A stretch of DNA of 64,000 nucleotides from positions 1,364,001-1,428,000 of the forward strand of contig NC_017098.1 of assembly GCF_000242595.2 (NCBI RefSeq), written 5' to 3'. The stretch is from Spirochaeta africana DSM 8902 (GTDB lineage: Bacteria > Spirochaetota > Spirochaetia > DSM-27196 > DSM-8902). The notes under the pieces are model-generated. The model worked only from the letters and a program-made list of their open reading frames with translations. It was not told the DNA's origin and made no database searches. The translations under genes and the position numbers were made by a program. Shown here piece by piece: positions 1 through 64,000 of this stretch. The stretch's first letter is position 1. The number at the start of each line of letters is the position of its first letter.

Positions 1-2
1 TG

Positions 3-941
3 ATTACCCACAAGCTGAAGGAGATCAAGGCGATAGCCGAACGCTGTACGGTGATTCGCCGCGGCCGCTATATCGGAACGGTCGAGGTGGCGGCCACCAG
101 CGAGGCGCAGATGGCGCAGATGATGGTCGGGCGCGAGGTGTCTTTCCATGTGGACAAGCAGCCCCGGCAGCCTGGTGAGGTTGTCCTGGAGATCCGTGAT
201 CTGGCGGTGCAGGATTCCCGCAAGCTGCCGGCGGTCAAGGGGGTGTCCTTGCAGCTGCGGCGTGGTGAGATCCTGGGGCTGGCCGGGGTGGACGGCAACG
301 GCCAGACCGAACTGGTCGAGGCGCTGATCGGGCTGCGCCGGGTCGAGAGCGGCAGTATTATTCTGGATGGCAGGGATATTACCAATGCCGGGATTCGCCA
401 GCGGATCGAGCAGGGGATTGCGCATATTCCGGAGGATCGGCAGAAGCGGGGGCTGGTGCTTGACTACAGCCTTGAGGAGAATCTGGTGCTCTCTACCCAT
501 CGGAAGCCTCCGTTTGCTCGCTGGGGACTGCTGCAGTTCCCGGCGATTCGCGCCCACGCCGATCGGATACGCCAGGCGTTTGATGTCCGGACCGCAAAAG
601 GTGTGGGGGTCAAAGCACGCACTATGTCCGGCGGGAATCAGCAGAAGGCGATTATCGGACGCGAGGTGGATCATTCACCCCTGGTGCTGGTAGCGGTGCA
701 GCCGACCCGCGGGCTGGATGTTGGCAGCATTGCCTATATTCACCGGCGTCTGGTGGAGAATCGCGAAGCGGGGAAGGCGGTGCTGCTGGTGTCCCTGGAA
801 CTGGACGAGATACTGGATCTTTCCGACCGTATCGCGGTTATCAATCACGGCGAGATTGTCGGTGAGGTCGAGGCGGCGGCTACCAACGAGTATGAGGTAG
901 GTCTGATGATGGCCGGGGTTCACAAGGAGAGCACTTCATGA
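3..941 (+). CDS. Nucleoside/sugar ABC transporter ATPase, 5' truncated by window edge
   Basis: The open frame enters from the left edge, and 312 codons are visible. The first residues (ITHKLKEIKAIAERCTVI) are the end of a first ABC domain containing its H-loop. A complete second ABC domain follows: Walker A GVDGNGQTE near visible residue 95, signature SGGNQQK near 209 and Walker B-type QPTRGLDVG near 228. Two fused ABC domains with the GxxGNGQ Walker A are typical of the CUT2/BMP-associated ATPases such as Bacillus YufO/NupO. It would power uptake of a nucleoside at the cytoplasmic face of the membrane. It overlaps the next permease gene by 4 nt (ATGA), and deoC and cdd downstream support a nucleoside substrate. 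Confidence 0.9.
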   Translation: MTHKLKEIKAIAERCTVIRRGRYIGTVEVAATSEAQMAQMMVGREVSFHVDKQPRQPGEVVLEIRDLAVQDSRKLPAVKGVSLQLRRGEILGLAGVDGNGQTELVEALIGLRRVESGSIILDGRDITNAGIRQRIEQGIAHIPEDRQKRGLVLDYSLEENLVLSTHRKPPFARWGLLQFPAIRAHADRIRQAFDVRTAKGVGVKARTMSGGNQQKAIIGREVDHSPLVLVAVQPTRGLDVGSIAYIHRRLVENREAGKAVLLVSLELDEILDLSDRIAVINHGEIVGEVEAAATNEYEVGLMMAGVHKESTS

Positions 942-2005
942 GGCTGCGCATCAATAGAGAGTTTTTAATCGGGTTGATCACGGTAGCCCTCGGGTTGATT
1001 GCCGGTGCACTGCTGATGCTGCTGACCGGGCATGATCCGGTGCGGGGGTATCGCTTTCTGTTTGCCGGTAGTTTGATGAACATCGAGCGGATCGGGAATA
1101 CCCTGGCTATGGCAACCCCGCTGATCCTGACCGGGCTGTCGGTCGGGTTTGCCTTTCGCACCGGGCTGTTCAATATCGGGGCCTCGGGTCAGGTGCTGAT
1201 GGGCGGGCTGGCGGCCACTATTATCGGGCTGACCGTGCCCCTGCCGCGCCCCCTGCTGCTGAGTGTGATGGCACTCGGCGCGACAGCTGGCGGGGCTTTG
1301 TGGGGGCTGGTCCCCGGTTTGCTCAAGGCTCGCTACAACGTGCATGAGGTTGTCGCAACCATCATGATGAACTGGATTGCCTACTGGGTGACCTACTACA
1401 CCATCCGTAATCACTTCAGTCGTGCCGGACTGGCTACCGAGTCACGCCGGCTGGGGCGTGCAGCCTCTCTGCAAACCGACTGGTTGAGCAATCTGTTCAA
1501 TGGATCCTATATCAATCTCGGCATCTTTGTGGCGCTGGCTGCGGTGGTGATCGTGGCGATTATCCTGAACCGAACGGTGCTGGGATTCCAGCTGAAAGCG
1601 GTAGGCTTTAACCGCTTCGCGGCCGAGAATGCCGGGATCAGTGTAAACCGCAATATCGTGCTGTCGATGATGATTGCCGGCGGGCTTTCCGGGCTGGCCG
1701 GGCTTACCTTCTACACCGGCTATGCGGTGAACATGGAGATCGGCAGGATGCCGGCAATCGGGTTTGACGGTATTGCGGTAGCCCTGCTGGGTGCCTCCTC
1801 GCCGTTCGGTATCCTGGGGGCGGCCTTGTTCTTCGGTATTTTGCAGTCAGGGAAGGGCTTTATGAGCGCGATGACCGCCATTCCGCCGGAGATCGGCGAC
1901 ACGATCATCGCCTCGATCATCTATTTTGCGGCAACTGCGGTGCTTATCCGCAAGCTTATTGCGTATTGGGCTCAGCGCCTGGCACCAGAGAAGGGAGACG
2001 AGTGA
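938..2005 (+). CDS. Nucleoside ABC transporter permease (YufP/NupP-like)
   Basis: This 355-residue protein is hydrophobic throughout, with about eight to ten predicted membrane segments beginning near residue 8. It resembles the BPD_transp_2 permeases of the BMP/YufP group, whose members carry conserved features such as LTGLSVGFAFRTGLFNIG near residue 62 and the EAA-like loop around GFNRFAAENAGIS near residue 225. It forms half of the inner-membrane channel. The ATG overlaps the ATPase stop codon, so translation is probably coupled. The second permease starts 1 nt after its stop codon. Nucleoside specificity is inferred from the downstream deoC and cdd genes. Confidence 0.9.
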   Translation: MRLRINREFLIGLITVALGLIAGALLMLLTGHDPVRGYRFLFAGSLMNIERIGNTLAMATPLILTGLSVGFAFRTGLFNIGASGQVLMGGLAATIIGLTVPLPRPLLLSVMALGATAGGALWGLVPGLLKARYNVHEVVATIMMNWIAYWVTYYTIRNHFSRAGLATESRRLGRAASLQTDWLSNLFNGSYINLGIFVALAAVVIVAIILNRTVLGFQLKAVGFNRFAAENAGISVNRNIVLSMMIAGGLSGLAGLTFYTGYAVNMEIGRMPAIGFDGIAVALLGASSPFGILGAALFFGILQSGKGFMSAMTAIPPEIGDTIIASIIYFAATAVLIRKLIAYWAQRLAPEKGDE

Positions 2006-2006
2006 T

Positions 2007-2954
2007 ATGTGGGATATCGTACGCAACATCTTTCCCTATGCGATAGCCTTTACGGCCCCGATCATGATTACCGCGCTGGGCGGTCTGTTCAGCGAACGCA
2101 GCGGGGTGGTGAATATCGGCCTGGAGGGGCTGATGGTTATTGGCTCCTTTGCGGCTGCCTTTTTTGCTGCAACCATGGTGCCGGTCATCGGTCCGGCGGC
2201 GGTGTGGCTCAGTCTGCCGGTGGCTATGCTGGCCGGGGGGGCGTTTGCCCTGCTGCATGCCTTTGCCAGTATCAATCTGAATGCGGACCAGATTATCAGC
2301 GGTACCGCGATAAATATGATTGCCGGCTCGCTGACGGTGTTCTTTGCGCGGACCTTTACCGGCTCCGGGATTATTCAGCTGCGGTTGGGTTTGCCGCGCT
2401 TTAATGTACCACTGCTGGTTGATATCCCGGTTATCGGCCCATTGCTGTTCCGGCAGACCTATGGCACCACCTGGATCATCCTGCTTATCCTGGCGATCAG
2501 CACTTTCGTGCTGTACAAGACCCCGTTCGGGATGCGCCTGCGGGCCTGCGGGGAGCACCCACAGGCGGTGGATGCTGCCGGGATTAATGTGTATCGTCTG
2601 CGCTACAGTGCGGTGGTGATCTCGGGGGCATTGGCCGGATTGGGCGGAGCGTCTATTCTGGTTACCTATTCCGGCGAGTTCAGCGGATCTGTTGCCGGTA
2701 TCGGGTTCCTTGCCCTGGCGGCGCTGATATTCGGGCAGTGGAAACCGTGGGGAATACTCGGCTCCACCGTGTTTTTCGGTTTTGCGGCTACTATGGCCAA
2801 CGCCAGTCAGGCCGAACCGGCGCTGCAGGCTGTGCCGGAGGTTCTACTCAAGGTGTTCCCCTATGTCATGACGTTGCTGGCACTGATGTTGTTCTCCAGA
2901 CGCTCACAGGCCCCGCAGGCAATCGGCGAACCCTTTGACCAGGGAAAACGATAA
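2007..2954 (+). CDS. Nucleoside ABC transporter permease (YufQ/NupQ-like)
   Basis: This is a 315-residue polytopic membrane protein and the second permease of the importer. The frame is open upstream, but the ATG at 2007 fits best: it lies 1 nt after the previous stop codon, has GGGAG just upstream, and gives the normal family N-terminus MWDIVRNIF. The segment FSERSGVVNIGLEGLM near residue 29 is the typical BMP-family permease motif, matching the NIG motif of its partner. Family members are usually about 300-320 residues. It is followed after 16 nt by deoC. Confidence 0.9.
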   Translation: MWDIVRNIFPYAIAFTAPIMITALGGLFSERSGVVNIGLEGLMVIGSFAAAFFAATMVPVIGPAAVWLSLPVAMLAGGAFALLHAFASINLNADQIISGTAINMIAGSLTVFFARTFTGSGIIQLRLGLPRFNVPLLVDIPVIGPLLFRQTYGTTWIILLILAISTFVLYKTPFGMRLRACGEHPQAVDAAGINVYRLRYSAVVISGALAGLGGASILVTYSGEFSGSVAGIGFLALAALIFGQWKPWGILGSTVFFGFAATMANASQAEPALQAVPEVLLKVFPYVMTLLALMLFSRRSQAPQAIGEPFDQGKR

Positions 2955-2970
2955 ACAGAAAGGATGTAGT

Positions 2971-3633
2971 ATGGATATTGCACAGTATATTGATCATACC
3001 CTTCTCAAGGCGGTTGCCCGCTCCGAGGATGTCGAACAGCTCTGCCGCGAGGCTGTTGAGTACGGTTTTGCCTCGGTTTGCGTGAACTCCTGCTGGGTTC
3101 CCCTGGCATCCCGACTGCTGCAGGACAGCGGTGTGGCGGTGTGCACCGTGGTCGGGTTTCCCCTTGGAGCCGCAGCCAGTGAGGCCAAGGCCGCCGAGGC
3201 AGCGCTGGCGGTACAGCAGGGTGCTGGCGAGATCGACATGGTTATGAATATAGGCTGGCTCAAATCAGGCATGCAGCAGGAGGTGCAGGATGATATCTCG
3301 GCGGTTCGGGCAGCCTGTCCAGGCGCCGTGCTCAAGGTGATTATCGAGACCTGCTACCTGACCGACGACGAGAAGCGCATCGCCTGTCGCTGTGCGGTTG
3401 CCGCTGGCGCCGATTTTGTCAAAACCTCGACCGGGTTTGGTACCGGGGGCGCAATCCGTGAGGATCTCGAGCTGATGCTGGCCGAGGTGGGTGACGCCGC
3501 CAGGGTCAAGGCATCGGGAGGTGTGCGCGATCGCGAGACGGCCGAGGATTATATCCAGCTGGGGGTAGCCCGCCTGGGCACCTCGAGCGGGGTTGCTCTG
3601 GCAGGTGGCTCGGCAGCCACCGAAGGCTACTGA
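2971..3633 (+). CDS. deoC: Deoxyribose-phosphate aldolase
   Basis: DeoC converts 2-deoxyribose-5-phosphate to glyceraldehyde-3-phosphate and acetaldehyde, the last step in deoxynucleoside catabolism. The 220-residue length is standard for bacterial DeoC. The N-terminus IAQYIDHTLLK is the family signature, VLKVIIETCYL near residue 130 is the second conserved strand, and FVKTSTGFGTGGA near residue 156 holds the Schiff-base lysine. The start at 2971 is preceded by AAAGGATG. Its place after the transporter and immediately before cdd makes a coherent nucleoside salvage operon. Confidence 0.97.
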   Translation: MDIAQYIDHTLLKAVARSEDVEQLCREAVEYGFASVCVNSCWVPLASRLLQDSGVAVCTVVGFPLGAAASEAKAAEAALAVQQGAGEIDMVMNIGWLKSGMQQEVQDDISAVRAACPGAVLKVIIETCYLTDDEKRIACRCAVAAGADFVKTSTGFGTGGAIREDLELMLAEVGDAARVKASGGVRDRETAEDYIQLGVARLGTSSGVALAGGSAATEGY

Positions 3634-3634
3634 T

Positions 3635-4084
3635 ATGTCCCGGCGCTCTGATCACCGCGAGGGGCCGGCTGGCCGGATACCATCGATTGAGACACTGATC
3701 TCGGAGGCCCGCGCCGCCCGCTGCAACGCCTATGTGCCGTATTCCGGTTTTCAGGTCGGTGCCGCGCTGCTGACCACCGACGGGCGGATTTTTCATGGCT
3801 GCAATGTAGAGAATGCCTCATACGGGCTGTGTAACTGCGGTGAGCGCACCGCTTTTTTTGCTGCTGTAGCTGCGGGAGTGCGGCCCGGGGAGTTTGCCCG
3901 GCTGGTAGTAGCCGGAGATACCCCAGGACCGATCTCACCCTGTGGGGCCTGTCGGCAGGTTATGGTGGAGCTTGGCGGGGCCGGGTTGCCGGTTACCCTG
4001 GTTAACCTGGGCGATGCGCGTCTGGACACCACCGCCGGTGAGCTGCTGCCCGGGGCATTTGCTGCTGACGACATGGCCGATTGA
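3635..4084 (+). CDS. cdd: Cytidine deaminase
   Basis: This enzyme of 149 residues hydrolyses cytidine and deoxycytidine to uridine and deoxyuridine. The zinc site is clear: CNVENASYG, then CGERTAFFAA carrying the catalytic glutamate, then PCGACRQVM with the two further cysteine ligands. Most homologues read CAERT where this one reads CGERT, a tolerated change. The start at 3635 lies 1 nt after the deoC stop. An N-terminal extension of about 15 polar residues precedes the core domain. It is the last gene of the nucleoside operon; a separate promoter for the next gene lies just downstream. Confidence 0.96.
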   Translation: MSRRSDHREGPAGRIPSIETLISEARAARCNAYVPYSGFQVGAALLTTDGRIFHGCNVENASYGLCNCGERTAFFAAVAAGVRPGEFARLVVAGDTPGPISPCGACRQVMVELGGAGLPVTLVNLGDARLDTTAGELLPGAFAADDMAD

Positions 4085-4124
4085 GACAGGACTGTCCGGC
4101 AGAGGCACCGGGTCCAGATGTCGT

Positions 4125-4152
4125 TTGCCAATTACCCGGAACATGCTACAGT
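4125..4152 (+). promoter_or_regulatory. Sigma-70-type promoter for the arginine deiminase-like gene
   Basis: TTGCCA at 4125-4130, a 16-nt spacer and TACAGT at 4147-4152. The -10 box ends 6 nt before the ATG at 4159 and there is no Shine-Dalgarno, so transcription would begin at or next to the start codon (leaderless mRNA). Confidence 0.6.
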
Positions 4153-4158
4153 ATCGAC

Positions 4159-5415
4159 ATGGAAATCCAGCTTGAATCAGAGATTGGCCCCCTGCGCACG
4201 GTTGTGGTGCATACCCCCGGTTCAGAGATTGAGTCCGTTACCCCGGCCAGTGCCGAGGAATTGCTGTACAACGATGTGATACCGCTGGATGATGTACAGC
4301 AGGAACACACCCAGCTGATGGCTGTGTTGAATCGGGTTTCTGCGGTGGTGCAGTCCACGGATCTGCTGCGGCAGGCGGTGGTAACCAGCGAGCAGCGTCG
4401 CGAACTTGCCCTGTCGCTCATGAGGCCAGAGGTTCGGCAACGGGCGGATAGTGGCTGGCTGCGGGAATTGAGTGAACTCTCCCCCGAAGCATTTCTGCAG
4501 GCGGCTATTCAGGGGGTCCCGAACCGGCGAGCCAGTTTTGCCGATTTCCTGTCCCGGCGACGCTACGACATTCCCGCTCTGCCCAACTGGTATTTTATGC
4601 GGGATGCGGCGATGGCCTACCATCGCGGTATCGTTATCGGGGCTATGGCCTATCCGGTACGGCGCAACGAGGCCTTGCTGGCACGCGCCATGCTGGCGCC
4701 GTATTCACCGGTTATATGGGACGGCAGCTGTGCTCGGGACCCGGAGATATCGCTGGAGGGGGGAGACTTTCTGGTAGCCAGGCGGGACCTGCTGGTAGTG
4801 GGGTTGTCGGAGCGAACCTCGGCAGCAGGTCTTGATCAGCTGCTGACCGCCTTGCAGCAGTACCGCACAGAAGCGGGACTGGATATACCGTTCGAGGTGA
4901 TTGCGGTGCAGCTGCCGCACGAGCGGACCTGTATCCACCTGGATATGGCCGTAACCCAGCTGGATCTTGACTGCATGCTGGTCTACGAACCCCTTATTCT
5001 GGGGCGCCGCCGAGCACCGGTGGTGCGCTGTCAGGTGGTGCCGGGGAAACCCCCGCGTATTTTTTATGCTGATTCCCTCCCGGCGGCGCTGGCGGCAGCC
5101 GGGATGCCGGTTCAGACTGTAGCCTGTGGCGGTGTCGACCCGGTGGTAGCCGAGCGTGAGCAATGGCTGGCCGGCACCAATATGTTCAGCTACGGCCCCG
5201 GCAAGGCGATCGGCTATGACTGCAACCGCGCCACACTCGAGGAGCTGGATCGAGCCGGCTTCGAGATTGTCCGGGCCGATGATGTCCTTAGCGGCGTATC
5301 CGACCCCCTGGCTCCCGGACGCCGGATTATTGCCGTGAGCGGTACCGAGCTGGCCAGGGGAGGAGGCGGTGTCCGCTGCATGACCCTGCCGCTGTATCGT
5401 GATCCCGTTGATTGA
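4159..5415 (+). CDS. arcA: Arginine deiminase-like protein
   Basis: The 418-residue protein matches the arginine deiminase fold of the guanidino-group-modifying superfamily. It has the N-terminal GPLRTVVVHTPG, a central NWYFMRDAAMAY corresponding to the FTRD region, LEGGDFLV with the conserved acidic residues near 197, HLDMAVTQLD with the catalytic His-Asp near 260, and a C-terminal RCMTLPLYR containing the nucleophilic cysteine. It should convert arginine to citrulline and ammonia. No arcB or arcC is adjacent, so it may work alone in arginine or pH metabolism. The start was set by the promoter geometry (see the promoter at 4125), which puts the ATG at +1. Confidence 0.88.
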   Translation: MEIQLESEIGPLRTVVVHTPGSEIESVTPASAEELLYNDVIPLDDVQQEHTQLMAVLNRVSAVVQSTDLLRQAVVTSEQRRELALSLMRPEVRQRADSGWLRELSELSPEAFLQAAIQGVPNRRASFADFLSRRRYDIPALPNWYFMRDAAMAYHRGIVIGAMAYPVRRNEALLARAMLAPYSPVIWDGSCARDPEISLEGGDFLVARRDLLVVGLSERTSAAGLDQLLTALQQYRTEAGLDIPFEVIAVQLPHERTCIHLDMAVTQLDLDCMLVYEPLILGRRRAPVVRCQVVPGKPPRIFYADSLPAALAAAGMPVQTVACGGVDPVVAEREQWLAGTNMFSYGPGKAIGYDCNRATLEELDRAGFEIVRADDVLSGVSDPLAPGRRIIAVSGTELARGGGGVRCMTLPLYRDPVD

Positions 5416-5493
5416 TCCCCGGAATCTGACGGTCGCCATCCCCGCCGCCCATCCACTCCCGTCGATGCAAATGCAGGATCGGGCTCTATCGGT

Positions 5494-5499
5494 TATACT
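5494..5499 (+). promoter_or_regulatory. Possible -10 element upstream of the trehalose synthesis gene
   Basis: TATACT lies 45 nt before the ATG at 5544. The base pairs at the expected -35 distance do not resemble TTGACA, so this is a weak call. The gene has a normal leader with the Shine-Dalgarno GAGGAGG at 5532-5538. Confidence 0.35.
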
Positions 5500-5543
5500 G
5501 GTAGGGAACTGTACACCTGCATTCTGCATACGAGGAGGAGACA

Positions 5544-7760
5544 ATGAAGACTGTAGATCGAAGCATTCCGCGTGAACGGGTGGTAGTGGTATCCAATCGT
5601 CTGGCGGTCTCGGTACACCTCATTGGTGATTCTATCGAGTATCGTCAGAGCATGGGCGGGCTGGCCACCGGACTGTCGAGTCTGCGCGGGGACTATAGAA
5701 TGCTCTGGGTCGGATGGCCGGGGCTGCCAAGCGAGGGGCTGTCCGATACGCAACGCAGAGAGATCGATGCCCGTTTGATTGCCGATTATGACAGTGTCCC
5801 GGTCGACCTTTCGGAGCAGGATATCCAGGAGTTTTATCTCGGGTTCTGTAACAACACCGTGTGGCCGCTGTTCCACTATTTCCCCAGTTTTGTGGAATAC
5901 GATCACCATACCTGGGAGGCCTATCAGCGCGTTAACCGACTCTATTTCGAGCGCCTGAAACCGCAGCTGTCTCCTGATGACATTGTGTGGGTACACGACT
6001 ATCAGCTCATGCTGCTGCCGCAGCTGATACGGGAAGTCTTCCCCGAGATCCGCATCGGATATTTTTTGCATATTCCCTTCCCCTCGTATGAGCTGTTCCG
6101 GCAGCTGCCATGGCGACGAGAGATCCTGGAAGGCCTGATGGGGGCTGATCTGATCGGGTTTCATACCTACGACTATGCCCGGCATTTCCTTTCTGCGGTA
6201 CGGCGAATTGAGGGGATGGATCATCAACTTGGCCGGTTGTATCACGACGGGCGCCAGGTCGGGGTCGAGGTGTTCCCCATGGGGATCGACTACGCCAAGT
6301 TTGCCGAGTCTTCTCAGCAGCCGGTTGTCCAGCAGCACATCGAGGCGATCAAGGCCAGCCGAAACGGCCGTCGCATGATCCTGTCGGTAGACCGGCTCGA
6401 TTACAGCAAAGGGATACCGAATCGCCTGTGGGGGTTCCGGCATTTCCTGGATGCCTATCCGGACTGGCACGGCAAGGTAACCCTGACCATGATAGTCGCA
6501 CCCAGTCGGGAGGGGGTGCCCCAGTATCAGGAACTGAAACGCAGCGTGGAGGAATTGGTAAGCGACATCAACGGGGTATACGGCACCATCGATTGGGTGC
6601 CGGTGCAGTACTTCTATCGTGCATTCCCGTTTCTGGAGCTGGCCGGCATGTATAACCAGGCAGATGTTCTGCTGGTTACCCCGATCCGGGACGGCATGAA
6701 TCTGATAGCCAAGGAGTATATTGCTGCCAAAACAGACGGAAACGGGGTGGTAATCCTGAGTGAGACTGCGGGAGCAGCCAGGGAGCTTGGCGAGCCGATT
6801 CTGATCAATCCGACAAATCTCCCGGAGATCGGTGAGGCCATCCATCGGGCCCTGACCATGACGGATCAGGATAAGGCCCGACGGAATTCGGTGATGCATG
6901 AGCGACTGCGCCGGTATGACATCCAGATGTGGTCGCATGAGTTTATTTCCAAACTGAAACAGGTATCCGAGGATGGCGAGAAACCGGGAGCCAGGCCGCT
7001 GCAGGACGCCGGGATGCGCACAGTACGTGACCGGTATCGGGATGCTGCTCACCGTTTGCTGCTGCTGGACTATGACGGTACCCTTGTCGGATTTCAGAAC
7101 ACCCCCGAGGATGCCGTGGCAGATGATGAGCTCAAATCGCTGATCCGTCGTCTGGCAGATGTGTCTGGCAACGAGGTCGTTATTATCAGCGGGCGCGACA
7201 AGGATTTTCTGGAATCTCAGTGGGGTGAACTTCCGGTCGGGCTGATTGCCGGGCATGGGGTGTGGCAGCGGCGTATCGGGGGGCAGTGGCAGGTTGCCGA
7301 AACCCTGGACATAAAGTGGAAAAATGCAGTGCGACCGGTGCTGCGGCGATACTGTGATCGAACCCCCGGCTCCAGTGTTGAGGAAAAGGCATTTTCACTG
7401 GCCTGGCACTACCGACGCTGCGAACCGGAACTGGCCGCGGTCCGGCTGGGAGAGCTGAGGGATGCCCTGCTGAGTTTGACATCGAATCTGAATGTCTCGG
7501 TGCTGGATGGCAACAAGGTTCTGGAAATCAAGAACAGCAGCGTCAACAAGGGACGGGGGGCTGCACGGTATATGCAGGATCGCGATTTCCCGTTTGTACT
7601 GGCAATCGGCGATGATCATACCGACGAGGATATGTTTGCAGCCTTGCCGGATCAGGCGGTGACGATCAAGGTTGGCGCGCAGCAGACGGTAGCTGACTGG
7701 TTCCTGCCGGGGCCGAAGGCGGTACGCCGATTGCTGCAGGGATTGGCAGAGATCGAATAA
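5544..7760 (+). CDS. Bifunctional trehalose-6-phosphate synthase/phosphatase (OtsA-OtsB fusion)
   Basis: 738 residues with two domains. Residues 1-470 are a GT20 synthase (UDP-glucose + glucose-6-P to trehalose-6-P): SNRLAVSV near 18, GGLATGL near 43, VHDYQLMLLP near 149, HIPFPSYELFR near 176 and DRLDYSKGIPNR near 281. Residues 495-738 are an HAD-type phosphatase: LDYDGTLVG near 509, IISGRDKDF near 548 and GDDHTDEDMF near 690. Fusion lets trehalose-6-P pass directly to trehalose, a compatible solute suited to a saline or alkaline spirochaete. A strong GAGGAGG precedes the ATG. The next genes are a GH65 phosphorylase and beta-phosphoglucomutase, which could reuse the product. Confidence 0.95.
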   Translation: MKTVDRSIPRERVVVVSNRLAVSVHLIGDSIEYRQSMGGLATGLSSLRGDYRMLWVGWPGLPSEGLSDTQRREIDARLIADYDSVPVDLSEQDIQEFYLGFCNNTVWPLFHYFPSFVEYDHHTWEAYQRVNRLYFERLKPQLSPDDIVWVHDYQLMLLPQLIREVFPEIRIGYFLHIPFPSYELFRQLPWRREILEGLMGADLIGFHTYDYARHFLSAVRRIEGMDHQLGRLYHDGRQVGVEVFPMGIDYAKFAESSQQPVVQQHIEAIKASRNGRRMILSVDRLDYSKGIPNRLWGFRHFLDAYPDWHGKVTLTMIVAPSREGVPQYQELKRSVEELVSDINGVYGTIDWVPVQYFYRAFPFLELAGMYNQADVLLVTPIRDGMNLIAKEYIAAKTDGNGVVILSETAGAARELGEPILINPTNLPEIGEAIHRALTMTDQDKARRNSVMHERLRRYDIQMWSHEFISKLKQVSEDGEKPGARPLQDAGMRTVRDRYRDAAHRLLLLDYDGTLVGFQNTPEDAVADDELKSLIRRLADVSGNEVVIISGRDKDFLESQWGELPVGLIAGHGVWQRRIGGQWQVAETLDIKWKNAVRPVLRRYCDRTPGSSVEEKAFSLAWHYRRCEPELAAVRLGELRDALLSLTSNLNVSVLDGNKVLEIKNSSVNKGRGAARYMQDRDFPFVLAIGDDHTDEDMFAALPDQAVTIKVGAQQTVADWFLPGPKAVRRLLQGLAEIE

Positions 7761-7776
7761 AAACAAGTCTGGACAA

Positions 7777-7843
7777 TTGCAGAGCTGCCCGCATCGTGGT
7801 AGACTTATTTTGGCGTTAGTAACGCGAAAGGAAGCAGCTCTGC
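7777..7843 (+). promoter_or_regulatory. Promoter with nested palindromes controlling the GH65/pgmB operon
   Basis: TTGCAG at 7777-7782, a 17-nt spacer and TAGACT at 7800-7805 form a plausible promoter with the start site near 7812. Exactly there lies a perfect 13-bp palindrome, GCGTTAGTAACGC, at 7813-7825. A second, wider inverted repeat (GCAGAGCTGC at 7779-7788 and GCAGCTCTGC at 7834-7843) spans the promoter, and its right arm abuts the ATG. The layout suggests a repressor operator and possibly RNA-level control. Confidence 0.55.
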
Positions 7844-10186
7844 ATGAAGAAAACATCTATCAGTTACGACCCTGGTGGCTGGATTATCCGGGAAACCGGA
7901 TACACCCCTGACGACACTGTCTCGATAGGCAGCAATTTTATGGTCGGCAATGGCTACCTTGGGTATCGAGGTACACCTCTTGAATGGGGGCGGGAGCAGT
8001 ACGCTGCCTGTGTGGTCACCGATACCTATGACATGGCCGACGGGAAGTGGCGAGAGCTTTGTACCGTACCGAATGCGCTGTCCGGGCGGCTCGTGATCGA
8101 TGGTGCCGCTCTGGAGGCCGCCGGAGCAGACACCGTGTTCGGTCTGGATCTCGCCGAGGGGCGGTTTTTCCGTACCCAGGAGACCGCAGCGCTGACGGTG
8201 GCGGAGGAACTTGTTGCTGATCAGGTGGATCTGCATCTTGTCGCGCGTCGCGTGGTGCTTACTGCAGTACGCCCGGCGAGTATCACCCTGCAGGCAGGTA
8301 TCGACAGTGATATCTGGAGCCTGAACGGGAATCATTTCTCGCGGCAGCAGTGGGCCGTTGAAGCCCTGCCGCAGGCTGATCATGCATCAGGATTGCTGCG
8401 CTGTGATCTGCAAACCGGCGAGTCCCGGATCGATATCTCGGTAGGTCATGCAGCCCGAATACTGCTGAATGGCCAACCCGTCACCAATGAATCCGTCGAT
8501 ATCACCAATGAGAGCTGGCATGGGATCGGGCAGGATTTCTCGTTGGCTGCCGGAGATCGTCTTGAGCTCGAGCTGTATATGGCGGTGTACTCCAGTGAAG
8601 ATGGTATCGATCCGGTAGCGGGGGTGCGCACCAGCATTCAGCGAGCGGTCTCGAGCGGCTGGTCACAGCTCATGCATGAATCGCGAGAGCGCTGGCAGCA
8701 GTTCTGGGAGGCCACCGACATCCGGATCGAGGGCGATCACGAGGCACAGGTCACCACCCGGTTCAACATCTACCATAATGTGATTGCGGCTCCGCGACAC
8801 AGTGACCGGCTGCCGATTGGTGCCCGGGGACTGAGCTGTCAGGCATATCAGGGGGCTGCTTTCTGGGATCAAGAAATATTCAATATGCCGATGTTTCTCT
8901 ATACCGACCCCGGGGTCGCCCGCAACATACTCGCCTATCGGTACCATACCTTGCCGGGAGCACGTCGCAAGGCACAGCGGCTCGGATACCGCGGGGCATT
9001 TTATGCCTGGATCAGCGGAAAGACCGGTGATGAGCTGTGTCCGGACTATTTTTTTGTAGATGTGCTTACCGGGCGGCGCATCCGTAATCACTTTAACGAC
9101 TGGCAGATCCATATCAGCCCGGATATAGCCTATGCGATATGGGAATATCTTGAGGCGACCGGCGACTGGGAGTTTGTCGAGCAGATGGGTGCCGAGGTAC
9201 TGTTCGAGATTGCCCGGTTTTGCTTCAGTCATCTGTACTTCAAAAAAGATAAAGACCGGTACGAAACAATCCGTCTTCTGGGCCCGGATGAATACCACGA
9301 GAATGTGGATAATAATGCCTTCACCAATTACCAGATCCAGTTTGCCTGCCGGGCGGCGGTAGCAGTGTATGAGCGACTCCAGCGAGATAACCCGGATCGA
9401 TTGCAGGAGATTGTTCGCCAGATCGGTCTCGAACCGGCAGAAACTGATGACTGGCGTGACGTAGTGGACCGGATCTATCTGCCGCAGCCAACCCTGGCAG
9501 GCCAGTTGATAGAGCAGTTTGACGGCTATTTTCAGCTGGAGGATGTATTCCCGCAGGAGGTTGCTGCCAGGCTGAAAGACCCGGGAGAGTACTGGGGCTG
9601 GCCGAACGGCGTGGCGGTTGCAACCCAGGTTTTGAAACAGGCCGATGTTATCCAGCTGTTTGTACAGCACGATGCCTTTCCGATTGAGGTGCAGAAGGCG
9701 AATTACGAGTACTACGCACCCCGTACCCAGCATGGCTCGTCGCTGAGCCCGTCCTCCTATGCGATAATTGCTGCACGCGTACATAATCGCCAGCAGGCAT
9801 ATGATTTTTTTATGAAATCCAATACAGTGGATCTGTATAACACCAACAAGGCGGTCAGTGGCGGCACCTTTATTGGTGGGATCCATACCGCCGCCTGCGG
9901 TGCAAGCTGGAAGGTACTGTTTAACGGTTTTGTCGGATTCGAGATCGAGAATTCCTGCATGCGCTTCCGGCCCCGACTGCCGGATCAGTGGAAATCCATA
10001 ACGGTACCGTTTGTATTTCGCGGTCAGCCGTACCGGGTTACCGTAACAGCCGGGGATGTGCTGCTTGAGTTTGGTGGTGATCCGCAACATATTACGGATC
10101 TGCCGAAGGTTCTCATCGGCGATACAGAATATACTATGCAGGAATCATTACGTGTTCCCTTTGCATCAGGAGGAAAAGATGATTAA
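7844..10186 (+). CDS. Glycoside hydrolase family 65 disaccharide phosphorylase
   Basis: The 780-residue length is normal for GH65 phosphorylases (maltose, trehalose, kojibiose or nigerose phosphorylases). The general-acid motif GPDEYHENVDNNAFTN is present near residue 480, FWDQEIFNMPMFLY near 343 shapes the sugar site, and KQADVIQLF near 600 is the conserved phosphate-site region. The enzyme would cleave an alpha-glucoside with phosphate to beta-glucose-1-phosphate plus glucose. The exact disaccharide cannot be read from sequence; the trehalose gene just upstream makes trehalose plausible. The downstream pgmB, overlapping by 8 nt, converts the product to glucose-6-P. Transcription probably starts at the palindromic promoter at 7777-7843. 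Confidence 0.92.
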   Translation: MKKTSISYDPGGWIIRETGYTPDDTVSIGSNFMVGNGYLGYRGTPLEWGREQYAACVVTDTYDMADGKWRELCTVPNALSGRLVIDGAALEAAGADTVFGLDLAEGRFFRTQETAALTVAEELVADQVDLHLVARRVVLTAVRPASITLQAGIDSDIWSLNGNHFSRQQWAVEALPQADHASGLLRCDLQTGESRIDISVGHAARILLNGQPVTNESVDITNESWHGIGQDFSLAAGDRLELELYMAVYSSEDGIDPVAGVRTSIQRAVSSGWSQLMHESRERWQQFWEATDIRIEGDHEAQVTTRFNIYHNVIAAPRHSDRLPIGARGLSCQAYQGAAFWDQEIFNMPMFLYTDPGVARNILAYRYHTLPGARRKAQRLGYRGAFYAWISGKTGDELCPDYFFVDVLTGRRIRNHFNDWQIHISPDIAYAIWEYLEATGDWEFVEQMGAEVLFEIARFCFSHLYFKKDKDRYETIRLLGPDEYHENVDNNAFTNYQIQFACRAAVAVYERLQRDNPDRLQEIVRQIGLEPAETDDWRDVVDRIYLPQPTLAGQLIEQFDGYFQLEDVFPQEVAARLKDPGEYWGWPNGVAVATQVLKQADVIQLFVQHDAFPIEVQKANYEYYAPRTQHGSSLSPSSYAIIAARVHNRQQAYDFFMKSNTVDLYNTNKAVSGGTFIGGIHTAACGASWKVLFNGFVGFEIENSCMRFRPRLPDQWKSITVPFVFRGQPYRVTVTAGDVLLEFGGDPQHITDLPKVLIGDTEYTMQESLRVPFASGGKDD

Positions 10187-10814
10187 AGGCTGGATTTTTG
10201 ATCTTGACGGGGTAATTACCGACACTGCCGAGTTTCACTTCAAGGCATGGAAGCAGCTTGCCGACGAAGAGGGGCTTTCGTTTACCCGTGAGGATAACGA
10301 ACAGCTGCGCGGGGTGTCGCGTGCTGACTCTTTGCGCCTGCTGCTGAAAGGAAAAACCGTTACCGATCAGCATTTCGAAGAAATGATGACACGAAAGAAC
10401 GGCTATTATCAGGAACTGGTAGAGAAGATGGGACCCGAGGATGCACTGCCGGGCGCCCGTGAGCTGGTAAAGGAGCTGCGATCACGCGGCATCAAGACCG
10501 CAATCGGGTCCTCCAGCAGGAACGCCGGCAGGGTAATCGAGTTGTTGCAGATGGAGGATATCTTTGACACCATTGCAGATGGACACTCGGTCGCCAACGC
10601 CAAACCGGCGCCGGATCTTTTTCTGCATGCAGCCAGCCAGCTGGGGCTGTCGCCGGATGAATGTGTGGTTGTCGAGGATGCCGAGGCAGGGGTAGAAGCA
10701 GCGCTGGCCGGCGGCATGTGTGCAGTCGGCATTGGACCAGCTGAACGAGTCGGTAAGGCGCATTATGTGTACGCCGAAACGGCAGATATCGATTTGAAAG
10801 AAGTGATGGGCTGA
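10179..10814 (+). CDS. pgmB: Beta-phosphoglucomutase
   Basis: A 211-residue HAD-superfamily enzyme interconverting beta-glucose-1-P and glucose-6-P. The nucleophile and acid/base pair are in FDLDGVITDTAEFHF at residues 6-20, with the substrate loop GVSRADSLR near 44. Further motifs are GSSSRNAG near 109 and VVEDAEAGVEAA near 165. The start at 10179 has AGGAGG at the right spacing and overlaps the end of the GH65 gene, indicating coupled translation. The family is about 210-225 residues. Co-occurrence with GH65 is standard for phosphorolytic disaccharide use. Confidence 0.94.
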   Translation: MIKGWIFDLDGVITDTAEFHFKAWKQLADEEGLSFTREDNEQLRGVSRADSLRLLLKGKTVTDQHFEEMMTRKNGYYQELVEKMGPEDALPGARELVKELRSRGIKTAIGSSSRNAGRVIELLQMEDIFDTIADGHSVANAKPAPDLFLHAASQLGLSPDECVVVEDAEAGVEAALAGGMCAVGIGPAERVGKAHYVYAETADIDLKEVMG

Positions 10815-10820
10815 CCATCG

Positions 10821-11780
10821 GTGCAGTACTATCTTGCCCCGATGGCAACACTGACGCATCGTGCCCTGCGGGAACTGATACTGGAGTTTGGCGGCTGTGA
10901 TTATTTCTTCAGCGAGATGATCAGTGCCCGCGGGCTTTTGAACGGTGGTCACCTTGAGCAGTACTATGTCGACGCCGGCCCGCACCCGGATCGGGTAATC
11001 TATCAGTTGATGGGATCGGATGCCGACTCCATCGCCGCGGCTGCAGCGATGCTCGATGAGCGCGACTGCGCCGGCATAGATATCAATATGGGGTGCGCTG
11101 CGCCGGCTATTACCAGGCAGGGGGGTGGGGTGAGCTGGATGAGCGACTATGATTCTGCCATCCGCATGGTTGATCAGGTTCGTCGCCAGGTCACCCGTCA
11201 CCCGCTCAGTGTCAAGCTCAGGCTGGGTTTCGATGAAGATCCCGAGCGGGTGATGCATTTCTGCCGTGGTCTGGAGCAGGCCGGGGTTGAAATGATTACC
11301 ATGCATCCCCGTACCGCCAAACAGAAATTCAAGCGCACAGCGCGGTGGAGTTTCGTCGAGCTGGCGGCTGAACACCTGCACATTCCGGTTATCGGCAATG
11401 GTGATGTAACCGATGCCAGCCGACTGGTCGCGCGTAGCCGCGGACCATGGAGCGGCGTGATGGTCGGGCGAGGTGCGGTGCAGCAGCCCTGGATATTTGC
11501 CCAGGCACGCGCAGCCGGGCAGCAGATCGAGGTTGACCGGGAGGCAGTGGCACTGCAATTTCTTGAACTGCTGCGCCGTCGGCAGCCTGCCGAGTTCTGG
11601 AAGTCCCGGGCGCACCGGTTTTTTGCATACTACTGTACCAACTTCGCCTGGGGGCATAATCTGAATACCGGGATTCACCGGGAAAGCGATACACATGCAA
11701 TGGGAGCTCTCGTACGGCAGTATTTTCGTCGGTATCCCCAGGAACGTATCCTTTCAGTTGCGCTTGTCCCGAACCCGTGA
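10821..11780 (+). CDS. dus: tRNA-dihydrouridine synthase
   Basis: This 319-residue flavoenzyme reduces uridines in the tRNA D-loop. The N-terminus YLAPMATLTHRALRELI is the usual Dus FMN-barrel start; INMGCAAPAITRQGGG near residue 93 carries the catalytic cysteine (the consensus is GCP; here GCA). VKLRLG near 132, MHPRTAKQKF near 155 and IGNGDV near 191 bind FMN and phosphate. The GTG start at 10821 lies 6 nt after pgmB with no clear Shine-Dalgarno. It is probably in the same transcript by proximity rather than function. Confidence 0.92.
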   Translation: MQYYLAPMATLTHRALRELILEFGGCDYFFSEMISARGLLNGGHLEQYYVDAGPHPDRVIYQLMGSDADSIAAAAAMLDERDCAGIDINMGCAAPAITRQGGGVSWMSDYDSAIRMVDQVRRQVTRHPLSVKLRLGFDEDPERVMHFCRGLEQAGVEMITMHPRTAKQKFKRTARWSFVELAAEHLHIPVIGNGDVTDASRLVARSRGPWSGVMVGRGAVQQPWIFAQARAAGQQIEVDREAVALQFLELLRRRQPAEFWKSRAHRFFAYYCTNFAWGHNLNTGIHRESDTHAMGALVRQYFRRYPQERILSVALVPNP

Positions 11781-11792
11781 TAGGTATTAGGT

Positions 11793-12134
11793 ATGGAGAT
11801 TGCAACAACATTTCCGATACCTGATGCAGCGGTTATCGCGATCGATGGAGAGATGGATCTGTATAATGCCAATCAGTTGCGTGAGGCATTTCAGCAGGCG
11901 TTGACCGACAGTCGTCGCGGGATAGTGCTGGAGCTGTCGCGACTGCGGTATCTCGACAGCTCCGGGGTTGGCGTATTGATTCACATGATCCAGAGCCTGA
12001 AGTCCCGTAAAGGACGATTGGCAGTGGTCGGCCTCCACGGCAGTCCGGAAAAGGTGCTGACCATGACTAACATCATTGCCCTGCTCAAACGCTTTTCTAC
12101 CTGTGAGGAGGCGGTAGCCTATATCACCGAATAG
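11793..12134 (+). CDS. STAS-domain anti-sigma factor antagonist
   Basis: The protein has 113 residues covering a single STAS domain. The segment LELSRLRYLDSSGVGVLI near residue 45 contains the conserved DSSG, whose first serine is normally phosphorylated by a partner kinase in SpoIIAA/RsbV proteins. It would act by binding an anti-sigma factor or kinase in the cytoplasm. No partner kinase or PP2C phosphatase lies next to it here. It starts 12 nt after dus. The region before the ATG has no good Shine-Dalgarno; a weak promoter-like TTGCGC-17-TAGGTA lies 6 nt upstream. It converges on glnA with 9 nt between stops. Confidence 0.9.
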   Translation: MEIATTFPIPDAAVIAIDGEMDLYNANQLREAFQQALTDSRRGIVLELSRLRYLDSSGVGVLIHMIQSLKSRKGRLAVVGLHGSPEKVLTMTNIIALLKRFSTCEEAVAYITE

Positions 12135-12143
12135 TGCATGGGA

Positions 12144-13502
12144 CTACACGTTAAAGTATAGTTCATATTCCTCAGGGGTTGGTGCATGGTACACATGGGT
12201 TGCCTCTGACAGTTTCATAGAGCTCCACATCTCTATCAGCTCCTGCGGAAACGCTGGTCGCAGATAGTCGTTGTCCCGCAGCAGACCCTGCATCACTGAA
12301 TGCAGATCCAGCGGAAAGCGGCGATCCTCTGCCAGGGAGGCATCTGCATAGCCGGCTGCGACAGGGTCGAGTTTGCGCTGTATCCCGTCTATGCCGGCCA
12401 GCAGCATAGCCGCCAGCATGTAGTGGGGATTCGCGGTAGCATCGCCGGTTCTGTACTCGATACGCTCCGAACCGCGGCTGAGGTACCCCGGTATGCGGAC
12501 AGCCGCTTCGCGAGATGCCTTGGCAAAGGTAGCACATACCGGCGCTTCATAGCCGGGAACCAGCCGCTTGAAGGAATTGGTACTGGGATTGGTAAATCCA
12601 AGCAGCGACCCGCTCAGGCTGTGCTCAAGCAGACCGGCGGTATAGCACAGCGCCTCGGTTGACAGGCCGAACATCCCGTCGCCGGAGAAAGTCGGTTCTC
12701 CGTTGCGGGAGAGGTACTGATGCACATGCATACCGTTCCCCGGGGTCTTGTTGATCGGTTTGGGCATAAAGGTGACAAATACCTGGTTCTCGGCGGCAAT
12801 ATTCCGGATAATCCACTTGGCAATGGCAACCTTGTCGGCAGCCTCGGCTATAGACAGAAAATCAAACTCGATCTCGAGCTGCGCTGCGCCGACCTCATGG
12901 TGATGATACTTGACCGGAATCCCGACTGCAGTCAGCGCCCGCACCATCTGGTTGCGCAAATCGAAATAGCGATCATCCGGATAGTGACGATGATAGCCAC
13001 GATGAATATTAAAGCGCGGCAGGTCGTAGAAGTCCGGCCCGATTCCCTCTGCACTCTGCAGGCGGAAATAGGAATGGGCATAGTCGGTAGCGTAGGCTAC
13101 ATCCTCCAGTACATGGAACTCGAGCTCCATCAGAACCTGTGCGTCGTCGGCTATCTTTTCGCGACGCAGATACGCCAGGGCATTCTTGATTACGTTCCGC
13201 GGGTAGTACTCGAAGATATCCCCATCCATGGTGCGCACATCGCACAGAGTATGCAGGATCAGCCCGTCCGGACGCTCCTCGGTAAAGGCGGTGCTCATGT
13301 CGGGGATTGCCACCATGTCGGATTTGGAAACATCAGCGAACCCGTAGTTCGATGCATCGAACCCGATGCCCTCCTTGAGTACCGCGGGACTGATGTGGCT
13401 TTTCGGGATGGTTACGCTCCGAATTGCGCCATAGATGTCCAGCATCATCAGATCCAGATAATCGATATCCTCAATGTTGCCGTTGTATGCACCAAGTTTC
13501 AT
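12144..13502 (-). CDS. glnA: Glutamine synthetase type I
   Basis: 452 residues, the usual length for the GSI-alpha/beta group. It makes glutamine from glutamate, ammonia and ATP. Visible motifs are FMPKPINKTPGNGMHVHQYL near residue 235 (glutamate and metal site), RIPGYLSRGSERIEYRT near 325, and ANPHYMLAAML near 345. The C-terminus EEYELYFNV resembles the normal YEFYxYF end. The adenylylation motif of enteric enzymes is not seen. The start at 13502 has GGTAGGAG upstream. A perfect TTGACA sits at 13557-13562 on the minus strand, but the best -10 partner (TACTAC) gives a short 15-nt spacer. Confidence 0.95.
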   Translation of the reverse strand: MKLGAYNGNIEDIDYLDLMMLDIYGAIRSVTIPKSHISPAVLKEGIGFDASNYGFADVSKSDMVAIPDMSTAFTEERPDGLILHTLCDVRTMDGDIFEYYPRNVIKNALAYLRREKIADDAQVLMELEFHVLEDVAYATDYAHSYFRLQSAEGIGPDFYDLPRFNIHRGYHRHYPDDRYFDLRNQMVRALTAVGIPVKYHHHEVGAAQLEIEFDFLSIAEAADKVAIAKWIIRNIAAENQVFVTFMPKPINKTPGNGMHVHQYLSRNGEPTFSGDGMFGLSTEALCYTAGLLEHSLSGSLLGFTNPSTNSFKRLVPGYEAPVCATFAKASREAAVRIPGYLSRGSERIEYRTGDATANPHYMLAAMLLAGIDGIQRKLDPVAAGYADASLAEDRRFPLDLHSVMQGLLRDNDYLRPAFPQELIEMWSSMKLSEATHVYHAPTPEEYELYFNV

Positions 13503-13616
13503 AGTTACTCCTACCAGAATGTAATAATGGGCAGGGTAGTATGGTCCGGGTGAGGGTGTCAACGAAATAAACTGCCGTATGTGGAGCCTGCTTGCACGGT
13601 ACGGGGCGCGTAAATG

Positions 13617-13650
13617 AAAAGCGCAGCCGAGAACCAGGCTGCGCTTTTTT
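13617..13650. terminator. Bidirectional rho-independent terminator
   Basis: A 12-bp perfect stem, AAAAGCGCAGCC / GGCTGCGCTTTT, with an 8-nt loop. It is followed by T-runs on the plus strand and by a TTTTC tail on the minus strand. It ends the DUF4168-like gene that finishes at 13682 on the minus strand and insulates glnA. Confidence 0.85.
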
Positions 13651-13681
13651 GCTGTTTTTTTGTCAGATGGTCATTGAACGT

Positions 13682-14302
13682 TTATCTGTACTGCTGGATT
13701 TCTTCCCAGAGCTGAGGATCCTGCTGGGCTACCACTACCATATCGTTAAAGGTGGCGACATCCAGACCCTCGTTTTGAACAATTTCTATCATGTCATCCT
13801 GCGCGGCCATTTCGACCTCCATCAGTTCTTCGTAGGTTGCATAAAATTGTTCCTGATCTTCCGGGCTCAGGTTGTCAGGTGCAGTCACCTGCCCGGGTTG
13901 TGCAGCTGGCGCTGTCTGCTGGAACACCTCCGGCTCAATTCCGCTTTCCGCGATTATTGCATTGGCCTCTTCCTGGATGCCAGCCTGAATTTCCTCAATC
14001 CGATCCAGCGCGGCAGCAAACGATTCTATGTCTGCTTCGGTAAATCGATCTCCCGGCTGCTCCATACCAGGTTGCTCCATGCCAGGTTGATCCATGCCAG
14101 GTTGATCCATGCCAGGTTGATCCATGCCAGGTTGATCCATGCCAGGTTGATCCATGCCAGGTTGATCCATGCCAGGTTGATCCATGCCAGGTTCCGCGTT
14201 GTCGGGGAAGTTCTGGGCGAATACCGGTACAGCAGTCAGTAATCCAAGTATGGCTGTCAGTGCTGCAGCCTTGAGTATCGGGTGGTTTAATCGTGTCTGC
14301 AT
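13682..14302 (-). CDS. DUF4168-like secreted protein with PGM[D/E]Q pentapeptide repeats
   Basis: 206 residues. Residues 1-29 form a signal peptide ending at VFAQ. Residues 37-82 are nine tandem PGMDQ/PGMEQ units. The rest matches the DUF4168 pattern: FTEADIESFAAALDRIEEIQ near 87 and a C-terminal FNDMVVVAQQDPQLWEEIQ. The function of DUF4168 is unknown; such proteins are usually exported and small. The minus-strand Shine-Dalgarno AGGAGAGG precedes the ATG, and a perfect inverted repeat lies 22-40 nt upstream of the start. The repeat tract is a 15-bp DNA repeat in phase with the frame, so its length may vary without breaking translation. Confidence 0.8.
   Translation of the reverse strand: MQTRLNHPILKAAALTAILGLLTAVPVFAQNFPDNAEPGMDQPGMDQPGMDQPGMDQPGMDQPGMDQPGMDQPGMEQPGMEQPGDRFTEADIESFAAALDRIEEIQAGIQEEANAIIAESGIEPEVFQQTAPAAQPGQVTAPDNLSPEDQEQFYATYEELMEVEMAAQDDMIEIVQNEGLDVATFNDMVVVAQQDPQLWEEIQQYR
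14055..14190. repeat. 15-bp tandem repeat inside the DUF4168-like gene
   Basis: About nine copies of CCAGGTTGATCCATG (two at the left end carry GCT or ATA variants). The unit is a multiple of three and encodes QPGMD or QPGME on the minus strand. Central units are identical, indicating recent slippage. Confidence 0.9.
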
Positions 14303-14323
14303 AATCCTCTCCTGTTCCTGAGT

Positions 14324-14342
14324 GTACCTGGTGGCCAGGTAC
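14324..14342. promoter_or_regulatory. Perfect inverted repeat in the leader of the DUF4168-like gene
   Basis: GTACCTGG-TGG-CCAGGTAC, 8-bp arms with a 3-nt spacer, 22-40 nt before the minus-strand start codon. It could be an operator or an RNA hairpin in the leader. Confidence 0.5.
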
Positions 14343-14467
14343 CCGTGATTTCAAGATGTAATCTAAAAGCCTGATGACAAGGGGAAATAGAGTCGGTGTT
14401 AAGATTGTGTAAAGGCAGTGCAGTGCCTGGATTATAATTATTATAAAAAAAGTAGTAATTAATAAAT

Positions 14468-14496
14468 TTGCTAAAATGGTTTTTTCTGGTTATACT
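14468..14496 (+). promoter_or_regulatory. Sigma-70-type promoter for the beta-barrel-like gene
   Basis: TTGCTA at 14468-14473, 17-nt spacer, TATACT at 14491-14496, in an AT-rich intergenic region. The start site near 14503 would give a 48-nt leader with the Shine-Dalgarno GAGGTGAT. Confidence 0.7.
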
Positions 14497-14550
14497 AACG
14501 TACGTACTGGCGTAGCTGGCTACATAATTTGCAGATAATCGAGGTGATGT

Positions 14551-15201
14551 ATGAAGAAATTGGTATTTCTTTTGGTCGTTCTTGCGCTGGTTTTCGCGCC
14601 GGCAGTGTTCGCACAGGAAAACGAGAACGCGGTCGATGATGAACCCGTTCAGGTACAGCAAACTGAACGTGAGCCTGTTGAGCAGGTAGTTACCGGTAAC
14701 TATCTTACCTTTCAGGCAGGTATGGTATACAACCTGTTGGACAGCCCTTATACCCGGTTCTCATTGGGCTATGATTTTTCGGTAAATCCCAATTTTGTGG
14801 TCTCTGGCGTTCTTGGCACTATGAACAAGCAGAACAAGGGACAGGATTTTGACGGGGTAACATCTGAGGGGGGCGAATCAAAGTTTGCATTTGCGGGTGT
14901 TCAGTTCAAGTTTATGCTTGGTAACTTCTATCTTTCCAATGGGTATAATTACCAGACACTCACCAGCGGGTACATAACCGAAGGTGATGAGATTGCATAT
15001 CTGAATCGTGCTGAGGTATCAGATGCTCTCGGGGTAAACCTTGGAATCGGCTACTACTCACTGGTAGGGCAGAATCTGCTGCTTACCCCTGAGTTTAGCG
15101 TCAACTATAACCTGCCTACCAGCGAAGATTTTGATTTTAATGTCTCTGACATCGGGATAGGTATCGGGATTGGTTTCGGACTGGATATGCGGTCTAACTG
15201 A
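14551..15201 (+). CDS. Small outer-membrane beta-barrel-like protein
   Basis: 216 residues with a clear signal peptide (MKKLVFLLVVLALVFAPAVFAQ). After an acidic, glutamine-rich linker of about 30 residues, the mature part alternates aromatic/hydrophobic and polar residues as in an 8-strand barrel. The final strand GIGIGIGFGLDMRSN ends close to the C-terminus. No enzymatic motif is seen and I do not recognise the family. It has its own promoter, Shine-Dalgarno and terminator, so it is a single-gene transcript. Codon use is more AT-rich than in its neighbours. Confidence 0.7.
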   Translation: MKKLVFLLVVLALVFAPAVFAQENENAVDDEPVQVQQTEREPVEQVVTGNYLTFQAGMVYNLLDSPYTRFSLGYDFSVNPNFVVSGVLGTMNKQNKGQDFDGVTSEGGESKFAFAGVQFKFMLGNFYLSNGYNYQTLTSGYITEGDEIAYLNRAEVSDALGVNLGIGYYSLVGQNLLLTPEFSVNYNLPTSEDFDFNVSDIGIGIGIGFGLDMRSN

Positions 15202-15217
15202 CAAACCTCATATGGTG

Positions 15218-15251
15218 AAAAAGGCAGCCGTTACGGGCTGCCTTTTTTTTT
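15218..15251. terminator. Rho-independent terminator between convergent genes
   Basis: AAAAAGGCAGCC - GTTACG - GGCTGCC followed by nine T on the plus strand. It terminates the beta-barrel-like gene. It also overlaps the last codons of the minus-strand EAL gene and can serve that strand, where the A-run becomes a T-run. Confidence 0.88.
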
Positions 15252-16487
15252 GCCAGATATGCTCTGTTCTCTCTGATGATAGTCAATACACAGAATTCTC
15301 TTGTTACCATCGCTCGTAGTAAAGTGTAGCGAGGCAGTGGTGCAGGGTTGCCCGCTGGCACAGGAAATATATGTATCCGAAACATCAAAGTGATGTTTCC
15401 TCAGCTGGGCGAAATACGGCTTGAGCTTGTGATTAAATCCCTTTTCTGCGGGCGCAAATACCGGATGTCGTGGTGGATTGGCATGTAACTGGACAGTCGA
15501 ACTGATTTGAGTGCCATCAAGGTCAAGACAGTATGCACACTCAATGCCGGAGACATTCTGCAGCTCTGCGCGCAGGGTCCTTTCATATTCTGTTATACTA
15601 TCGACAGCCAGCTGACGGGCAACCCGCTCGGCAGTACTGCGCATGACGCTGCGGGAAAGTGTTTCTGCCCTGGTTGACCGTCGGTGTCCATCAGCAATCC
15701 TGGTAAAGCACTGGTGCAGCAATTGGATGGTTTCATCACTCTGGCTGCAAGGATTTTCATGTGGATAGGCAAAATAGTACCCCTGGAAAAGATCAATTCC
15801 TAACCGGCTACAGGTCTGGACCTCTGGCAGCGTTTCGACCCCCTCAGCCAGCACAAGTGATCCAATCCGGTGTGCCAGGGTTATGATCGACTGAACTACT
15901 GCTTGTCGATAATGATCCTCCTGGATTCCGGCAATCAGGTTGCGATCAATCTTCAGGATGTCGGGTCGAACAAGCAAAATACGGTCGAGGTTACTGTGAT
16001 CTGCCCCAAAGTCATCCAGAACAATCAGAAACCCTGCATGTCGGTAGGTTTGTACGAAGGCTTTCAACAGGCTCGCGTTGGCAACCTTGCTCTCCACAAG
16101 TTCGATGGCTATCCGGTGTGGGGGGATGCCTGCTGATTGCACCTGCTGGAGGAGGTACCCGGTGGCGTTGCGAGGTTGCTGCAGATGGCTGAGATCAAGA
16201 TTTATAAACAGCAGGGGAATCTCGTCGTTTTCTATATGTGGCTTGGTGTGGTGTAGTGCGGTAGATCGACACAGACGATCAAGTTCAAGACTCAGGCCCT
16301 GTTGATTCGCTGCAGCAAAGAGCTGCAATGGGGGGACTTCGTTGCAATCGGGCTGCAAACCGCGTGAAAGGGCTTCCAGTCCGAAAATTTTCTGCTCTGC
16401 AAGGCTTACAATCGGGTGATATACAGTTTTCAGTTTGGAAATACCGAGCAGTGAATAAATTTGTTCTGTGTTCAAGGAGCTGGGCAT
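15231..16487 (-). CDS. EAL-domain c-di-GMP phosphodiesterase with C-terminal YkuI-like sensor domain
   Basis: 418 residues. Residues 20-250 form an EAL domain: LEALSRG, FINLDLSHL (metal Asn), IAIELVESK, LDDFGADHSN, PDILKIDR (catalytic Lys) and LVLAEGVET (Glu). The active-site set looks complete, so c-di-GMP hydrolysis is likely. Residues 270-418 resemble the PAS/PDC-like C-terminal domain of Bacillus YkuI, with IECAYCLDLDGTQIS and a conserved cysteine pair region. There is no signal peptide, so it is cytoplasmic. The start at 16487 is chosen because a promoter lies 5 nt upstream and no Shine-Dalgarno exists. Confidence 0.9.
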   Translation of the reverse strand: MPSSLNTEQIYSLLGISKLKTVYHPIVSLAEQKIFGLEALSRGLQPDCNEVPPLQLFAAANQQGLSLELDRLCRSTALHHTKPHIENDEIPLLFINLDLSHLQQPRNATGYLLQQVQSAGIPPHRIAIELVESKVANASLLKAFVQTYRHAGFLIVLDDFGADHSNLDRILLVRPDILKIDRNLIAGIQEDHYRQAVVQSIITLAHRIGSLVLAEGVETLPEVQTCSRLGIDLFQGYYFAYPHENPCSQSDETIQLLHQCFTRIADGHRRSTRAETLSRSVMRSTAERVARQLAVDSITEYERTLRAELQNVSGIECAYCLDLDGTQISSTVQLHANPPRHPVFAPAEKGFNHKLKPYFAQLRKHHFDVSDTYISCASGQPCTTASLHFTTSDGNKRILCIDYHQREQSISGKKKGSP

Positions 16488-16492
16488 AGCAA

Positions 16493-16521
16493 ATTGTAGC
16501 GGATATATACCGGTTGAACAA
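16493..16521 (-). promoter_or_regulatory. Promoter of the EAL gene (leaderless geometry)
   Basis: On the minus strand, TTGTTC (16516-16521), 17-nt spacer and TACAAT (16493-16498) end 5 nt before the ATG at 16487. No Shine-Dalgarno is present. Confidence 0.65.
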
Positions 16522-16570
16522 CGATCTTGATCCGGGGGGATTGTGGATACCTCCCGGTATGGATTTCCAG

Positions 16571-16705
16571 AGCGAGCGATGGGAATCCCTTCCGGTCGTC
16601 GGCTTCCTGCCGCCTCCCTCCAGGCCGCCTGCGCAGGCTCTCGGCACATCCTGTGCCTCGGCGCTTCAGGTATTCGCGCCCGCCTGCTTCGGATCGATTC
16701 CCATC
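16571..16705. repeat. tRNA-derived repeat element with inverted ends
   Basis: The 17-nt AGCGAGCGATGGGAATC at 16571-16587 is identical to the 3' end of the nearby tRNA-Gly gene (16751-16767), in the same orientation. Its GATGGGAATC also faces an inverted copy, GATTCCCATC, at 16696-16705, so the 128-bp segment 16578-16705 has 10-bp inverted ends. The interior is GC-rich and contains CCTGCGCAGG. No gene is seen in 16522-16715. Confidence 0.55.
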
Positions 16706-16715
16706 TTGCAAATAA

Positions 16716-16747
16716 AAACGCCTGGCACCAAAAGGTACCAGGCGTTT
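16716..16747 (-). terminator. Terminator of tRNA-Gly
   Basis: AAACGCCTGG-C-ACC, loop AAAA, GGT-A-CCAGGCGTTT: a 13-bp stem with one mismatch. On the minus strand it is followed by GTTTTTATTT, directly downstream of the tRNA. Confidence 0.85.
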
Positions 16748-16750
16748 GTT

Positions 16751-16822
16751 AGCGAGCGATGGGAATCGAACCCACGTCACGAGCTTGGGAAGCTCGGGTA
16801 ATAGCCATTATACGACGCTCGC
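16751..16822 (-). tRNA. tRNA-Gly (anticodon CCC)
   Basis: The minus strand folds as a cloverleaf. The acceptor GCGAGCG pairs with CGCTCGC, the D-arm region is TCGTATAATGGCTATTAC, the anticodon stem CGAGC/GCTCG has loop TTCCCAA (anticodon CCC), and the T-arm is GTGGG-TTCGATT-CCCAT. The discriminator is U, as expected for glycine. CCA is not encoded. A terminator follows immediately. Confidence 0.95.
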
Positions 16823-16911
16823 GTGCGGTGTCTGCGAATACTATACATAGGATTCGGGACTGCGGCAAGTGTTTTTGTGTGCTACAATGTCGGCATCATC
16901 AGGAGGAAAGC

Positions 16912-18561
16912 ATGCGTTTTGTTCGTTTGAATTTGAATGGGGGGTACCGGGAGATTGGCAGTCAGGTGGCCGGGCTTGGGGGTGCCGGTATGGGGCCGGA
17001 GTTTCGCTACGATCACTTTCTGGAACGGGTAGAGTGGCTGGTTCGCCGCAAACGTATCGAGCGTGTGCTTATTGTTCGCGGTCCCCAGTTTGCGGCTTCG
17101 GCTTTTGGTGCCCTGGAGGGTATCCGGGCAGGGTTGATGCGGCTGAAGCAGGCCGGCAAGGAACTGGTATACTATGCGGCCGATTACGAAACTGCTGACT
17201 GTTATCTGGCCGCGGCCTGTGATGTGCGGGTGATGCATCCCCTCGGTTCGGTGTCCTTTCGCGGGCTCTCGGCATCCGGCATGTTTTTTCGCAATCTGAT
17301 GGATCGACACGGTATCGGTGTCGAGATAATCCGGCGGGGCAGGTACAAGAGCGCAGCCGATCCCTTTCGTACCGATCATTTCGATGCATGGAGCCGGGAA
17401 CAGCTGCAGCGGCTGCTGGATGCCAATGTTGATCACATGCGCACGGTACTGCATGATGCACCCGGTTTCGGTCCGCAGCGGATAGAGGCTATGCTGAGCG
17501 GGGCGGGATACCATGCCACCGAGGCGCAGGAAGCGGGGGTTGTGCACCAGCTGAGTACCCTGGATGACCTTCTGGCTGCCTGGAAGAGCGACAAGCTCCG
17601 GATTCGTAAACCTCCGAAACTGAAGGGGCGCTGGGGTCGCGGCAAGCGGGTAGCTCTCCTGGTGTTCGAGGGCGGGATAATAGACGGCCGCAGTCGGCGC
17701 GAACCGATGCTTGGACAGCTGGTAGGCGATGAATCCTTCATTGCGCGACTCAGAGCGGTGCGTGAGGACAAGAAAACCAAAGCCGTAGTGCTGAGAATCA
17801 ACTCGGGCGGCGGTTCGGCAACTGCCTCGGACAGCATCGTTCGCGAACTGGAGCGACTTGCCGAGACAAAGCCGCTGATTGTATCTATGGGGCCTGTTGC
17901 CGGCAGCGGAGGATACTGGATTGCTACGGCCGGAAAGCGATTGATTGCCCAGGCAACAACCATTACCGGCAGTATCGGGGTGATTGCGATGTTCCTTCAG
18001 CTGCAGCAGTTCCTTGAGCGCTACGGGATAACCGCCGATTCTGTGCGCCGCGGTGACATGGCTGATATCACCACTACACTGCGGCCCATGACCGAACAGG
18101 AACGGGCGGCAATCGATGCGCGGATCGAGCGGTTGTATCAGGATTTTCTGCAGAGATCGGCGCGTTTCCGCGGAACTACGCCGGAGCGGATTCACGAGCT
18201 GGGTGAGGGGCATCTCTGGATCGGGACAGATGCGGTAGAGAAAGGTCTGGTAGATGCGACCGGTGGGGTGTTCGATGCCCTGGAGCTTGCCGCAGCGGAA
18301 ATCGGTGCGCGGCGTGTGCGGGTATCTACCGGTCCGCATATCAAACAGCCCTGGCTGGCGAGAATGTTGGCGCGTCAGGAAAAAACTGTTGCGCCGCTGC
18401 TGTCCGCTGCTGCCGGGGTTCCGGTGCTGCCGCCGTGCGATACTGCTCAATTACCCGGCATGACGGATGGTCTGATCTCCGGATTGCGGATCTGCAGTGT
18501 GCTGCACGGCAAGGCATGGTGTGTTGATCCATTGCTGCTGGCACTGCAGCATACACGGTAG
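16912..18561 (+). CDS. sppA: Signal peptide peptidase SppA (S49 family, long form)
   Basis: 549 residues with two S49 domains, as in the E. coli 67K-type SppA. The catalytic lysine is in RGRYKSAADPF (K146) and the serine nucleophile in VAGSGGYWIA (S332), the normal split of the dyad between the two domains. There is no obvious N-terminal membrane anchor, unlike E. coli SppA, so it may be cytoplasmic or peripheral, or anchored by other means. It degrades remnant signal peptides. The start at 16912 has AGGAGGAAAG upstream; a TACAAT -10-like box lies at 16883-16888. Confidence 0.9.
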   Translation: MRFVRLNLNGGYREIGSQVAGLGGAGMGPEFRYDHFLERVEWLVRRKRIERVLIVRGPQFAASAFGALEGIRAGLMRLKQAGKELVYYAADYETADCYLAAACDVRVMHPLGSVSFRGLSASGMFFRNLMDRHGIGVEIIRRGRYKSAADPFRTDHFDAWSREQLQRLLDANVDHMRTVLHDAPGFGPQRIEAMLSGAGYHATEAQEAGVVHQLSTLDDLLAAWKSDKLRIRKPPKLKGRWGRGKRVALLVFEGGIIDGRSRREPMLGQLVGDESFIARLRAVREDKKTKAVVLRINSGGGSATASDSIVRELERLAETKPLIVSMGPVAGSGGYWIATAGKRLIAQATTITGSIGVIAMFLQLQQFLERYGITADSVRRGDMADITTTLRPMTEQERAAIDARIERLYQDFLQRSARFRGTTPERIHELGEGHLWIGTDAVEKGLVDATGGVFDALELAAAEIGARRVRVSTGPHIKQPWLARMLARQEKTVAPLLSAAAGVPVLPPCDTAQLPGMTDGLISGLRICSVLHGKAWCVDPLLLALQHTR

Positions 18562-18636
18562 CAAGGGCTTGCCGGTGGCGCTGCAAACCGGTATCCTGCG
18601 GGACAGGAACAAGTACAATTCAGCGAAGGATGCAGT

Positions 18637-19281
18637 ATGGGATTACGAGGCGAACTTTTTTCGTCCAAGGCCGTTTCCGAGAAACGGACGTTCTTTTTCA
18701 ATGTGAAGGAAAACCGTCGCGGCGATATGTTTCTGAATATCGTCGAGAGCAAGCGGATCGAAGGGGCTGCCGAGGTAGACCGCCATCAGATCGTGGTGTA
18801 CCAGGAGGAGCTTGACGACTTCTATTCCGCTTTGTCCGAGGCGGTTGAACATGTGAAAGAGCGACGCTGGAAGGCCTTCAAGGAGCGTCGCGGTCGCAAG
18901 AGCGACCGGGTTCCTCGCAGCGAAAGTGCCGGACAGGACGGCCCGTCCGGCGCCCCGGATTCTGCATCTGCATCCGACTCGGTGCCCCCCGGGCCGCAGC
19001 GTGATTCAGTGCCACCGACGCCGACTGGCAGCCGTGACTCGGTGCCGCCACGCGCCGGGGCTCAGCGCGATTCAGCGCCGCCGCACAACAGCGTGCCGCG
19101 CGATGAGGCGCCACCGCGACCGGCTGCCCGTCGTGACTCGGCACCATTGGATTCCCGCGATACCGCACCGGACAGCTCCCCGACAGTATCAGAGCCTCCG
19201 CGAAAAAAGGTGGTCAGGAAAGTCCGTCTGCGCCGCGAAACGAGCGCCGATGAATCACCGAAGGACCCAGCTGGCGAATAG
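18637..19281 (+). CDS. PUR-domain nucleic-acid-binding protein (BpuR-like) with a repetitive disordered tail
   Basis: 214 residues. Residues 1-75 match the DUF3276/PUR domain known from Borrelia Bpu[21 protein letters not shown], then [11 protein letters not shown] and [13 protein letters not shown]. BpuR binds DNA and RNA and regulates gene expression. Residues 90-214 are an unusual low-complexity tail with about ten RDSVPP/RDSAPP-like units and a basic end ([14 protein letters not shown]). The start at 18637 has AAGGA. The 3' end overlaps the convergent rnhB by 68 nt, so the tail sequence must also satisfy the RnhB C-terminus on the other strand. Confidence 0.85.
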
Positions 19282-19909
19282 CGTCGCGGTGTGCAGCCGT
19301 CGGATACCCTTTATGCCCGGCAAAGCCGTAGCCGGGATACCGGGCGTCCCAGGCTGCCATCCATCGATCTCGGGCAGTTTTGGCGAGAATCGAGGCGGCC
19401 ATAATCTGATGAATCCGGTCATCGCCCTTGATCTCGGCCTGACACGGGATGTCCCCCAGATCCGGACAGCGATTCCCGTCAATCAGCGCCAGGTCCGGTC
19501 GTATCCCCGGTTGGCTGCGTCCGGTGTCTGGCCCAGGCGGTATGGTATCCAGCGGCGGGGTGGGCTCCTGGAGCAGCGCCGCGGTATCAAGGCGGGGATG
19601 CTCTTGTGGCGGGCGAAGGTCGTAGACCGCACGCTGCATCGCCAGCATGGCCGCCTGGAGGATATTGATGCGATCGATTTCTGCCGGCCAGGCCCAGCCC
19701 ATGCCGAAAGCGGTTGCTTCCTGCCGGATCAGGGATTCCAGGCGGGTGCGCCCGGCAAGGGTAAGTTTTTTTGAGTCTCGCAGCTGATCCGCGGGAAAAT
19801 CCGGTGGCAGAATCACCGCTGCAGCGGTTACCGGTCCAGCCAGGGGGCCGCGGCCGGCTTCATCTACACCGCAGATCAGCTGCGGTTTTGTTGACCGTGT
19901 TTCATGCAT
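19214..19909 (-). CDS. rnhB: Ribonuclease HII
   Basis: 231 residues, normal length. RnhB cuts RNA in RNA:DNA hybrids and single ribonucleotides in DNA. The signature [16 protein letters not shown] (catalytic Asp-Glu) is at residues 13-28, [12 protein letters not shown] near 140 holds the third acidic residue, and [14 protein letters not shown] near 173 is the conserved helix with the fourth. An insertion of proline-rich residues around 105-135 ([21 protein letters not shown]) is not usual. The 3' end overlaps the BpuR-like gene on the opposite strand. Confidence 0.95.
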
Positions 19910-19979
19910 GGTGATAGACTTTCATGAATTGCTGCTTTTTGCTACCAGTGGCAGCAGATGTTGTGCTATGGGGGAATGA

Positions 19980-22799
19980 GTGTTTCTAAAAAGTGTCGAG
20001 GTGTTCGGGTTCAAGTCCTTCGCCGATAAAAGCCGCATCGAGTTTTCACCTGGGATATCGGCTCTGCTGGGGCCGAATGGCTGCGGCAAAAGCAATGTCG
20101 TGGATGCCATCAAGTGGGTGCTTGGCGAACAAGCCAGCCGCAGCCTTCGTGCCGAACGCATGGAGGATGTAATCTTTAACGGGACCGATACCCGCAAGCA
20201 GCTGAATGTGGCCGAGGTAAGTCTTACCCTGTCCAACGATACCGGACTGCTGCCGATGGATGTTCCGGAGGTTGAGGTCAAACGTCGTCTGTTCCGCTCG
20301 GGTACCAGCGAGTACTTTATCAACGGTGCGCCGGTGCGATTGAAAGACCTGCGGGAACTGTTCTACGACACCGGGATTGGCAAATCGGCCTACTCAATCA
20401 TGGAGCAGGGCAAGATCGATCAGGTGCTGTCCACCAAGCCGGAGGAACGCCGTACGATCTTCGAGGAAGCTGCCACAATAACCAAATACAAGATGAAGGG
20501 TGCCGAGGCCGAACGCAAACTGGAGCGTACGGTAGAGAACATGAATCAGGTGCGCAACATCCTTGCCGAGGTTGAAAAACGCTACAAGACCCTGGAGAAG
20601 CAGGCCGCTAAGACAGAGCGCTATCGTGAGCTTAAGGATCAGATCTTTCATACCGAGGTAGATCAGACCTTGCTGAAGCTGCGCAAGCTGATCAACGATC
20701 GGGACAAGACCGTACAGCAGCTGCAGGATTCCACCGCTGAGCGCGACAAGCTGAAGCAGAACATCGACCAGATAAACGAGAGCCTGGAAGAGCACATGGA
20801 AGAGGTTCACTCCATGGAGGAGCGACTGGTAGAGGCCCAGAAAAATCTCTACCGCCTCGAGGTAGAGCAGAAATCTACCCACGGGCGTCGCACCATGCTG
20901 GTTGAACGGCTGGAAGAGGTGCAGAGCAAGATCGAGACCGAGACCGGTCGCCTGGAAGGACTGCGGCAGACCATTGCCCGCATCGAGACTGGTATCAGCG
21001 AGAAGGAAACCCAGGCAGCGGATACCAACACCCGGATAGCCGAGCTCGAAACCAACATCAAGGAATTCGAGGAGTCGATCGAAACTGCATCGCGCCGGAT
21101 TGCCGATAACGAACAGCAGGCGGTGCGGCTGAATGATGAGGTTGCCTCGCTGGAGAACGAGCAGGAAGTGCTTGGTGAGGAACTGCGCGGGGTCACCGAT
21201 GTGATAGTCCAGGAGCTGGACGAACGCCTGCGCGAAAGCGGGTACTCCAGTCGGAGACGTCAGGAGCTGGAAGCGCAGATGCGGCACCTGTTGTCATCGA
21301 TCCGCATCACCCTGGAAGGGAAACGTGATGTTTTGGGGGATCTTGCCGGCCGCGACACGGTGGGATCCGGGGATCTTTCCGGTATTATCGAGGCATTACA
21401 GGGGCTGCCTGATCGGGTTGCCGAGGCTGAAGAGCTGCTCAATCAGTACCACGATGCCACGCCGGCATTCCTGGACGATTTTCTCGCGCCGGAGGGTATC
21501 ATCACCCGCAAACGCGAGATTGATGAGCGTATAGCCGCCTGTCGGGACAAGGTGCGCGACAACCGGTCCGCGATCACCACCCTGCAGGAAGAAAACCGGG
21601 AACTGCAGCGCAAACGCGACGAATACCGGCGCACCCTGGAGGAGCTGCGCCTGAACCGGGTGCAGCTGCAGAATCAGCTGCAGACCATCACCCAGGAAAT
21701 CGAGCGGGATCGACGCAGTATCGAGCAGCAGCAGCGACGCTGTGCCGAGATAGAGGAAGGCATCTCGATTGAGCGTGACCGGATACAGGGACTGAATGAG
21801 CATATCGAGAAGGTCGACCAGCAGTCCCAGGAACTGACTACCCAGGAAGCGATGGCTCGCAAGGAACTTGAGCAGCTGAACAGCGAGATTTCTTCCCGGA
21901 ATAAAAGTGTGCTCAAGAACGAGCGTCAGGTCAAGGACCAGATGCAGTCGCTGGCAAAGCTGCAGGAAAAGGTTGAGCGGATCCATCTGCGCGAGGCGGA
22001 GATCAAGGCGGATATCCGCAACCTGTATGAAAACTTCCGCGATCGTCATAGTCGTGATCTTTCCGAGTTCGAGGAGCGGACCTTCGAAATCGGCGAGCAG
22101 TACAGCGAGGTGCGCGACGCCCTGCAGCGCCTGCGCAGTGAACTGAAGGAACTCGGCCAGGTCAATCTGATGGCCCCCGAGGAGTTCGCCGAGGTAGAGG
22201 AACGCTATAACTTTCTCACCAGCCAGCTGGACGACCTCGGTCGGGCCAAACAGGATCTTGACCGAATCACCGCCGAGATCCGCAAGGAGTCGACACAGCT
22301 GTTTCTGGAGACGTACGAGAAGATAAAGCGCAACTTTCATACCCTGTTCCGTCGCTTGTTCGGTGGTGGGCGTGCCGAGATCCGGCTGGTAGATCCCGAT
22401 GATGTCCTCGAGTCGGGTATCGAGATCCTGGCACAACCGCCGGGCAAGAAACTGGAGAATATCAACCTGCTTTCCGGTGGTGAGCGATCTATGACTGCGG
22501 TCGCACTGCTGTTTGCAACCTACATGGTAAAGCCTTCCCCATTCTGTCTGCTGGACGAGATCGATGCCGCACTGGACGAGGAGAATGTCGGGCGCTTCGT
22601 CGGGGTACTGACCGAGTTTGCCAAGGAAAGCCAGTTCATTGTGATAACCCACAACAAGAAAACCGTAGGCGGGGCCCAGACCCTGCTTGGGGTAACCATG
22701 GAGGAGTCCGGTGTCTCCAAGGTTATATCCATACGCCTTGATACCCGTTCCGAGGGTGATGAGCCGGCAGAGGAGGAGGCGGTTGCAGAGCTTACCTGA
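19980..22799 (+). CDS. smc: Chromosome segregation ATPase SMC, short form
   Basis: 939 residues, compared with about 1,150-1,200 for typical bacterial SMC. The N-terminal head has FGFKSFADKS and Walker A GPNGCGKSN (31-39); the C-terminal head has LSGGERSM near 831 and Walker B CLLDEID near 855. Two long coiled coils lie between. The centre (about 405-520) contains a short non-coiled part but no recognisable hinge with the usual glycine motifs. Spirochaete P115-type SMCs are also short, so this may be a clade trait. The start is GTG at 19980 behind GGGGGAATGA. Confidence 0.92.
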   Translation: MFLKSVEVFGFKSFADKSRIEFSPGISALLGPNGCGKSNVVDAIKWVLGEQASRSLRAERMEDVIFNGTDTRKQLNVAEVSLTLSNDTGLLPMDVPEVEVKRRLFRSGTSEYFINGAPVRLKDLRELFYDTGIGKSAYSIMEQGKIDQVLSTKPEERRTIFEEAATITKYKMKGAEAERKLERTVENMNQVRNILAEVEKRYKTLEKQAAKTERYRELKDQIFHTEVDQTLLKLRKLINDRDKTVQQLQDSTAERDKLKQNIDQINESLEEHMEEVHSMEERLVEAQKNLYRLEVEQKSTHGRRTMLVERLEEVQSKIETETGRLEGLRQTIARIETGISEKETQAADTNTRIAELETNIKEFEESIETASRRIADNEQQAVRLNDEVASLENEQEVLGEELRGVTDVIVQELDERLRESGYSSRRRQELEAQMRHLLSSIRITLEGKRDVLGDLAGRDTVGSGDLSGIIEALQGLPDRVAEAEELLNQYHDATPAFLDDFLAPEGIITRKREIDERIAACRDKVRDNRSAITTLQEENRELQRKRDEYRRTLEELRLNRVQLQNQLQTITQEIERDRRSIEQQQRRCAEIEEGISIERDRIQGLNEHIEKVDQQSQELTTQEAMARKELEQLNSEISSRNKSVLKNERQVKDQMQSLAKLQEKVERIHLREAEIKADIRNLYENFRDRHSRDLSEFEERTFEIGEQYSEVRDALQRLRSELKELGQVNLMAPEEFAEVEERYNFLTSQLDDLGRAKQDLDRITAEIRKESTQLFLETYEKIKRNFHTLFRRLFGGGRAEIRLVDPDDVLESGIEILAQPPGKKLENINLLSGGERSMTAVALLFATYMVKPSPFCLLDEIDAALDEENVGRFVGVLTEFAKESQFIVITHNKKTVGGAQTLLGVTMEESGVSKVISIRLDTRSEGDEPAEEEAVAELT

Positions 22800-23163
22800 T
22801 GTCCCGGTGCGGCTGGTGGTGTTGGGAACCCTGGCCGTATCCTTGTGTATCATAGTGGTCCTCGCCATTGTGTCCCTGGTGTCTGCCGGGGACCCTCGTG
22901 AAACCAGTCCTGCCGCAGTCGCCCGGACGCACCTGACACCGCTGGAGCAGATTATCGGGCCGCTTCAGCTCCACCATTTCTACATCCCCAACCCGGAACG
23001 CGAGGTGATGGAACTGCAGATCAGCCCCTTCCGCGATCCCTCACTTCCCTGGAGCGAGGAAGAGGTGCAGATCTTCTGGCTTGATCCGCTCAAACTTGGC
23101 CTGGAAGAGGTCGAAAAAAAGAATAGAACCATGATTGAGGAGTTGTATGCTACAATTCCGTAA
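22783..23163 (+). CDS. Small single-pass membrane protein of unknown function
   Basis: About 126 residues. One transmembrane segment (VVLGTLAVSLCIIVVLAIV, near residues 11-29) is followed by a roughly 90-residue extracytoplasmic part with FYIPNPEREVMELQISP and WSEEEVQIFWLDPLKLGLE. The latter resembles the short FliL-like/envelope proteins only in layout; I do not recognise the family. A TTG start at 22783 has an excellent AGGAGGAGG; an ATG at 22759 in the same frame is an alternative adding basic residues. Either way it overlaps the end of smc, so it is co-transcribed with smc. Confidence 0.6.
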   Translation: MQSLPDVPVRLVVLGTLAVSLCIIVVLAIVSLVSAGDPRETSPAAVARTHLTPLEQIIGPLQLHHFYIPNPEREVMELQISPFRDPSLPWSEEEVQIFWLDPLKLGLEEVEKKNRTMIEELYATIP

Positions 23164-23200
23164 TGGACTGAGGTCCACAGCCCATACATAGGGAGGGGTT

Positions 23201-24883
23201 ATGGGTTATAGCAGGTATCTTGGACGCGTTTGCATGACAAAGGCGTTCGGACTGGTACGGTACGGTCTGGCTGTTGCTGCTGCTGTTGTGCTGCTGCTGT
23301 CTTGTGCCTCCGTACCGGAACCTGGTGCCAGTAGCGACTCTGCAGGTCATCCTGGCGCCGCAACCGGGGACAACACCGCTGCCGATGCAGAAGCTGCACT
23401 CGATACAGCCACTGGTTCCGGGCATGAGGATCCAGGCGCGGTACCTCGCGCCGGGCTGGAACCGGACGACATACCGATACTGACATCGCCGCAGGCAGAC
23501 AATCAGCCGGAGGCAAGCCTGCGCCGCAGTTCGACTGCTGTGCCGCAGGTTCGCCACCACGATGATCATGCCACGACAACCGAAAGCCTGTCGGGTCCTT
23601 TGCCGGTGCCCGAGATCAAAAGCACCCCGACAGCAGTCTCCGCGGAGATTCCCCTGGAAGACCGCATCCTGCCGCTGCCGGAGATCCCGGATCTTCCCGC
23701 GTCTGCTCATGCGGCAGAGCCGTCAGACGAGGCAGACGCGGAAGCTGCAGCTGCAGAGACAGCCCCACAGCCCGACCCGGATGCACCGGAGCCGCCAGCT
23801 GCAGCAGAAGAGACAATGCAACCAGCCGAGCCAGACGCAGCAGAGGAGCCAGCTTCAGCTGCAGAGGCCGCCGCAGCTGAAGATGCAACGCCAGCGGCCG
23901 CCCCTGCCGCTCCGGCTTCTGCCGCCCCCGCTGCACCAGAGCCGCCAGCCGTGACACCCCCTGGCCCTGCTTCGTCAGATCTGCACGACGCACCTCCGGC
24001 ACTGGAAAACGCCGCGGTGGACCATACCGTCCAGGCCGGCCCCGAGGAGTCCTTCAGGGTGGTGCTGCCGGGGGGCAGCTGGATATATCTTGGTGAGCGG
24101 GACGGAAAGCGACAGGTGTCTTTCGTTTCGCGTTCGCACCGCGACGGTGATACCGAGTTTGTTTTTCGCTCGAGCGAGGCTGGTGAGTATCTTCTGGGCT
24201 TTCAGCGGCAGGATCTCAGTCGAGGGGTTACCGAGCGGATGCTGGCGCGGGCCGAGGTTACCGAGGATGCAGCAGATGCTGACGACAGCGAGTCCCGCGG
24301 CACCGGCCATTCCACGACTGGACCATCGGCTGACGCCGACGGTGACGTGGACGCACCGGGGTCAACCTTGCCGGGGTTAGATACGGCCGTTGCACCCGAC
24401 ATATCCCCGCAAGCCGGTATATCGAGTGATCCTGCTGCCGAGACCGCTATGGGAGATCGGGCGCCGGATTCGGGAGGGCGGGATTCAGGCACACCGGATT
24501 CGGCTGATCTGCCCCGGCTGCTGGATGCCGGTAATGCCGAGGGTATCAGTCACGTGCTGCAGCGAGTCGCACCAGACGAGCTGGCAGACGAGCATGATAC
24601 TGCTGTACTGCTGCAGGCACTTGCCGAGGTTATGAGTCTGGATCGGCCGAATGGAGCAGGGGGCTTGCTGCAGCAGCTGCTCCAGGACGAAGCCGCTCGC
24701 GAATCACGTCCGCAGCTGCTGTACTGGCTGGGACAGTACTATGAGCATCCAGATACCCGTGATTACCGGCGAGCCGTGGAGCACTATTCCGAGCTTGAGC
24801 AACGCTATCCCTTTCACGAGCTGGCAGAGCCGGCTGGGGTTCGTCGTCGATTTCTGCGCCGGCATTTTATGGATATCCGATAG
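23201..24883 (+). CDS. Large lipoprotein with Ala/Pro/Glu-rich linker and TPR-like C-terminus
   Basis: 560 residues. An N-terminal signal region ends in the lipobox LLLSC near residue 36. Residues 60-270 are a low-complexity Ala/Glu/Pro linker. A compact domain follows near 285-350 (PGGSWIYLGERDGKR, DTEFVFRSSEAGEYLLGFQR), resembling a small beta domain that could bind a partner. After a second linker, residues 435-560 look like tetratricopeptide helices (LLYWLGQYYEHPDTRDYRRA, then FHELAEPAG), as in YbgF/BamD-type proteins. It is probably an envelope scaffold; the exact role is unknown. The start has GGGAGGGG; the next gene follows after 7 nt. Confidence 0.75.
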   Translation: MGYSRYLGRVCMTKAFGLVRYGLAVAAAVVLLLSCASVPEPGASSDSAGHPGAATGDNTAADAEAALDTATGSGHEDPGAVPRAGLEPDDIPILTSPQADNQPEASLRRSSTAVPQVRHHDDHATTTESLSGPLPVPEIKSTPTAVSAEIPLEDRILPLPEIPDLPASAHAAEPSDEADAEAAAAETAPQPDPDAPEPPAAAEETMQPAEPDAAEEPASAAEAAAAEDATPAAAPAAPASAAPAAPEPPAVTPPGPASSDLHDAPPALENAAVDHTVQAGPEESFRVVLPGGSWIYLGERDGKRQVSFVSRSHRDGDTEFVFRSSEAGEYLLGFQRQDLSRGVTERMLARAEVTEDAADADDSESRGTGHSTTGPSADADGDVDAPGSTLPGLDTAVAPDISPQAGISSDPAAETAMGDRAPDSGGRDSGTPDSADLPRLLDAGNAEGISHVLQRVAPDELADEHDTAVLLQALAEVMSLDRPNGAGGLLQQLLQDEAARESRPQLLYWLGQYYEHPDTRDYRRAVEHYSELEQRYPFHELAEPAGVRRRFLRRHFMDIR

Positions 24884-24890
24884 GGGCAGT

Positions 24891-25925
24891 ATGAATCTTA
24901 TCTCACGGAAAAAGCGCATCTATCCAGTGCAGGCACCGCTGCGCGAGTACCTTGCTGCCTATGATCGGACAGTGGAGCTACAGCTGGGTTATGACGATCT
25001 GATGGATTACTATGTAGCAGCGCCGTACTATGATTCCAGCGGTCGGGATACCCTCTGGATAACTGTGCAGTATCACACCAGCGAGCAGGACCGTATCCAC
25101 GCCGGCTTGCTGCATGCATACAGCTGTATCCGGGCCGACGGTGATCTGAGTTTTGTACGCCATCTGGTGGTGGACCGGGTTGACCTGTGTACCTACGGTA
25201 ATACCCAGCCGTTCCGGATTCGCATACTCAATCCTCTGAATGAAAACTTTGACTACTTCTATATCAAGCAGGCCGACGCCTCGCGGATCTACGGGCTTGA
25301 GCTTGAACATCTGCTGTCACCCAATCGGCTGAGTTTCCAGGTTTCCGGTGATACCCTCGCCGAGGAGCATATCGTTGGCATACCGGGTGACAAATTTATC
25401 GAAAGCAGACTGCAGGATGACCATCTTGACGAGGTCCGCCTTGCCAAGGAGTTCGTCAAGTTCAATGAGCGATGCTTTCTGCGGCTGCTCGGCGATATGC
25501 ACAGCAACAACTTTGTGATCGAGGTAATGCCGGATTTCGAGGAGACCATCTACCGCATCCGGGCTATCGATTTCGACCAGCAGTGTTACGAGGGTAATTA
25601 CAAGGTATACCTGCCGCAGTTCTTCAAGCAGAACAACCCGATCATACAGCTTGGCTTGCGCTGCATGCAGCCGGAAACCACCCGGCAGTACCAGCACGAG
25701 GAGCGTTCACTGATGCAGAAGCGAATGCAGGCATCCTGGGAACAGCTGACCGGACTGCTGGATGTAATGCAGGTAGACACTATTGCCCCGGCAGAGAATG
25801 TGGCCAGCCTGGGTCAGCAGCTGGCTGAATATCATCATCAGCCCGATTTTGCCAGGGCCGAAAGCATGGGAGCTATTGTCCGGCTTTCGCTCAGTATGCT
25901 CGATACCTTGACAGCATCCGGTTAG
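24891..25925 (+). CDS. Conserved protein with kinase-like HxxN and DFD motifs
   Basis: 344 residues, cytoplasmic, no signal peptide. I do not recognise a named family. However, FLRLLGDMHSNNFVIEV near residue 200 followed by IRAIDFDQQCYEGN near 223 looks like the catalytic loop (GDxHxxN) and metal-binding DFD of aminoglycoside-phosphotransferase/HipA-type kinases. An upstream YIKQAD near 125 could supply the ATP lysine, with a glutamate in YGLELEHL. If so, it is a divergent small-molecule or protein kinase. It is 7 nt from the preceding lipoprotein gene and precedes ffh, which has its own promoter inside the end of this gene. Confidence 0.6.
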   Translation: MNLISRKKRIYPVQAPLREYLAAYDRTVELQLGYDDLMDYYVAAPYYDSSGRDTLWITVQYHTSEQDRIHAGLLHAYSCIRADGDLSFVRHLVVDRVDLCTYGNTQPFRIRILNPLNENFDYFYIKQADASRIYGLELEHLLSPNRLSFQVSGDTLAEEHIVGIPGDKFIESRLQDDHLDEVRLAKEFVKFNERCFLRLLGDMHSNNFVIEVMPDFEETIYRIRAIDFDQQCYEGNYKVYLPQFFKQNNPIIQLGLRCMQPETTRQYQHEERSLMQKRMQASWEQLTGLLDVMQVDTIAPAENVASLGQQLAEYHHQPDFARAESMGAIVRLSLSMLDTLTASG

Positions 25926-25936
25926 TCCTATATAAA
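25908..25936 (+). promoter_or_regulatory. Consensus promoter of ffh (leaderless geometry)
   Basis: TTGACA (25908-25913), exactly 17 nt, TATAAA (25931-25936), then only AAGTGG before the ATG at 25943. This is the best promoter in the window, and it lies inside the end of the upstream gene. Confidence 0.8.
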
Positions 25937-25942
25937 AAGTGG

Positions 25943-27280
25943 ATGCTTGATCGGATCTCTCAGAAGTTCAGCGACCTGTTTCGTTCCGTGAGCGGGAACA
26001 ACCGTATCACCGAGCAAAACGTCAGAGATGTAGTGCAGGAGATCAAGGTTGCTCTGCTCGAGGCAGATGTCAATGTCAGGGTAGTGCGTCGGTTTGTGAA
26101 CAGAACCCTTGAGGACGCTACCGGAGATGCAGTTCTTCGGTCGGTTTCCCCGGGACAGATGTTTACCAAGATCGTGCATGACCGACTGGTCGAATTTCTC
26201 GGGGATGAACGGCAGGATCTGCAGCTCAAGGGACCGGATACGGTTTCGCCGATACTGCTGCTGGGTCTGCAGGGCTCCGGGAAAACTACCACGGCGGCCA
26301 AGCTGGCGGCTCGACTGTCCAGGGAAGGTCGGAAGGTCTTGCTGGTTGCAGCTGACCTGGTGCGCCCGGCAGCGGTTGATCAGCTGCAGGTTCTGGGTGA
26401 GCGCATCGGGGTTGCCGTCCATGTCGTGGATGGAGCCAGGGACCCGGTCGCAGTTGCCAAAGCCGGACTGAAACGGGCAAAAAAAGAGCTGTACGATACG
26501 GTAATAGTTGATACATCCGGTCGTATGCAGGTAGATGCAGCCCTGATGAAAGAGCTGCAGGCGGTCAAGAAGGTGGTTCAGCCGGTTGAAAGCGTGCTGG
26601 TAGCCGACTCGATGACCGGTCAGAGCGCAGTCGACATCGCCAAGGAATTTAACGAACAGATTGGTCTGAGCGGGATCATTCTGAGCAAGTTTGATTCGGA
26701 TGCCCGTGGCGGTGCAGCACTGTCGTTAAAGACCATTACCGGCACCCCGATCAAGTTCATCGGTGTCGGCGAAAAAACCGAAGACCTGGAGCCGTTTTAT
26801 CCTGACCGGATTGCCGGCCGGATACTCGGAATGGGCGATGTTGTCAGCCTGGTCGAAAAGGCACAGGAGACAATAGACGAGCAGGAAGCGCTGGAGCTCC
26901 AGCAAAAGATGGCCAAGGCCAACTTTTCGCTGGCTGATTATCTTGATCAGATTCAGCGGGTCAAGAAGATGGGCAGCATGGAGTCCCTGCTGGGCATGAT
27001 CCCCGGCATGCAGGGGCGTGTATCAGAAGAGGATCTGAATACCGATGAGCTGAAGTACGAGGAGGCGATCCTGCAGTCCATGACGCGGGTCGAGCTCGAA
27101 AACTATCGGATTATCGGAATTAATCGGCGCAAGCGTATAGCCAGAGGCAGCGGTACCACCGTTTATCAGGTAAACCGCATGCTGAAGAAGTTCGACAAGA
27201 TGCGCACCATGATGAAGAAAGTAACCAAAAACAAGAAATACCAGGCCCAGTTGATGCAACAGCTGGGCGGAATGCAGTAA
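25943..27280 (+). CDS. ffh: Signal recognition particle GTPase
   Basis: 445 residues. Ffh binds signal peptides and the 4.5S RNA and delivers ribosomes to FtsY at the membrane. NG domain: LLGLQGSGKTTTAAKLA near 107 (G1), DLVRPAAVDQLQ near 139, DTSGRMQVD near 190 (G3), SKFDSDARGG near 249 (G4) and GVGEKTEDLEPF near 273. The M domain, residues 300-445, is methionine-rich, with MESLLGMIPGM and the RNA-binding INRRKRIARGSGT. The consensus promoter places transcription at the start codon. It heads the ribosome-related operon through rplS. Confidence 0.97.
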   Translation: MLDRISQKFSDLFRSVSGNNRITEQNVRDVVQEIKVALLEADVNVRVVRRFVNRTLEDATGDAVLRSVSPGQMFTKIVHDRLVEFLGDERQDLQLKGPDTVSPILLLGLQGSGKTTTAAKLAARLSREGRKVLLVAADLVRPAAVDQLQVLGERIGVAVHVVDGARDPVAVAKAGLKRAKKELYDTVIVDTSGRMQVDAALMKELQAVKKVVQPVESVLVADSMTGQSAVDIAKEFNEQIGLSGIILSKFDSDARGGAALSLKTITGTPIKFIGVGEKTEDLEPFYPDRIAGRILGMGDVVSLVEKAQETIDEQEALELQQKMAKANFSLADYLDQIQRVKKMGSMESLLGMIPGMQGRVSEEDLNTDELKYEEAILQSMTRVELENYRIIGINRRKRIARGSGTTVYQVNRMLKKFDKMRTMMKKVTKNKKYQAQLMQQLGGMQ

Positions 27281-27297
27281 CGGAAACGGAGGCACGA

Positions 27298-27552
27298 GTG
27301 AGTGTAAAAATTCGTCTGAAACGACTGGGAACAAAAAAGCGTCCCTGCTATCGAATTGTGGCAATCGACTCCCGCAGCGCACGGGACAGCCGTCCTATTG
27401 AGGAGCTTGGGTACTACCAGCCTATCAATAAAGACGAGAACAGTCAGGTAAACCTGAAAGAGGATCGCATCCGCGAGTGGCTGAGCAACGGGGCTACCCC
27501 GTCACCTACCGTCAAGCGCTTGCTCAATCGACGAAACATCACCGTAAAATAA
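27298..27552 (+). CDS. rpsP: 30S ribosomal protein S16
   Basis: 84 residues with the S16 signature VKIRLKRLGTKKRPCYRIV at the N-terminus and the conserved RPIEELGYYQP near 33. GTG start at 27298, with GGAGGCAC upstream. It sits 17 nt after ffh, the classic ffh-rpsP-rimM-trmD-rplS order. Confidence 0.98.
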   Translation: MSVKIRLKRLGTKKRPCYRIVAIDSRSARDSRPIEELGYYQPINKDENSQVNLKEDRIREWLSNGATPSPTVKRLLNRRNITVK

Positions 27553-27579
27553 CTCGAACCGGTCAAGACTGGTGAAGAG

Positions 27580-27602
27580 AAGGGGCCGGGTGCCCCTTTT
27601 TT
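27580..27602 (+). terminator. Terminator or attenuator between rpsP and khpA
   Basis: AAGGGGC - CGGGT - GCCCCTT followed by six T in total. It probably gives partial termination, favouring rpsP over the downstream modification genes. Confidence 0.7.
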
Positions 27603-27631
27603 GGTGATATCGTCCCTGTAAGGAGGGCAGC

Positions 27632-27865
27632 GTGGAAAAGGAACTGGTTGCATACGTAGCTCAGGCACTGGTCGATAACCCGGAGGCTGTTGAGGTCGCC
27701 GTTATAGAGGGCGAGAAGTCAACTATTCTGGAACTGCGGGTTGCGCCCGACGACATCGGCAAGGTGATCGGCAAGCATGGCCGGATTGCAAAGTCGCTGC
27801 GGACGATCCTGAGTGCCGCATCGACAAAATCCGGCAAGCGAGTGGTGCTGGAAATCCTGGACTGA
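27632..27865 (+). CDS. khpA: KH-domain RNA-binding protein KhpA
   Basis: 77 residues, a single KH domain with the GxxG loop in IGKVIGKHGRIAKSLR. Formerly YlqC in Bacillus, it binds RNA together with KhpB/Jag and is regularly found between rpsP and rimM. GTG start at 27632 behind AAGGAGGGC. The stop overlaps the rimM start codon by one base. Confidence 0.95.
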   Translation: MEKELVAYVAQALVDNPEAVEVAVIEGEKSTILELRVAPDDIGKVIGKHGRIAKSLRTILSAASTKSGKRVVLEILD

Positions 27866-28371
27866 TGCAGCAGCAGCTGACCATTGGATTTATTACCGGA
27901 AGCCATGGGGTACGAGGCGAACTGAAGGTTCGCTCTACCTCTGGTGAGATGGAGCATTTTCTCAAACTGGGTTCGGTTACCGTTCGGCAGAAGGGACAGG
28001 ATGATCGGGAGCTGCAGGTACGCAGTGTACGCGGGAAACCCGACGCCATCATTCTGGCACTCGAGGGGATCAACGATCCCGAGACTGCACGAAAGCTGCG
28101 CGGCAGCGAACTCATAGTACCGAGAGATGCCGCCGCGCCACTTGGTACGAATGAGTATTATGTTGCGGATCTTGTCGGATGCTGTATACAGTATCTTGGC
28201 ACTACAGTCGGCCGGGTCGTCTCGGTCTGGAACAACGGCCTGCATGATATGTTCGACATCGAGCTGAATGAAGGCGGTCAGCGTGTTGTGCCGTTTCTGG
28301 ACAAGTTCATCGGCGCGGTTGACCCGGATGCGGGATACATCGAACTGAAACTGGAGTGGATACTGGAATGA
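27865..28371 (+). CDS. rimM: 16S rRNA processing protein
   Basis: 168 residues. RimM helps mature the 30S head and binds S19. The N-terminal IGFITGSHGVRGELKV is the family signature; the C-terminal PRC-barrel includes EYYVADLVGC near 93 and MFDIELNEGGQRVVPFLDKF near 128. It starts at the khpA stop and overlaps trmD by 4 nt. Confidence 0.96.
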   Translation: MQQQLTIGFITGSHGVRGELKVRSTSGEMEHFLKLGSVTVRQKGQDDRELQVRSVRGKPDAIILALEGINDPETARKLRGSELIVPRDAAAPLGTNEYYVADLVGCCIQYLGTTVGRVVSVWNNGLHDMFDIELNEGGQRVVPFLDKFIGAVDPDAGYIELKLEWILE

Positions 28372-29072
28372 AACTCAGTGTCATTACCCTGTTTCCCGAG
28401 ATCCTATCCGGCTATATGCAGACGTCGATTATGGCACGGGCTATCGCTGCGGGACGCATACGCTACGATTTGATCAATCTGCGGCCGTTCGGCACTGGCA
28501 GACATCGTACCTGCGATGACCCCCCGTTCGGCGGCGGGGCCGGTATGGTTCTGAAGCCGGAACCACTGGCGGCTGCGCTGGACAGCATCAAGGCCAGTGG
28601 AAAGCGGGTGGTATATCCAACCCCGTCAGGGCGACCGTTCAATCAGCAGATTGCCCAGGAGCTTTCCCGGGAACAGGAGCTGGTATTTATCTGCGGTCGC
28701 TACGAGGGTATCGATCAGCGGATTATCGATACCTATGTTGATGATGAGCTTTCGATCGGTGACTACGTCCTGTCCAGCGGGGAGGTCGCATCGCTGGTGA
28801 TCATAGACGCGGTGTACCGATTGATCGATGAGGTGATATCCGCCGAGTCGTTGGAAGAAGAAAGCTTTGCCGACGGGCTGCTGGAGTATCCTCAGTACAC
28901 TCGTCCGGCAGAATATAATGGACATTCGGTACCGGATGTGTTACTCTCCGGGAACCATGCCAGAATTGCTGACTGGCGCCACCAGCAGCGAGTGGCCAGG
29001 ACCCGTGACCGGCGTCCGGATCTACTGGCCGCGTACTATCAGAGCAAAGGAGAACAGCATGGACGCGATTAA
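28368..29072 (+). CDS. trmD: tRNA (guanine37-N1) methyltransferase
   Basis: 234 residues. TrmD makes m1G37 in tRNAs reading CNN codons. The SPOUT-knot features are present: [28 protein letters not shown] near 50, [13 protein letters not shown] near 110 and [10 protein letters not shown] near 132 (AdoMet trefoil knot). ATG at 28368 is the normal start; the frame overlaps both rimM (4 nt) and rplS (14 nt). Confidence 0.97.
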
Positions 29073-29415
29073 AGCAGTCGAAAATACGCAGTTGAAAGAG
29101 GGACGTGACGATTTCCGCATCGGCGATACGGTAAAGGTTCACTTTAACATCGTCGAGGGAAAGACCGAGCGTATCCAGGTATACGAGGGTATAGTTATCC
29201 AGCGAGCCAACGAGGGTTCTCGCGCATCCTTTACCGTACGCAAGATTTCTTACGGTGTCGGGGTAGAGCGTGTGTTTCCGACCCACTCGCCGCGCATCCA
29301 GCGCATCGAGGTCGTGCGACGCGGTCGCGTACGTCGAGCCAAGCTGTACTATCTGCGTGACCGTGTTGGTAAAGCCGCCAAGGTTCGCGAGCTTATCAAA
29401 AAGAAAGTAAAGTAG
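29059..29415 (+). CDS. rplS: 50S ribosomal protein L19
   Basis: 118 residues. [20 protein letters not shown] and [13 protein letters not shown] are the L19 core; [13 protein letters not shown] and [12 protein letters not shown] complete it. The start overlaps the end of trmD with AAAGGAG upstream. It ends the ribosome-related run; the next genes are flagellar/T3SS-like. Confidence 0.98.
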
Positions 29416-29439
29416 GCCTGCCGCTGCACCGGAGTGCAC

Positions 29440-30663
29440 ATGGAACCGATCGGACGTTTTTTACAGGCGGTACTCCCCCTTGGAAAACGATCGGTCGGCC
29501 TGCAGCCGGGCAGCACCGTTCAGGCAACAGTTCTCAAGCCGCTCGGGGCTAATCGCTGGCTTATCCAGGCTGGCTCCCAGCGGCTTACCGCACATTCAAC
29601 CCTGCAGCTTTCCCCCCATCAGTCACTCAAGGTCCGTATCGAACAGGGCCCGGAAGGACTGCTTTTTCGCGTGGTCGAGCCCGATGCCCAGGCCGATCGG
29701 CTTGCCCAGCTGCTCCACCAGCACGGGATCGAAACCCATCTGCCGGAGTTCCGGTCGGTCCTGGAGAGCCTGGTCCAGGTTGGCATCCCCCTGTCCGAAC
29801 ACTATACCGTTCCGGCGCTGGAACAGTTCTCACGCCTGCTGAGAGAGCATCCCGGGGTGCAGCGCCGGTATCGTGAGGCATCACGGCTTATCGCCATGTT
29901 CAGTGATCGCGGACTGCGCGTGCCCGATGACATGATCCTGGAACTGCTTGGTTTCGGTGATTCACCCGGGAAAGAGCATGGCCGGGATCACCCCGGGCAG
30001 CAGCAGGGTCATCAGTCCACCAGAGATGAGGACAGTGCGGCCTCGCCGGATTCCGATCCGCAGGAGGAGCTGCCAGCAGAGCAGCCAGCAGAGGGACCGC
30101 CTGCTCAGCCGCCCATAGAGGAGCAGCCAGCAGAGCAGCAGCCAGCAGAGCAGCAGCCAGCAGAGCAGCAGCCAGCAGAGCAGCAGCCTGCAGAGCCACC
30201 AGCGAACAGCCCGACCGATGAGGACCAGGCCTGTCCACAACTGCAGCTGCCGTCGGCGCACGCTTCCGCACATGCCGGGTTGTCTCTGTTGGCATCGCTG
30301 CATAACCGTGAGCATCCCTGGGTTGTGGTGCCATTCCGCTATCTTCCGGGGGCGGACGATCATCTGTCGGGAACTATTCGGCTTCGTATGCACCTGGGCA
30401 GGACAGAACTGGCAATACTGGATGTGCCAACAGAATCCGGACGCTGGGTATTCAGCTGGGTACCGGACGCACCCGGTTCTTTGCGGGTATATACCGATCA
30501 TGCCGACAAGGAGGGGGCAACCGGAATCCTGCAGCAGCTCAGGGAGTTTCTGGCTAATACCCCGCTTGCACCGCCCGATGGACTGCATGGACTATCCGGC
30601 TGGGACGGTTTTTCGTATCAGGAGCACACCCCGGAGGTCAAACATGTCGATGCCCACGGGTAA
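29440..30663 (+). CDS. FliK-like hypothetical protein with glutamine/proline repeats
   Basis: 407 residues. N-terminal part: VGLQPGSTVQATVLKPLG and LQLSPHQSLKVRIEQGPEG, a small beta domain. Residues 205-265 are QPAEQ-type repeats, from a 15-bp DNA repeat near 30120-30190. The C-terminal domain (PFRYLPGADDHLSGTIRLRM, then AILDVPTESGRWVFSW) resembles the C-terminal FliK/YlqG-type export-switch domain. In Bacillus subtilis the order after rplS also leads to ylqG and ylqH, which this and the next gene mimic. The role is inferred: a secretion-substrate or hook-length-like protein. ATG 29440 has GGAG 5 nt upstream. Confidence 0.55.
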   Translation: MEPIGRFLQAVLPLGKRSVGLQPGSTVQATVLKPLGANRWLIQAGSQRLTAHSTLQLSPHQSLKVRIEQGPEGLLFRVVEPDAQADRLAQLLHQHGIETHLPEFRSVLESLVQVGIPLSEHYTVPALEQFSRLLREHPGVQRRYREASRLIAMFSDRGLRVPDDMILELLGFGDSPGKEHGRDHPGQQQGHQSTRDEDSAASPDSDPQEELPAEQPAEGPPAQPPIEEQPAEQQPAEQQPAEQQPAEQQPAEPPANSPTDEDQACPQLQLPSAHASAHAGLSLLASLHNREHPWVVVPFRYLPGADDHLSGTIRLRMHLGRTELAILDVPTESGRWVFSWVPDAPGSLRVYTDHADKEGATGILQQLREFLANTPLAPPDGLHGLSGWDGFSYQEHTPEVKHVDAHG

Positions 30664-30925
30664 ACCCTTGCGAGCAGTTGCGGTGCGCTACACCACCAAT
30701 CTGCCAGCCCCCGTGCTGGTCGGCAAGGGGCAGCGCCTGCACGCTGAACGCATCCTGGAGATAGCCCGGGAGCATGGTATCCAGGTGGTGCAGGATCCGG
30801 ATTTGCTGGAGGAACTGTACCCATTGCAGATTGAGGAGCTGATCCCCGAATCATTGTATGAATCAGTGGCAAGATTGCTGCAGTTTGTTTATACTTTGCA
30901 CAACAATGAGAAGAATATCAGTTAA
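30644..30925 (+). CDS. Stand-alone FlhB C-terminal-domain protein (YlqH/FhlB-like)
   Basis: 93 residues matching the cytoplasmic tail of FlhB/YscU after the cleavage site: RAVAVRYTTNLPAPVLVGKG, IAREHGIQVVQDPDLLEELY and IPESLYESVARLLQFVY. The NPTH autocleavage motif is absent, as in other free-standing FlhB-C proteins, some of which can replace the C-terminal fragment of FlhB. It overlaps the preceding FliK-like gene by 20 nt and the HD-GYP gene by 20 nt. The Shine-Dalgarno is GGAGG. Confidence 0.85.
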   Translation: MSMPTGKPLRAVAVRYTTNLPAPVLVGKGQRLHAERILEIAREHGIQVVQDPDLLEELYPLQIEELIPESLYESVARLLQFVYTLHNNEKNIS

Positions 30926-32042
30926 AGAAGTCACAGTTGGAGACCAGTTCAAAACCGGCCTGTACATAGACCCGGAGAGTATGTTCGTCGCGCCCGGGTT
31001 AGCGGTACGTCAGGTTGATCTTGACCGGCTGGAGTCCCTCAAGATTGATTATCTGTATACCAATGATCCGGCCGGGGAGACTGCCGCTCGTGGAGCATTT
31101 CTGCAGCGACCCCTGGAAAGCCCACGTATGCAGGCTATACAGTCGACCTATTCAGCCTATATCACCGCATTCCAGTCAGTCCATGATGGTATACAGCAGC
31201 GGGTTGCGGTCGATAACCAACGGGTAATCGAGCTGGTAAAAAAAATAATCGATCACCTGCGCGGGAGTGAAGGCGATACGAAAGAGTTCATGCTGTACGG
31301 TATGCAAGGCAGCAGCGGTTTTCTGCAGAATGCCGTGAATGCTGCAATTATCTCGGCATTGCTGGGCCGTCGACTCGAGTATTCCCCATCACAGCTGCAG
31401 GATCTGGTAGTTGGTGCCCTGCTGCATGACGTTGGTATGCTGAGGATTCCACCGGAGATACTCGACAAACAGGGCAGCCTCAGTGCTGAAGAACTCAGAA
31501 TCGTACATACCTATCCGGTACATTCCTATCGGATCATTACCGGGGAGCTATCCTTTCCCGATGATATCGGGGTAATTGCCCTGCAGCATCAGGAGCGCTG
31601 GAATGGTGGTGGCTACCCGAGGAATCTCTCCGGTAAGGCCATAGATCGTAATGCCCGTATCGTAGCGGTAGCAGACTCGTTTGAGGCAATGTTGAGTAAA
31701 CGCCCCTATCGCAGCAGTATGGACGGCTATAACGCCGTCAGGGCTATTCTGCGGGATAATGGACGCCGGTTCGACCCTGAAATAATCAAGGTGTTCATAC
31801 GGACCTTTGGCATTTATCCCAGGGGCTGTCTGGTACAGTTGAACGATGCCGCTATCGGGCGGGTTGTCGAGATAAACCCGGAGTCGCCATTGCGTCCCCA
31901 GGTCAAGATCATGATTGCCAGGGACGGGCACGAGTTTTCCGATGATGATGGCCCGGTGGTCAACCTGAAAGATGAGCGGCGCATGTTCATCGTCCAGGCA
32001 ATCAACCAGGAAGAGCTCCAGAGCTCTCAGCAGCTGCAATGA
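30906..32042 (+). CDS. HD-GYP domain c-di-GMP phosphodiesterase
   Basis: 378 residues. The N-terminal 120 residues resemble the DUF3391 region. The HD-GYP domain follows: ALLHDVGMLRIPPEIL (H174-D175), HTYPVHSYRII, LQHQERWNGGGYP (the GYP signature, with HQE where HHE is usual) and RIVAVADSFEAML. It would hydrolyse c-di-GMP to GMP. The C-terminus has a small beta domain. No Shine-Dalgarno is seen. A TATACT box at 30890-30895 lies 10 nt before the ATG, suggesting a leader of only a few nucleotides from an internal promoter. Confidence 0.92.
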   Translation: MRRISVKEVTVGDQFKTGLYIDPESMFVAPGLAVRQVDLDRLESLKIDYLYTNDPAGETAARGAFLQRPLESPRMQAIQSTYSAYITAFQSVHDGIQQRVAVDNQRVIELVKKIIDHLRGSEGDTKEFMLYGMQGSSGFLQNAVNAAIISALLGRRLEYSPSQLQDLVVGALLHDVGMLRIPPEILDKQGSLSAEELRIVHTYPVHSYRIITGELSFPDDIGVIALQHQERWNGGGYPRNLSGKAIDRNARIVAVADSFEAMLSKRPYRSSMDGYNAVRAILRDNGRRFDPEIIKVFIRTFGIYPRGCLVQLNDAAIGRVVEINPESPLRPQVKIMIARDGHEFSDDDGPVVNLKDERRMFIVQAINQEELQSSQQLQ

Positions 32043-32407
32043 CCGAACCCGAGGCTGCCGCAGCTCGTGGTCGCTGGGGAGAAATTGCGGCGACCGGCTA
32101 TTTGCAGTCGTGTGGGCACAGAATTTTACAAAACAACTATAAACGCCGCACCGGAGAGGTCGATATTATCTCTATGGACGGTGATGTAATCGTCTGTACC
32201 GAGGTAAAGACCTGGTTCGGGGCAGGCAGCGACGATTTGTCGCGTGCGGTGAGCCCGGCCAAACAGCGACGGATCTGCAAAACGGCTGCAGTCTTTCTGC
32301 TGGAAAATCCCCGGTACGCGGGCTGCGGTGTGCGATTCGATATCATTCTGATCGGAAAGGACACCGGAATTTCCCATTTTTCCGATGCGTTTCAAGGAGC
32401 TGGTTAG
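32039..32407 (+). CDS. YraN family (UPF0102) putative nuclease
   Basis: 122 residues with a restriction-endonuclease-like fold. Motifs are ARGRWGEIAATGYL, ILQNNYKRRTGEVDIISMDG (catalytic Asp) and VIVCTEVKTW (E-x-K), then AVSPAKQRRI. Activity is predicted but not established for the family. It overlaps the HD-GYP gene by 4 nt. The family is often found next to rnhB and rplS, as here within 12 kb. Confidence 0.9.
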   Translation: MTEPEAAAARGRWGEIAATGYLQSCGHRILQNNYKRRTGEVDIISMDGDVIVCTEVKTWFGAGSDDLSRAVSPAKQRRICKTAAVFLLENPRYAGCGVRFDIILIGKDTGISHFSDAFQGAG

Positions 32408-32411
32408 CATT

Positions 32412-32603
32412 ATGGTACATCCCGGAGATACAAACCTTACCGAGCAGCGCCTGCGCGAGCTCCGGATGAAAATTCAGGACGAGTCCTATGTTGCGCAGGC
32501 TATTGAAAGCATTGCCGAAGTCATGGCCCGGGAGCTGCTTCCTCAGCACGATGAGAACCAGCTCAATCTGCACGGTGGTGATTCGCCGCATGTCTTCTCG
32601 TAA
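32412..32603 (+). CDS. Small FlgM-like protein (anti-sigma-28 candidate)
   Basis: 63 residues. LTEQRLRELRMKIQDESYVA followed by AIESIAEVMARELL resembles the C-terminal sigma-binding helices of FlgM (pattern ELRxKIxxxxYxxxxxxIAexml). The neighbourhood of FlhB-C and FliK-like genes supports a flagellar link. Start uncertain: the ATG at 32412 follows the yraN stop and AAGGAG at 32393, while a longer form from 32385 would overlap yraN. It could instead be an unrelated short helical protein. Confidence 0.5.
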   Translation: MVHPGDTNLTEQRLRELRMKIQDESYVAQAIESIAEVMARELLPQHDENQLNLHGGDSPHVFS

Positions 32604-32612
32604 GCGGCTGGG

Positions 32613-33344
32613 TTATTCCTCACTGATAATCTGCAGGATGCGTGCTGCCAGGATCCGTACCTCGCGTACAAAGGGGCCGGAATAGGTCCGGATTATCTCT
32701 TCTATCAACTGATCCCCCAGCATGCCTCTGTCGAGTTCCTCCAGCGCCAATTGGAGCAGCGCATGGGCCAGGCGGTCGTCGGGAGCCGGTGACCGGCTGC
32801 GCCTGAGTCTGCGCGCCAGCATATCGTGGTGTTCCCAGCCAACCGGCTGCCCCGACAGGGCATAGGCCGCCTCGGCAGCAGCGGTTGGATCCGGGTCCCG
32901 CTGGAGAATGCTCAGTAGCTGCAGTCTGGCCGCCGGACCTGCCCCTGCCAGGGTGCGGATAGCCTCGATGCGCACCGCTGTGCGGTCTGTCGACGGGATT
33001 TCGGTGCGTAAAAAAGACTGGGCTGCGATCTCATACAGCAGTTCAACCGCACCGGGATCATCAGGCTGAATGCTTCCGCGTTCTATCAGCTCACGGATAC
33101 CATGTACCGCATCGCGCTGTACCGCAATATCCGGAGATGCCGCCTGCACCGAGAGTACAGCCCGCGCCGAGGGGCTGAGATTGCTTTCTTTTTCCGGGAC
33201 CTGCTCTGATCCCGGACGTGCCGGGATCCAGTCCGGGTGTTGCTGGGCTGGCAGAACGACAACCGGGAGAAAGGCCAGCAGAACCGCAGCTGCGGCACGC
33301 CTGAGGAATCTGTCTGATACGGCATGGTTTTTCCTGCCCCGCAT
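32613..33344 (-). CDS. Exported HEAT-repeat-like protein
   Basis: 243 residues. The N-terminus (VSDRFLRRAAAAVLLAFLPVVVLPAQQ) is a signal peptide. The mature part is helical, with repeated units such as RIEAIRTLAGAGPAARLQLL and AAAEAAYALSG, typical of HEAT-like scaffolds of the periplasm. There is no enzymatic motif. The start at 33344 is chosen because a near-consensus promoter lies 6 nt upstream and there is no Shine-Dalgarno. It converges on the FlgM-like gene. Confidence 0.7.
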   Translation of the reverse strand: MRGRKNHAVSDRFLRRAAAAVLLAFLPVVVLPAQQHPDWIPARPGSEQVPEKESNLSPSARAVLSVQAASPDIAVQRDAVHGIRELIERGSIQPDDPGAVELLYEIAAQSFLRTEIPSTDRTAVRIEAIRTLAGAGPAARLQLLSILQRDPDPTAAAEAAYALSGQPVGWEHHDMLARRLRRSRSPAPDDRLAHALLQLALEELDRGMLGDQLIEEIIRTYSGPFVREVRILAARILQIISEE

Positions 33345-33350
33345 AGGAGT

Positions 33351-33379
33351 ACTATAGGTTGCGACCGGTGCTGTGTAAA
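33351..33379 (-). promoter_or_regulatory. Promoter of the HEAT-like gene (leaderless geometry)
   Basis: On the minus strand, TTTACA (33374-33379), 17 nt, TATAGT (33351-33356), then ACTCCT and the ATG at 33344. Both boxes match the consensus at 5 of 6 positions. Confidence 0.75.
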
Positions 33380-33471
33380 GCGCAGGCACGGTTGGAATAC
33401 CAGGGAGAATGCGATACTGCGCGCAGCACTCTGCCGGGACTGCCATTCACCGCCGTGTGGTCGTGCGGTAT

Positions 33472-34476
33472 TCATCCATGTACAAACTTGTACTGCGATG
33501 GCTGCAGAAATTGTGACAGCTCATCGGTAATGGCAGTCTGCATCTCGTCGATCGCCTGCTGCTGGTAGGTCGCCAGCCCGTCGGCAACCTCAAAGGGATG
33601 ATAGAGGATGCTGGAGTCCTGGCGGGATTCCCGCAGCCGGCGCAGGAAGTCCGCCCCCAGCCGGAACACCCCGAAGCTCAGCTGCTCGATACGCGCGGGG
33701 TCCAGGCGCGCAAAGGTGTGGCGGATGCACTCGCGATACACCGCCTCCCAGTCTGGTACCCGGATTATCGGATCCAGACACAGCCGGACGCGCCACCCCT
33801 CCTGCAGCGCCAGCCTGGCGGCTGCCAGACGGCCCTGGAACGAGGCCGTGCCACGCTCATACCGGGCTGCAATGGCCGCCGGAGAAAGAGACCAGACCAG
33901 CAGGACATTCTGCGGGGGCCCGCCCATCTCGGCAGCAAGACGCCGCAGACTGGGGTAGTTCTCGCTTTTGGTGCGGATCTCGACCGTAATGTCAGGGCGT
34001 CCGCGTACCGCCTGTATCCAGTCCCGGCATACCCCCAGATCATCCTCCATACCCAGCAGGTCCGTCAGGTACGAGATGCTCAGGTAGATCGGCTGCTGCG
34101 CCGCTGCCTGCAGTGCCTGCCCGGCTGCCTCGTCATGGTTTACAAAATACAGCAGATGACCGGAGCTGTGCATTCCCTGCAGAAAGCAGTAGTCGCAGTT
34201 GTAAACGCAGTTGCGGACCGGGTCTACAAAGTGTACCGGCACGCTGCGGTGAAAGCTGTCCACCCGCTCGGTTGCCTCGTACAGCCGCATCGGTTTCTGC
34301 GCCAGGATCAGCGCCTGGGCCTGTTTCTGTACCTGGAAGCGCTGGTTCGGACGGTTGAAAACCGTCTTGTAATCCGGAATGCCGATCTGGGGGAGATGGG
34401 CGAATCGTTCCCGCAGGGCCCTGGTTCGCGGGTGATCAGCCGCTGCATGTTCAAAGTAGATCCGGGATATCTTCAT
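33472..34476 (-). CDS. Radical SAM protein of the spore-photoproduct-lyase-like family
   Basis: 334 residues. RNCVYNCDYCFLQGMH near residue 88 is the CxxxCxxC iron-sulfur motif in the form CDYCFLQ, as in SplB. TSYL-like YLSISYLTDLLGME and EIRTKSENY near 180 bind AdoMet. In sporulating Bacillus, SplB repairs UV photoproducts; this organism is not expected to sporulate, so it is better called SplB-like. It overlaps the preceding minus-strand gene by 4 nt (ATGA). Confidence 0.82.
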   Translation of the reverse strand: MKISRIYFEHAAADHPRTRALRERFAHLPQIGIPDYKTVFNRPNQRFQVQKQAQALILAQKPMRLYEATERVDSFHRSVPVHFVDPVRNCVYNCDYCFLQGMHSSGHLLYFVNHDEAAGQALQAAAQQPIYLSISYLTDLLGMEDDLGVCRDWIQAVRGRPDITVEIRTKSENYPSLRRLAAEMGGPPQNVLLVWSLSPAAIAARYERGTASFQGRLAAARLALQEGWRVRLCLDPIIRVPDWEAVYRECIRHTFARLDPARIEQLSFGVFRLGADFLRRLRESRQDSSILYHPFEVADGLATYQQQAIDEMQTAITDELSQFLQPSQYKFVHG

Positions 34477-35348
34477 AGGGAGTCCTGTGCTCCGGAGGCG
34501 GGGCGGGTTTGTAGCTGATCGGCCGCCGCATCCTGGCTCAGTGCCTGCAGTACCCGCTGCAGAATGGCCTCCCGGGTTTGCCGCGGCAATTGACTGTGCG
34601 CGTTTACCGCAGACAGATCTGCCAGCCGGGCAAGCCGCTGGCTGTAAGAGCCGCTGCGCACCCGCAGCTCCTGGAGGCGCTGCTGCAGAATACGCTGTTC
34701 ACTGGCAGTGAGCCGCAGGGTGGTGCTCAATTCCTCGATATCATGCTCGTCGGTGGCGTCCAGCGGATAGCCAGGGATGCACGACTGCTTCCGGGCAGCC
34801 CTGGCCAGGCCGAGGATCTGTTCAACAGCGGCGGGGGCATCAGGGGAGGTCGGTGCCCCGGGGGGCAGCAGATATGCCGAGATCTGATCGGTTGCAGCCA
34901 TGCCGGCAAACCCGCGCAGAAAAGACGCCAGATCGACCGGCAGGTCGGCCGCCTCAAGCGTCAGCTCCGGCAGGGTATGCTGCGGCACACAGTCAGGATA
35001 CCAGCCGTCAGGGAGCGCAGATCCTGGCGATACCGCGGTGATCAATGCCGCTGGAAACGGCGCCGCGGGCGCAGGCGCCGCCTCCGCACCCGCTGCACCC
35101 GTGCTGATACATGCCCAATGGACACCCGACGCCGGGGTTCCCGCCGCCAACAGCTGACCCAGCACCACACCGGCCGCCGCTGCTATGCGGTCGGGGGATG
35201 CCTGCAGCACCATCGTTTCCGGGTCGATACGGAAGAGCTTTACCTTCGGCAGCGCCAGTGGCACCGGATCCAAACCGCCGGCACCCCTCTTGCAGTGGTT
35301 TTTGATTGCTTTTAACACAGCCGCATCGCTGCAGACAAGAATCAGCAT
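34473..35348 (-). CDS. Hypothetical protein between mtaB and the SplB-like gene
   Basis: 291 residues. The N-terminus (MLILVCSDAAVLKAIKNH) looks like a nucleotide-fold strand-loop-helix. The middle is Ala/Pro-rich, and the C-terminal 100 residues are helical (LTASEQRILQQRLQELRVRS, then RLARLADLSAVNAH). I do not recognise the family. Overlaps with both neighbours (7 nt with mtaB, 4 nt with the radical SAM gene) show a translationally coupled three-gene operon read right to left. Confidence 0.6.
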   Translation of the reverse strand: MLILVCSDAAVLKAIKNHCKRGAGGLDPVPLALPKVKLFRIDPETMVLQASPDRIAAAAGVVLGQLLAAGTPASGVHWACISTGAAGAEAAPAPAAPFPAALITAVSPGSALPDGWYPDCVPQHTLPELTLEAADLPVDLASFLRGFAGMAATDQISAYLLPPGAPTSPDAPAAVEQILGLARAARKQSCIPGYPLDATDEHDIEELSTTLRLTASEQRILQQRLQELRVRSGSYSQRLARLADLSAVNAHSQLPRQTREAILQRVLQALSQDAAADQLQTRPASGAQDSL

Positions 35349-36817
35349 TCCCCGGCCACCAGGTGGTGCGTCAGGCTGCCGGTCAGCAGCGGGCCCTCGC
35401 TGCCGTCATCAGACCCGTCACAGAGCCCGGTGACCTTCACCGGGAAGAACTCATTCACCGCAGGGTGGGGCACTGCAGGGTGTGGCCCCGCAGGGTGGGG
35501 GGATGCCGTCTCGGTACCGGCGGCGACTTCCCGGCCCGCTGGCAATGCAAAGCGCACCGGGCAGTAGTGCTGCCCGTAGCCCTGCGCGGTACCGTCGGCA
35601 AAAACCTTCTCTACCAGTACCGTCTGGATCGTACCGATCAGGCTCTCGCGATAGCGCTGCTTTTCGGTGGCAGCCAGCTCCTGCAGCAGGGCTATCCTGC
35701 GCTTCTTTTCCTGCGATTTCAGATGCCCCGGCATGCGCTCGGCCCGAGTGCCCTGCCGCACCGAGTAGGGGAACAGGTGCACATGTCCGAACCCGACCTC
35801 GCGAACCGCCTTGCACGAAGCGGTGAAGTCTTCCTCGCTCTCGCCCGGAAAGCCCACGATAATGTCGGTCGTCAGATTGAACCCGGGATAGCGCCGGCGC
35901 AGCTCCTCGGCAATCGAGCGGAACTCGTCATAGCTGTACATCCGCCGCATCTGCAGCAGCACCCGCTCGGACCCGCTCTGCAGACACAGATGCAGATGCG
36001 GACACATCTTTGCATGGCCAAGAATAGCCAGAAACCGCTCATCCAGCTGATCCGGCTCCAGACTCGATATCCTCACCCGGAAATCACCCGGCGTCTCCAG
36101 GATCGCCTCCACCACATCGGCAAACCCCTTGCCGTCATGGTCGTAACGGCTCATGTTCACCCCGGTCAGCACAATCTCGCGATAGCCGGAATCCACCATC
36201 GTGCGTACATCAGCAAGAATATCATCCAGCGGCCGACTGGTCCCGCGCCCGCGCACGAAGGGAATTATGCAGAAGGTGCAGAAGTTGTCGCAGCCGTCCT
36301 GTACCTTGACCAGCGCACGGGTATGCTGGGTGCGATCGGCAACCTCGTAACTGAAAAGATTCTCCGGCAGCGACTGCGGATGCACGATCTCTCCCTGGAA
36401 ATGGCCATGCACCAGGTCGAAAATGTGGGCTTTGCGTACATTCTCCACCACATACGTCAGACGCTCGGAGCGCTCCAGTTCCTCGCGGTGGCTGTCCACA
36501 AAACACCCGGTAATCACGGTAATCGCCCCCGGCGCCTCCGCGTTCGCAGCCGGCATCGCAGCGGGTATCCCACCCGGCACCGCAGCCGGAGGTACATCAG
36601 CTTCCGGCAGCCCCGCCATCCGCACCGCCTTGTTGATCGTATTGCGGCTCTTGCGATCGGCCTTGTTGGTCACGGTACAGGTATTGATTATGTAGCAGTC
36701 GGCCGGCTGGCTGAAGTCCACCACCCGATACCCCTCACGCGCGAACTGCGCCGCCAGGGAATCGGCCTCGTACTGGTTCAGCTTGCACCCCAGCGTCCCG
36801 AAGGCAATGCTTCTCAT
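35342..36817 (-). CDS. mtaB: tRNA t6A37 methylthiotransferase MtaB
   Basis: 491 residues. MtaB adds a methylthio group to t6A37. The N-terminal cluster cysteines are in TLGCKLNQYE, INTCTVTNKA and ITGCFVDSH; the radical-SAM motif is DGCDNFCTFCIIP near 155, and the TRAM domain is C-terminal. The GCKLNQYE form distinguishes MtaB from MiaB and RimO. Two unusual inserts are visible: Pro/Ala-rich residues near 75-97, and a GPHPAVPHPAV tract near 457 in the TRAM region. It heads the operon; its promoter lies 8 nt upstream. Confidence 0.9.
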   Translation of the reverse strand: MRSIAFGTLGCKLNQYEADSLAAQFAREGYRVVDFSQPADCYIINTCTVTNKADRKSRNTINKAVRMAGLPEADVPPAAVPGGIPAAMPAANAEAPGAITVITGCFVDSHREELERSERLTYVVENVRKAHIFDLVHGHFQGEIVHPQSLPENLFSYEVADRTQHTRALVKVQDGCDNFCTFCIIPFVRGRGTSRPLDDILADVRTMVDSGYREIVLTGVNMSRYDHDGKGFADVVEAILETPGDFRVRISSLEPDQLDERFLAILGHAKMCPHLHLCLQSGSERVLLQMRRMYSYDEFRSIAEELRRRYPGFNLTTDIIVGFPGESEEDFTASCKAVREVGFGHVHLFPYSVRQGTRAERMPGHLKSQEKKRRIALLQELAATEKQRYRESLIGTIQTVLVEKVFADGTAQGYGQHYCPVRFALPAGREVAAGTETASPHPAGPHPAVPHPAVNEFFPVKVTGLCDGSDDGSEGPLLTGSLTHHLVAGEC

Positions 36818-36825
36818 AGCCCGCG

Positions 36826-36854
36826 ATCCTATCTTTAATGACTGAAAAAATCAA
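36826..36854 (-). promoter_or_regulatory. Promoter of mtaB (near-leaderless)
   Basis: On the minus strand, TTGATT (36849-36854), 17 nt, TAGGAT (36826-36831), then 8 nt to the ATG at 36817. No clear Shine-Dalgarno. Confidence 0.5.
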
Positions 36855-36913
36855 GATTACCCGGTGCATCCGGACCCTGAGTATCGCTATGGTGGACTCG
36901 GTATCTGGCGGCA

Positions 36914-37033
36914 CCGCGGTTCCTGTTCGGAACCGCGGACGCGCTCTTGGCCGCAGTCCTCGCGCCCATGCCGACCGGTGTGTCCCGGCTCCCTCGCGTC
37001 CGCCGGGCCCCCGCGCGGCCCCTGGCCGCGCGG
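36914..37033. repeat. Two GC-rich hairpins in the icd-mtaB intergenic region
   Basis: CCGCGGTTCC-TGTTC-GGAACCGCGG at 36914-36938 and CCGCGCGGCC-CCT-GGCCGCGCGG at 37011-37033, both perfect 10-bp stems. They lie between the end of icd (37095) and mtaB (36817) with no T-run, so they are not ordinary terminators. They may be REP-like or transcript-stabilising. No gene is seen in this stretch. Confidence 0.6.
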
Positions 37034-37094
37034 TCAGTGCCGCCGCCGCTGCGGGCTGCCTGCCGACGATCGCTTGCCGGGAATCAGCCGCGTA

Positions 37095-39350
<2,256 letters not shown>

Positions 39351-39356
39351 GGGTGT

Positions 39357-39385
39357 ATTGTAGCGAAATCCGGCGGCTGTGCGAA
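39357..39385 (-). promoter_or_regulatory. Promoter of icd (leaderless geometry)
   Basis: On the minus strand, TTCGCA (39380-39385), 17 nt, TACAAT (39357-39362), then 6 nt to the ATG at 39350. Confidence 0.6.
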
Positions 39386-39392
39386 GATCAGG

Positions 39393-39439
39393 TAAAAAAA
39401 ATGTCCCATACTTCACAGGCGTACTGCAAAGTATGGGAC
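39393..39439 (-). terminator. Terminator of the FMN-binding lipoprotein gene
   Basis: An 11-bp perfect stem, GTCCCATACTT / AAGTATGGGAC (39403-39439), 15-nt loop, followed on the minus strand by A and eight T. It separates this gene from the icd promoter. Confidence 0.85.
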
Positions 39440-39461
39440 GATTTTACACGCACTTCAGGTA

Positions 39462-40946
39462 TCAGTAGATACCTCGGTTCAGCCCATCCATGATGGCGGA
39501 AAAGACTTTATTCCCGCGGATGGTTGCCCCGGTAAACCCGTCAATATCGGACACAAAATCCCCGGGTGTATGGAGATCAAAGACTGATTCCAGGGATTTT
39601 CCTTCCAGGTAAGCCAGAATCTCCTGATGCTGTTCGACAACAGGGTACAGTTCGTCACCAGGTTCCAGCCGGCGATAATCATCTCCGCTGTAGTACAGAT
39701 GGCGATAGCTCAGACTGTGGAATTTACCATCAGCTATCGAAAACTGGATTGATATCTGCTGCACCCCGGAATCTTCATAAATCCCCCGATAACGTCCATC
39801 CTGGACACTTCTTACCTCTCTGCGGCTCGGATCAGCCGGTACATACACATCGCGAGTAAGGGCGTTCATGATTGCCGAGAGCACCTTGTTTGCTCTTACA
39901 GTAGCGCCGGTAAATCCGTCGATGTCATCAATAACATTTCCCGGATCATACAGATCGAACACAGCTGATACCGGTTGTCCTTCCAGATACTCGGCAAGCT
40001 GCATATGCTGCCGGTACACAGGATACAGTTCGTGATCACTGTCAATCTGGCGATAGTCTACGCCACCATAGTACAGATGACGATATCGCAGATTGCTGAA
40101 GGTGTTGTTCTCCAGCTCAAACTGAATGCTGACCTGCTGATCCCCACGGTCACCAAAGGTCCCCCGGTACCGGCCATCAGCGAAATTTCCAATGGTACGA
40201 TCTACCGCACCGGCCGGGGTATATAGCCCACGGTTGAGTGCATCACGCATAGCTGAGTATATTTTATTGCCGCGAATAGTTGCGCCGGTATACCCATCAA
40301 TATCCTCGACTAAGGAACCAGTGTTACGCAGTTCATCGATGGAAGCCAGCGGCTTTCCGTCCAGGTACTCAAGAATCTGGTCATGCTGCACCTTGACCGG
40401 ATACAGCTCATGTTCGTTATCCATCTGTCGGTAATCGTTGCCAGAGTGGTACAGGTGTCGATAGCTCAAATCATGCAGGATTCCATCGCGCAGATGAAAC
40501 TGGATAACTACCTGGGTTTCTCCACGATCACCAAATGCACCCCGATAGCGGCCATCGGCATAGCTCTCACGGTCTACGATATCCTGTGCAGCCCGTGCTG
40601 CGTCAGTTGCAGCTTCCCCCGAGGCAGTCAGCAGGGCGTTCTCAACAGCCTGCAGAAAACCCCGACTGGTGTAGGTAGCACCGGATACAACATCGATATC
40701 TGTATGCTGGTTTTCCAGTACTGCAGCAATAAGCTGTTCGAATGCAGGATCGGCGACGTCCTGTGTTTCACTGTGATCTACCACTCGAATGGCCGTGATT
40801 TGTTCATCTGCAATCTCAACCTCTATCTCGATTGCACCATTGTAGCCCATGCCGCTTTCTCGATACACAGTCGTATCCTGCCCGCAGCCGATCAACAAGC
40901 CTGCCAGCATAGCGACAGAAATCAGGAAAAAACTCTTGAAATTCAC
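39462..40946 (-). CDS. FMN-binding-domain lipoprotein with four tandem modules
   Basis: 494 residues. The lipobox LLIGC is near residue 21. The first module (25-110) is a classic FMN_bind domain with VVSGATYTSRG, the motif where FMN is attached through the threonine. Three further modules of about 115 residues follow (starting near 128, 248 and 370), each beginning YADGRYRG/GRYRGTFGDRG and ending DGYTGATIRGNK or DGFTGATxRxNK. The modules are very alike, indicating recent duplication. It is likely an extracytoplasmic flavin electron carrier; no Rnf/Nqr genes are adjacent. GTG start at 40946 with GGAGG upstream. Confidence 0.85.
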   Translation of the reverse strand: MNFKSFFLISVAMLAGLLIGCGQDTTVYRESGMGYNGAIEIEVEIADEQITAIRVVDHSETQDVADPAFEQLIAAVLENQHTDIDVVSGATYTSRGFLQAVENALLTASGEAATDAARAAQDIVDRESYADGRYRGAFGDRGETQVVIQFHLRDGILHDLSYRHLYHSGNDYRQMDNEHELYPVKVQHDQILEYLDGKPLASIDELRNTGSLVEDIDGYTGATIRGNKIYSAMRDALNRGLYTPAGAVDRTIGNFADGRYRGTFGDRGDQQVSIQFELENNTFSNLRYRHLYYGGVDYRQIDSDHELYPVYRQHMQLAEYLEGQPVSAVFDLYDPGNVIDDIDGFTGATVRANKVLSAIMNALTRDVYVPADPSRREVRSVQDGRYRGIYEDSGVQQISIQFSIADGKFHSLSYRHLYYSGDDYRRLEPGDELYPVVEQHQEILAYLEGKSLESVFDLHTPGDFVSDIDGFTGATIRGNKVFSAIMDGLNRGIY

Positions 40947-41001
40947 AATAACCTCCGTATAGCAACAGTTTATACCTGGAAAACACCTCGCGCAACTCGA
41001 A

Positions 41002-41030
41002 TTGAGTTCGGTTGTTTAAAACAGTATACT
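41002..41030 (+). promoter_or_regulatory. Promoter of the radical SAM gene (leaderless geometry)
   Basis: TTGAGT (41002-41007), 17 nt, TATACT (41025-41030), then GTTGCA and an in-frame GTG at 41037. Confidence 0.7.
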
Positions 41031-41036
41031 GTTGCA

Positions 41037-42269
41037 GTGGATCATGATGCTGGCACGACTGCTCGTCCGACATTCCGCCATGTGCGCAGTGCCCTCAAGT
41101 CCGGATTGCTGCCGGAGTTTTTTACCATGGCTCGCTATCGCTGCTCTCCCTATATGGGGTGTGGACACGGCTGCAGCTACTGCGATGGACGGGCGGAACG
41201 CTACTATGTAGAGGGTGAGTTCGATCGCGACATTATCTGTCGCAGGAATCTGCCGGATCTGCTACACAAGGAGCTGCCCCGACTGCGCGAGTACGGGCCG
41301 ATCTCGATCAGCAGCGGGATCACCGATGCCTATCAGCCGATCGAGGCCGAGCTTGGCATCACCCGCGCTTGTGCCGAAATTCTGCAGCACTATCAATTTC
41401 CGGTGACGGTACTCACCAAATCGAGTCTGATCGAGCGCGATCTTGCTATCTGGAGACGGGTAAACCAGCAGTCCAGTTTTCTGCTGATCATGACCCTCAC
41501 CACCCTGGACGAGGAAGTAACGGCGGCATTCGAACCCGGTGCTCCCACGGTCGCCGAGCGGTTGCAGACCCTGCAGCGATTCAAGGATGCTGGCTGTAGC
41601 GTCGGGGTACTGGCCATGCCGCTTTTGCCGGGACTCAGTGACAGCGATGAATCCCTATCCCGACTGTACCAGCGCCTGCAGCAGATACCCGTTGACTTTA
41701 TTGTGCCTGGCGGCCTTACTTTGCGGCCGGGGCGACAGAAGCAGCTGTACCTCACCCGGCTGGATTCCTGGCTGGCATGTCAGGGAACCCGACCGCACAG
41801 CCGCCGGGATCTGCGGCCGCTGTATGCACGCCTGTATGAGAACAACCTCGCCAGCGGCAGCCCGCTGCCTGATTACCGTCGTCAGCTGGAACAACGCTTT
41901 CGGCATCTGCACAGTGAGTTCCAGCTGGCCCCATTCATACCGCATTCCGTGTATCGGCAGCACCTGAATCGCGCCGACGAGCTGTACATTCTGCTGCATC
42001 AGCTGCAGGAATGGTATAGCGGCATAGGGGTCGATACCAGCCGCCTGCAGGCAATCAATCATTGTTATACCGCCTGGATTTCCGAACGGAAAAAGGCACT
42101 GGGCACCACCCGCGGCAGCGGCCCGACCCACAATATGCAGGCCCTTATCGACGATGCCCTGCACACCGGTGAGCTTGCCGGGGTAATCGGCAACCCCAGG
42201 CTCTTTGGTTTTATCCGTGAAGTCTGTCATGACGGCAGGTTATTCGCCCCCTGGCTGCAGTCGCGCTAA
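41037..42269 (+). CDS. Radical SAM protein (SplB/COG1533-like)
   Basis: 410 residues. The iron-sulfur motif is CSPYMGCGHGCSYCDGR near residue 36 (CxxxCxxC as GCGHGCSYC); ISSGITDAYQPIEA near 80 and VLTKSSLIERD near 114 are typical of this DNA-photolyase-related radical SAM group. The function in most members is unknown. The frame is open far upstream, but the GTG at 41037 is chosen because it lies exactly 6 nt after a good promoter; the alternative is an ATG at 41127 just before the cysteine motif, which would remove conserved-looking residues. Confidence 0.8.
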   Translation: MDHDAGTTARPTFRHVRSALKSGLLPEFFTMARYRCSPYMGCGHGCSYCDGRAERYYVEGEFDRDIICRRNLPDLLHKELPRLREYGPISISSGITDAYQPIEAELGITRACAEILQHYQFPVTVLTKSSLIERDLAIWRRVNQQSSFLLIMTLTTLDEEVTAAFEPGAPTVAERLQTLQRFKDAGCSVGVLAMPLLPGLSDSDESLSRLYQRLQQIPVDFIVPGGLTLRPGRQKQLYLTRLDSWLACQGTRPHSRRDLRPLYARLYENNLASGSPLPDYRRQLEQRFRHLHSEFQLAPFIPHSVYRQHLNRADELYILLHQLQEWYSGIGVDTSRLQAINHCYTAWISERKKALGTTRGSGPTHNMQALIDDALHTGELAGVIGNPRLFGFIREVCHDGRLFAPWLQSR

Positions 42270-42276
42270 GCCGGGT

Positions 42277-42972
42277 TCAGCGTCGCGGCAGCAGCAACAG
42301 GCTTCTGCCGGACGGATGGCTGGAGATGCAGGCAGAATCCCGCAGCAACCGGTACAGCTGGATGCGGTTATGCACCTGCAGCTTGCGAAAGATGTGGGTA
42401 ATGTGGGTTTTGACCGTCCGTTCCGATATCGACAGCGCTGCTGCTATTGCCCGGGTAGATCTGCCCTGGATGATCTCCTCGACGATCTCGATCTCCCGCT
42501 GGCTGAGTCGGTACAGCTGCCGCAGCTCCTGTTTACCCTCAATCGGTTGACCGGTAATGATATACCCGATCCGCTGCCGGGCGGCGTCATACAATACAGT
42601 GGCTTGAACGTCCATACATACCGCTGCCGAGCTGCTGCTCTGCAGCTCAAGAACCGCGGTTGCAGTCTCCTCTCCGGCTGCAGACATACGCTGCAGCATC
42701 TGGTACAGGCAATTGCCAAAGGGAACAACCTCCTGCAGCCGATACCCCCGCACCCGGGAACGCTGCTGCTGCAGCATGCGCAAGGTACAGTCGTTTACCC
42801 GTTGCACCTCGGTTTGGGTGTTCAGAACCAGCAGCAGACACCCCGGGAACGAATCCAGCGCGACATCCTCCAGCGATTCACCAACCGGCTGGCGAACCGT
42901 ATCCAGAAATGCCCCTGCCACCGGAGAGAGAAGATTCTGTACTGCCGCCAGCCAACACCCCATAGCTTTCAT
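42277..42972 (-). CDS. LuxR-type transcriptional regulator with PAS-like sensor
   Basis: 231 residues. The N-terminal 150 residues look like a PAS domain (CLLLVLNTQTEVQRVND, ATVLYDAARQRIGYI). The C-terminal LuxR HTH has LSQREIEIVEEIIQGRS, AIAAALSISERTVKTHITHI and KLQVHNRIQLYR. It should respond to a small ligand or cofactor and bind DNA. The start at 42972 follows GGGAG; a TTGTAT-16-TACACT promoter lies just upstream. It is divergent from the beta-barrel gene at 43098, a natural candidate target. Confidence 0.88.
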   Translation of the reverse strand: MKAMGCWLAAVQNLLSPVAGAFLDTVRQPVGESLEDVALDSFPGCLLLVLNTQTEVQRVNDCTLRMLQQQRSRVRGYRLQEVVPFGNCLYQMLQRMSAAGEETATAVLELQSSSSAAVCMDVQATVLYDAARQRIGYIITGQPIEGKQELRQLYRLSQREIEIVEEIIQGRSTRAIAAALSISERTVKTHITHIFRKLQVHNRIQLYRLLRDSACISSHPSGRSLLLLPRR

Positions 42973-43097
42973 CCGCTGCCTGTACTCCCAGTGTAGCGAA
43001 TGTATAAAAAAATACAACTTTAGTACGATGTATTTCTATCGATTGACTACTATATCTAAAAGCAGCACGCAAGTGATGGAGGAAGGAGGTAACTACT

Positions 43098-44390
43098 ATG
43101 CATGTATCAGACTGGAAACAGCGGACAGGACTGCTGATTATTCTGGCAGTGCTGGCTGGCGGCGGAAATCTGTATGCACAGGAGGAGGAAATGGGATGGT
43201 GGGGGAGTTACTACACCCCCGGCAACCTGACAGCCGGCCTGGTCGCAGGGTTGGGCCTGGATTACGGCGTGAGCCTGGACCTGTATCCCAATGTCGAAAC
43301 CAAATTTTACAAGCTGCGCCCGGCTAACCTGTTTGCCATTGATTTCGGTATCGGCGCACGCGGCGGGATTCACCTCTATACCGGTGATGACTGGTATCCC
43401 GGCTATACCGGATTCAGCGCAGGCCCCTACCTCTCGTGGCACCTCGGGTTCCGCGGGGTGGAAAATCTCGGGATCACCGGTCTGGAGTATCTGGCCCGGC
43501 TGGATCTCTTCTCATCAGTGGGTATCAACTATCAGCTGTTTATGGGCGATAACGCCCCATCTGCCGGTCTGGGGCTCACCACCTTCAGCGGGTTGAACTA
43601 CTTCCTTACCGACAACCTGGCCTTGACCCTTTCTACCACCTATAATCGACGCTTTACCACCTACAGCGGTTCCCGACGGCTGCTGCGGCCGGGTATCGGG
43701 GTGCTGCTGAAGCTTGGGCCCAAGGAGCGGCTCGCCGACGCACCGGATATTGCCATTGGCGCGCCGGTATATCTCTATTTCCAGGCATACTATCTGATGG
43801 CCATGGGGCTCAGCGGCGGCTTTTTCGACGAACAATCCTTCTCGGTCGGGGATGAAACCACCTTCACCTTTGTGTTCTCCGATGAGGATGAAGATGACGT
43901 CGAATTTACCGTGGTGCGTACCCTGCTGTACCGCAACGACGACGCAAGCCGGATGTGGTGGCGCCTGGGATTTACCCATGATGATATGGAGGGCGAACCC
44001 GGTTGGCCACACGAATTCGAAGCCCTTACCAACGCTCAGCACGACATACTGCGGGTGCGTTACATCGACCCCAACACCAATCGGCTTACCGAGTACCGAC
44101 CCGACGACCCCTCGCGCTGGCGCAGGACCTATGCACACACCCCGTATGATCGCACACGACTGGAAGACTATTTTGTTCGCACCGAGCAGGTTCAGGTCCC
44201 CGCCGGCAGCTTTACTGCCGATCGGCATCATTATGCAGAGAACGACTATGAGTACACCTTCTGGGTTGCCATGGACGTACCCGGGCTGCTGATCAAGGTT
44301 GAAGGCATAGACATCGACGGACAGAGCTTTATCGGAGAACTGCAGCGCATCCGTCGCGGGGTGGGATCACCCTGGGAACCAGCCTGGTAG
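43098..44390 (+). CDS. Predicted outer-membrane beta-barrel protein
   Basis: 430 residues with a signal peptide ending LYAQ near residue 29. The mature N-terminal 230 residues alternate polar and aromatic residues with repeated glycines (NLTAGLVAGLGLDYGVSLDL, GFSAGPYLSWHLGFRG), as in a barrel. The C-terminal 200 residues form a soluble, acidic domain with RTLLYRNDDASRMWWRLG and an EYTFWVAMDVPGLLIKVE strand pair. I do not recognise the family. A strong GGAAGGAGG precedes the ATG. It is single-gene and divergent from the LuxR regulator. Confidence 0.65.
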   Translation: MHVSDWKQRTGLLIILAVLAGGGNLYAQEEEMGWWGSYYTPGNLTAGLVAGLGLDYGVSLDLYPNVETKFYKLRPANLFAIDFGIGARGGIHLYTGDDWYPGYTGFSAGPYLSWHLGFRGVENLGITGLEYLARLDLFSSVGINYQLFMGDNAPSAGLGLTTFSGLNYFLTDNLALTLSTTYNRRFTTYSGSRRLLRPGIGVLLKLGPKERLADAPDIAIGAPVYLYFQAYYLMAMGLSGGFFDEQSFSVGDETTFTFVFSDEDEDDVEFTVVRTLLYRNDDASRMWWRLGFTHDDMEGEPGWPHEFEALTNAQHDILRVRYIDPNTNRLTEYRPDDPSRWRRTYAHTPYDRTRLEDYFVRTEQVQVPAGSFTADRHHYAENDYEYTFWVAMDVPGLLIKVEGIDIDGQSFIGELQRIRRGVGSPWEPAW

Positions 44391-44397
44391 GGTAACA

Positions 44398-44422
44398 ATA
44401 GCCGGTCATCGCGACCGGCTAT
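44398..44422. terminator. Hairpin between convergent genes
   Basis: ATAGCCGGT-CATCGCG-ACCGGCTAT, a perfect 9-bp stem that includes the stop codon of the minus-strand GNAT gene. It lacks a T-run, so termination is only presumed. Confidence 0.5.
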
Positions 44423-45036
44423 CCCTCGGAGGATTCTGTTGAACGCAGCATAAGAAGCTCGCTGTAGTACTGCCCGCGATGCTTCATGCTGCCCTGATAC
44501 GCCTGGGTGAATCCGTTCCTGGTGTAGAATGCGATTGCCCGCTCGTTGGTCGAATTCACATAGAGATAGCTGCGGGGATAGCCGGCGCAGCAGCGCTGTA
44601 GCAGGCTGCTGCCAATCCCGCCGCCGCGCTGGCGGGCGTCGACTCACAGGGTATGGATATATAGCCCCCCGTTGCGGATATCACCTCCGAGCATCTTTCC
44701 CATCTTCAGAAACAGCGGCATTTTCCGGATGGTCTGCCAGGTTCCCATGGACTGCATCATGCCCTGCGATGCCAGCGAGTCCATCTGGGCCCGTTTTTCT
44801 GTAGGATAGGCGGTTACCACCCCGACCGGCCGATCGTCGCTGACAGCCAGCAGTGTATACTCCGGCAGGTAATACGACTGCTCGGTATCCAGCAACTCGC
44901 GAATAACCGCAACCGGTTCCGGCCCGTATACCAGGGTATTCATCTCCGGGTCTGATTCGAAAATCAATCGGGCGATAGCATCCTGGTCATGCTGCTGCGG
45001 ATTGTACTGCACAAAAGCCGGCTCTTTTCTGGTCAT
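44419..45036 (-). pseudogene. GNAT-family acetyltransferase interrupted by an in-frame TGA
   Basis: Reading straight through, the frame encodes 205 codons. The N-terminal part (from MTRKEPAFVQYNPQQHDQ) runs to GGLYIHTL, then TGA at 44644-44646 (codon 131), then without any frame change VDARQRGGGIGSSLLQRC, the acetyl-CoA-binding motif A (RxxGxG). It continues through YVNSTNERAIAFYTRNGF to a normal TAG. The fold needs both parts, so the gene is either inactivated by a single point change (TGC or TGG to TGA) or read through, possibly as selenocysteine. The Shine-Dalgarno GAAGGAG precedes the start. Confidence 0.8.
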
Positions 45037-45085
45037 GTCACTGCTCCTTCGGAAAATGGGTGGGAGACGCGTTATATATAGTATC

Positions 45086-46273
45086 ATGAAACTGTGTCTG
45101 GGAATAATACTGGTGTGTCTGAGTGTCCTGGGCTGTGAGAGCGTGGTGCAGAGTACCCGAACCGATGATACCCCTGCCCATACCCGCAGCACCAGTCTTG
45201 GTATCAATATTCACTGGGACTTTGCGGATGAAGCCTGGTTGGAGGAGGTGTTTGCTGATCTGGTTGACATGAATGTCGGCATGGTCAGGATTGACTGGGA
45301 GTGGCGACGCGTCGAGTATGAGCAGGGCAGCTATGACTGGAGCATCAAGGACACCCTGATGCAGCTTGCATATCAGTACGGGCTGGACATCTATCCCATG
45401 GTGCTGTACCCCCCGGAATGGGCACAGGCACAGCCGCCTGAACCCGGGCATTACAGTGCTCACCCGGCAACTGAACACTACCAGGCCTACAGCGATTTCG
45501 TGATGGCATCGATTGACCGCTTTGGTCCCGAGGGCGATGCACCTGGTGATTTTCGACCGATAACCCACTGGGAAATCTGGAACGAGCCGAATACCGCGTA
45601 CTTCTGGTCGCCAGAACCGGATCATGCAGCCTATGCAGAACTGCTGAAAACAACCGCAGCGGACATCCGCGCGGCGCATCCGGATATCATTATTGTGCAT
45701 GGTGGACTGGCTACCGCCGATTTTGTCTGGATGAATGAAGCCTACGGGGGGAAAGGCGAGACCGACCTTGCGTATGCTGCAGCCTTTGATGTCCTGAGTG
45801 TGCATCCATACTTTATTGCGATGGACGGCCCGGATGCCGGACCACGAGCACCAGGTGCAATCGATGACGACAATCCTGACTTTGCAGCAATCGGGTTTAT
45901 CGGCAGCATTGAGGATCCTGGCTATTACCCCAAGGTATATAATCTGCGTAACCTCATGAGCTTACGCGACCCGCAACCGGATAAACCGATCTGGATTACC
46001 GAAGTCGGATTTTTTGTTGGAGAGGACCACCCTGCAGCCGCAACAGCTGAACAGCATGCTGCATTGCTGCAGGAAACGATTGATTACACATTCGAGAACT
46101 TTGGCAGCACACCGTACCGCGACCATGAGCATGTGGTTGGGGTGGATAAGCTGTTCTGGTTTAATTACGAAGACTATGGCAGCGATACAGACGTCGGTTC
46201 ATGGGGGTTGATCACCCAGGACGGCACCCGACGGCCTGCGTTCGATATATTCGAGCAACTGTTGCAGCGGTGA
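45086..46273 (+). CDS. Clan-A glycoside hydrolase lipoprotein
   Basis: 395 residues. The signal peptide has lipobox VLGC near residue 16. The TIM barrel shows the clan GH-A pair: acid/base Glu in HWEIWNEPN near 160, and nucleophile Glu in IWITEVGFF near 302. The overall pattern resembles GH39/GH5-type enzymes; the substrate is not evident. It would act on a polysaccharide outside the cell or in the periplasm, tethered to the membrane. There is no Shine-Dalgarno; TATATA (45073-45078) lies 7 nt before the ATG but the -35 is weak. Confidence 0.82.
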   Translation: MKLCLGIILVCLSVLGCESVVQSTRTDDTPAHTRSTSLGINIHWDFADEAWLEEVFADLVDMNVGMVRIDWEWRRVEYEQGSYDWSIKDTLMQLAYQYGLDIYPMVLYPPEWAQAQPPEPGHYSAHPATEHYQAYSDFVMASIDRFGPEGDAPGDFRPITHWEIWNEPNTAYFWSPEPDHAAYAELLKTTAADIRAAHPDIIIVHGGLATADFVWMNEAYGGKGETDLAYAAAFDVLSVHPYFIAMDGPDAGPRAPGAIDDDNPDFAAIGFIGSIEDPGYYPKVYNLRNLMSLRDPQPDKPIWITEVGFFVGEDHPAAATAEQHAALLQETIDYTFENFGSTPYRDHEHVVGVDKLFWFNYEDYGSDTDVGSWGLITQDGTRRPAFDIFEQLLQR

Positions 46274-46526
46274 TTTAGGTTACTACCATACAAAAGGATT
46301 GTTTGATCTGGCAAGGCCCATCCCTGACAGATTTATGGGCAATATCACAGGTAAAACACAAGTGAAAAGTTCCATCCGGTTTTTTGCGAGCGCTACAATA
46401 TTCAGGGGATCAATATCGCAAGCGCAAGCAATACCGTCTTTAGAGATGACGGCTGTACAGGTTTCACACTACCGTCCGTTGCAATATATTACGGTATGCG
46501 TGAGTAGCATTCATGTCTCCATCAGC
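46274..46526. other. Intergenic region, no gene seen
   Basis: AT-rich for this window, with stops in all frames and no convincing coding sequence or RNA. The only structured feature is the promoter of the MNT gene at its right end. Confidence 0.5.
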
Positions 46527-46555
46527 TTGACGCGGGTACCGACCAGGAATATGCT
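46527..46555 (+). promoter_or_regulatory. Promoter of the MNT gene (leaderless geometry)
   Basis: TTGACG (46527-46532), 17 nt, TATGCT (46550-46555), then TTGAGT and the ATG at 46562. Confidence 0.75.
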
Positions 46556-46561
46556 TTGAGT

Positions 46562-46915
46562 ATGGACGATATTGCCACCATACGACAGTTTGCTGCCGAA
46601 CGGCGCCAGAGGAAACTGCAGGCCGCTGCCGAACGGCGCAAGACTTTCGAAGCTGTGCTGCCGCATCTGCTTGAGGGAATCCTCGGCATTGATCCGGATG
46701 TTGAGCTGGTAATACTGTTCGGTTCCATGGCACGTCCGGACGATGTGAACGTGGGCGACATTGACATTGCGCTTCGTTCATCACGATTCCTGAAAGTGGC
46801 CGGCTGGCTGCTGCGTCAGGATGTTCCGGTGGATGTTGTCGACATAGATGATGTGTATGACCATATTCGTGACCGTATAATGGCGCAGGGAAGGGTGCTG
46901 TATGAGCGAGGTTGA
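46562..46915 (+). CDS. MNT-family minimal nucleotidyltransferase (antitoxin-like)
   Basis: 117 residues. The core motif LVILFGSMARPDDVNVGDIDIAL near residue 50 is split by the usual GSxAR...D-x-D and carries the metal aspartates; VDVVDIDDV near 91 supplies the third acidic residue. In MntA/HepT systems this protein AMPylates and silences the HEPN toxin. It overlaps the following HEPN gene by 14 nt. The start is fixed by the promoter 6 nt upstream. Confidence 0.85.
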   Translation: MDDIATIRQFAAERRQRKLQAAAERRKTFEAVLPHLLEGILGIDPDVELVILFGSMARPDDVNVGDIDIALRSSRFLKVAGWLLRQDVPVDVVDIDDVYDHIRDRIMAQGRVLYERG

Positions 46916-47381
46916 TCCTGACATTCGTATTCTGGTAGCTGAGCTTGATGCAGATATGCAAGGGCTTCAGGATTTGCTGGAATCCAACCAACGCGCCAGC
47001 ACACGCATTGCAGCTGGAGCACATGATGATCTTGACTATGCTGCTCTGGGCTATACCCTGCACAACATATATAATTTGATGGAAAACTCTTTTTACCGTA
47101 TCGCCAAATATTTTGAAAACAACCTCAGTGCTGATACCTGGCACAAGGATCTGCTGCATCGCATGACACTGTCGATAGAAGGTATCAGACCAGCGGTACT
47201 CAGTTCAGACGCTGCAGACTTGCTTGATGAACTGCGGTCGTTCCGCCATGTGTTTCGCAACATGTACCGAAAACGACTGGATGTAGGAAAACTCATGCGG
47301 CTGCAGGACTTACTGGACAGCACAGTACAGGCGTATCGCGAAAGCCTGCAGAATTTCCGCAGCAAGATACAGACTGTGTGA
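46902..47381 (+). CDS. HEPN-like protein paired with MNT (HepT-like)
   Basis: 159 residues, all helical. Features of HepT-like proteins: ALGYTLHNIYNLMENSFYRI near 51 and ELRSFRHVFRNMYRKRLD near 106. Active HEPN ribonucleases carry Rx4-6H. Here, in the equivalent of the common FRHxxRHxY, the second histidine is asparagine, so catalysis may be lost or use the earlier histidine. It forms an operon with the MNT gene, which precedes and overlaps it. It converges on a HAD gene. Confidence 0.75.
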   Translation: MSEVDPDIRILVAELDADMQGLQDLLESNQRASTRIAAGAHDDLDYAALGYTLHNIYNLMENSFYRIAKYFENNLSADTWHKDLLHRMTLSIEGIRPAVLSSDAADLLDELRSFRHVFRNMYRKRLDVGKLMRLQDLLDSTVQAYRESLQNFRSKIQTV

Positions 47382-47407
47382 ATTTTCGGTGGCTGTTCAT
47401 TCGTAGT

Positions 47408-47884
47408 CTAATGAAACATTGCCAGTGACAGCTGACTCAGATCGCTTATGCGGTGTTCGATGTCAGGATGCTTACCGGCAGGGTCGTACAGGACTGCTGC
47501 CAGTCCGGCAGCAGTCGCGCCCCGGTAGTCGGTTGCCAGGTCATCACCCACCAGCATAATCTCGCCGGCATCAAGCTGGAGCTTTTCGCAGATCCAGGCG
47601 AAGTACCCGGCATCCGGCTTGAGTTGCCCGGTTTCGCGGAAACAGAAAATATCGCTGATATACGAGTGCAGGCGTACCCGCCGGAGGGCAGTGCAGATAT
47701 CAGCTTTGGAGGAATCCCGGGCGTTGGTAGCCAGAAAGCAGGGAACCCGGGAAGAGATACGTTGGAGGCAGGATTCGGCATTGGGCATCGCCTCGACAAC
47801 CTCCCAGGCAGACATCGGCCCGGACTGTTCTGGACAGTCGCGCATCAATGTGTTGCCCCAGTCAAATAATACTGCGCGAATCAT
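47408..47884 (-). CDS. HAD-family hydrolase
   Basis: 158 residues, shorter than most HAD phosphatases (200-230) because the cap domain is minimal. VLFDWGNTLMRD at the N-terminus has the nucleophile Asp; the second Asp of DxD is replaced by Gly-Asn (DWGNT), as in many DWGNTL-type HADs. CFLATNARDSSK near 49 is motif II, LKPDAGYF near 89 motif III, and MLVGDDLATDYRGA near 110 motif IV. The substrate is unknown. AGGAGGCGAT precedes the ATG; TTGTTG-18-TATAAT is a possible promoter about 45 nt upstream. Confidence 0.85.
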   Translation of the reverse strand: MIRAVLFDWGNTLMRDCPEQSGPMSAWEVVEAMPNAESCLQRISSRVPCFLATNARDSSKADICTALRRVRLHSYISDIFCFRETGQLKPDAGYFAWICEKLQLDAGEIMLVGDDLATDYRGATAAGLAAVLYDPAGKHPDIEHRISDLSQLSLAMFH

Positions 47885-47926
47885 ATCGCCTCCTGCTGAT
47901 CCTTTGAGACTACTGACGAATCCTGA

Positions 47927-48325
47927 TTATACAGCTACCAGCAGCTGCACAACAAATGCGGATGCCGGAAAATAGATCGCCTCGGAGATTATACCTGCTG
48001 CAGCCTCCGGCCAGGTAGAACTGCCGCTGACCGCCTGGCCGACCTCGTCTGCCGCCAGCATGCCCCACCAGATGGCAGCATACAGCAGCCACTTTTCCGC
48101 AAAAACCGGTTGGGTGACAGCGAACAGTGTGACGAAGGCCAGTGCCACCGCCAGTTTTGACACCAGTATGCCGGTCAGGAACCTGGCCGGCGAGGCGTTC
48201 TCCGGCGCCTGGACAAGTGCTGCCCGGCTGAACAGCCCATACACGACAACCGGAACCAGAAAGATTATGAGCAGGACCACTGTGGTGACTGGTGCGATCT
48301 CAATCAGTAATCTCAAAGGTCTCAT
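47927..48325 (-). CDS. Small four-helix integral membrane protein, unknown
   Basis: 132 residues with four hydrophobic segments (near 12-32, 52-72, 80-95 and 110-130). FLVPVVVYGLF, WWGMLAADEVGQAVSGSS and FPASAFVVQLLVAV are visible. No family is recognised. AAGGAAC precedes the ATG at 48325. Confidence 0.6.
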   Translation of the reverse strand: MRPLRLLIEIAPVTTVVLLIIFLVPVVVYGLFSRAALVQAPENASPARFLTGILVSKLAVALAFVTLFAVTQPVFAEKWLLYAAIWWGMLAADEVGQAVSGSSTWPEAAAGIISEAIYFPASAFVVQLLVAV

Positions 48326-48457
48326 AGCTTGTTCCTTATCATGATGATTATCCGAGATTGTGAGCTGGTGAGCAAGCTGATTTTTTGACACGCTGATCCT
48401 GATGCGGAATACCATTGAAATTGGACATACATCCATAAGCAAGATATGTTTGTCTGT

Positions 48458-48574
48458 ATGAGGGCTACACTGAATATACCGGATGATCTGGCGAAAAAGG
48501 CCAAACAGCTTGGATTGCGGGATGGTCTGACACTGACTGACATGCCGATAAGCGGCCTGCCGCAGCGTGTGTAA
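48458..48574 (+). pseudogene. Truncated antitoxin-like gene
   Basis: 38 residues: MRATLNIPDDLAKKAKQLGL followed by DGLTLTDMPISGLPQRV. This is the start of a VapB/CopG-type antitoxin (RATLNIPDDL... LTLTDLxxxGL), normally 65-85 residues, cut by a TAA. TTGGAC-18-TATGTT lies 7 nt upstream, the same leaderless geometry as other genes here. It may be a remnant or a micro-gene. Confidence 0.5.
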
Positions 48575-48597
48575 GCTGCTTTGCATACGGAGAGTTC

Positions 48598-48660
48598 ATG
48601 AAGACTGTTCCGGTCGGGGATCGTGATATTTTTCTGGTGTCATTTCCGTTGGATGAGTAA
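48598..48660 (+). pseudogene. Remnant of a MazF/PemK-like toxin gene
   Basis: 20 residues, MKTVPVGDRDIFLVSFPLDE, then TAA. The pattern GDxxLVxFP is the first strand of MazF/PemK-type toxins, whose full length is about 110. It lies 23 nt after the antitoxin-like fragment, in the expected order, with GGAGAG before the ATG. Together they look like a decayed toxin-antitoxin pair. Confidence 0.4.
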
Positions 48661-48697
48661 GGGTGAGGAGTACGAGTAAAAAAGGGTGTATACAGAT

Positions 48698-49759
48698 ATG
48701 AAACTACCGCTACGCTGCACAATTTTCGCGCTCGTTTTAGTATTGACTGGGTGCGTATCAACAAAGGTGGCAGACAGTACTCTTGATCAACTTGTGTACG
48801 TGCCTGGTGGAACCTTCCTGCAGCAGGAGGTGGGGTGGGACGGGAATCCGCAGCAGCAGTTTACACATCGTATCAGCAGTTTTCAAATCGGAAAAAAACC
48901 GGTCACCTACCGGTTATGGTATGAGGTTCGAGTCTGGGGCGAAGCCCATGGATACGAGTTCGGCAACCCGGGCATGGAGGTGTCGGCTGGGCTGTCTGCT
49001 GAAGCGATCCGTGACCTTTGGCCTGATTATCCTGATATTGGTGCTGCACCTGGTTCTGCAGGAGGGACAGAACCGGTAACAATGATCAGCTGGCGTGATG
49101 TGTTTGTCTGGCTGAATGCATATAGCGAGTTCCGCGGATTAACGCCGGTGTATTACTCGGATGTAGATTTTAAACACCCAGTGCGAACATCCACCAAGGC
49201 ACCGCAACCGGATCTTGCAGATCCTGATTTTGACGTGGCAGAGTACATACAACGGTACATCAGATTGGAGCACGGACAGGAAGATAACCCCTATGTTGAC
49301 TGGTCTGCCGATGGATTTCGATTGCCGACTGAAGGCGAGTGGATGTACGCAGCGAGTTATATTGATGGTGATATATCAGTCCCACCGCAGCTACCAGCGG
49401 GTGGCTATGACACAGAGGGGGGGCATATTGTTGCTGCAGAGCTTGCATGGTACAGTGACAACGCTGCGGGAAAAACACAGCCGGTTGGTCTGAAAATTCC
49501 CACAGCAATAGGTATTCATGACATGAGCGGCAATGTAGCAGAGATGGTGTGGGACTTCTCGGCTGCATATCCGGACACACCACAGCAGGACTATCGGGGA
49601 CCCGGACACGGGATAAACAGGATCGTAAAAGGCGGCGCATGGAGCTCAGACCTGTGGTCGCTGTCAATCGGGATCCGGGTAGGCAGCAGTCCTTTGAGCA
49701 TGGGCCCTGATGGCGGATTTCGGGTAGCACGTAACGTCGCGACCGCAGATGAGGAATAA
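48698..49759 (+). CDS. FGE-sulfatase-domain lipoprotein
   Basis: 353 residues with lipobox LTGC near residue 19. The rest is a formylglycine-generating-enzyme-type (SUMF1) domain: LVYVPGGTFLQQE near 32, VTMISWRDVFVWLNAYSE near 128, GFRLPTEGEWMYAASY near 205, MSGNVAEMVWDFS near 273 and VKGGAWSS near 309. True FGE cysteines are not evident, so it is probably one of the many non-catalytic or ligand-binding versions common in spirochaetes. The start is uncertain; ATG 48698 gives the expected signal peptide. Confidence 0.85.
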   Translation: MKLPLRCTIFALVLVLTGCVSTKVADSTLDQLVYVPGGTFLQQEVGWDGNPQQQFTHRISSFQIGKKPVTYRLWYEVRVWGEAHGYEFGNPGMEVSAGLSAEAIRDLWPDYPDIGAAPGSAGGTEPVTMISWRDVFVWLNAYSEFRGLTPVYYSDVDFKHPVRTSTKAPQPDLADPDFDVAEYIQRYIRLEHGQEDNPYVDWSADGFRLPTEGEWMYAASYIDGDISVPPQLPAGGYDTEGGHIVAAELAWYSDNAAGKTQPVGLKIPTAIGIHDMSGNVAEMVWDFSAAYPDTPQQDYRGPGHGINRIVKGGAWSSDLWSLSIGIRVGSSPLSMGPDGGFRVARNVATADEE

Positions 49760-49788
49760 GTGCTGAGGATGTAACCGTTGCGGAAAGG

Positions 49789-51009
49789 TTAGTGACGAAC
49801 CAGGCTGCTTTCAGGGGCCCAGCCGCGTCGTCCAGTGGGGGTAATCACCTGGATCCAGTCCTCGCTGCTGCCTTTTGGTGGTGCTGTTGTCCGGTCAATT
49901 ATTCTGCCGACCGCTGGCACGGCGCGAACCAGCAGGCGGCTTGGCACAAAGTCAATCTCTCGCGAACGTGACGGGTCACCTGCGGGGTCGGTGAAAAGCC
50001 GTGTGCCCGGTTCGAGTACAACGTACCGGTCGAGCAGGTAGTCAGTTCCATGGAACGGGAGCGGCAGGTACGGCATTGATCCCCTGTGCATTACAGTATT
50101 CAGAGAATTCAGGGTTGGCGCCGCACCGTCCTCTGTGCGAATCCATCTGCCTGGAAGGGAACCGATATTGACACTGGATATGTCCAGAATAGCCCCTTGA
50201 TTATAATAGTCTCGTACTGTGGTGGAATGTGTCCGGAGCGATGTAAGTTTCCATGTGTTGTCGATAGCGCGGAATTCTACACGCATTTTGTTACTGACAA
50301 CCTCTGGAACCAGGAGAACTTGCAGGGTGTAATCAGCGGTTATTCGATACCCATAAAATGAGAAATCCTGCAGTCGCATGGTTGGCTCATCCTGCCATCC
50401 GATATTGGTGTAATAGCTGAAAACCGGATCTTCAGGGTTTGGATTGCTTCTTTCAAGAATAAGTACCGCACCAAATCCACCGGGGCCTGTTCGCAACCCG
50501 GGGGTAATGCGCAGTTCGATGTGATCATTGTCAAGCGCCTGCATACGGGGGTTGTCATCTGGAGGGTCGAGTGCAAATTGGTCTATCACCTGATTGCTGC
50601 CCCGATCATAGGTAATGAATTCGGCCTTGGTTGGCACCCGTATCTTGTCCGGTGACCGTGAAGAAACCTGATAAGAAATTCCCCAGATGGTCTGTTCAGA
50701 TTCATCTATCACAACAGGGTCAATCAAAAAACTGCTGGCCGGCACCCACCCGGTCAGCCCTTGTATTTCAAGTCCCAACCAGAGTTGATCATCGACAGAA
50801 TCAATGACAGAAAAAAGGTGTGCATTGTCACGAGTACTGGTAGATCGTACCGAATAGATGGTGTTTGCCGAGAGATCAAGTCTACTGAATGCGTCAATGT
50901 CAGGCTGGCGATACAAAGCGGTATCTTCGATAATCAGGATTTCATCGGTTGCCGAGAGCATTATCGCAGAAAATACCATAAGCAGTAGAACACTAAAATA
51001 ACTTCGCAT
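49789..51009 (-). CDS. Exported SH3-domain protein of unknown function
   Basis: 406 residues. A signal peptide (residues 1-20, ending MLSATDE) is followed by an SH3_3-like segment with YRQPDIDAF, VIDSVDDQLWLGLEIQG and LTGWVPASSFL (25-90). The central 200 residues are beta-rich. A second SH3-like end has DRYVVLEPGTRLFTDPAG and WIQVITPTGRRGWAPESS, the typical repeated bacterial SH3 WV/GWAP ending. It may bind cell-wall peptides. A promoter lies 6 nt before the start. Confidence 0.7.
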   Translation of the reverse strand: MRSYFSVLLLMVFSAIMLSATDEILIIEDTALYRQPDIDAFSRLDLSANTIYSVRSTSTRDNAHLFSVIDSVDDQLWLGLEIQGLTGWVPASSFLIDPVVIDESEQTIWGISYQVSSRSPDKIRVPTKAEFITYDRGSNQVIDQFALDPPDDNPRMQALDNDHIELRITPGLRTGPGGFGAVLILERSNPNPEDPVFSYYTNIGWQDEPTMRLQDFSFYGYRITADYTLQVLLVPEVVSNKMRVEFRAIDNTWKLTSLRTHSTTVRDYYNQGAILDISSVNIGSLPGRWIRTEDGAAPTLNSLNTVMHRGSMPYLPLPFHGTDYLLDRYVVLEPGTRLFTDPAGDPSRSREIDFVPSRLLVRAVPAVGRIIDRTTAPPKGSSEDWIQVITPTGRRGWAPESSLVRH

Positions 51010-51015
51010 TCGTAC

Positions 51016-51044
51016 ACCATAGTAAACGGCGCGACATTTCTCAA
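51016..51044 (-). promoter_or_regulatory. Promoter of the SH3 gene (leaderless geometry)
   Basis: On the minus strand, TTGAGA (51039-51044), 17 nt, TATGGT (51016-51021), then 6 nt to the ATG at 51009. Confidence 0.65.
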
Positions 51045-51149
51045 GCTCAATCGCAATATCGAGTTACCTGCTGGAAATGTGGCATCCAGAAAAATGTCAT
51101 ACTTTATGTTCTCACCGTCAGGTGTTTATACCGCAGTTAAAAGCCACGG

Positions 51150-52049
51150 TTATTCTGCCAGTTCACGTATTTCCTGTTCGGACAGGTCGGTTATATCGGC
51201 GATATCTGCGATACTGAACCCGCGATCCAGCATCTTGCGAGCATACTCAAATGTTTTTTTCTGCATTCCTCGTTGCTCTCCTCGTTGCTCTCCTCGTTGC
51301 TCTCCTCGCTGTTCAATCTTGTCTACTACTTCTGCAAGCATAGTTTTAACCTCCGTTAATTGATGAACTTTGTCTATGTCGTTGTTTTCCAGTGAGCCAC
51401 GGAACATCCGGTTGATCCAGTGGCTGAACTGCCGCAGCTGTTCGGGCTGCTCCTCGGCAATCATGGCAATAGCTTTGTCGATGGTACTCTTTAAAGCAGC
51501 GTCGTCCTCCTGCTGCTCCAGGTACATGATTGCTGCCACCAGCCCCTTGATGCGCTCCAGCTTCTCTGGCGGAATGTCGCGCTCGATGATGGGGTAGTAC
51601 TCGAAGCTTGGGATGTACTTGGCCGGAATCCGCGGCGCTACCAGTTCGTTCAGATTGAACGGTACAGTCCAGGGGCGAGATCCGTTGTATAAAAGCACCG
51701 GGAACACCGCCGGTAACAGCCCGCTGGTACTACTTCGAAATAATTGGTCATACAGCTGCAGGATGTACAACAGCATCCGTACCGGGATGGTTTTGTCCGG
51801 GGTGGACTGAAACTCCAGCAGTACATAGATGTACACCTCGTTCTCCGGCAGATTGACCTTGTAGATGATATCACTTTCGCGATCCAGCAGCTCATCGCTG
51901 ACAAAGCTTTTGTCCACCAGTTCAACATCATCGACAGAAATGCCCTGGACAAAATCCTCCTCCACGAATCGGGTGAGAAACTGGTGAAACACCTGCCTGC
52001 TGGAGAATAGATATTTGTAGGCACTATCCCAGGATTTTCGTTCTGCCAT
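51150..52049 (-). CDS. Rpn/PD-(D/E)XK-family nuclease (transposase-like)
   Basis: 299 residues. The N-terminus WDSAYKYLFSSRQVFHQFL and the core DRESDIIYKV followed by VYIYVLLEFQS give the PD-(D/E)XK pattern (D, then E-x-Q) of the Rpn family, known in E. coli to promote RecA-independent recombination. FPVLLYNGSRPWTVPF near 116 is also typical. The C-terminus ends with several EQRG repeats and LDRGFSIADIADITDL, the usual tail. It abuts the cassette array. A promoter lies 7 nt upstream; transcription runs away from the array. Confidence 0.85.
   Translation of the reverse strand: MAERKSWDSAYKYLFSSRQVFHQFLTRFVEEDFVQGISVDDVELVDKSFVSDELLDRESDIIYKVNLPENEVYIYVLLEFQSTPDKTIPVRMLLYILQLYDQLFRSSTSGLLPAVFPVLLYNGSRPWTVPFNLNELVAPRIPAKYIPSFEYYPIIERDIPPEKLERIKGLVAAIMYLEQQEDDAALKSTIDKAIAMIAEEQPEQLRQFSHWINRMFRGSLENNDIDKVHQLTEVKTMLAEVVDKIEQRGEQRGEQRGEQRGMQKKTFEYARKMLDRGFSIADIADITDLSEQEIRELAE
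51271..51312. repeat. 12-bp tandem repeat in the Rpn gene
   Basis: About four copies of CTCCTCGTTGCT, encoding GEQR repeats on the minus strand. It is in phase, so slippage alters length only. Confidence 0.85.
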
Positions 52050-52056
52050 ACAAGAA

Positions 52057-52085
52057 AGTATACGTCTTTTGGGTCATGGGAACAA
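52057..52085 (-). promoter_or_regulatory. Promoter of the Rpn gene (leaderless geometry)
   Basis: On the minus strand, TTGTTC (52080-52085), 17 nt, TATACT (52057-52062), then 7 nt to the ATG at 52049. It lies inside the apparent 5' end of cassette A, showing that the ATG at 52076 there is unlikely to be a genuine start. Confidence 0.7.
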
Positions 52086-55024
52086 TCGGGGAATGTACCA
52101 CCTCCTACGGACTGGCCTTGATGCTGGTTGATGCCGGGTATCGCCGGAAGAGCGGCTACGGGATGCAGCTGGTGATCGACGAGGCGACCGATCGGGTGCG
52201 GCTGGCCAGCGAGGCGATCTTCGGGGAGCCGGGGGCCGAGGATATCGAGGTTACGCTGTCGGCGAGCGAAAAGGTTGCCTACTTTATTACCCGGACGATC
52301 GAGGAGGTGCGCAAAACCGACTATGGCCCGGGGGTCGAGACGGTGATGCGCGAGGTGCAGGAGAAGCGCTATCGCACCGTGGATCATAAGGGAAGCGCGA
52401 CCCGCAGCCCGGGACTGTTCGGCAAGCATGTGGGGTTTGCCCCTCAGCTGAAGGACGGGGACGACATCGATGTGACCAAGGCGCGCTACGACTTTGATTA
52501 CAACATCCGCTTTGAAGGCGAGGGGCAGATGGGCAGGATTATGTATGCCTATCTGAACTACAACCTGATCGAGGCGCGCGGGTGGAGCGAGCTGGCCAAG
52601 CCTGCCTGGGACCGGCGGATGTACAACGACGACGGGCACTGGATATCGGCCCCGACGGTGCGCCAGGTCGGGATGACCGCGGTCGGTGTGGCGGCCACGG
52701 TTGCCAGCGCGGGGGTCGGGACCGGGTTTGTCGGGGTCCTGGCGTCTACGGCGATCAGCACCGGGGTGACCGCTACCGGTAATCTTGCCTTCGGGATGAT
52801 GGATGTGGCCGGGGGCTACATGGACATGGATGATATGCTGCTGGGCGTCGGCAAGCAGGCGGCGATCGGGATGGCGACTGGTATGATCGGCGGGAGCAGT
52901 AGCTTGCTTACCGGAAAGCTTGCTGTCACCAGTACCATTGGCAATATGGCGATGCAGGGCGCCACAATGGCGGCCAGCAACGCGGCGGTCGGGGCGATCA
53001 ACGCGATTACCCTGGAGGACGGAGAGTGGGGCTGGGACCGCGAGGTCTTTACCGAGGCAACGATCGGCCGCAATGCAGTGGCGGGGTATGTCGGCGGGAT
53101 GGCCGGGAATATAACAACTCAAAGTCTGGGGCGCTTTAATTTGCATGATTCCAATGGAATTGCGTTAGGGAGTACGATTTTTGACACAGAAAATATCGGT
53201 GCGTTTAACTCTTTTGCCGGGGGGATGACTTCAAGCGCAATACAGTATGGCATGACTGGCGAGACCACGATGAATCTGTTAAACCTGACTGATGTAACAA
53301 AAATATTTGGTATGGATCCCCTGCTTGATCGTGATGGAAATGAACTGCGGATGGGGTTTTTCGAGATGCGACTTGGCGGCGGCACGGAGCATATGTTCGG
53401 GCTTGGGTCAGGTGGTATGGATATCGGCTATTCGTCTATGACAGCGGCTCTATCAGGCCTGAGCGAAACTATGCAGATTGCCGGTTTACGGTTTGGTGGT
53501 GAGCAGGGGAAGGCTACCCTGAATGCGGTGAATGCCTTATCATATACTTCAAGTGAGATGAATCATGCGCTGGGTCGGCAGATTTTTGATCGGGATATTG
53601 ATGTGCTGTATGGAGAGTTGGGTGAAAATTTCATAGGCCAATTTGATGCGTCAAAACCCGCAACGATTGCAATAAATAGCAGTTTCTTGGGTTCTGGAGC
53701 TGAGAAAGCGGCGCAATTGGCAAGTATTCTCAGTCATGAAGGTACGCATCTGTATGGCAGTACATCTGAAGTAGGCGCCTATGCGCAGCAGACCGGTACG
53801 TATATGCAGCTTATGGGGGCCTGGGGTGAGTATGGTGTTGGTGATGAGAGCTTCCTGATGGAAAGTATGATGCAGACTATGCGCCCGACGAACCCGGAGC
53901 CGGTGGATGGCATCAGCAATGCCGAGCGATTGCCCCTTGGTGGTAGCCAGCTGGGTGTTGAACCTCGAGGATTAATCGGAATTGGTCTGTTACGGAGTGG
54001 TGAGAGCTTTGAAACGACCGCGAGCCGCGGGGTCGACGGTTTTCTCTTTGGATCACTGAGAACAGCAGTAGCTGACGTAGCTGGACTGGATGTATTCACT
54101 GAGCGGCTGTTGCCATCGGAGCATAACCCTGCAATTGCGATGGATACCATGATGAGGCAAAGGGAACTCTATGTGCAAGGGGCTGTGTCATTGGCATCGA
54201 TGCTGTTATCGTTCGGTGGAGGAGTCAGTGCAGGGCAATCTGTTGGATCGGCTGCCGCAAACAGTGCGGTTCCTGGGTATCTCAGCAGACCTGATAACCT
54301 TTTTCAGGCTGGGGGCGCGTTGCTGGATGCAACATCCCACGCACTGGCGTTTAGTGCTATGATAAACAGTGATTCTTCGGCATCGTATACTGTCGCAATA
54401 TCCGGTTCGGTGCTTAATCGCAACAATCGTACACTACTGGCGAACACCTCTTTTTTTGATCTGCCTGATTACAGCACATTAACCGGATTCGGGGCCTGGA
54501 ATCGTGACCGCCAGGTGTTTGGCCTGGCAGAAGCGGCCGGGATTCCGTTGGCAGTTGATAATCAATGGCAGGGGAATGAACAAGCCCAGGCTGATGTGAC
54601 GAACCAGATGATGCGCAATTACATGTTCGTGCATTCGATGAGCAACACCTTCGGGATTGATGATCCCGAACGATTGCGCCAGCTGTATTACGAAGGAGCG
54701 CCGATGCCAACCGGGCAAAATGCTCACGGACAGGAAATCGGCTGGACCTACGCGGTGATCCCATTTGCTGATGTGAATACTGGTCCGTGGCAGGCGGGGG
54801 GATTTTCTCAATTCGTTGATCAGTCACTCCAGGACATGATGAATACTGTTAATATGATTGATTTCAGCCATAGATATCCGAGTTCGGTTCCAGGACGGCA
54901 AAAAGAGTATGACACCGGTTTGAGATATTATGATGACTACAGACGAGAAGTTTGGAGCCAGTGGTTAGAGTTTGATACGTTCTTGACAAACCATAACCTT
55001 GCAAACGGAGGGTGGGAATGGTAA
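52076..55024 (+). CDS. Cassette A: large spirochaete repeat-family protein with HExxH motif, 5' truncated
   Basis: Open frame of 982 codons. Residues 8-272 are nearly identical to cassette C (module with YGLALMLVDAGYRRKSGY, then GMQLVIDEATDRVRLASE, ending in glycine-rich hydrophobic helices near GGYMDMDDMLLGVGKQAAIG). After about residue 345 the sequence becomes AT-richer and unique. SHEGTHLYGS (H554) forms HExxH, so a zinc protease-like site is possible. The normal N-terminal domain seen in cassette C is missing, and a 53-codon block is deleted. The ATG at 52076 overlaps a promoter on the other strand and has no Shine-Dalgarno, so expression from here is doubtful. The layout resembles Leptospira TIGR04388-type proteins, from memory. 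Confidence 0.65.
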   Translation: MGTIGECTTSYGLALMLVDAGYRRKSGYGMQLVIDEATDRVRLASEAIFGEPGAEDIEVTLSASEKVAYFITRTIEEVRKTDYGPGVETVMREVQEKRYRTVDHKGSATRSPGLFGKHVGFAPQLKDGDDIDVTKARYDFDYNIRFEGEGQMGRIMYAYLNYNLIEARGWSELAKPAWDRRMYNDDGHWISAPTVRQVGMTAVGVAATVASAGVGTGFVGVLASTAISTGVTATGNLAFGMMDVAGGYMDMDDMLLGVGKQAAIGMATGMIGGSSSLLTGKLAVTSTIGNMAMQGATMAASNAAVGAINAITLEDGEWGWDREVFTEATIGRNAVAGYVGGMAGNITTQSLGRFNLHDSNGIALGSTIFDTENIGAFNSFAGGMTSSAIQYGMTGETTMNLLNLTDVTKIFGMDPLLDRDGNELRMGFFEMRLGGGTEHMFGLGSGGMDIGYSSMTAALSGLSETMQIAGLRFGGEQGKATLNAVNALSYTSSEMNHALGRQIFDRDIDVLYGELGENFIGQFDASKPATIAINSSFLGSGAEKAAQLASILSHEGTHLYGSTSEVGAYAQQTGTYMQLMGAWGEYGVGDESFLMESMMQTMRPTNPEPVDGISNAERLPLGGSQLGVEPRGLIGIGLLRSGESFETTASRGVDGFLFGSLRTAVADVAGLDVFTERLLPSEHNPAIAMDTMMRQRELYVQGAVSLASMLLSFGGGVSAGQSVGSAAANSAVPGYLSRPDNLFQAGGALLDATSHALAFSAMINSDSSASYTVAISGSVLNRNNRTLLANTSFFDLPDYSTLTGFGAWNRDRQVFGLAEAAGIPLAVDNQWQGNEQAQADVTNQMMRNYMFVHSMSNTFGIDDPERLRQLYYEGAPMPTGQNAHGQEIGWTYAVIPFADVNTGPWQAGGFSQFVDQSLQDMMNTVNMIDFSHRYPSSVPGRQKEYDTGLRYYDDYRREVWSQWLEFDTFLTNHNLANGGWEW
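52098..52890. repeat. Long near-identical repeat, copy A
   Basis: 793 bp, matching 61106-62057 (952 bp) with only a few substitutions seen. The 159-bp difference is one deletion in A between two GCGGCTAC repeats (in C at 61160-61167 and 61319-61326). After 52890 and 62057 the sequences diverge sharply. Confidence 0.9.
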
Positions 55025-56262
55025 GGAGTGATACTATCCTTGTGGTTTTACTGTTACAGCTTGCTTTGACAATCTCTTGCAACGCGAACCAACCAGATTA
55101 TGATGCCATGGCCAGAAACCTTATCGAAGCCAACTACGAGATTGATGATGAGTTCATTGTACCAGGTAGTAATGCAGCGGTAGAGATACATGCTCAAATG
55201 GAAGAGGCAGTTGCTCAGATGAATGAAGCTGATCAACGATATGACAAGTATGACTTGGCCAGGATTATTGCATTGATTCGTAGTGGGGCAAGATATCCTG
55301 GGGTACACAGTGACAAGATGCTTGCCGCTTTCCGAGATGCCGCAGAATATGCTGAACGTACTGGAAGAAAAGCGAGAGTGTTGTATGAGATAGCATTACA
55401 AGCATGGGGGAATAATCGAAGAGATAATAGATCTTATTTTTTTGACCGTGTAGGTGCTGCATTTTTGCAAGAAGGGCCGTATTCTCTGGATGCAAATCGA
55501 GTCGCTACGATAATCACCAGGACTCTCTTGTATATGAATATGTTACCATGGGAAATGTCTGATGAATTGCAGGGGATACTGGAAGACATTAAAACTGATC
55601 CCCAACGATTCATTGGCATACCAAGACACAGGGAGCTTGGCTTGGATACATTCCTGAGCGAACTGTTTTTTCCCCCTGATTCATACCTGGATTTTACAGA
55701 CGAGGATATGGATCGCTTGCGGGCCATGGATACTCTTTCTGCTGATATGCTGCTATTGGGGCATTATTCCAGCCCGTATGTTCAGGAGTATGGGAAAGCT
55801 GCAGAATATGCTCGAAGCGGGTTTGCACGTGACCCGGATACCAGGCATGTGATTTACAGCAGAGCCTTATTGTTGGCGTTACGCTCTTTTTTTCACATCG
55901 ACCAGTATGCCGACATGATTCTCTATTATGAGGACCATATATCCTTGGCAGACCAGGATCCGGCTACCATACCCAAGGTGCAGCTTTATGCAGCCGCAGC
56001 CTACGAACTCACTGGAGATACGGCCTCGGCACAGCGCCTGTTCCAGGAGGCTTTGCGTGGGGCAGTATTTTTTAACCAGCAAACCTATGACCGGGAATAC
56101 GGGTTCTTCGACAGCCCCCCCGCCAACATGGAAATTCTGCTATACGAGATATTTTTTACCTTGCGGGATGTGTTTGTAAAAAACGGAACTACGGCTGAGT
56201 GGGCAATGCCGATACTGGAAGCCGAGGTAGAACGGGCCGCGGAAGAACGCGCACCGTACTGA
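55018..56262 (+). CDS. Lipoprotein following cassette A (candidate cognate immunity protein)
   Basis: 414 residues. Signal peptide with lipobox LTISC near residue 20. The rest is helical, resembling tetratricopeptide units (RALLLALRSFFHIDQYADMI, then KVQLYAAAAYELTGDTASAQ). No known family. It overlaps the end of cassette A by 7 nt, with GGAGGG before the ATG, so it is translationally coupled to it. Being lipid-anchored in the envelope and unrelated to the lipoprotein after cassette B, it fits an immunity or partner role, by inference only. Confidence 0.65.
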   Translation: MVRSDTILVVLLLQLALTISCNANQPDYDAMARNLIEANYEIDDEFIVPGSNAAVEIHAQMEEAVAQMNEADQRYDKYDLARIIALIRSGARYPGVHSDKMLAAFRDAAEYAERTGRKARVLYEIALQAWGNNRRDNRSYFFDRVGAAFLQEGPYSLDANRVATIITRTLLYMNMLPWEMSDELQGILEDIKTDPQRFIGIPRHRELGLDTFLSELFFPPDSYLDFTDEDMDRLRAMDTLSADMLLLGHYSSPYVQEYGKAAEYARSGFARDPDTRHVIYSRALLLALRSFFHIDQYADMILYYEDHISLADQDPATIPKVQLYAAAAYELTGDTASAQRLFQEALRGAVFFNQQTYDREYGFFDSPPANMEILLYEIFFTLRDVFVKNGTTAEWAMPILEAEVERAAEERAPY

Positions 56263-56279
56263 TTTACAGAATATTCCAA

Positions 56280-56478
56280 CCGCGCGAGGTGGAAGGCCGA
56301 AAACCCTGAAGGGTGCGCGACCCGGCCGGGCGGAGGGAACGGAGCCCGAGAGCCGGGGCTGGAGATTACCGTTGCACGGGATACGACGAATCCCGACACG
56401 ACAGGAGCGCCCAACGCACCCGAGGAGTTGCAGGCCGTACACCGACCCCGCGATGAGCGGGGACGCGCCAATTAGCAT
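56280..56478. repeat. Repeated structured junction element, copy J1
   Basis: About 200 bp, aligning block by block with 59991-60257. It shares CGCGCGAGGTGG, GAGATTACCGTTGCACGG, GACGAATCCCGACACGACA, CGCACCCGAGGAGTTGCAGG and CCGTACACCGACCCCGCGA. Stems include CCCCGC-GATGA-GCGGGG, CGGGAT-ACGACGA-ATCCCG and CCCGGC...GCCGGG. Single-base indels between copies break any shared frame, so it is not coding. It immediately precedes cassette B. Confidence 0.75.
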
Positions 56479-56531
56479 CCTTTACCGAGGCCACGATCGG
56501 GCGCAATGCGCTGGCGGGGTATGTCGGCGGG

Positions 56532-58517
56532 ATGGCCGGGACGTTGACCAGTGGCGGGATGAACTCGGCGTTGGGGGCGGTCGAGCAGGGATTCCATGAG
56601 GGGATCGTGAACCTGAGCGCCCAGGCGATGACGCAGGCCGGGCAGTTTGCGACCCATCTGGCGGCGTTGAGTGTGAACAACGAGGATGGGTTGAACTCCG
56701 GGGGCCTGATCAGGCAGGCATTCGACGACAGCGGCGGGCTGTCGCTCAACCTGATGGATATCTCGACCCTGATGCGGGTTGGCGGGCGGTTTACCCGCGG
56801 ACACCTGGACGGTGAGGCACACATGCAGCGCGAGCGGTGGCTGGGTGCGCTGGGTGGTATTGGATTGAACATGCAGATCACCAGCAGCGGTACCAGCGGG
56901 AGCTTCGGGCAGGGCAGCGACATCGGGCTTGCCGCCGGATTGTTGCAGACCTACGACGGGTTAACCACCCGCGCCTGGGCGCAGCAGGAGGCGGCACGCT
57001 ACGGCGACGAGGCCGATGCCTTCTACACCAGCATGGGGCTGGGCTACAGCTTCGGCGATCCGGTACTGAGAGAGACGATGTTGCGGCTGCGCGACGGATT
57101 TGATACCCTGGCCTTCGGGGGACTGGATGCGCAAGCGGGCGGGATTACCCACGGGCTTACCACCGCGAATGCGAACGGCCAGCGGACGATTCGGATCGAC
57201 GAGATCGGCGAAGCCGGGGTGCTGTCGGTGATGCTGGCGCACGAGTCCTGGCGCGACGGCCGCGGCACCGGCGCCAACACCCTGCAGGCGGTACAGTCCC
57301 AGGTTCAAATGGCCGGCCAGGTCGCCGGGGTACTGGGTATTGGCGCCTTCTCCTCTCGTACCGACATCATCGAAACCATGATGAACTACCAGAACATGAG
57401 CAGCGACGAGTTCGCGGCGTATGTGGATGAGCGGTTTGATTCGTCGGATGATTACTACAGGCCTATTGTTGATTCTGATGGTGACATGTTTCTTGAAGTT
57501 ACCGGGCAACCTGCCATGATCGATGAAGAAGGACGACTACTGGTGCAGCCAAAAGGCGGGTTGCAAGGTTCGCTGCAATATTATGTGAATGGGGGTGAAG
57601 AGAATCTCTACGCCCTTATGCAGGAACATGGGATGGAATGGGACGGAAATAGCTGGATATACGATGACAGTGACGGGCCTATCCGGCTGCCGGTTGGGAA
57701 TATCAAAGATCCAAATCTGAGTGCGGCCTTGTTTCTGGCAGCGCACAAGAATCTCGTTCTTGATGACATCATCGAGGCGTATACACAATCCGGTAGGGAC
57801 ATAGATCAAGTTCGGGATATGCTTGACGATGTGAGTCGTGGGAACATACGTGCCGTCGTTGGCAACTGGGGAAACATGTCGCCCGAGCTTCATACGGAAC
57901 TCCTGTATGTTTCGCGTGTAAATGAGCTGCGTAGTGCTCTGGGGGACCATTTCATCTCGACAGAACGCAAACTGTTCGACGAGTTTGCACGCCTGACGCA
58001 AGGTATGGGACCAGCACATGAATCGGTACGGGAATTCTACCAGTTTCACCCGGCGATTGATTATGTCGTGGGTGGCGCCGGAGATGTGTATAGTGGTATG
58101 AGCGGAAAGATTGCCCAAATTGGACTGCAGGGCGGGTACGGCAACACCGTAGTGATTGATCATGGATTTGAATTCGAGGGCCAGTTTTTCTCATCCGGAT
58201 TCTCTACCAGGCAGAGTCATTTTGCCGATGATGAGTTTGGAATTTATATAGATGTTTTTGATCAAGAAGTGAGCTTTGTTCCGGGTGATTGGGTCAACTC
58301 GAATACTCGATTAGGACTTCAGGGAAATACCGGAAACAGTACAAATCCGCATGTTGATTTCCAGCTGTTCCACAGTACTCAGTATACGACTCCCAGATTT
58401 CTGGACATGTTTCAATTGCCCATGACAGATTTGAATTTTTCTGGTACTCCGAGCAATCTATACCGATATGATGCTACGGAATGGCTGAGACAGTTGTACG
58501 GGGTGAACATACCTTGA
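56532..58517 (+). CDS. Cassette B: large repeat-family C-terminal module with M23-like peptidase domain, no clear start
   Basis: 661 codons from the first ATG, but the homologous frame begins earlier, at 56481 (FTEATIGRNALAGYVGGMAG), and is open from 56457 without a start codon. That block matches cassette A at 53049-53112, so B begins exactly where the variable tip of A begins. HESWRDG near 239 aligns with HEAYRSG of C and HEGTH of A. The C-terminus looks like an M23/LytM endopeptidase: HPAIDY (H506), TRQSHF and NPHVDFQL (607), with Asp where the second His of HxH is usual. Probably a peptidoglycan-acting tip stored as a silent cassette. Confidence 0.65.
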   Translation: MAGTLTSGGMNSALGAVEQGFHEGIVNLSAQAMTQAGQFATHLAALSVNNEDGLNSGGLIRQAFDDSGGLSLNLMDISTLMRVGGRFTRGHLDGEAHMQRERWLGALGGIGLNMQITSSGTSGSFGQGSDIGLAAGLLQTYDGLTTRAWAQQEAARYGDEADAFYTSMGLGYSFGDPVLRETMLRLRDGFDTLAFGGLDAQAGGITHGLTTANANGQRTIRIDEIGEAGVLSVMLAHESWRDGRGTGANTLQAVQSQVQMAGQVAGVLGIGAFSSRTDIIETMMNYQNMSSDEFAAYVDERFDSSDDYYRPIVDSDGDMFLEVTGQPAMIDEEGRLLVQPKGGLQGSLQYYVNGGEENLYALMQEHGMEWDGNSWIYDDSDGPIRLPVGNIKDPNLSAALFLAAHKNLVLDDIIEAYTQSGRDIDQVRDMLDDVSRGNIRAVVGNWGNMSPELHTELLYVSRVNELRSALGDHFISTERKLFDEFARLTQGMGPAHESVREFYQFHPAIDYVVGGAGDVYSGMSGKIAQIGLQGGYGNTVVIDHGFEFEGQFFSSGFSTRQSHFADDEFGIYIDVFDQEVSFVPGDWVNSNTRLGLQGNTGNSTNPHVDFQLFHSTQYTTPRFLDMFQLPMTDLNFSGTPSNLYRYDATEWLRQLYGVNIP

Positions 58518-58527
58518 GGGAGGTGAG

Positions 58528-59808
58528 ATGAACAACTGGAAAGCGTTGTATATCCTGTGTATTGCAGGATTGATCCTGGTTGTGGCCGGTTGTGCCGAAA
58601 ATGGTGGTCTTGCTGATGAGGAATACGGGACCTCAGCCGTTTACGCGGAGTCGGTAGTGGATGATGCTGAAGAGCCAGAGACTATTCGGGAGACTGCTGC
58701 AGAAGAAACAACGGAACAATCTACTGTATCCCGGGAGGAGCCCAAACGTGAACTTCTTCAGCATGATGGAAAATACTATGTGGTATTTGAAGACTATGAC
58801 TTTCAGGGAAGAACGGTAGAAGAGGAGCTGCGGTTGTTTTCCGGACCAGTTCAAGAGGTTGTTTCAATTCAGATCCGGCGCGCATACAACCTTCGTGGAA
58901 TTGGTCAGCTTGACTGGCTGAATAATGGGCTTATATTGATGATCTCCGGAGCAAATATCAATAACGATTTCTTCTCTGATTCCAGTTTACCTAGTGTAAT
59001 GAGAATTTTAAGGATAGATAGGGCATTGTTTGAAATTGAAGAGGGCTTTTTATTACATATTGCTGATACAATTGAGATGAATCAGCTTGGCCTGAGTGCA
59101 CGTGAAACAGCAATAATGCCTAATATTGCAAATAATTTAGCGCCGATAGAAATTTCTATTTCGAACTTCAGTGGGGGAGAGATCGGAATACATTTACCAA
59201 TACCCAGTGTGAAGGTGCTGAACTTAGATGATACTAACATTCAGAATATGGATAACGTTGCCAATTTGCCGAATTTGGAAGAGTTAAGTATTCCGCAGGC
59301 AAACATTCGTAAGATTACAGGCATCCGTGATCTACAAAACCTGCGTCGTCTATCTTTGCAGCTCAACCCCATCGAGGATTTTTCTGAGTTGGCGTATGTA
59401 AAGGACCTTGAATACGTTACGATTATTGACCCCAGCCGTACTCCGGAGCAATGGCGGAATCTCGGCGAAGTGTTTCCCGAGTTCAGAAGAAATAACCCGG
59501 ATGCCGAGTTGTTAGGTTTCTGGTCGCGAAACGTTATCCGCATTCTGGAGGTGTTAGACACTGTTCCGTACTATGAACAGACTCGATCAAAAGAGCCATT
59601 GGGGCATCTATCAGCAGGTGAGGCGGTTACAATAATAAATGATTCCTTTGAGCATCTACCACCTCCGAGTGCCACTCGTCAGAAGCAAGATGATATGAGC
59701 ACCTGGGGTCTATGGTATAGAGTTGAGCTTGAATCCGAGCAACAGGTGTGGGTATTTGACGAAAACGTGCGGGAAACCTACGACTACAGCTATTACATGT
59801 CGGAATGA
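58528..59808 (+). CDS. Leucine-rich-repeat lipoprotein following cassette B (candidate cognate immunity protein)
   Basis: 426 residues. Lipobox VAGC near residue 23, then an acidic linker (30-70). Residues 75-310 contain LRR-like units: VKVLNLDDTNIQNMDNVANL, LEELSIPQANIRKITGIRDL and LRRLSLQLNPIEDFSEL. The C-terminal 100 residues resemble an SH3-like domain (EAVTIINDSFEHL, LWYRVELESEQQVWVFDENV). GGGAGGTGAG precedes the ATG, 10 nt after cassette B. It is AT-rich like the tip of B. It shares only the lipid anchor and position with the lipoprotein after cassette A. Confidence 0.7.
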   Translation: MNNWKALYILCIAGLILVVAGCAENGGLADEEYGTSAVYAESVVDDAEEPETIRETAAEETTEQSTVSREEPKRELLQHDGKYYVVFEDYDFQGRTVEEELRLFSGPVQEVVSIQIRRAYNLRGIGQLDWLNNGLILMISGANINNDFFSDSSLPSVMRILRIDRALFEIEEGFLLHIADTIEMNQLGLSARETAIMPNIANNLAPIEISISNFSGGEIGIHLPIPSVKVLNLDDTNIQNMDNVANLPNLEELSIPQANIRKITGIRDLQNLRRLSLQLNPIEDFSELAYVKDLEYVTIIDPSRTPEQWRNLGEVFPEFRRNNPDAELLGFWSRNVIRILEVLDTVPYYEQTRSKEPLGHLSAGEAVTIINDSFEHLPPPSATRQKQDDMSTWGLWYRVELESEQQVWVFDENVRETYDYSYYMSE

Positions 59809-59990
59809 GCATGGTCGACCGTTGGTGGAACCTGTACCAACAGAAAACTCGTTACCACGGTGAGTCCGAATAATTATACTGAATGTACGTCCCTTACAAG
59901 GACAATATCCGCAGTTCTTTGAAAACCGCCAGAGAAGGAAGCCGCCCGGCTGTTGAGCAGAACAGCCGCAATATCCGGGTAACCCTTCCA
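59809..59990. other. Intergenic region before J2 with a candidate promoter
   Basis: No gene seen. TTACCA (59852-59857), 17 nt, TATACT (59875-59880) could drive transcription into J2 and cassette C. The 14-nt ACGGTGAGTCCGAA at 59857-59870 recurs at 60275-60288, at the start of cassette C, so J2 is flanked by this direct repeat. Confidence 0.45.
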
Positions 59991-60257
59991 CGCGCGAGGT
60001 GGGAGGCCGAAAACCCCGAAGGGCGTAGAGATTCCCGAAGGGATATCTCAGCCCAAGGAGTGACAGTGGTTTCTGCAGGAAACCACGAGAACGACGCAGG
60101 GTGCGCGGCCCGGCCGGGCGGAGGCGACGGAGCTCGAGAGCCGGGCCGGGAGATTACCGTTGCACGGAAGACGACGAATCCCGACACGACAGTAATTACC
60201 ACGCACCCGAGGAGTTGCAGGCCGTACACCGACCCCGCGAACAGCGGGGACGCGCCC
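59991..60257. repeat. Repeated structured junction element, copy J2
   Basis: Homologous to J1 but with an extra segment of about 77 bp (60024-60100) that contains a perfect hairpin, GTGGTTTC-TGCAG-GAAACCAC. The CCCCGC/GCGGGG stem is kept with a changed loop (GAACA against GATGA), and a CGGGC/GCCCG pair of J1 becomes CGGGC/GCTCG, which still pairs through G-U. Such changes favour a conserved RNA or DNA structure. Confidence 0.75.
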
Positions 60258-60261
60258 AACA

Positions 60262-63200
60262 CTTTTTACCGAAGACGGTGAGTCCGAAGACGGCGAGGCT
60301 GAGGACGCCGACCCGCTGTCGCAGTGGCGGATACCGACCGCGCAGCCGGGTGATTGGGGTGCGCAGCAGCAGGAGTTGGCGGCGGCGTTGAGTGATCGGC
60401 TGACGATGATGTACCAGGATCGGATGCAGGCTGAGCGAACGGTGCGCGAGGCTGAGTGGGGTCGGTTGCAGTTGGGGCTGGACGAGCGGCGGGCGCAGTG
60501 GAACGCCGGGATGCGGGCGATCCAGATCCGGGCGAATCAGGAGTGGCGACGGGCGTTCCGGGAGTGGGATACCGAGCGCGAGCGGTGGCGCGATGATTTC
60601 GAGCAGTCGTTCCGCGAGGTTGAGGATAACTGGAGTATGCAGTACGCGGTGTTCCTGCAGCGCAAGGCAGCGTGGGTCAACGATACGGCGGCGGCCGCAG
60701 CGGTTGCCGGCAGCGCGGATGCGGCGACGCAGGTGGGGATTGATGCCGACCAGGCGATTGCTGAGGCGACCGACGGTATCGAGTTCATGCTGCAGGAGTT
60801 CGGGATGCAGGCGCCGGATCCGGACGAGATTGTCGGGCGGTTGACTGGGGATCTGTTCGATCGGATGCTTGATGGTGCGCGGACGCTGAACCGGGGAATC
60901 CGGACGGTGCGCACCGAGACGCATGGGTTGCTGGGGCCGGATGCATTGGCGAATGCCCAGATCATGCAGTTGGTGCAGGGGTTTCACGGCGAGGATCGGC
61001 AGGAGCTGGAGGATGCGGCGCTGTTGATCGCGGCGCTGCAGGCGCTGGATGCGGTTGCGCAGGCGCGCGATTCGCTGCGCGACTCGGTAGCATCGGCCAA
61101 CGATTCCACCTCCTACGGACTGGCCTTGATGCTGGTTGATGCCGGGTATCGCCGGAAGAGCGGCTACTATCGCAAGGAGATCCTGGCGGATGCGACGGCG
61201 TTCAAGGAGGACTACATCGATGCCAAGGTGCCGGTGTATCAGGATTTTGCCCTCCCGGATGATATTTCCAGGCAGCTGCGGTTTCCGGAGTACTCGGCCG
61301 AGGCCTTGATGGCGATGGGCGGCTACGGGATGCAGCTGGTGATCGACGAGGCGACCGATCGGGTGCGGCTGGCCAGCGAGGCAATCTTCGGGGAGCCGGG
61401 AGCCGAGGATATCGAGGTTACGCTGTCGGCGAGCGAGAAGGTTGCCTACTTTATTACCCGGACGATCGAGGAGGTGCGCAAAACCGACTATGGCCCGGGG
61501 GTCGAGACGGTGATGCGCGAGGTGCAGGAGAAGCGCTATCGCACCGTGGATCATAAGGGAAGCGCGACCCGCAGCCCGGGACTGTTCGGCAAGCATGTGG
61601 GGTTTGCCCCTCAGCTGAAGGACGGGGACGACATCGATGTGACCAAGGCGCGCTACGACTTTGATTACAACATCCGCTTTGAAGGCGAGGGGCAGATGGG
61701 CAGGATTATGTATGCCTATCTGAACTACAACCTGATCGAGGCGCGCGGGTGGAGCGAGCTGGCCAAGCCTGCCTGGGACCGGCGGATGTACAACGACGAC
61801 GGGCACTGGATATCGGCCCCGACGGTGCGCCAGGTCGGGATGACCGCGGTCGGTGTGGCGGCCACGGTTGCCAGCGCGGGGGTCGGGACCGGGTTTGTCG
61901 GGGTCCTGGCGTCTACGGCGATCAGCACCGGGGTGACCGCTACCGGTAATCTTGCCTTCGGGATGATGGATGTGGCCGGGGGCTACATGGACATGGATGA
62001 TATGCTGCTGGGCGTCGGCAAGCAGGCAGCGATCGGGATGGCGACTGGTATGATCGGTGCCGGCAGCAGCTGGGCGTCTGATCATGTTACCGGTTGGGCG
62101 ACCGGTGCGATCGGCGGACTTGGCGGCGAGGTTGTGGGCACGATTGGCAGCACGGCGCTGCAGGGGGCCACAATGCTGGCAAGCGATGTGGTGACCGATG
62201 CGGTGCAGGCGTTTGATTTTAATAAAGATGGTCAATTGGTGTACAAGACAGCAAAATGGGAGGAAAACCGGAGCAATCGCTGGGAGAACGGAGCCGGCGG
62301 GTTTCTGGGAGCCGGGCAGATCAGCAGCCTGGCGGGCAGCTTTACCAGCGGTATGCTGGCAGGCGATACCATCGGGTTCTCGGGTGTACACGCGGCCGGG
62401 GTGCAGAGTGTTGCCGGATTCGGCGGCAGTCTGACCAGTATGGCAGTGGACATGGCCTTGACCGGCACCACCTCGCTGAATCTGCTGAACCTGAGCGATT
62501 TCGGCTTCGGGGTGAACCAGGGGCTGTTTGAGCTGAGCCTGGGAAGCGACGGAATACGCGGAGCCTTCGGCGGCGGCGGTCATGGAATGAACTTCTCCCG
62601 GCTGTCCTCGGTTGTCGGGGGGCTTGATGCCTTCGGCATGCAGCAGCGGATTCGCGGGTTCGACAACTCGGGGTCGGTAGAGTATGATGAATCCTATGAC
62701 GGCTGGCGCAGCGCCGGCAGAGCCCTGCGCACCCAGTACAGCTTCGGGGACGGCGAGGCATTGAGTCAGCTCGATCGTCTGCTTGACGGCAGCGATGTAC
62801 TGCGGATCGGCGGACTTGAGGACGGCACCCAGGGCCTGACCAGCCTGACCGCCGACGGCGGCCGCCTGGTGCAGCTTGCCACCCTCGGGGTACGCGGCGA
62901 CACCAACAGCCAGCTGCGGGCCGGGATCGTGCTGCAGCACGAGGCGTATCGCAGCGGGGTGGTCGGCAGCGCGGCCGAGCAGCGCTTTAACACCGACCAG
63001 GCCGTCGCCGGTCACGCTGCAATGGCCTGGCGCATGGCCCAGCAGTTCGGCGCTGATTTTCTGGAGGGAGACGCCGCGATGATGGAAAGCTACGAGGCAT
63101 TCGATCACATGGTCACCACCGGCGACGCCTCCCGGCTGGCGGTGCACGCGGGACGGTTTGATGCGTCGGATGAGTATTGGCGTCTGATGGAGGATGGGAC

Positions 63201-64000
63201 CATCGTATGGGATGGAAGACGTGGATTGTACGACGAGGACGACAATCTTATTCGACTGGCAGTGGATGAGGACGGAATGACATTGGGGTATGGCGAAAGT
63301 CTCCTCGAGTATATGGGTGAGGACAATGCCCGACAGTTTCTTGCATCACGCGGAACGTCGATAGACGGGATGTCCGATAGAGAAATCGGTCTTGCACTGA
63401 TGGATACGTTGCCACTTACTTGGACGGTAGATGACGTTCCGATTGATCCAAATATGGCTGATCTTATGGATCGTGATTCCATTAATTATCAAACGGCGAG
63501 AAATGCCTGGCTTGGTGATTCGTATGAGCTTAGCGTTGTAAGAGAAGGTGTACTGCTGGCCAGCGAGAGAGGACCGTCGTTACCGTTTTTTGCTTCGGAT
63601 GATGTTTTGGCACAAGTTGCTATGAGAGATGAGATTATCGGACATATGAACCTGTATGATGCGGTACGTCAACTTGGATACGGAAATCCTGAAGGAGTTC
63701 AGAACTTCCTTGGAACTCTCGAACAACGGCAGGCCGAATATAATGAGCGGTATGTGAACTCTGGCATGGCGTTTACTCCTGAGAATTTCATTAGTCAGAC
63801 ATTTTATAATGAGCTGAACCGTTATCCATTGACCAATGGTTCGTATATAAGCTACATCCACTCGGGAATTGATACAGTAGGCCCAAATACCGAGGTTGTC
63901 AGTCCTGGATTTCTGCGCGCTGTAGATATTCCTGAGGCAACTCAAAGAGATAACGCAACTGTTTTGGGATTGGTCGGTAGCGATGTGCATTTCCGGTTAC
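60262..64000 (+). CDS. Cassette C: large repeat-family protein with full N-terminal module, runs off the window
   Basis: The frame is open from 60196 to the right edge without a stop (about 1,246 codons from 60262). No start codon with a Shine-Dalgarno is seen before an ATG at 60406 inside the domain. Order: acidic start (TEDGESEDGEAEDADPL); a coiled-coil of about 110 residues rich in Arg/Glu/Trp (RAFREWDTERERWRDDFEQ); a helical module; the module shared with cassette A (61106-62057); a glycine-rich hydrophobic section; TTSLNLLNLSDFG; HEAYRSG near 62940; and then an AT-richer tip with HSGIDTVGPNTEVVSP near 63860, the start of an M23-type domain. It is probably another silent or truncated cassette. 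Confidence 0.7.
61106..62057. repeat. Long near-identical repeat, copy C
   Basis: Partner of 52098-52890. It carries the 159-bp segment missing from copy A. Very few base differences are seen in the shared part, implying a recent duplication or gene conversion. Confidence 0.9.

Follow-up and report, generated by a model that had tools for sequence, protein, structure and literature searches.

In the Protein Data Bank sequences of VPS34, PI4KB, PIK3CA and mTOR the motifs of the PI3K, PI4K and PIKK kinases read K-x-x-[DE]-D-L-R, [GK]-D-R-H-x-x-N and I-D-F-G. Risk1 of Rickettsia is said to be a bacterial exception to the rule that PI kinases occur only in eukaryotes. In a survey of the kinases of microbes published in 2007, PI3K is placed in the 'eukaryotic-specific families' (PMC1821047), and a phylogenomic study of 2011 describes phosphorylated inositol-lipid derivatives as strictly eukaryotic (PMC3024228). 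Elsewhere it is remarked that PI3_PI4_kinase might have an ancient origin and be common to bacteria and eukaryotes, and the Legionella proteins LepB, AnkK and MavQ are described as phosphatidylinositol kinases that belong, like the eukaryotic ones, to the kinase-like superfamily (PMC9758233). The Legionella proteins are effectors injected into the host, where they act on membranes. Newer protein-kinase-like families have been collected in KINtaro (PMC10870513).

The gene described here lies in a window of 64,000 nucleotides from Spirochaeta africana DSM 8902 (NC_017098.1, positions 1,364,001 to 1,428,000), to which all coordinates refer. A first-pass annotation of the window had proposed that it might encode an unrecognised family of kinases, likened to APH and HipA. 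No description of the family was found in the literature, mostly open-access papers, though one may exist.

The gene and its conserved residues

The gene starts with an ATG at position 24891 and its stop codon finishes at 25925. It is flanked by a 560-residue lipoprotein-like ORF and by the 445-residue ffh ORF. The probable ribosome-binding site overlaps the stop codon of the lipoprotein-like ORF, which ends at 24883. The gene may be co-transcribed with its neighbours, because only 7 bases separate it from the lipoprotein-like ORF and ffh starts at 25943. No terminator-like or promoter-like site was found on the strand of the gene in a scan of positions 22600-27400. The genome, a single contig of 3,285,855 bases, contains one copy of the gene (E 0.001). 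Further along the window, repeats of PAEQQ type follow one another in an ORF (29434-30663) that lies ahead of an HD-GYP-like ORF (30858-32042), both named by eye. The features of the gene, all on the + strand, are as follows.

24882 to 24886, +: AGGGG, probable ribosome-binding site, 4 bases 5' of the ATG (sequence)
24891 to 25925, +: kinase-fold gene, 344 amino acids plus stop (ORF translation, relatives, AlphaFold2 model)
25245 to 25271, +: strand 119-127 with K126 (25266-25268), the proposed ATP lysine (DSSP on the model; 120 of 120 rows)
25275 to 25316, +: D129 and helix 130-142, with R132, E137 and E139 (model; 120-row alignment)
25491 to 25511, +: catalytic loop G201-DMHSN-N207, with the proposed catalytic Asp202 and metal-binding Asn207 (motif, conservation)
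25566 to 25577, +: IDFD, residues 226-229, which would correspond to IDFG in PI3K, with the proposed metal-binding Asp227 (conservation; hhalign to IDFG)
25578 to 25634, +: residues 230-248 (QQ...YLPQ...N), putative activation or substrate-facing segment (PI3K alignment)
25686 to 25706, +: QYQxEER, residues 266-272, helix of the C-lobe (model; Q266, Y267, E270 and E271 invariant)

The kinase proposal had been based on the sequence GDMHSNNF (residues 201-208), followed about 20 residues later by IDFD (226-229), and on an upstream IKQAD (125-129). These motifs are present in the ORF and their core residues are invariant in the family. The pattern GDxHxxN...[ILV]DF occurs once in the six reading frames of the window, in this gene, and arises in 7 of 200,000 shuffled versions of its product.

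Conservation, a stronger test than these counts, was assessed in an alignment of 120 rows, one of which is the window protein. A few rows are duplicates, being either the same gene taken twice (e.g. L012/L098) or identical sequences (L072/L128). All 32 further loci tried for this alignment (L096-L125, L128 and L130) were retained, and L090-L095 and L129 were excluded as repeats of loci already included. K126, D129, R132, G201, D202, M203, N207, D227, F228 and D229 are found in every row, and L200, the residue that precedes GD, is invariant too. The extended pattern K..D..R ... GD.[HR]..N ... [ILV]DF fits 119 of the rows. E137 and E139 are each present in 119 rows, as is P242, and Q231, Y240 and N248 in all 120. 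Residue 204 (25500-25502) is a histidine in 83 rows and an arginine in 37. Since this position varies while D202, M203 and N207 do not, two catalytic subtypes may exist. Altogether 69 columns are conserved at 97% or more, E158, H160 and the residues of the ATP site among them. Invariance near that of the ATP site is also seen at N104, N114, N117, H160, the KEFVKFNER helix, YLPQ and QYQxEER.

Searches of family libraries support the statements of the first-pass annotation that the family is unrecognised and that the protein has no other known domain. The window protein matches no Pfam family at E 10. Among 48 relatives 13 scattered Pfam families appear, each in one to three members and with a best E of 0.015. 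There is no convincing match in Pfam, NCBIfam, PADLOC or PHROGs for the window protein or these relatives, and no PDB sequence was matched with an E lower than 0.08. Weak matches of single members to PHROG 7140 (E 1.4e-4), PD-T4-2_A (E 0.0029) and Csx19 (E 0.0011), and of five members to Tgl (best E 0.0076), were taken as chance. The Pfam protein-kinase model Pkinase (PF00069) gives no match, and the loop reads L-G-D-M-[HR]-x-x-N as against HRD-K-x-x-N in protein kinases. At E 10 the Pfam model PI3_PI4_kinase (PF00454) matches neither the window protein nor any other part of its genome, and it is absent from the families matched by the 48 members at E 5. As the profile test fails, the family should not be filed as a member of PF00454, although its mode of action is probably that of a member. 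Among 188 genomes from the phylum of Plesiocystis PF00454 was met in 2, both times below the cut-off, as was the Corynebacterium glutamicum control.

Predicted fold and comparison with known kinases

The AlphaFold2 model of the protein, calculated with 48 sequences, is a confident bilobal kinase (pLDDT 91.8, pTM 0.89), which bears out the kinase assignment; the first-pass annotation had named a fold lacking this architecture as the result that would refute it. A second model, in which the Plesiocystis protein was the first of 30 sequences, has a pLDDT of 87.2 and nearly the same elements; both models derive from the same family alignment. K126 falls where a strand finishes, and a helix follows closely. 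This position and its invariance fit the role of ATP lysine that had been suggested for the lysine of IKQAD.

Structural comparisons of the two models point to PI3K-like enzymes. The VIA-align 2 lists were drawn from the best 1000 chains of Foldseek, with 50 entries shown per model. All 50 entries listed for the window protein are PI3K, PI4K or PIKK kinases, the best being VPS34 (Z 13.5, rmsd 4.5, 270 residues aligned), with PI4KIIIbeta (Z 13.1, rmsd 4.1, 260 aligned) and mTOR (Z 13.1, rmsd 4.7, 274 aligned) also listed. The list of the second member again consists entirely of such kinases, 50 out of 50, with VPS34 at Z 12.9, rmsd 4.5 and 265 aligned residues. The predicted models of two members thus show the PI3K-type bilobal catalytic fold. 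APH and HipA entries are not among the 50 rows shown for either model, which excludes neither. Drosophila VPS34 is the top Foldseek row for both models (E 3.1e-5 and 1.6e-4), and in the second case it ties with the JAK2 pseudokinase. The query TM-scores of Foldseek are low, 0.38-0.43, and many ordinary protein kinases are close behind in E-value. In a library of viral structures protein kinases lead by E-value. Of the 50 viral rows listed, a phage protein annotated with a PI3/4-kinase domain (A0A6J5MJB0, uncultured Caudovirales) is in the top two by query TM-score, at 0.38, but it is 614 residues long, ranks 26th with an E of 1e-3 and is only 14% identical.

VPS34 (PIK3C3) is the best structural match and shares with the window protein a lysine followed by a close helix in the arrangement K-x-x-D-x-x-R, the loop G-D-x-H-x-x-N and the I-D-F triplet. 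Nevertheless, the two sequences are 8-10% identical and VPS34 has 887 residues compared to 344. The counterparts of the PI3K signatures in the window protein are K126-Q-A-D129-A-S-R132, G-D-M-[HR]-x-x-N and I-D-F-D. The first of these corresponds to the K-x-x-[DE]-x-x-R of VPS34, PI4KB, PIK3CA and mTOR, and D129 with helix 130-142 is proposed to be the equivalent of the PI3K segment K-x-G-D-D-L-R. In the longer form of that motif, K-x-G-[DE]-D-L-R-Q-[DE], the three positions occupied by K126, D129 and R132 are invariant in the family, whereas the Q-[DE] position is I133-Y134. The D-R-H of VPS34 is D-M-[HR] here: the arginine is replaced by methionine in 120 of 120 rows and the histidine by arginine in 37. 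The glycine of IDFG is an aspartate in all 120 rows. The stretch from N207 to IDFD has 18 residues, compared to 11 in VPS34 and 11-12 in the PI3K comparison as a whole. PI4-kinase III beta, although alike in fold, shows the same differences in sequence as VPS34. The PIKK kinases mTOR, Tel1/ATM and SMG1 are present in both top-50 lists, but they are giant proteins.

Profile-profile comparisons with hhalign are less decisive. The family gives an E of 0.12 with VPS34 alone and of 0.027 with the four PI3K sequences, neither of which is significant. The latter match extends over 130 columns, which span the catalytic loop, IDFD/IDFG, the LPQ/LPPP stretch and the helices that follow; the global mode produced a meaningless alignment of the same sequences. 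Fourteen APH proteins gave an E of 0.024 over 34 columns, but this profile consists of those 14 of 20 loci that passed a motif filter, which favours such a match. With HipA (7 of 12 loci had a usable protein) the E was 0.85 and the alignment was out of register. In the controls APH against PI3K gave 0.0019, APH against HipA 0.61 and HipA against PI3K 0.17. The first of these indicates that such scores reflect the shared motif. The HipA part of the earlier APH/HipA comparison is disfavoured, and the APH part is weakened, although the APH profile ties with that of PI3K. On the predicted models PI3K/PI4K is the better comparison. In short, the sequence alone says kinase, whereas the predicted fold says PI3K type.

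Distribution and genomic setting of the family

Relatives of nearly full length are found in three phyla and share 41-59% identity with the window protein. At least 586 matching stretches are present in GTDB genomes, where one gene may hold several. The best 80 loci of that scan are 51-59% identical over nearly the full length and belong to Bacteroidota, Myxococcota and one Rubricoccaceae genome. Among sampled genomes, the gene is carried by 80 of 296 Bacteroidota (the phylum of Cesiribacter), one of them with a decayed copy, by 3 of 188 Myxococcota (the phylum of Plesiocystis, the centre genome counted) and by 8 of 392 Spirochaetota, the source genome counted. The E-value alone gave 9 Spirochaetota; one (G154/L009, E 1.2e-4) was removed as false, since it is a 530-residue ORF that resembles another protein and by eye lacks the GDxHxxN loop. 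The one long reading examined as a possible domain fusion, of 632 residues in another locus (L143), has an arginine-rich front that matches no Pfam family; mechanical gene calling has probably extended it too far.

A single locus is present in 79 of the 80 Bacteroidota carriers. The other genome, G488, contains two intact copies (L144 and L145), one of which is divergent, with 41% identity to the window protein. The decayed copy (G646:C1:3158145-3158407) consists of two fragments with stop codons, so some lineages may be able to do without the gene. The family has no match in 50,697 phage records, in 72,556 plasmid records or, in a scan sensitive to close relatives only, in viral contigs, and an origin from phages or plasmids was rejected for this reason. 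Mobile genes for defence or toxins would look different: the family was not found in the phage and plasmid collections, occupies nearly always a single locus per carrier and changes slowly.

In a tree of 53 rows that is mostly Bacteroidota, made by a quick method with a midpoint root, the window copy lies on a long branch and clusters with seven rows from the Myxococcota side (SH-aLRT 95). A separate clade contains the seven other Spirochaetota (SH-aLRT 100). Judged by this tree, the window copy was probably acquired horizontally from the Myxococcota/Bacteroidota side, and two separate arrivals of the family in Spirochaetota would be the simplest reading.

The genomic neighbourhood was considered as a clue to function and gave none. 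Mechanical gene calls were made in 80 loci with flanks of up to 6 kb, anchors being located in 76. Even the most frequent neighbour families are present in no more than 19 of the 80 loci, and there is no general partner gene. The products encoded around the gene in the window, named by eye, are SMC, the 22711 ORF, the lipoprotein, Ffh, S16, KH, RimM and TrmD. None of them was found next to the kinase in 87 other loci (7 of Spirochaetota with flanks of about 1.5 kb and 80 others with flanks of up to 6 kb, some shorter). With no general partner and with neighbours that are not shared, the context gives no substrate, as the first-pass annotation had already suspected for SMC, the envelope lipoprotein and SRP. 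ABC-transporter-like genes lie on the other strand in 7 of 20 further Bacteroidota regions, and these seven are presumably close kin. Two Bacteroidota genomes have an apparent class II fructose-bisphosphate aldolase, identified by eye, downstream of the kinase and in the same orientation (L157:5319-6413 and L158:5066-6163, with the gene adjoining each).

Proposed nature of the enzyme and its substrate

The protein very probably has a kinase fold with a kinase active site, and the models make it likely that this fold is of the PI3K type. The best explanation of the data, which we consider a probable one, is that it represents an undescribed bacterial family of stand-alone ATP-dependent phosphotransferases with a PI3K/PI4K/PIKK fold. 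An active enzyme is predicted, and roles can be suggested for its residues, by analogy with established kinases. ATP would be held in the cleft between the lobes, with K126 gripping its phosphates. N207 and D227, perhaps together with D229, would bind magnesium ions, and D202, with H/R204 as a helper, would take part in moving the gamma-phosphate onto a hydroxyl group. The enzyme is presumably cytosolic, no signal peptide being recognizable by eye. One constant substrate is suggested by the near-invariance of residues outside the ATP site and by the 41-59% identity of relatives in three phyla. Our guess is that this substrate belongs to the cell itself. A protein or a non-inositol headgroup seems most likely, rather than a phosphoinositide or a target that changes, as antibiotics and phages do.

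Membership in the APH/choline-kinase branch would give the protein the same catalytic loop, an APH-type N-lobe and a metabolite as substrate. GDxHxxN and IDFD could just as well be motifs of APH, and both are aligned in the hhalign match to the motif-filtered APH set. That match is restricted to its 34 columns, however. The APH motif is HGD, whereas here the GD is preceded by L200. The Pfam model (PF01636) matches neither the protein nor the 48 members; it has seven matches in the source genome, and the six listed are all away from this gene. The top-50 structural lists contain PI3K-type kinases only, though APH chains may fall outside the set that was compared or shown. A small-molecule kinase of this branch is therefore unlikely. 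In HipA (PF07804) the D-x-H-x-x-N loop is spaced in the same way (DDHTKN in L142), which is the extent of its likeness: HipA_C matches neither the protein nor the 48 members and has no match in the source genome, while 17 of the 41 genomes searched have it, and the profile alignment is out of register. A toxin kinase of this kind would have an antitoxin partner, but none of the neighbour families compared is common enough for one, and the family has no match in the plasmid and phage records. We regard a HipA-like toxin as extremely improbable.

Lipid kinases are the best structural matches, and the protein could be imagined as a true lipid kinase that acts on an inositol phospholipid in the manner of VPS34 and PI4K. 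The distribution of myo-inositol-phosphate synthase speaks against this. The synthase is present in 48 of 296 Bacteroidota genomes, in 13 of the 80 kinase carriers and 35 of the 216 non-carriers, so the two coincide at chance level (Fisher P 1.0), although inositol might be taken up. None of 22 Spirochaetota tested has it, that is neither the source genome and the seven other carriers nor the 14 non-carriers; on the Myxococcota side two of four carriers do. An inositol-lipid substrate thus gains no support from co-occurrence. Furthermore, the basic activation-loop sequence KKKFGYKRER of PIK3CA has no counterpart in residues 230-248. Phosphorylation of an inositol lipid is, taken together, quite unlikely. 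Enzymes with other chemistry, such as AMPylation or glutamylation, are known among members of the protein-kinase-like fold (KINtaro, PMC10870513), and a pseudokinase might also be considered. The expected catalytic residues are invariant in the 120 rows, which is unexpected for a pseudokinase, and an explanation of either kind is very unlikely.

The phosphotransferase of PI3K fold preferred here is a compact protein of 344 residues, encoded by about a quarter of the sampled Bacteroidota genomes and with its predicted active site intact. If the assignment is true, the family would offer a simple system for studying the PI3K fold, and a kinase to which no purpose has been assigned would be present in common bacteria. 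It is conceivable, if somewhat doubtful, that this is a vertically old housekeeping family, common in Bacteroidota and related, as a prokaryotic branch, to the PI3K/PI4K/PIKK kinases of eukaryotes. In that case it would show how this kinase fold was used earlier than phosphoinositide signalling, or apart from it.
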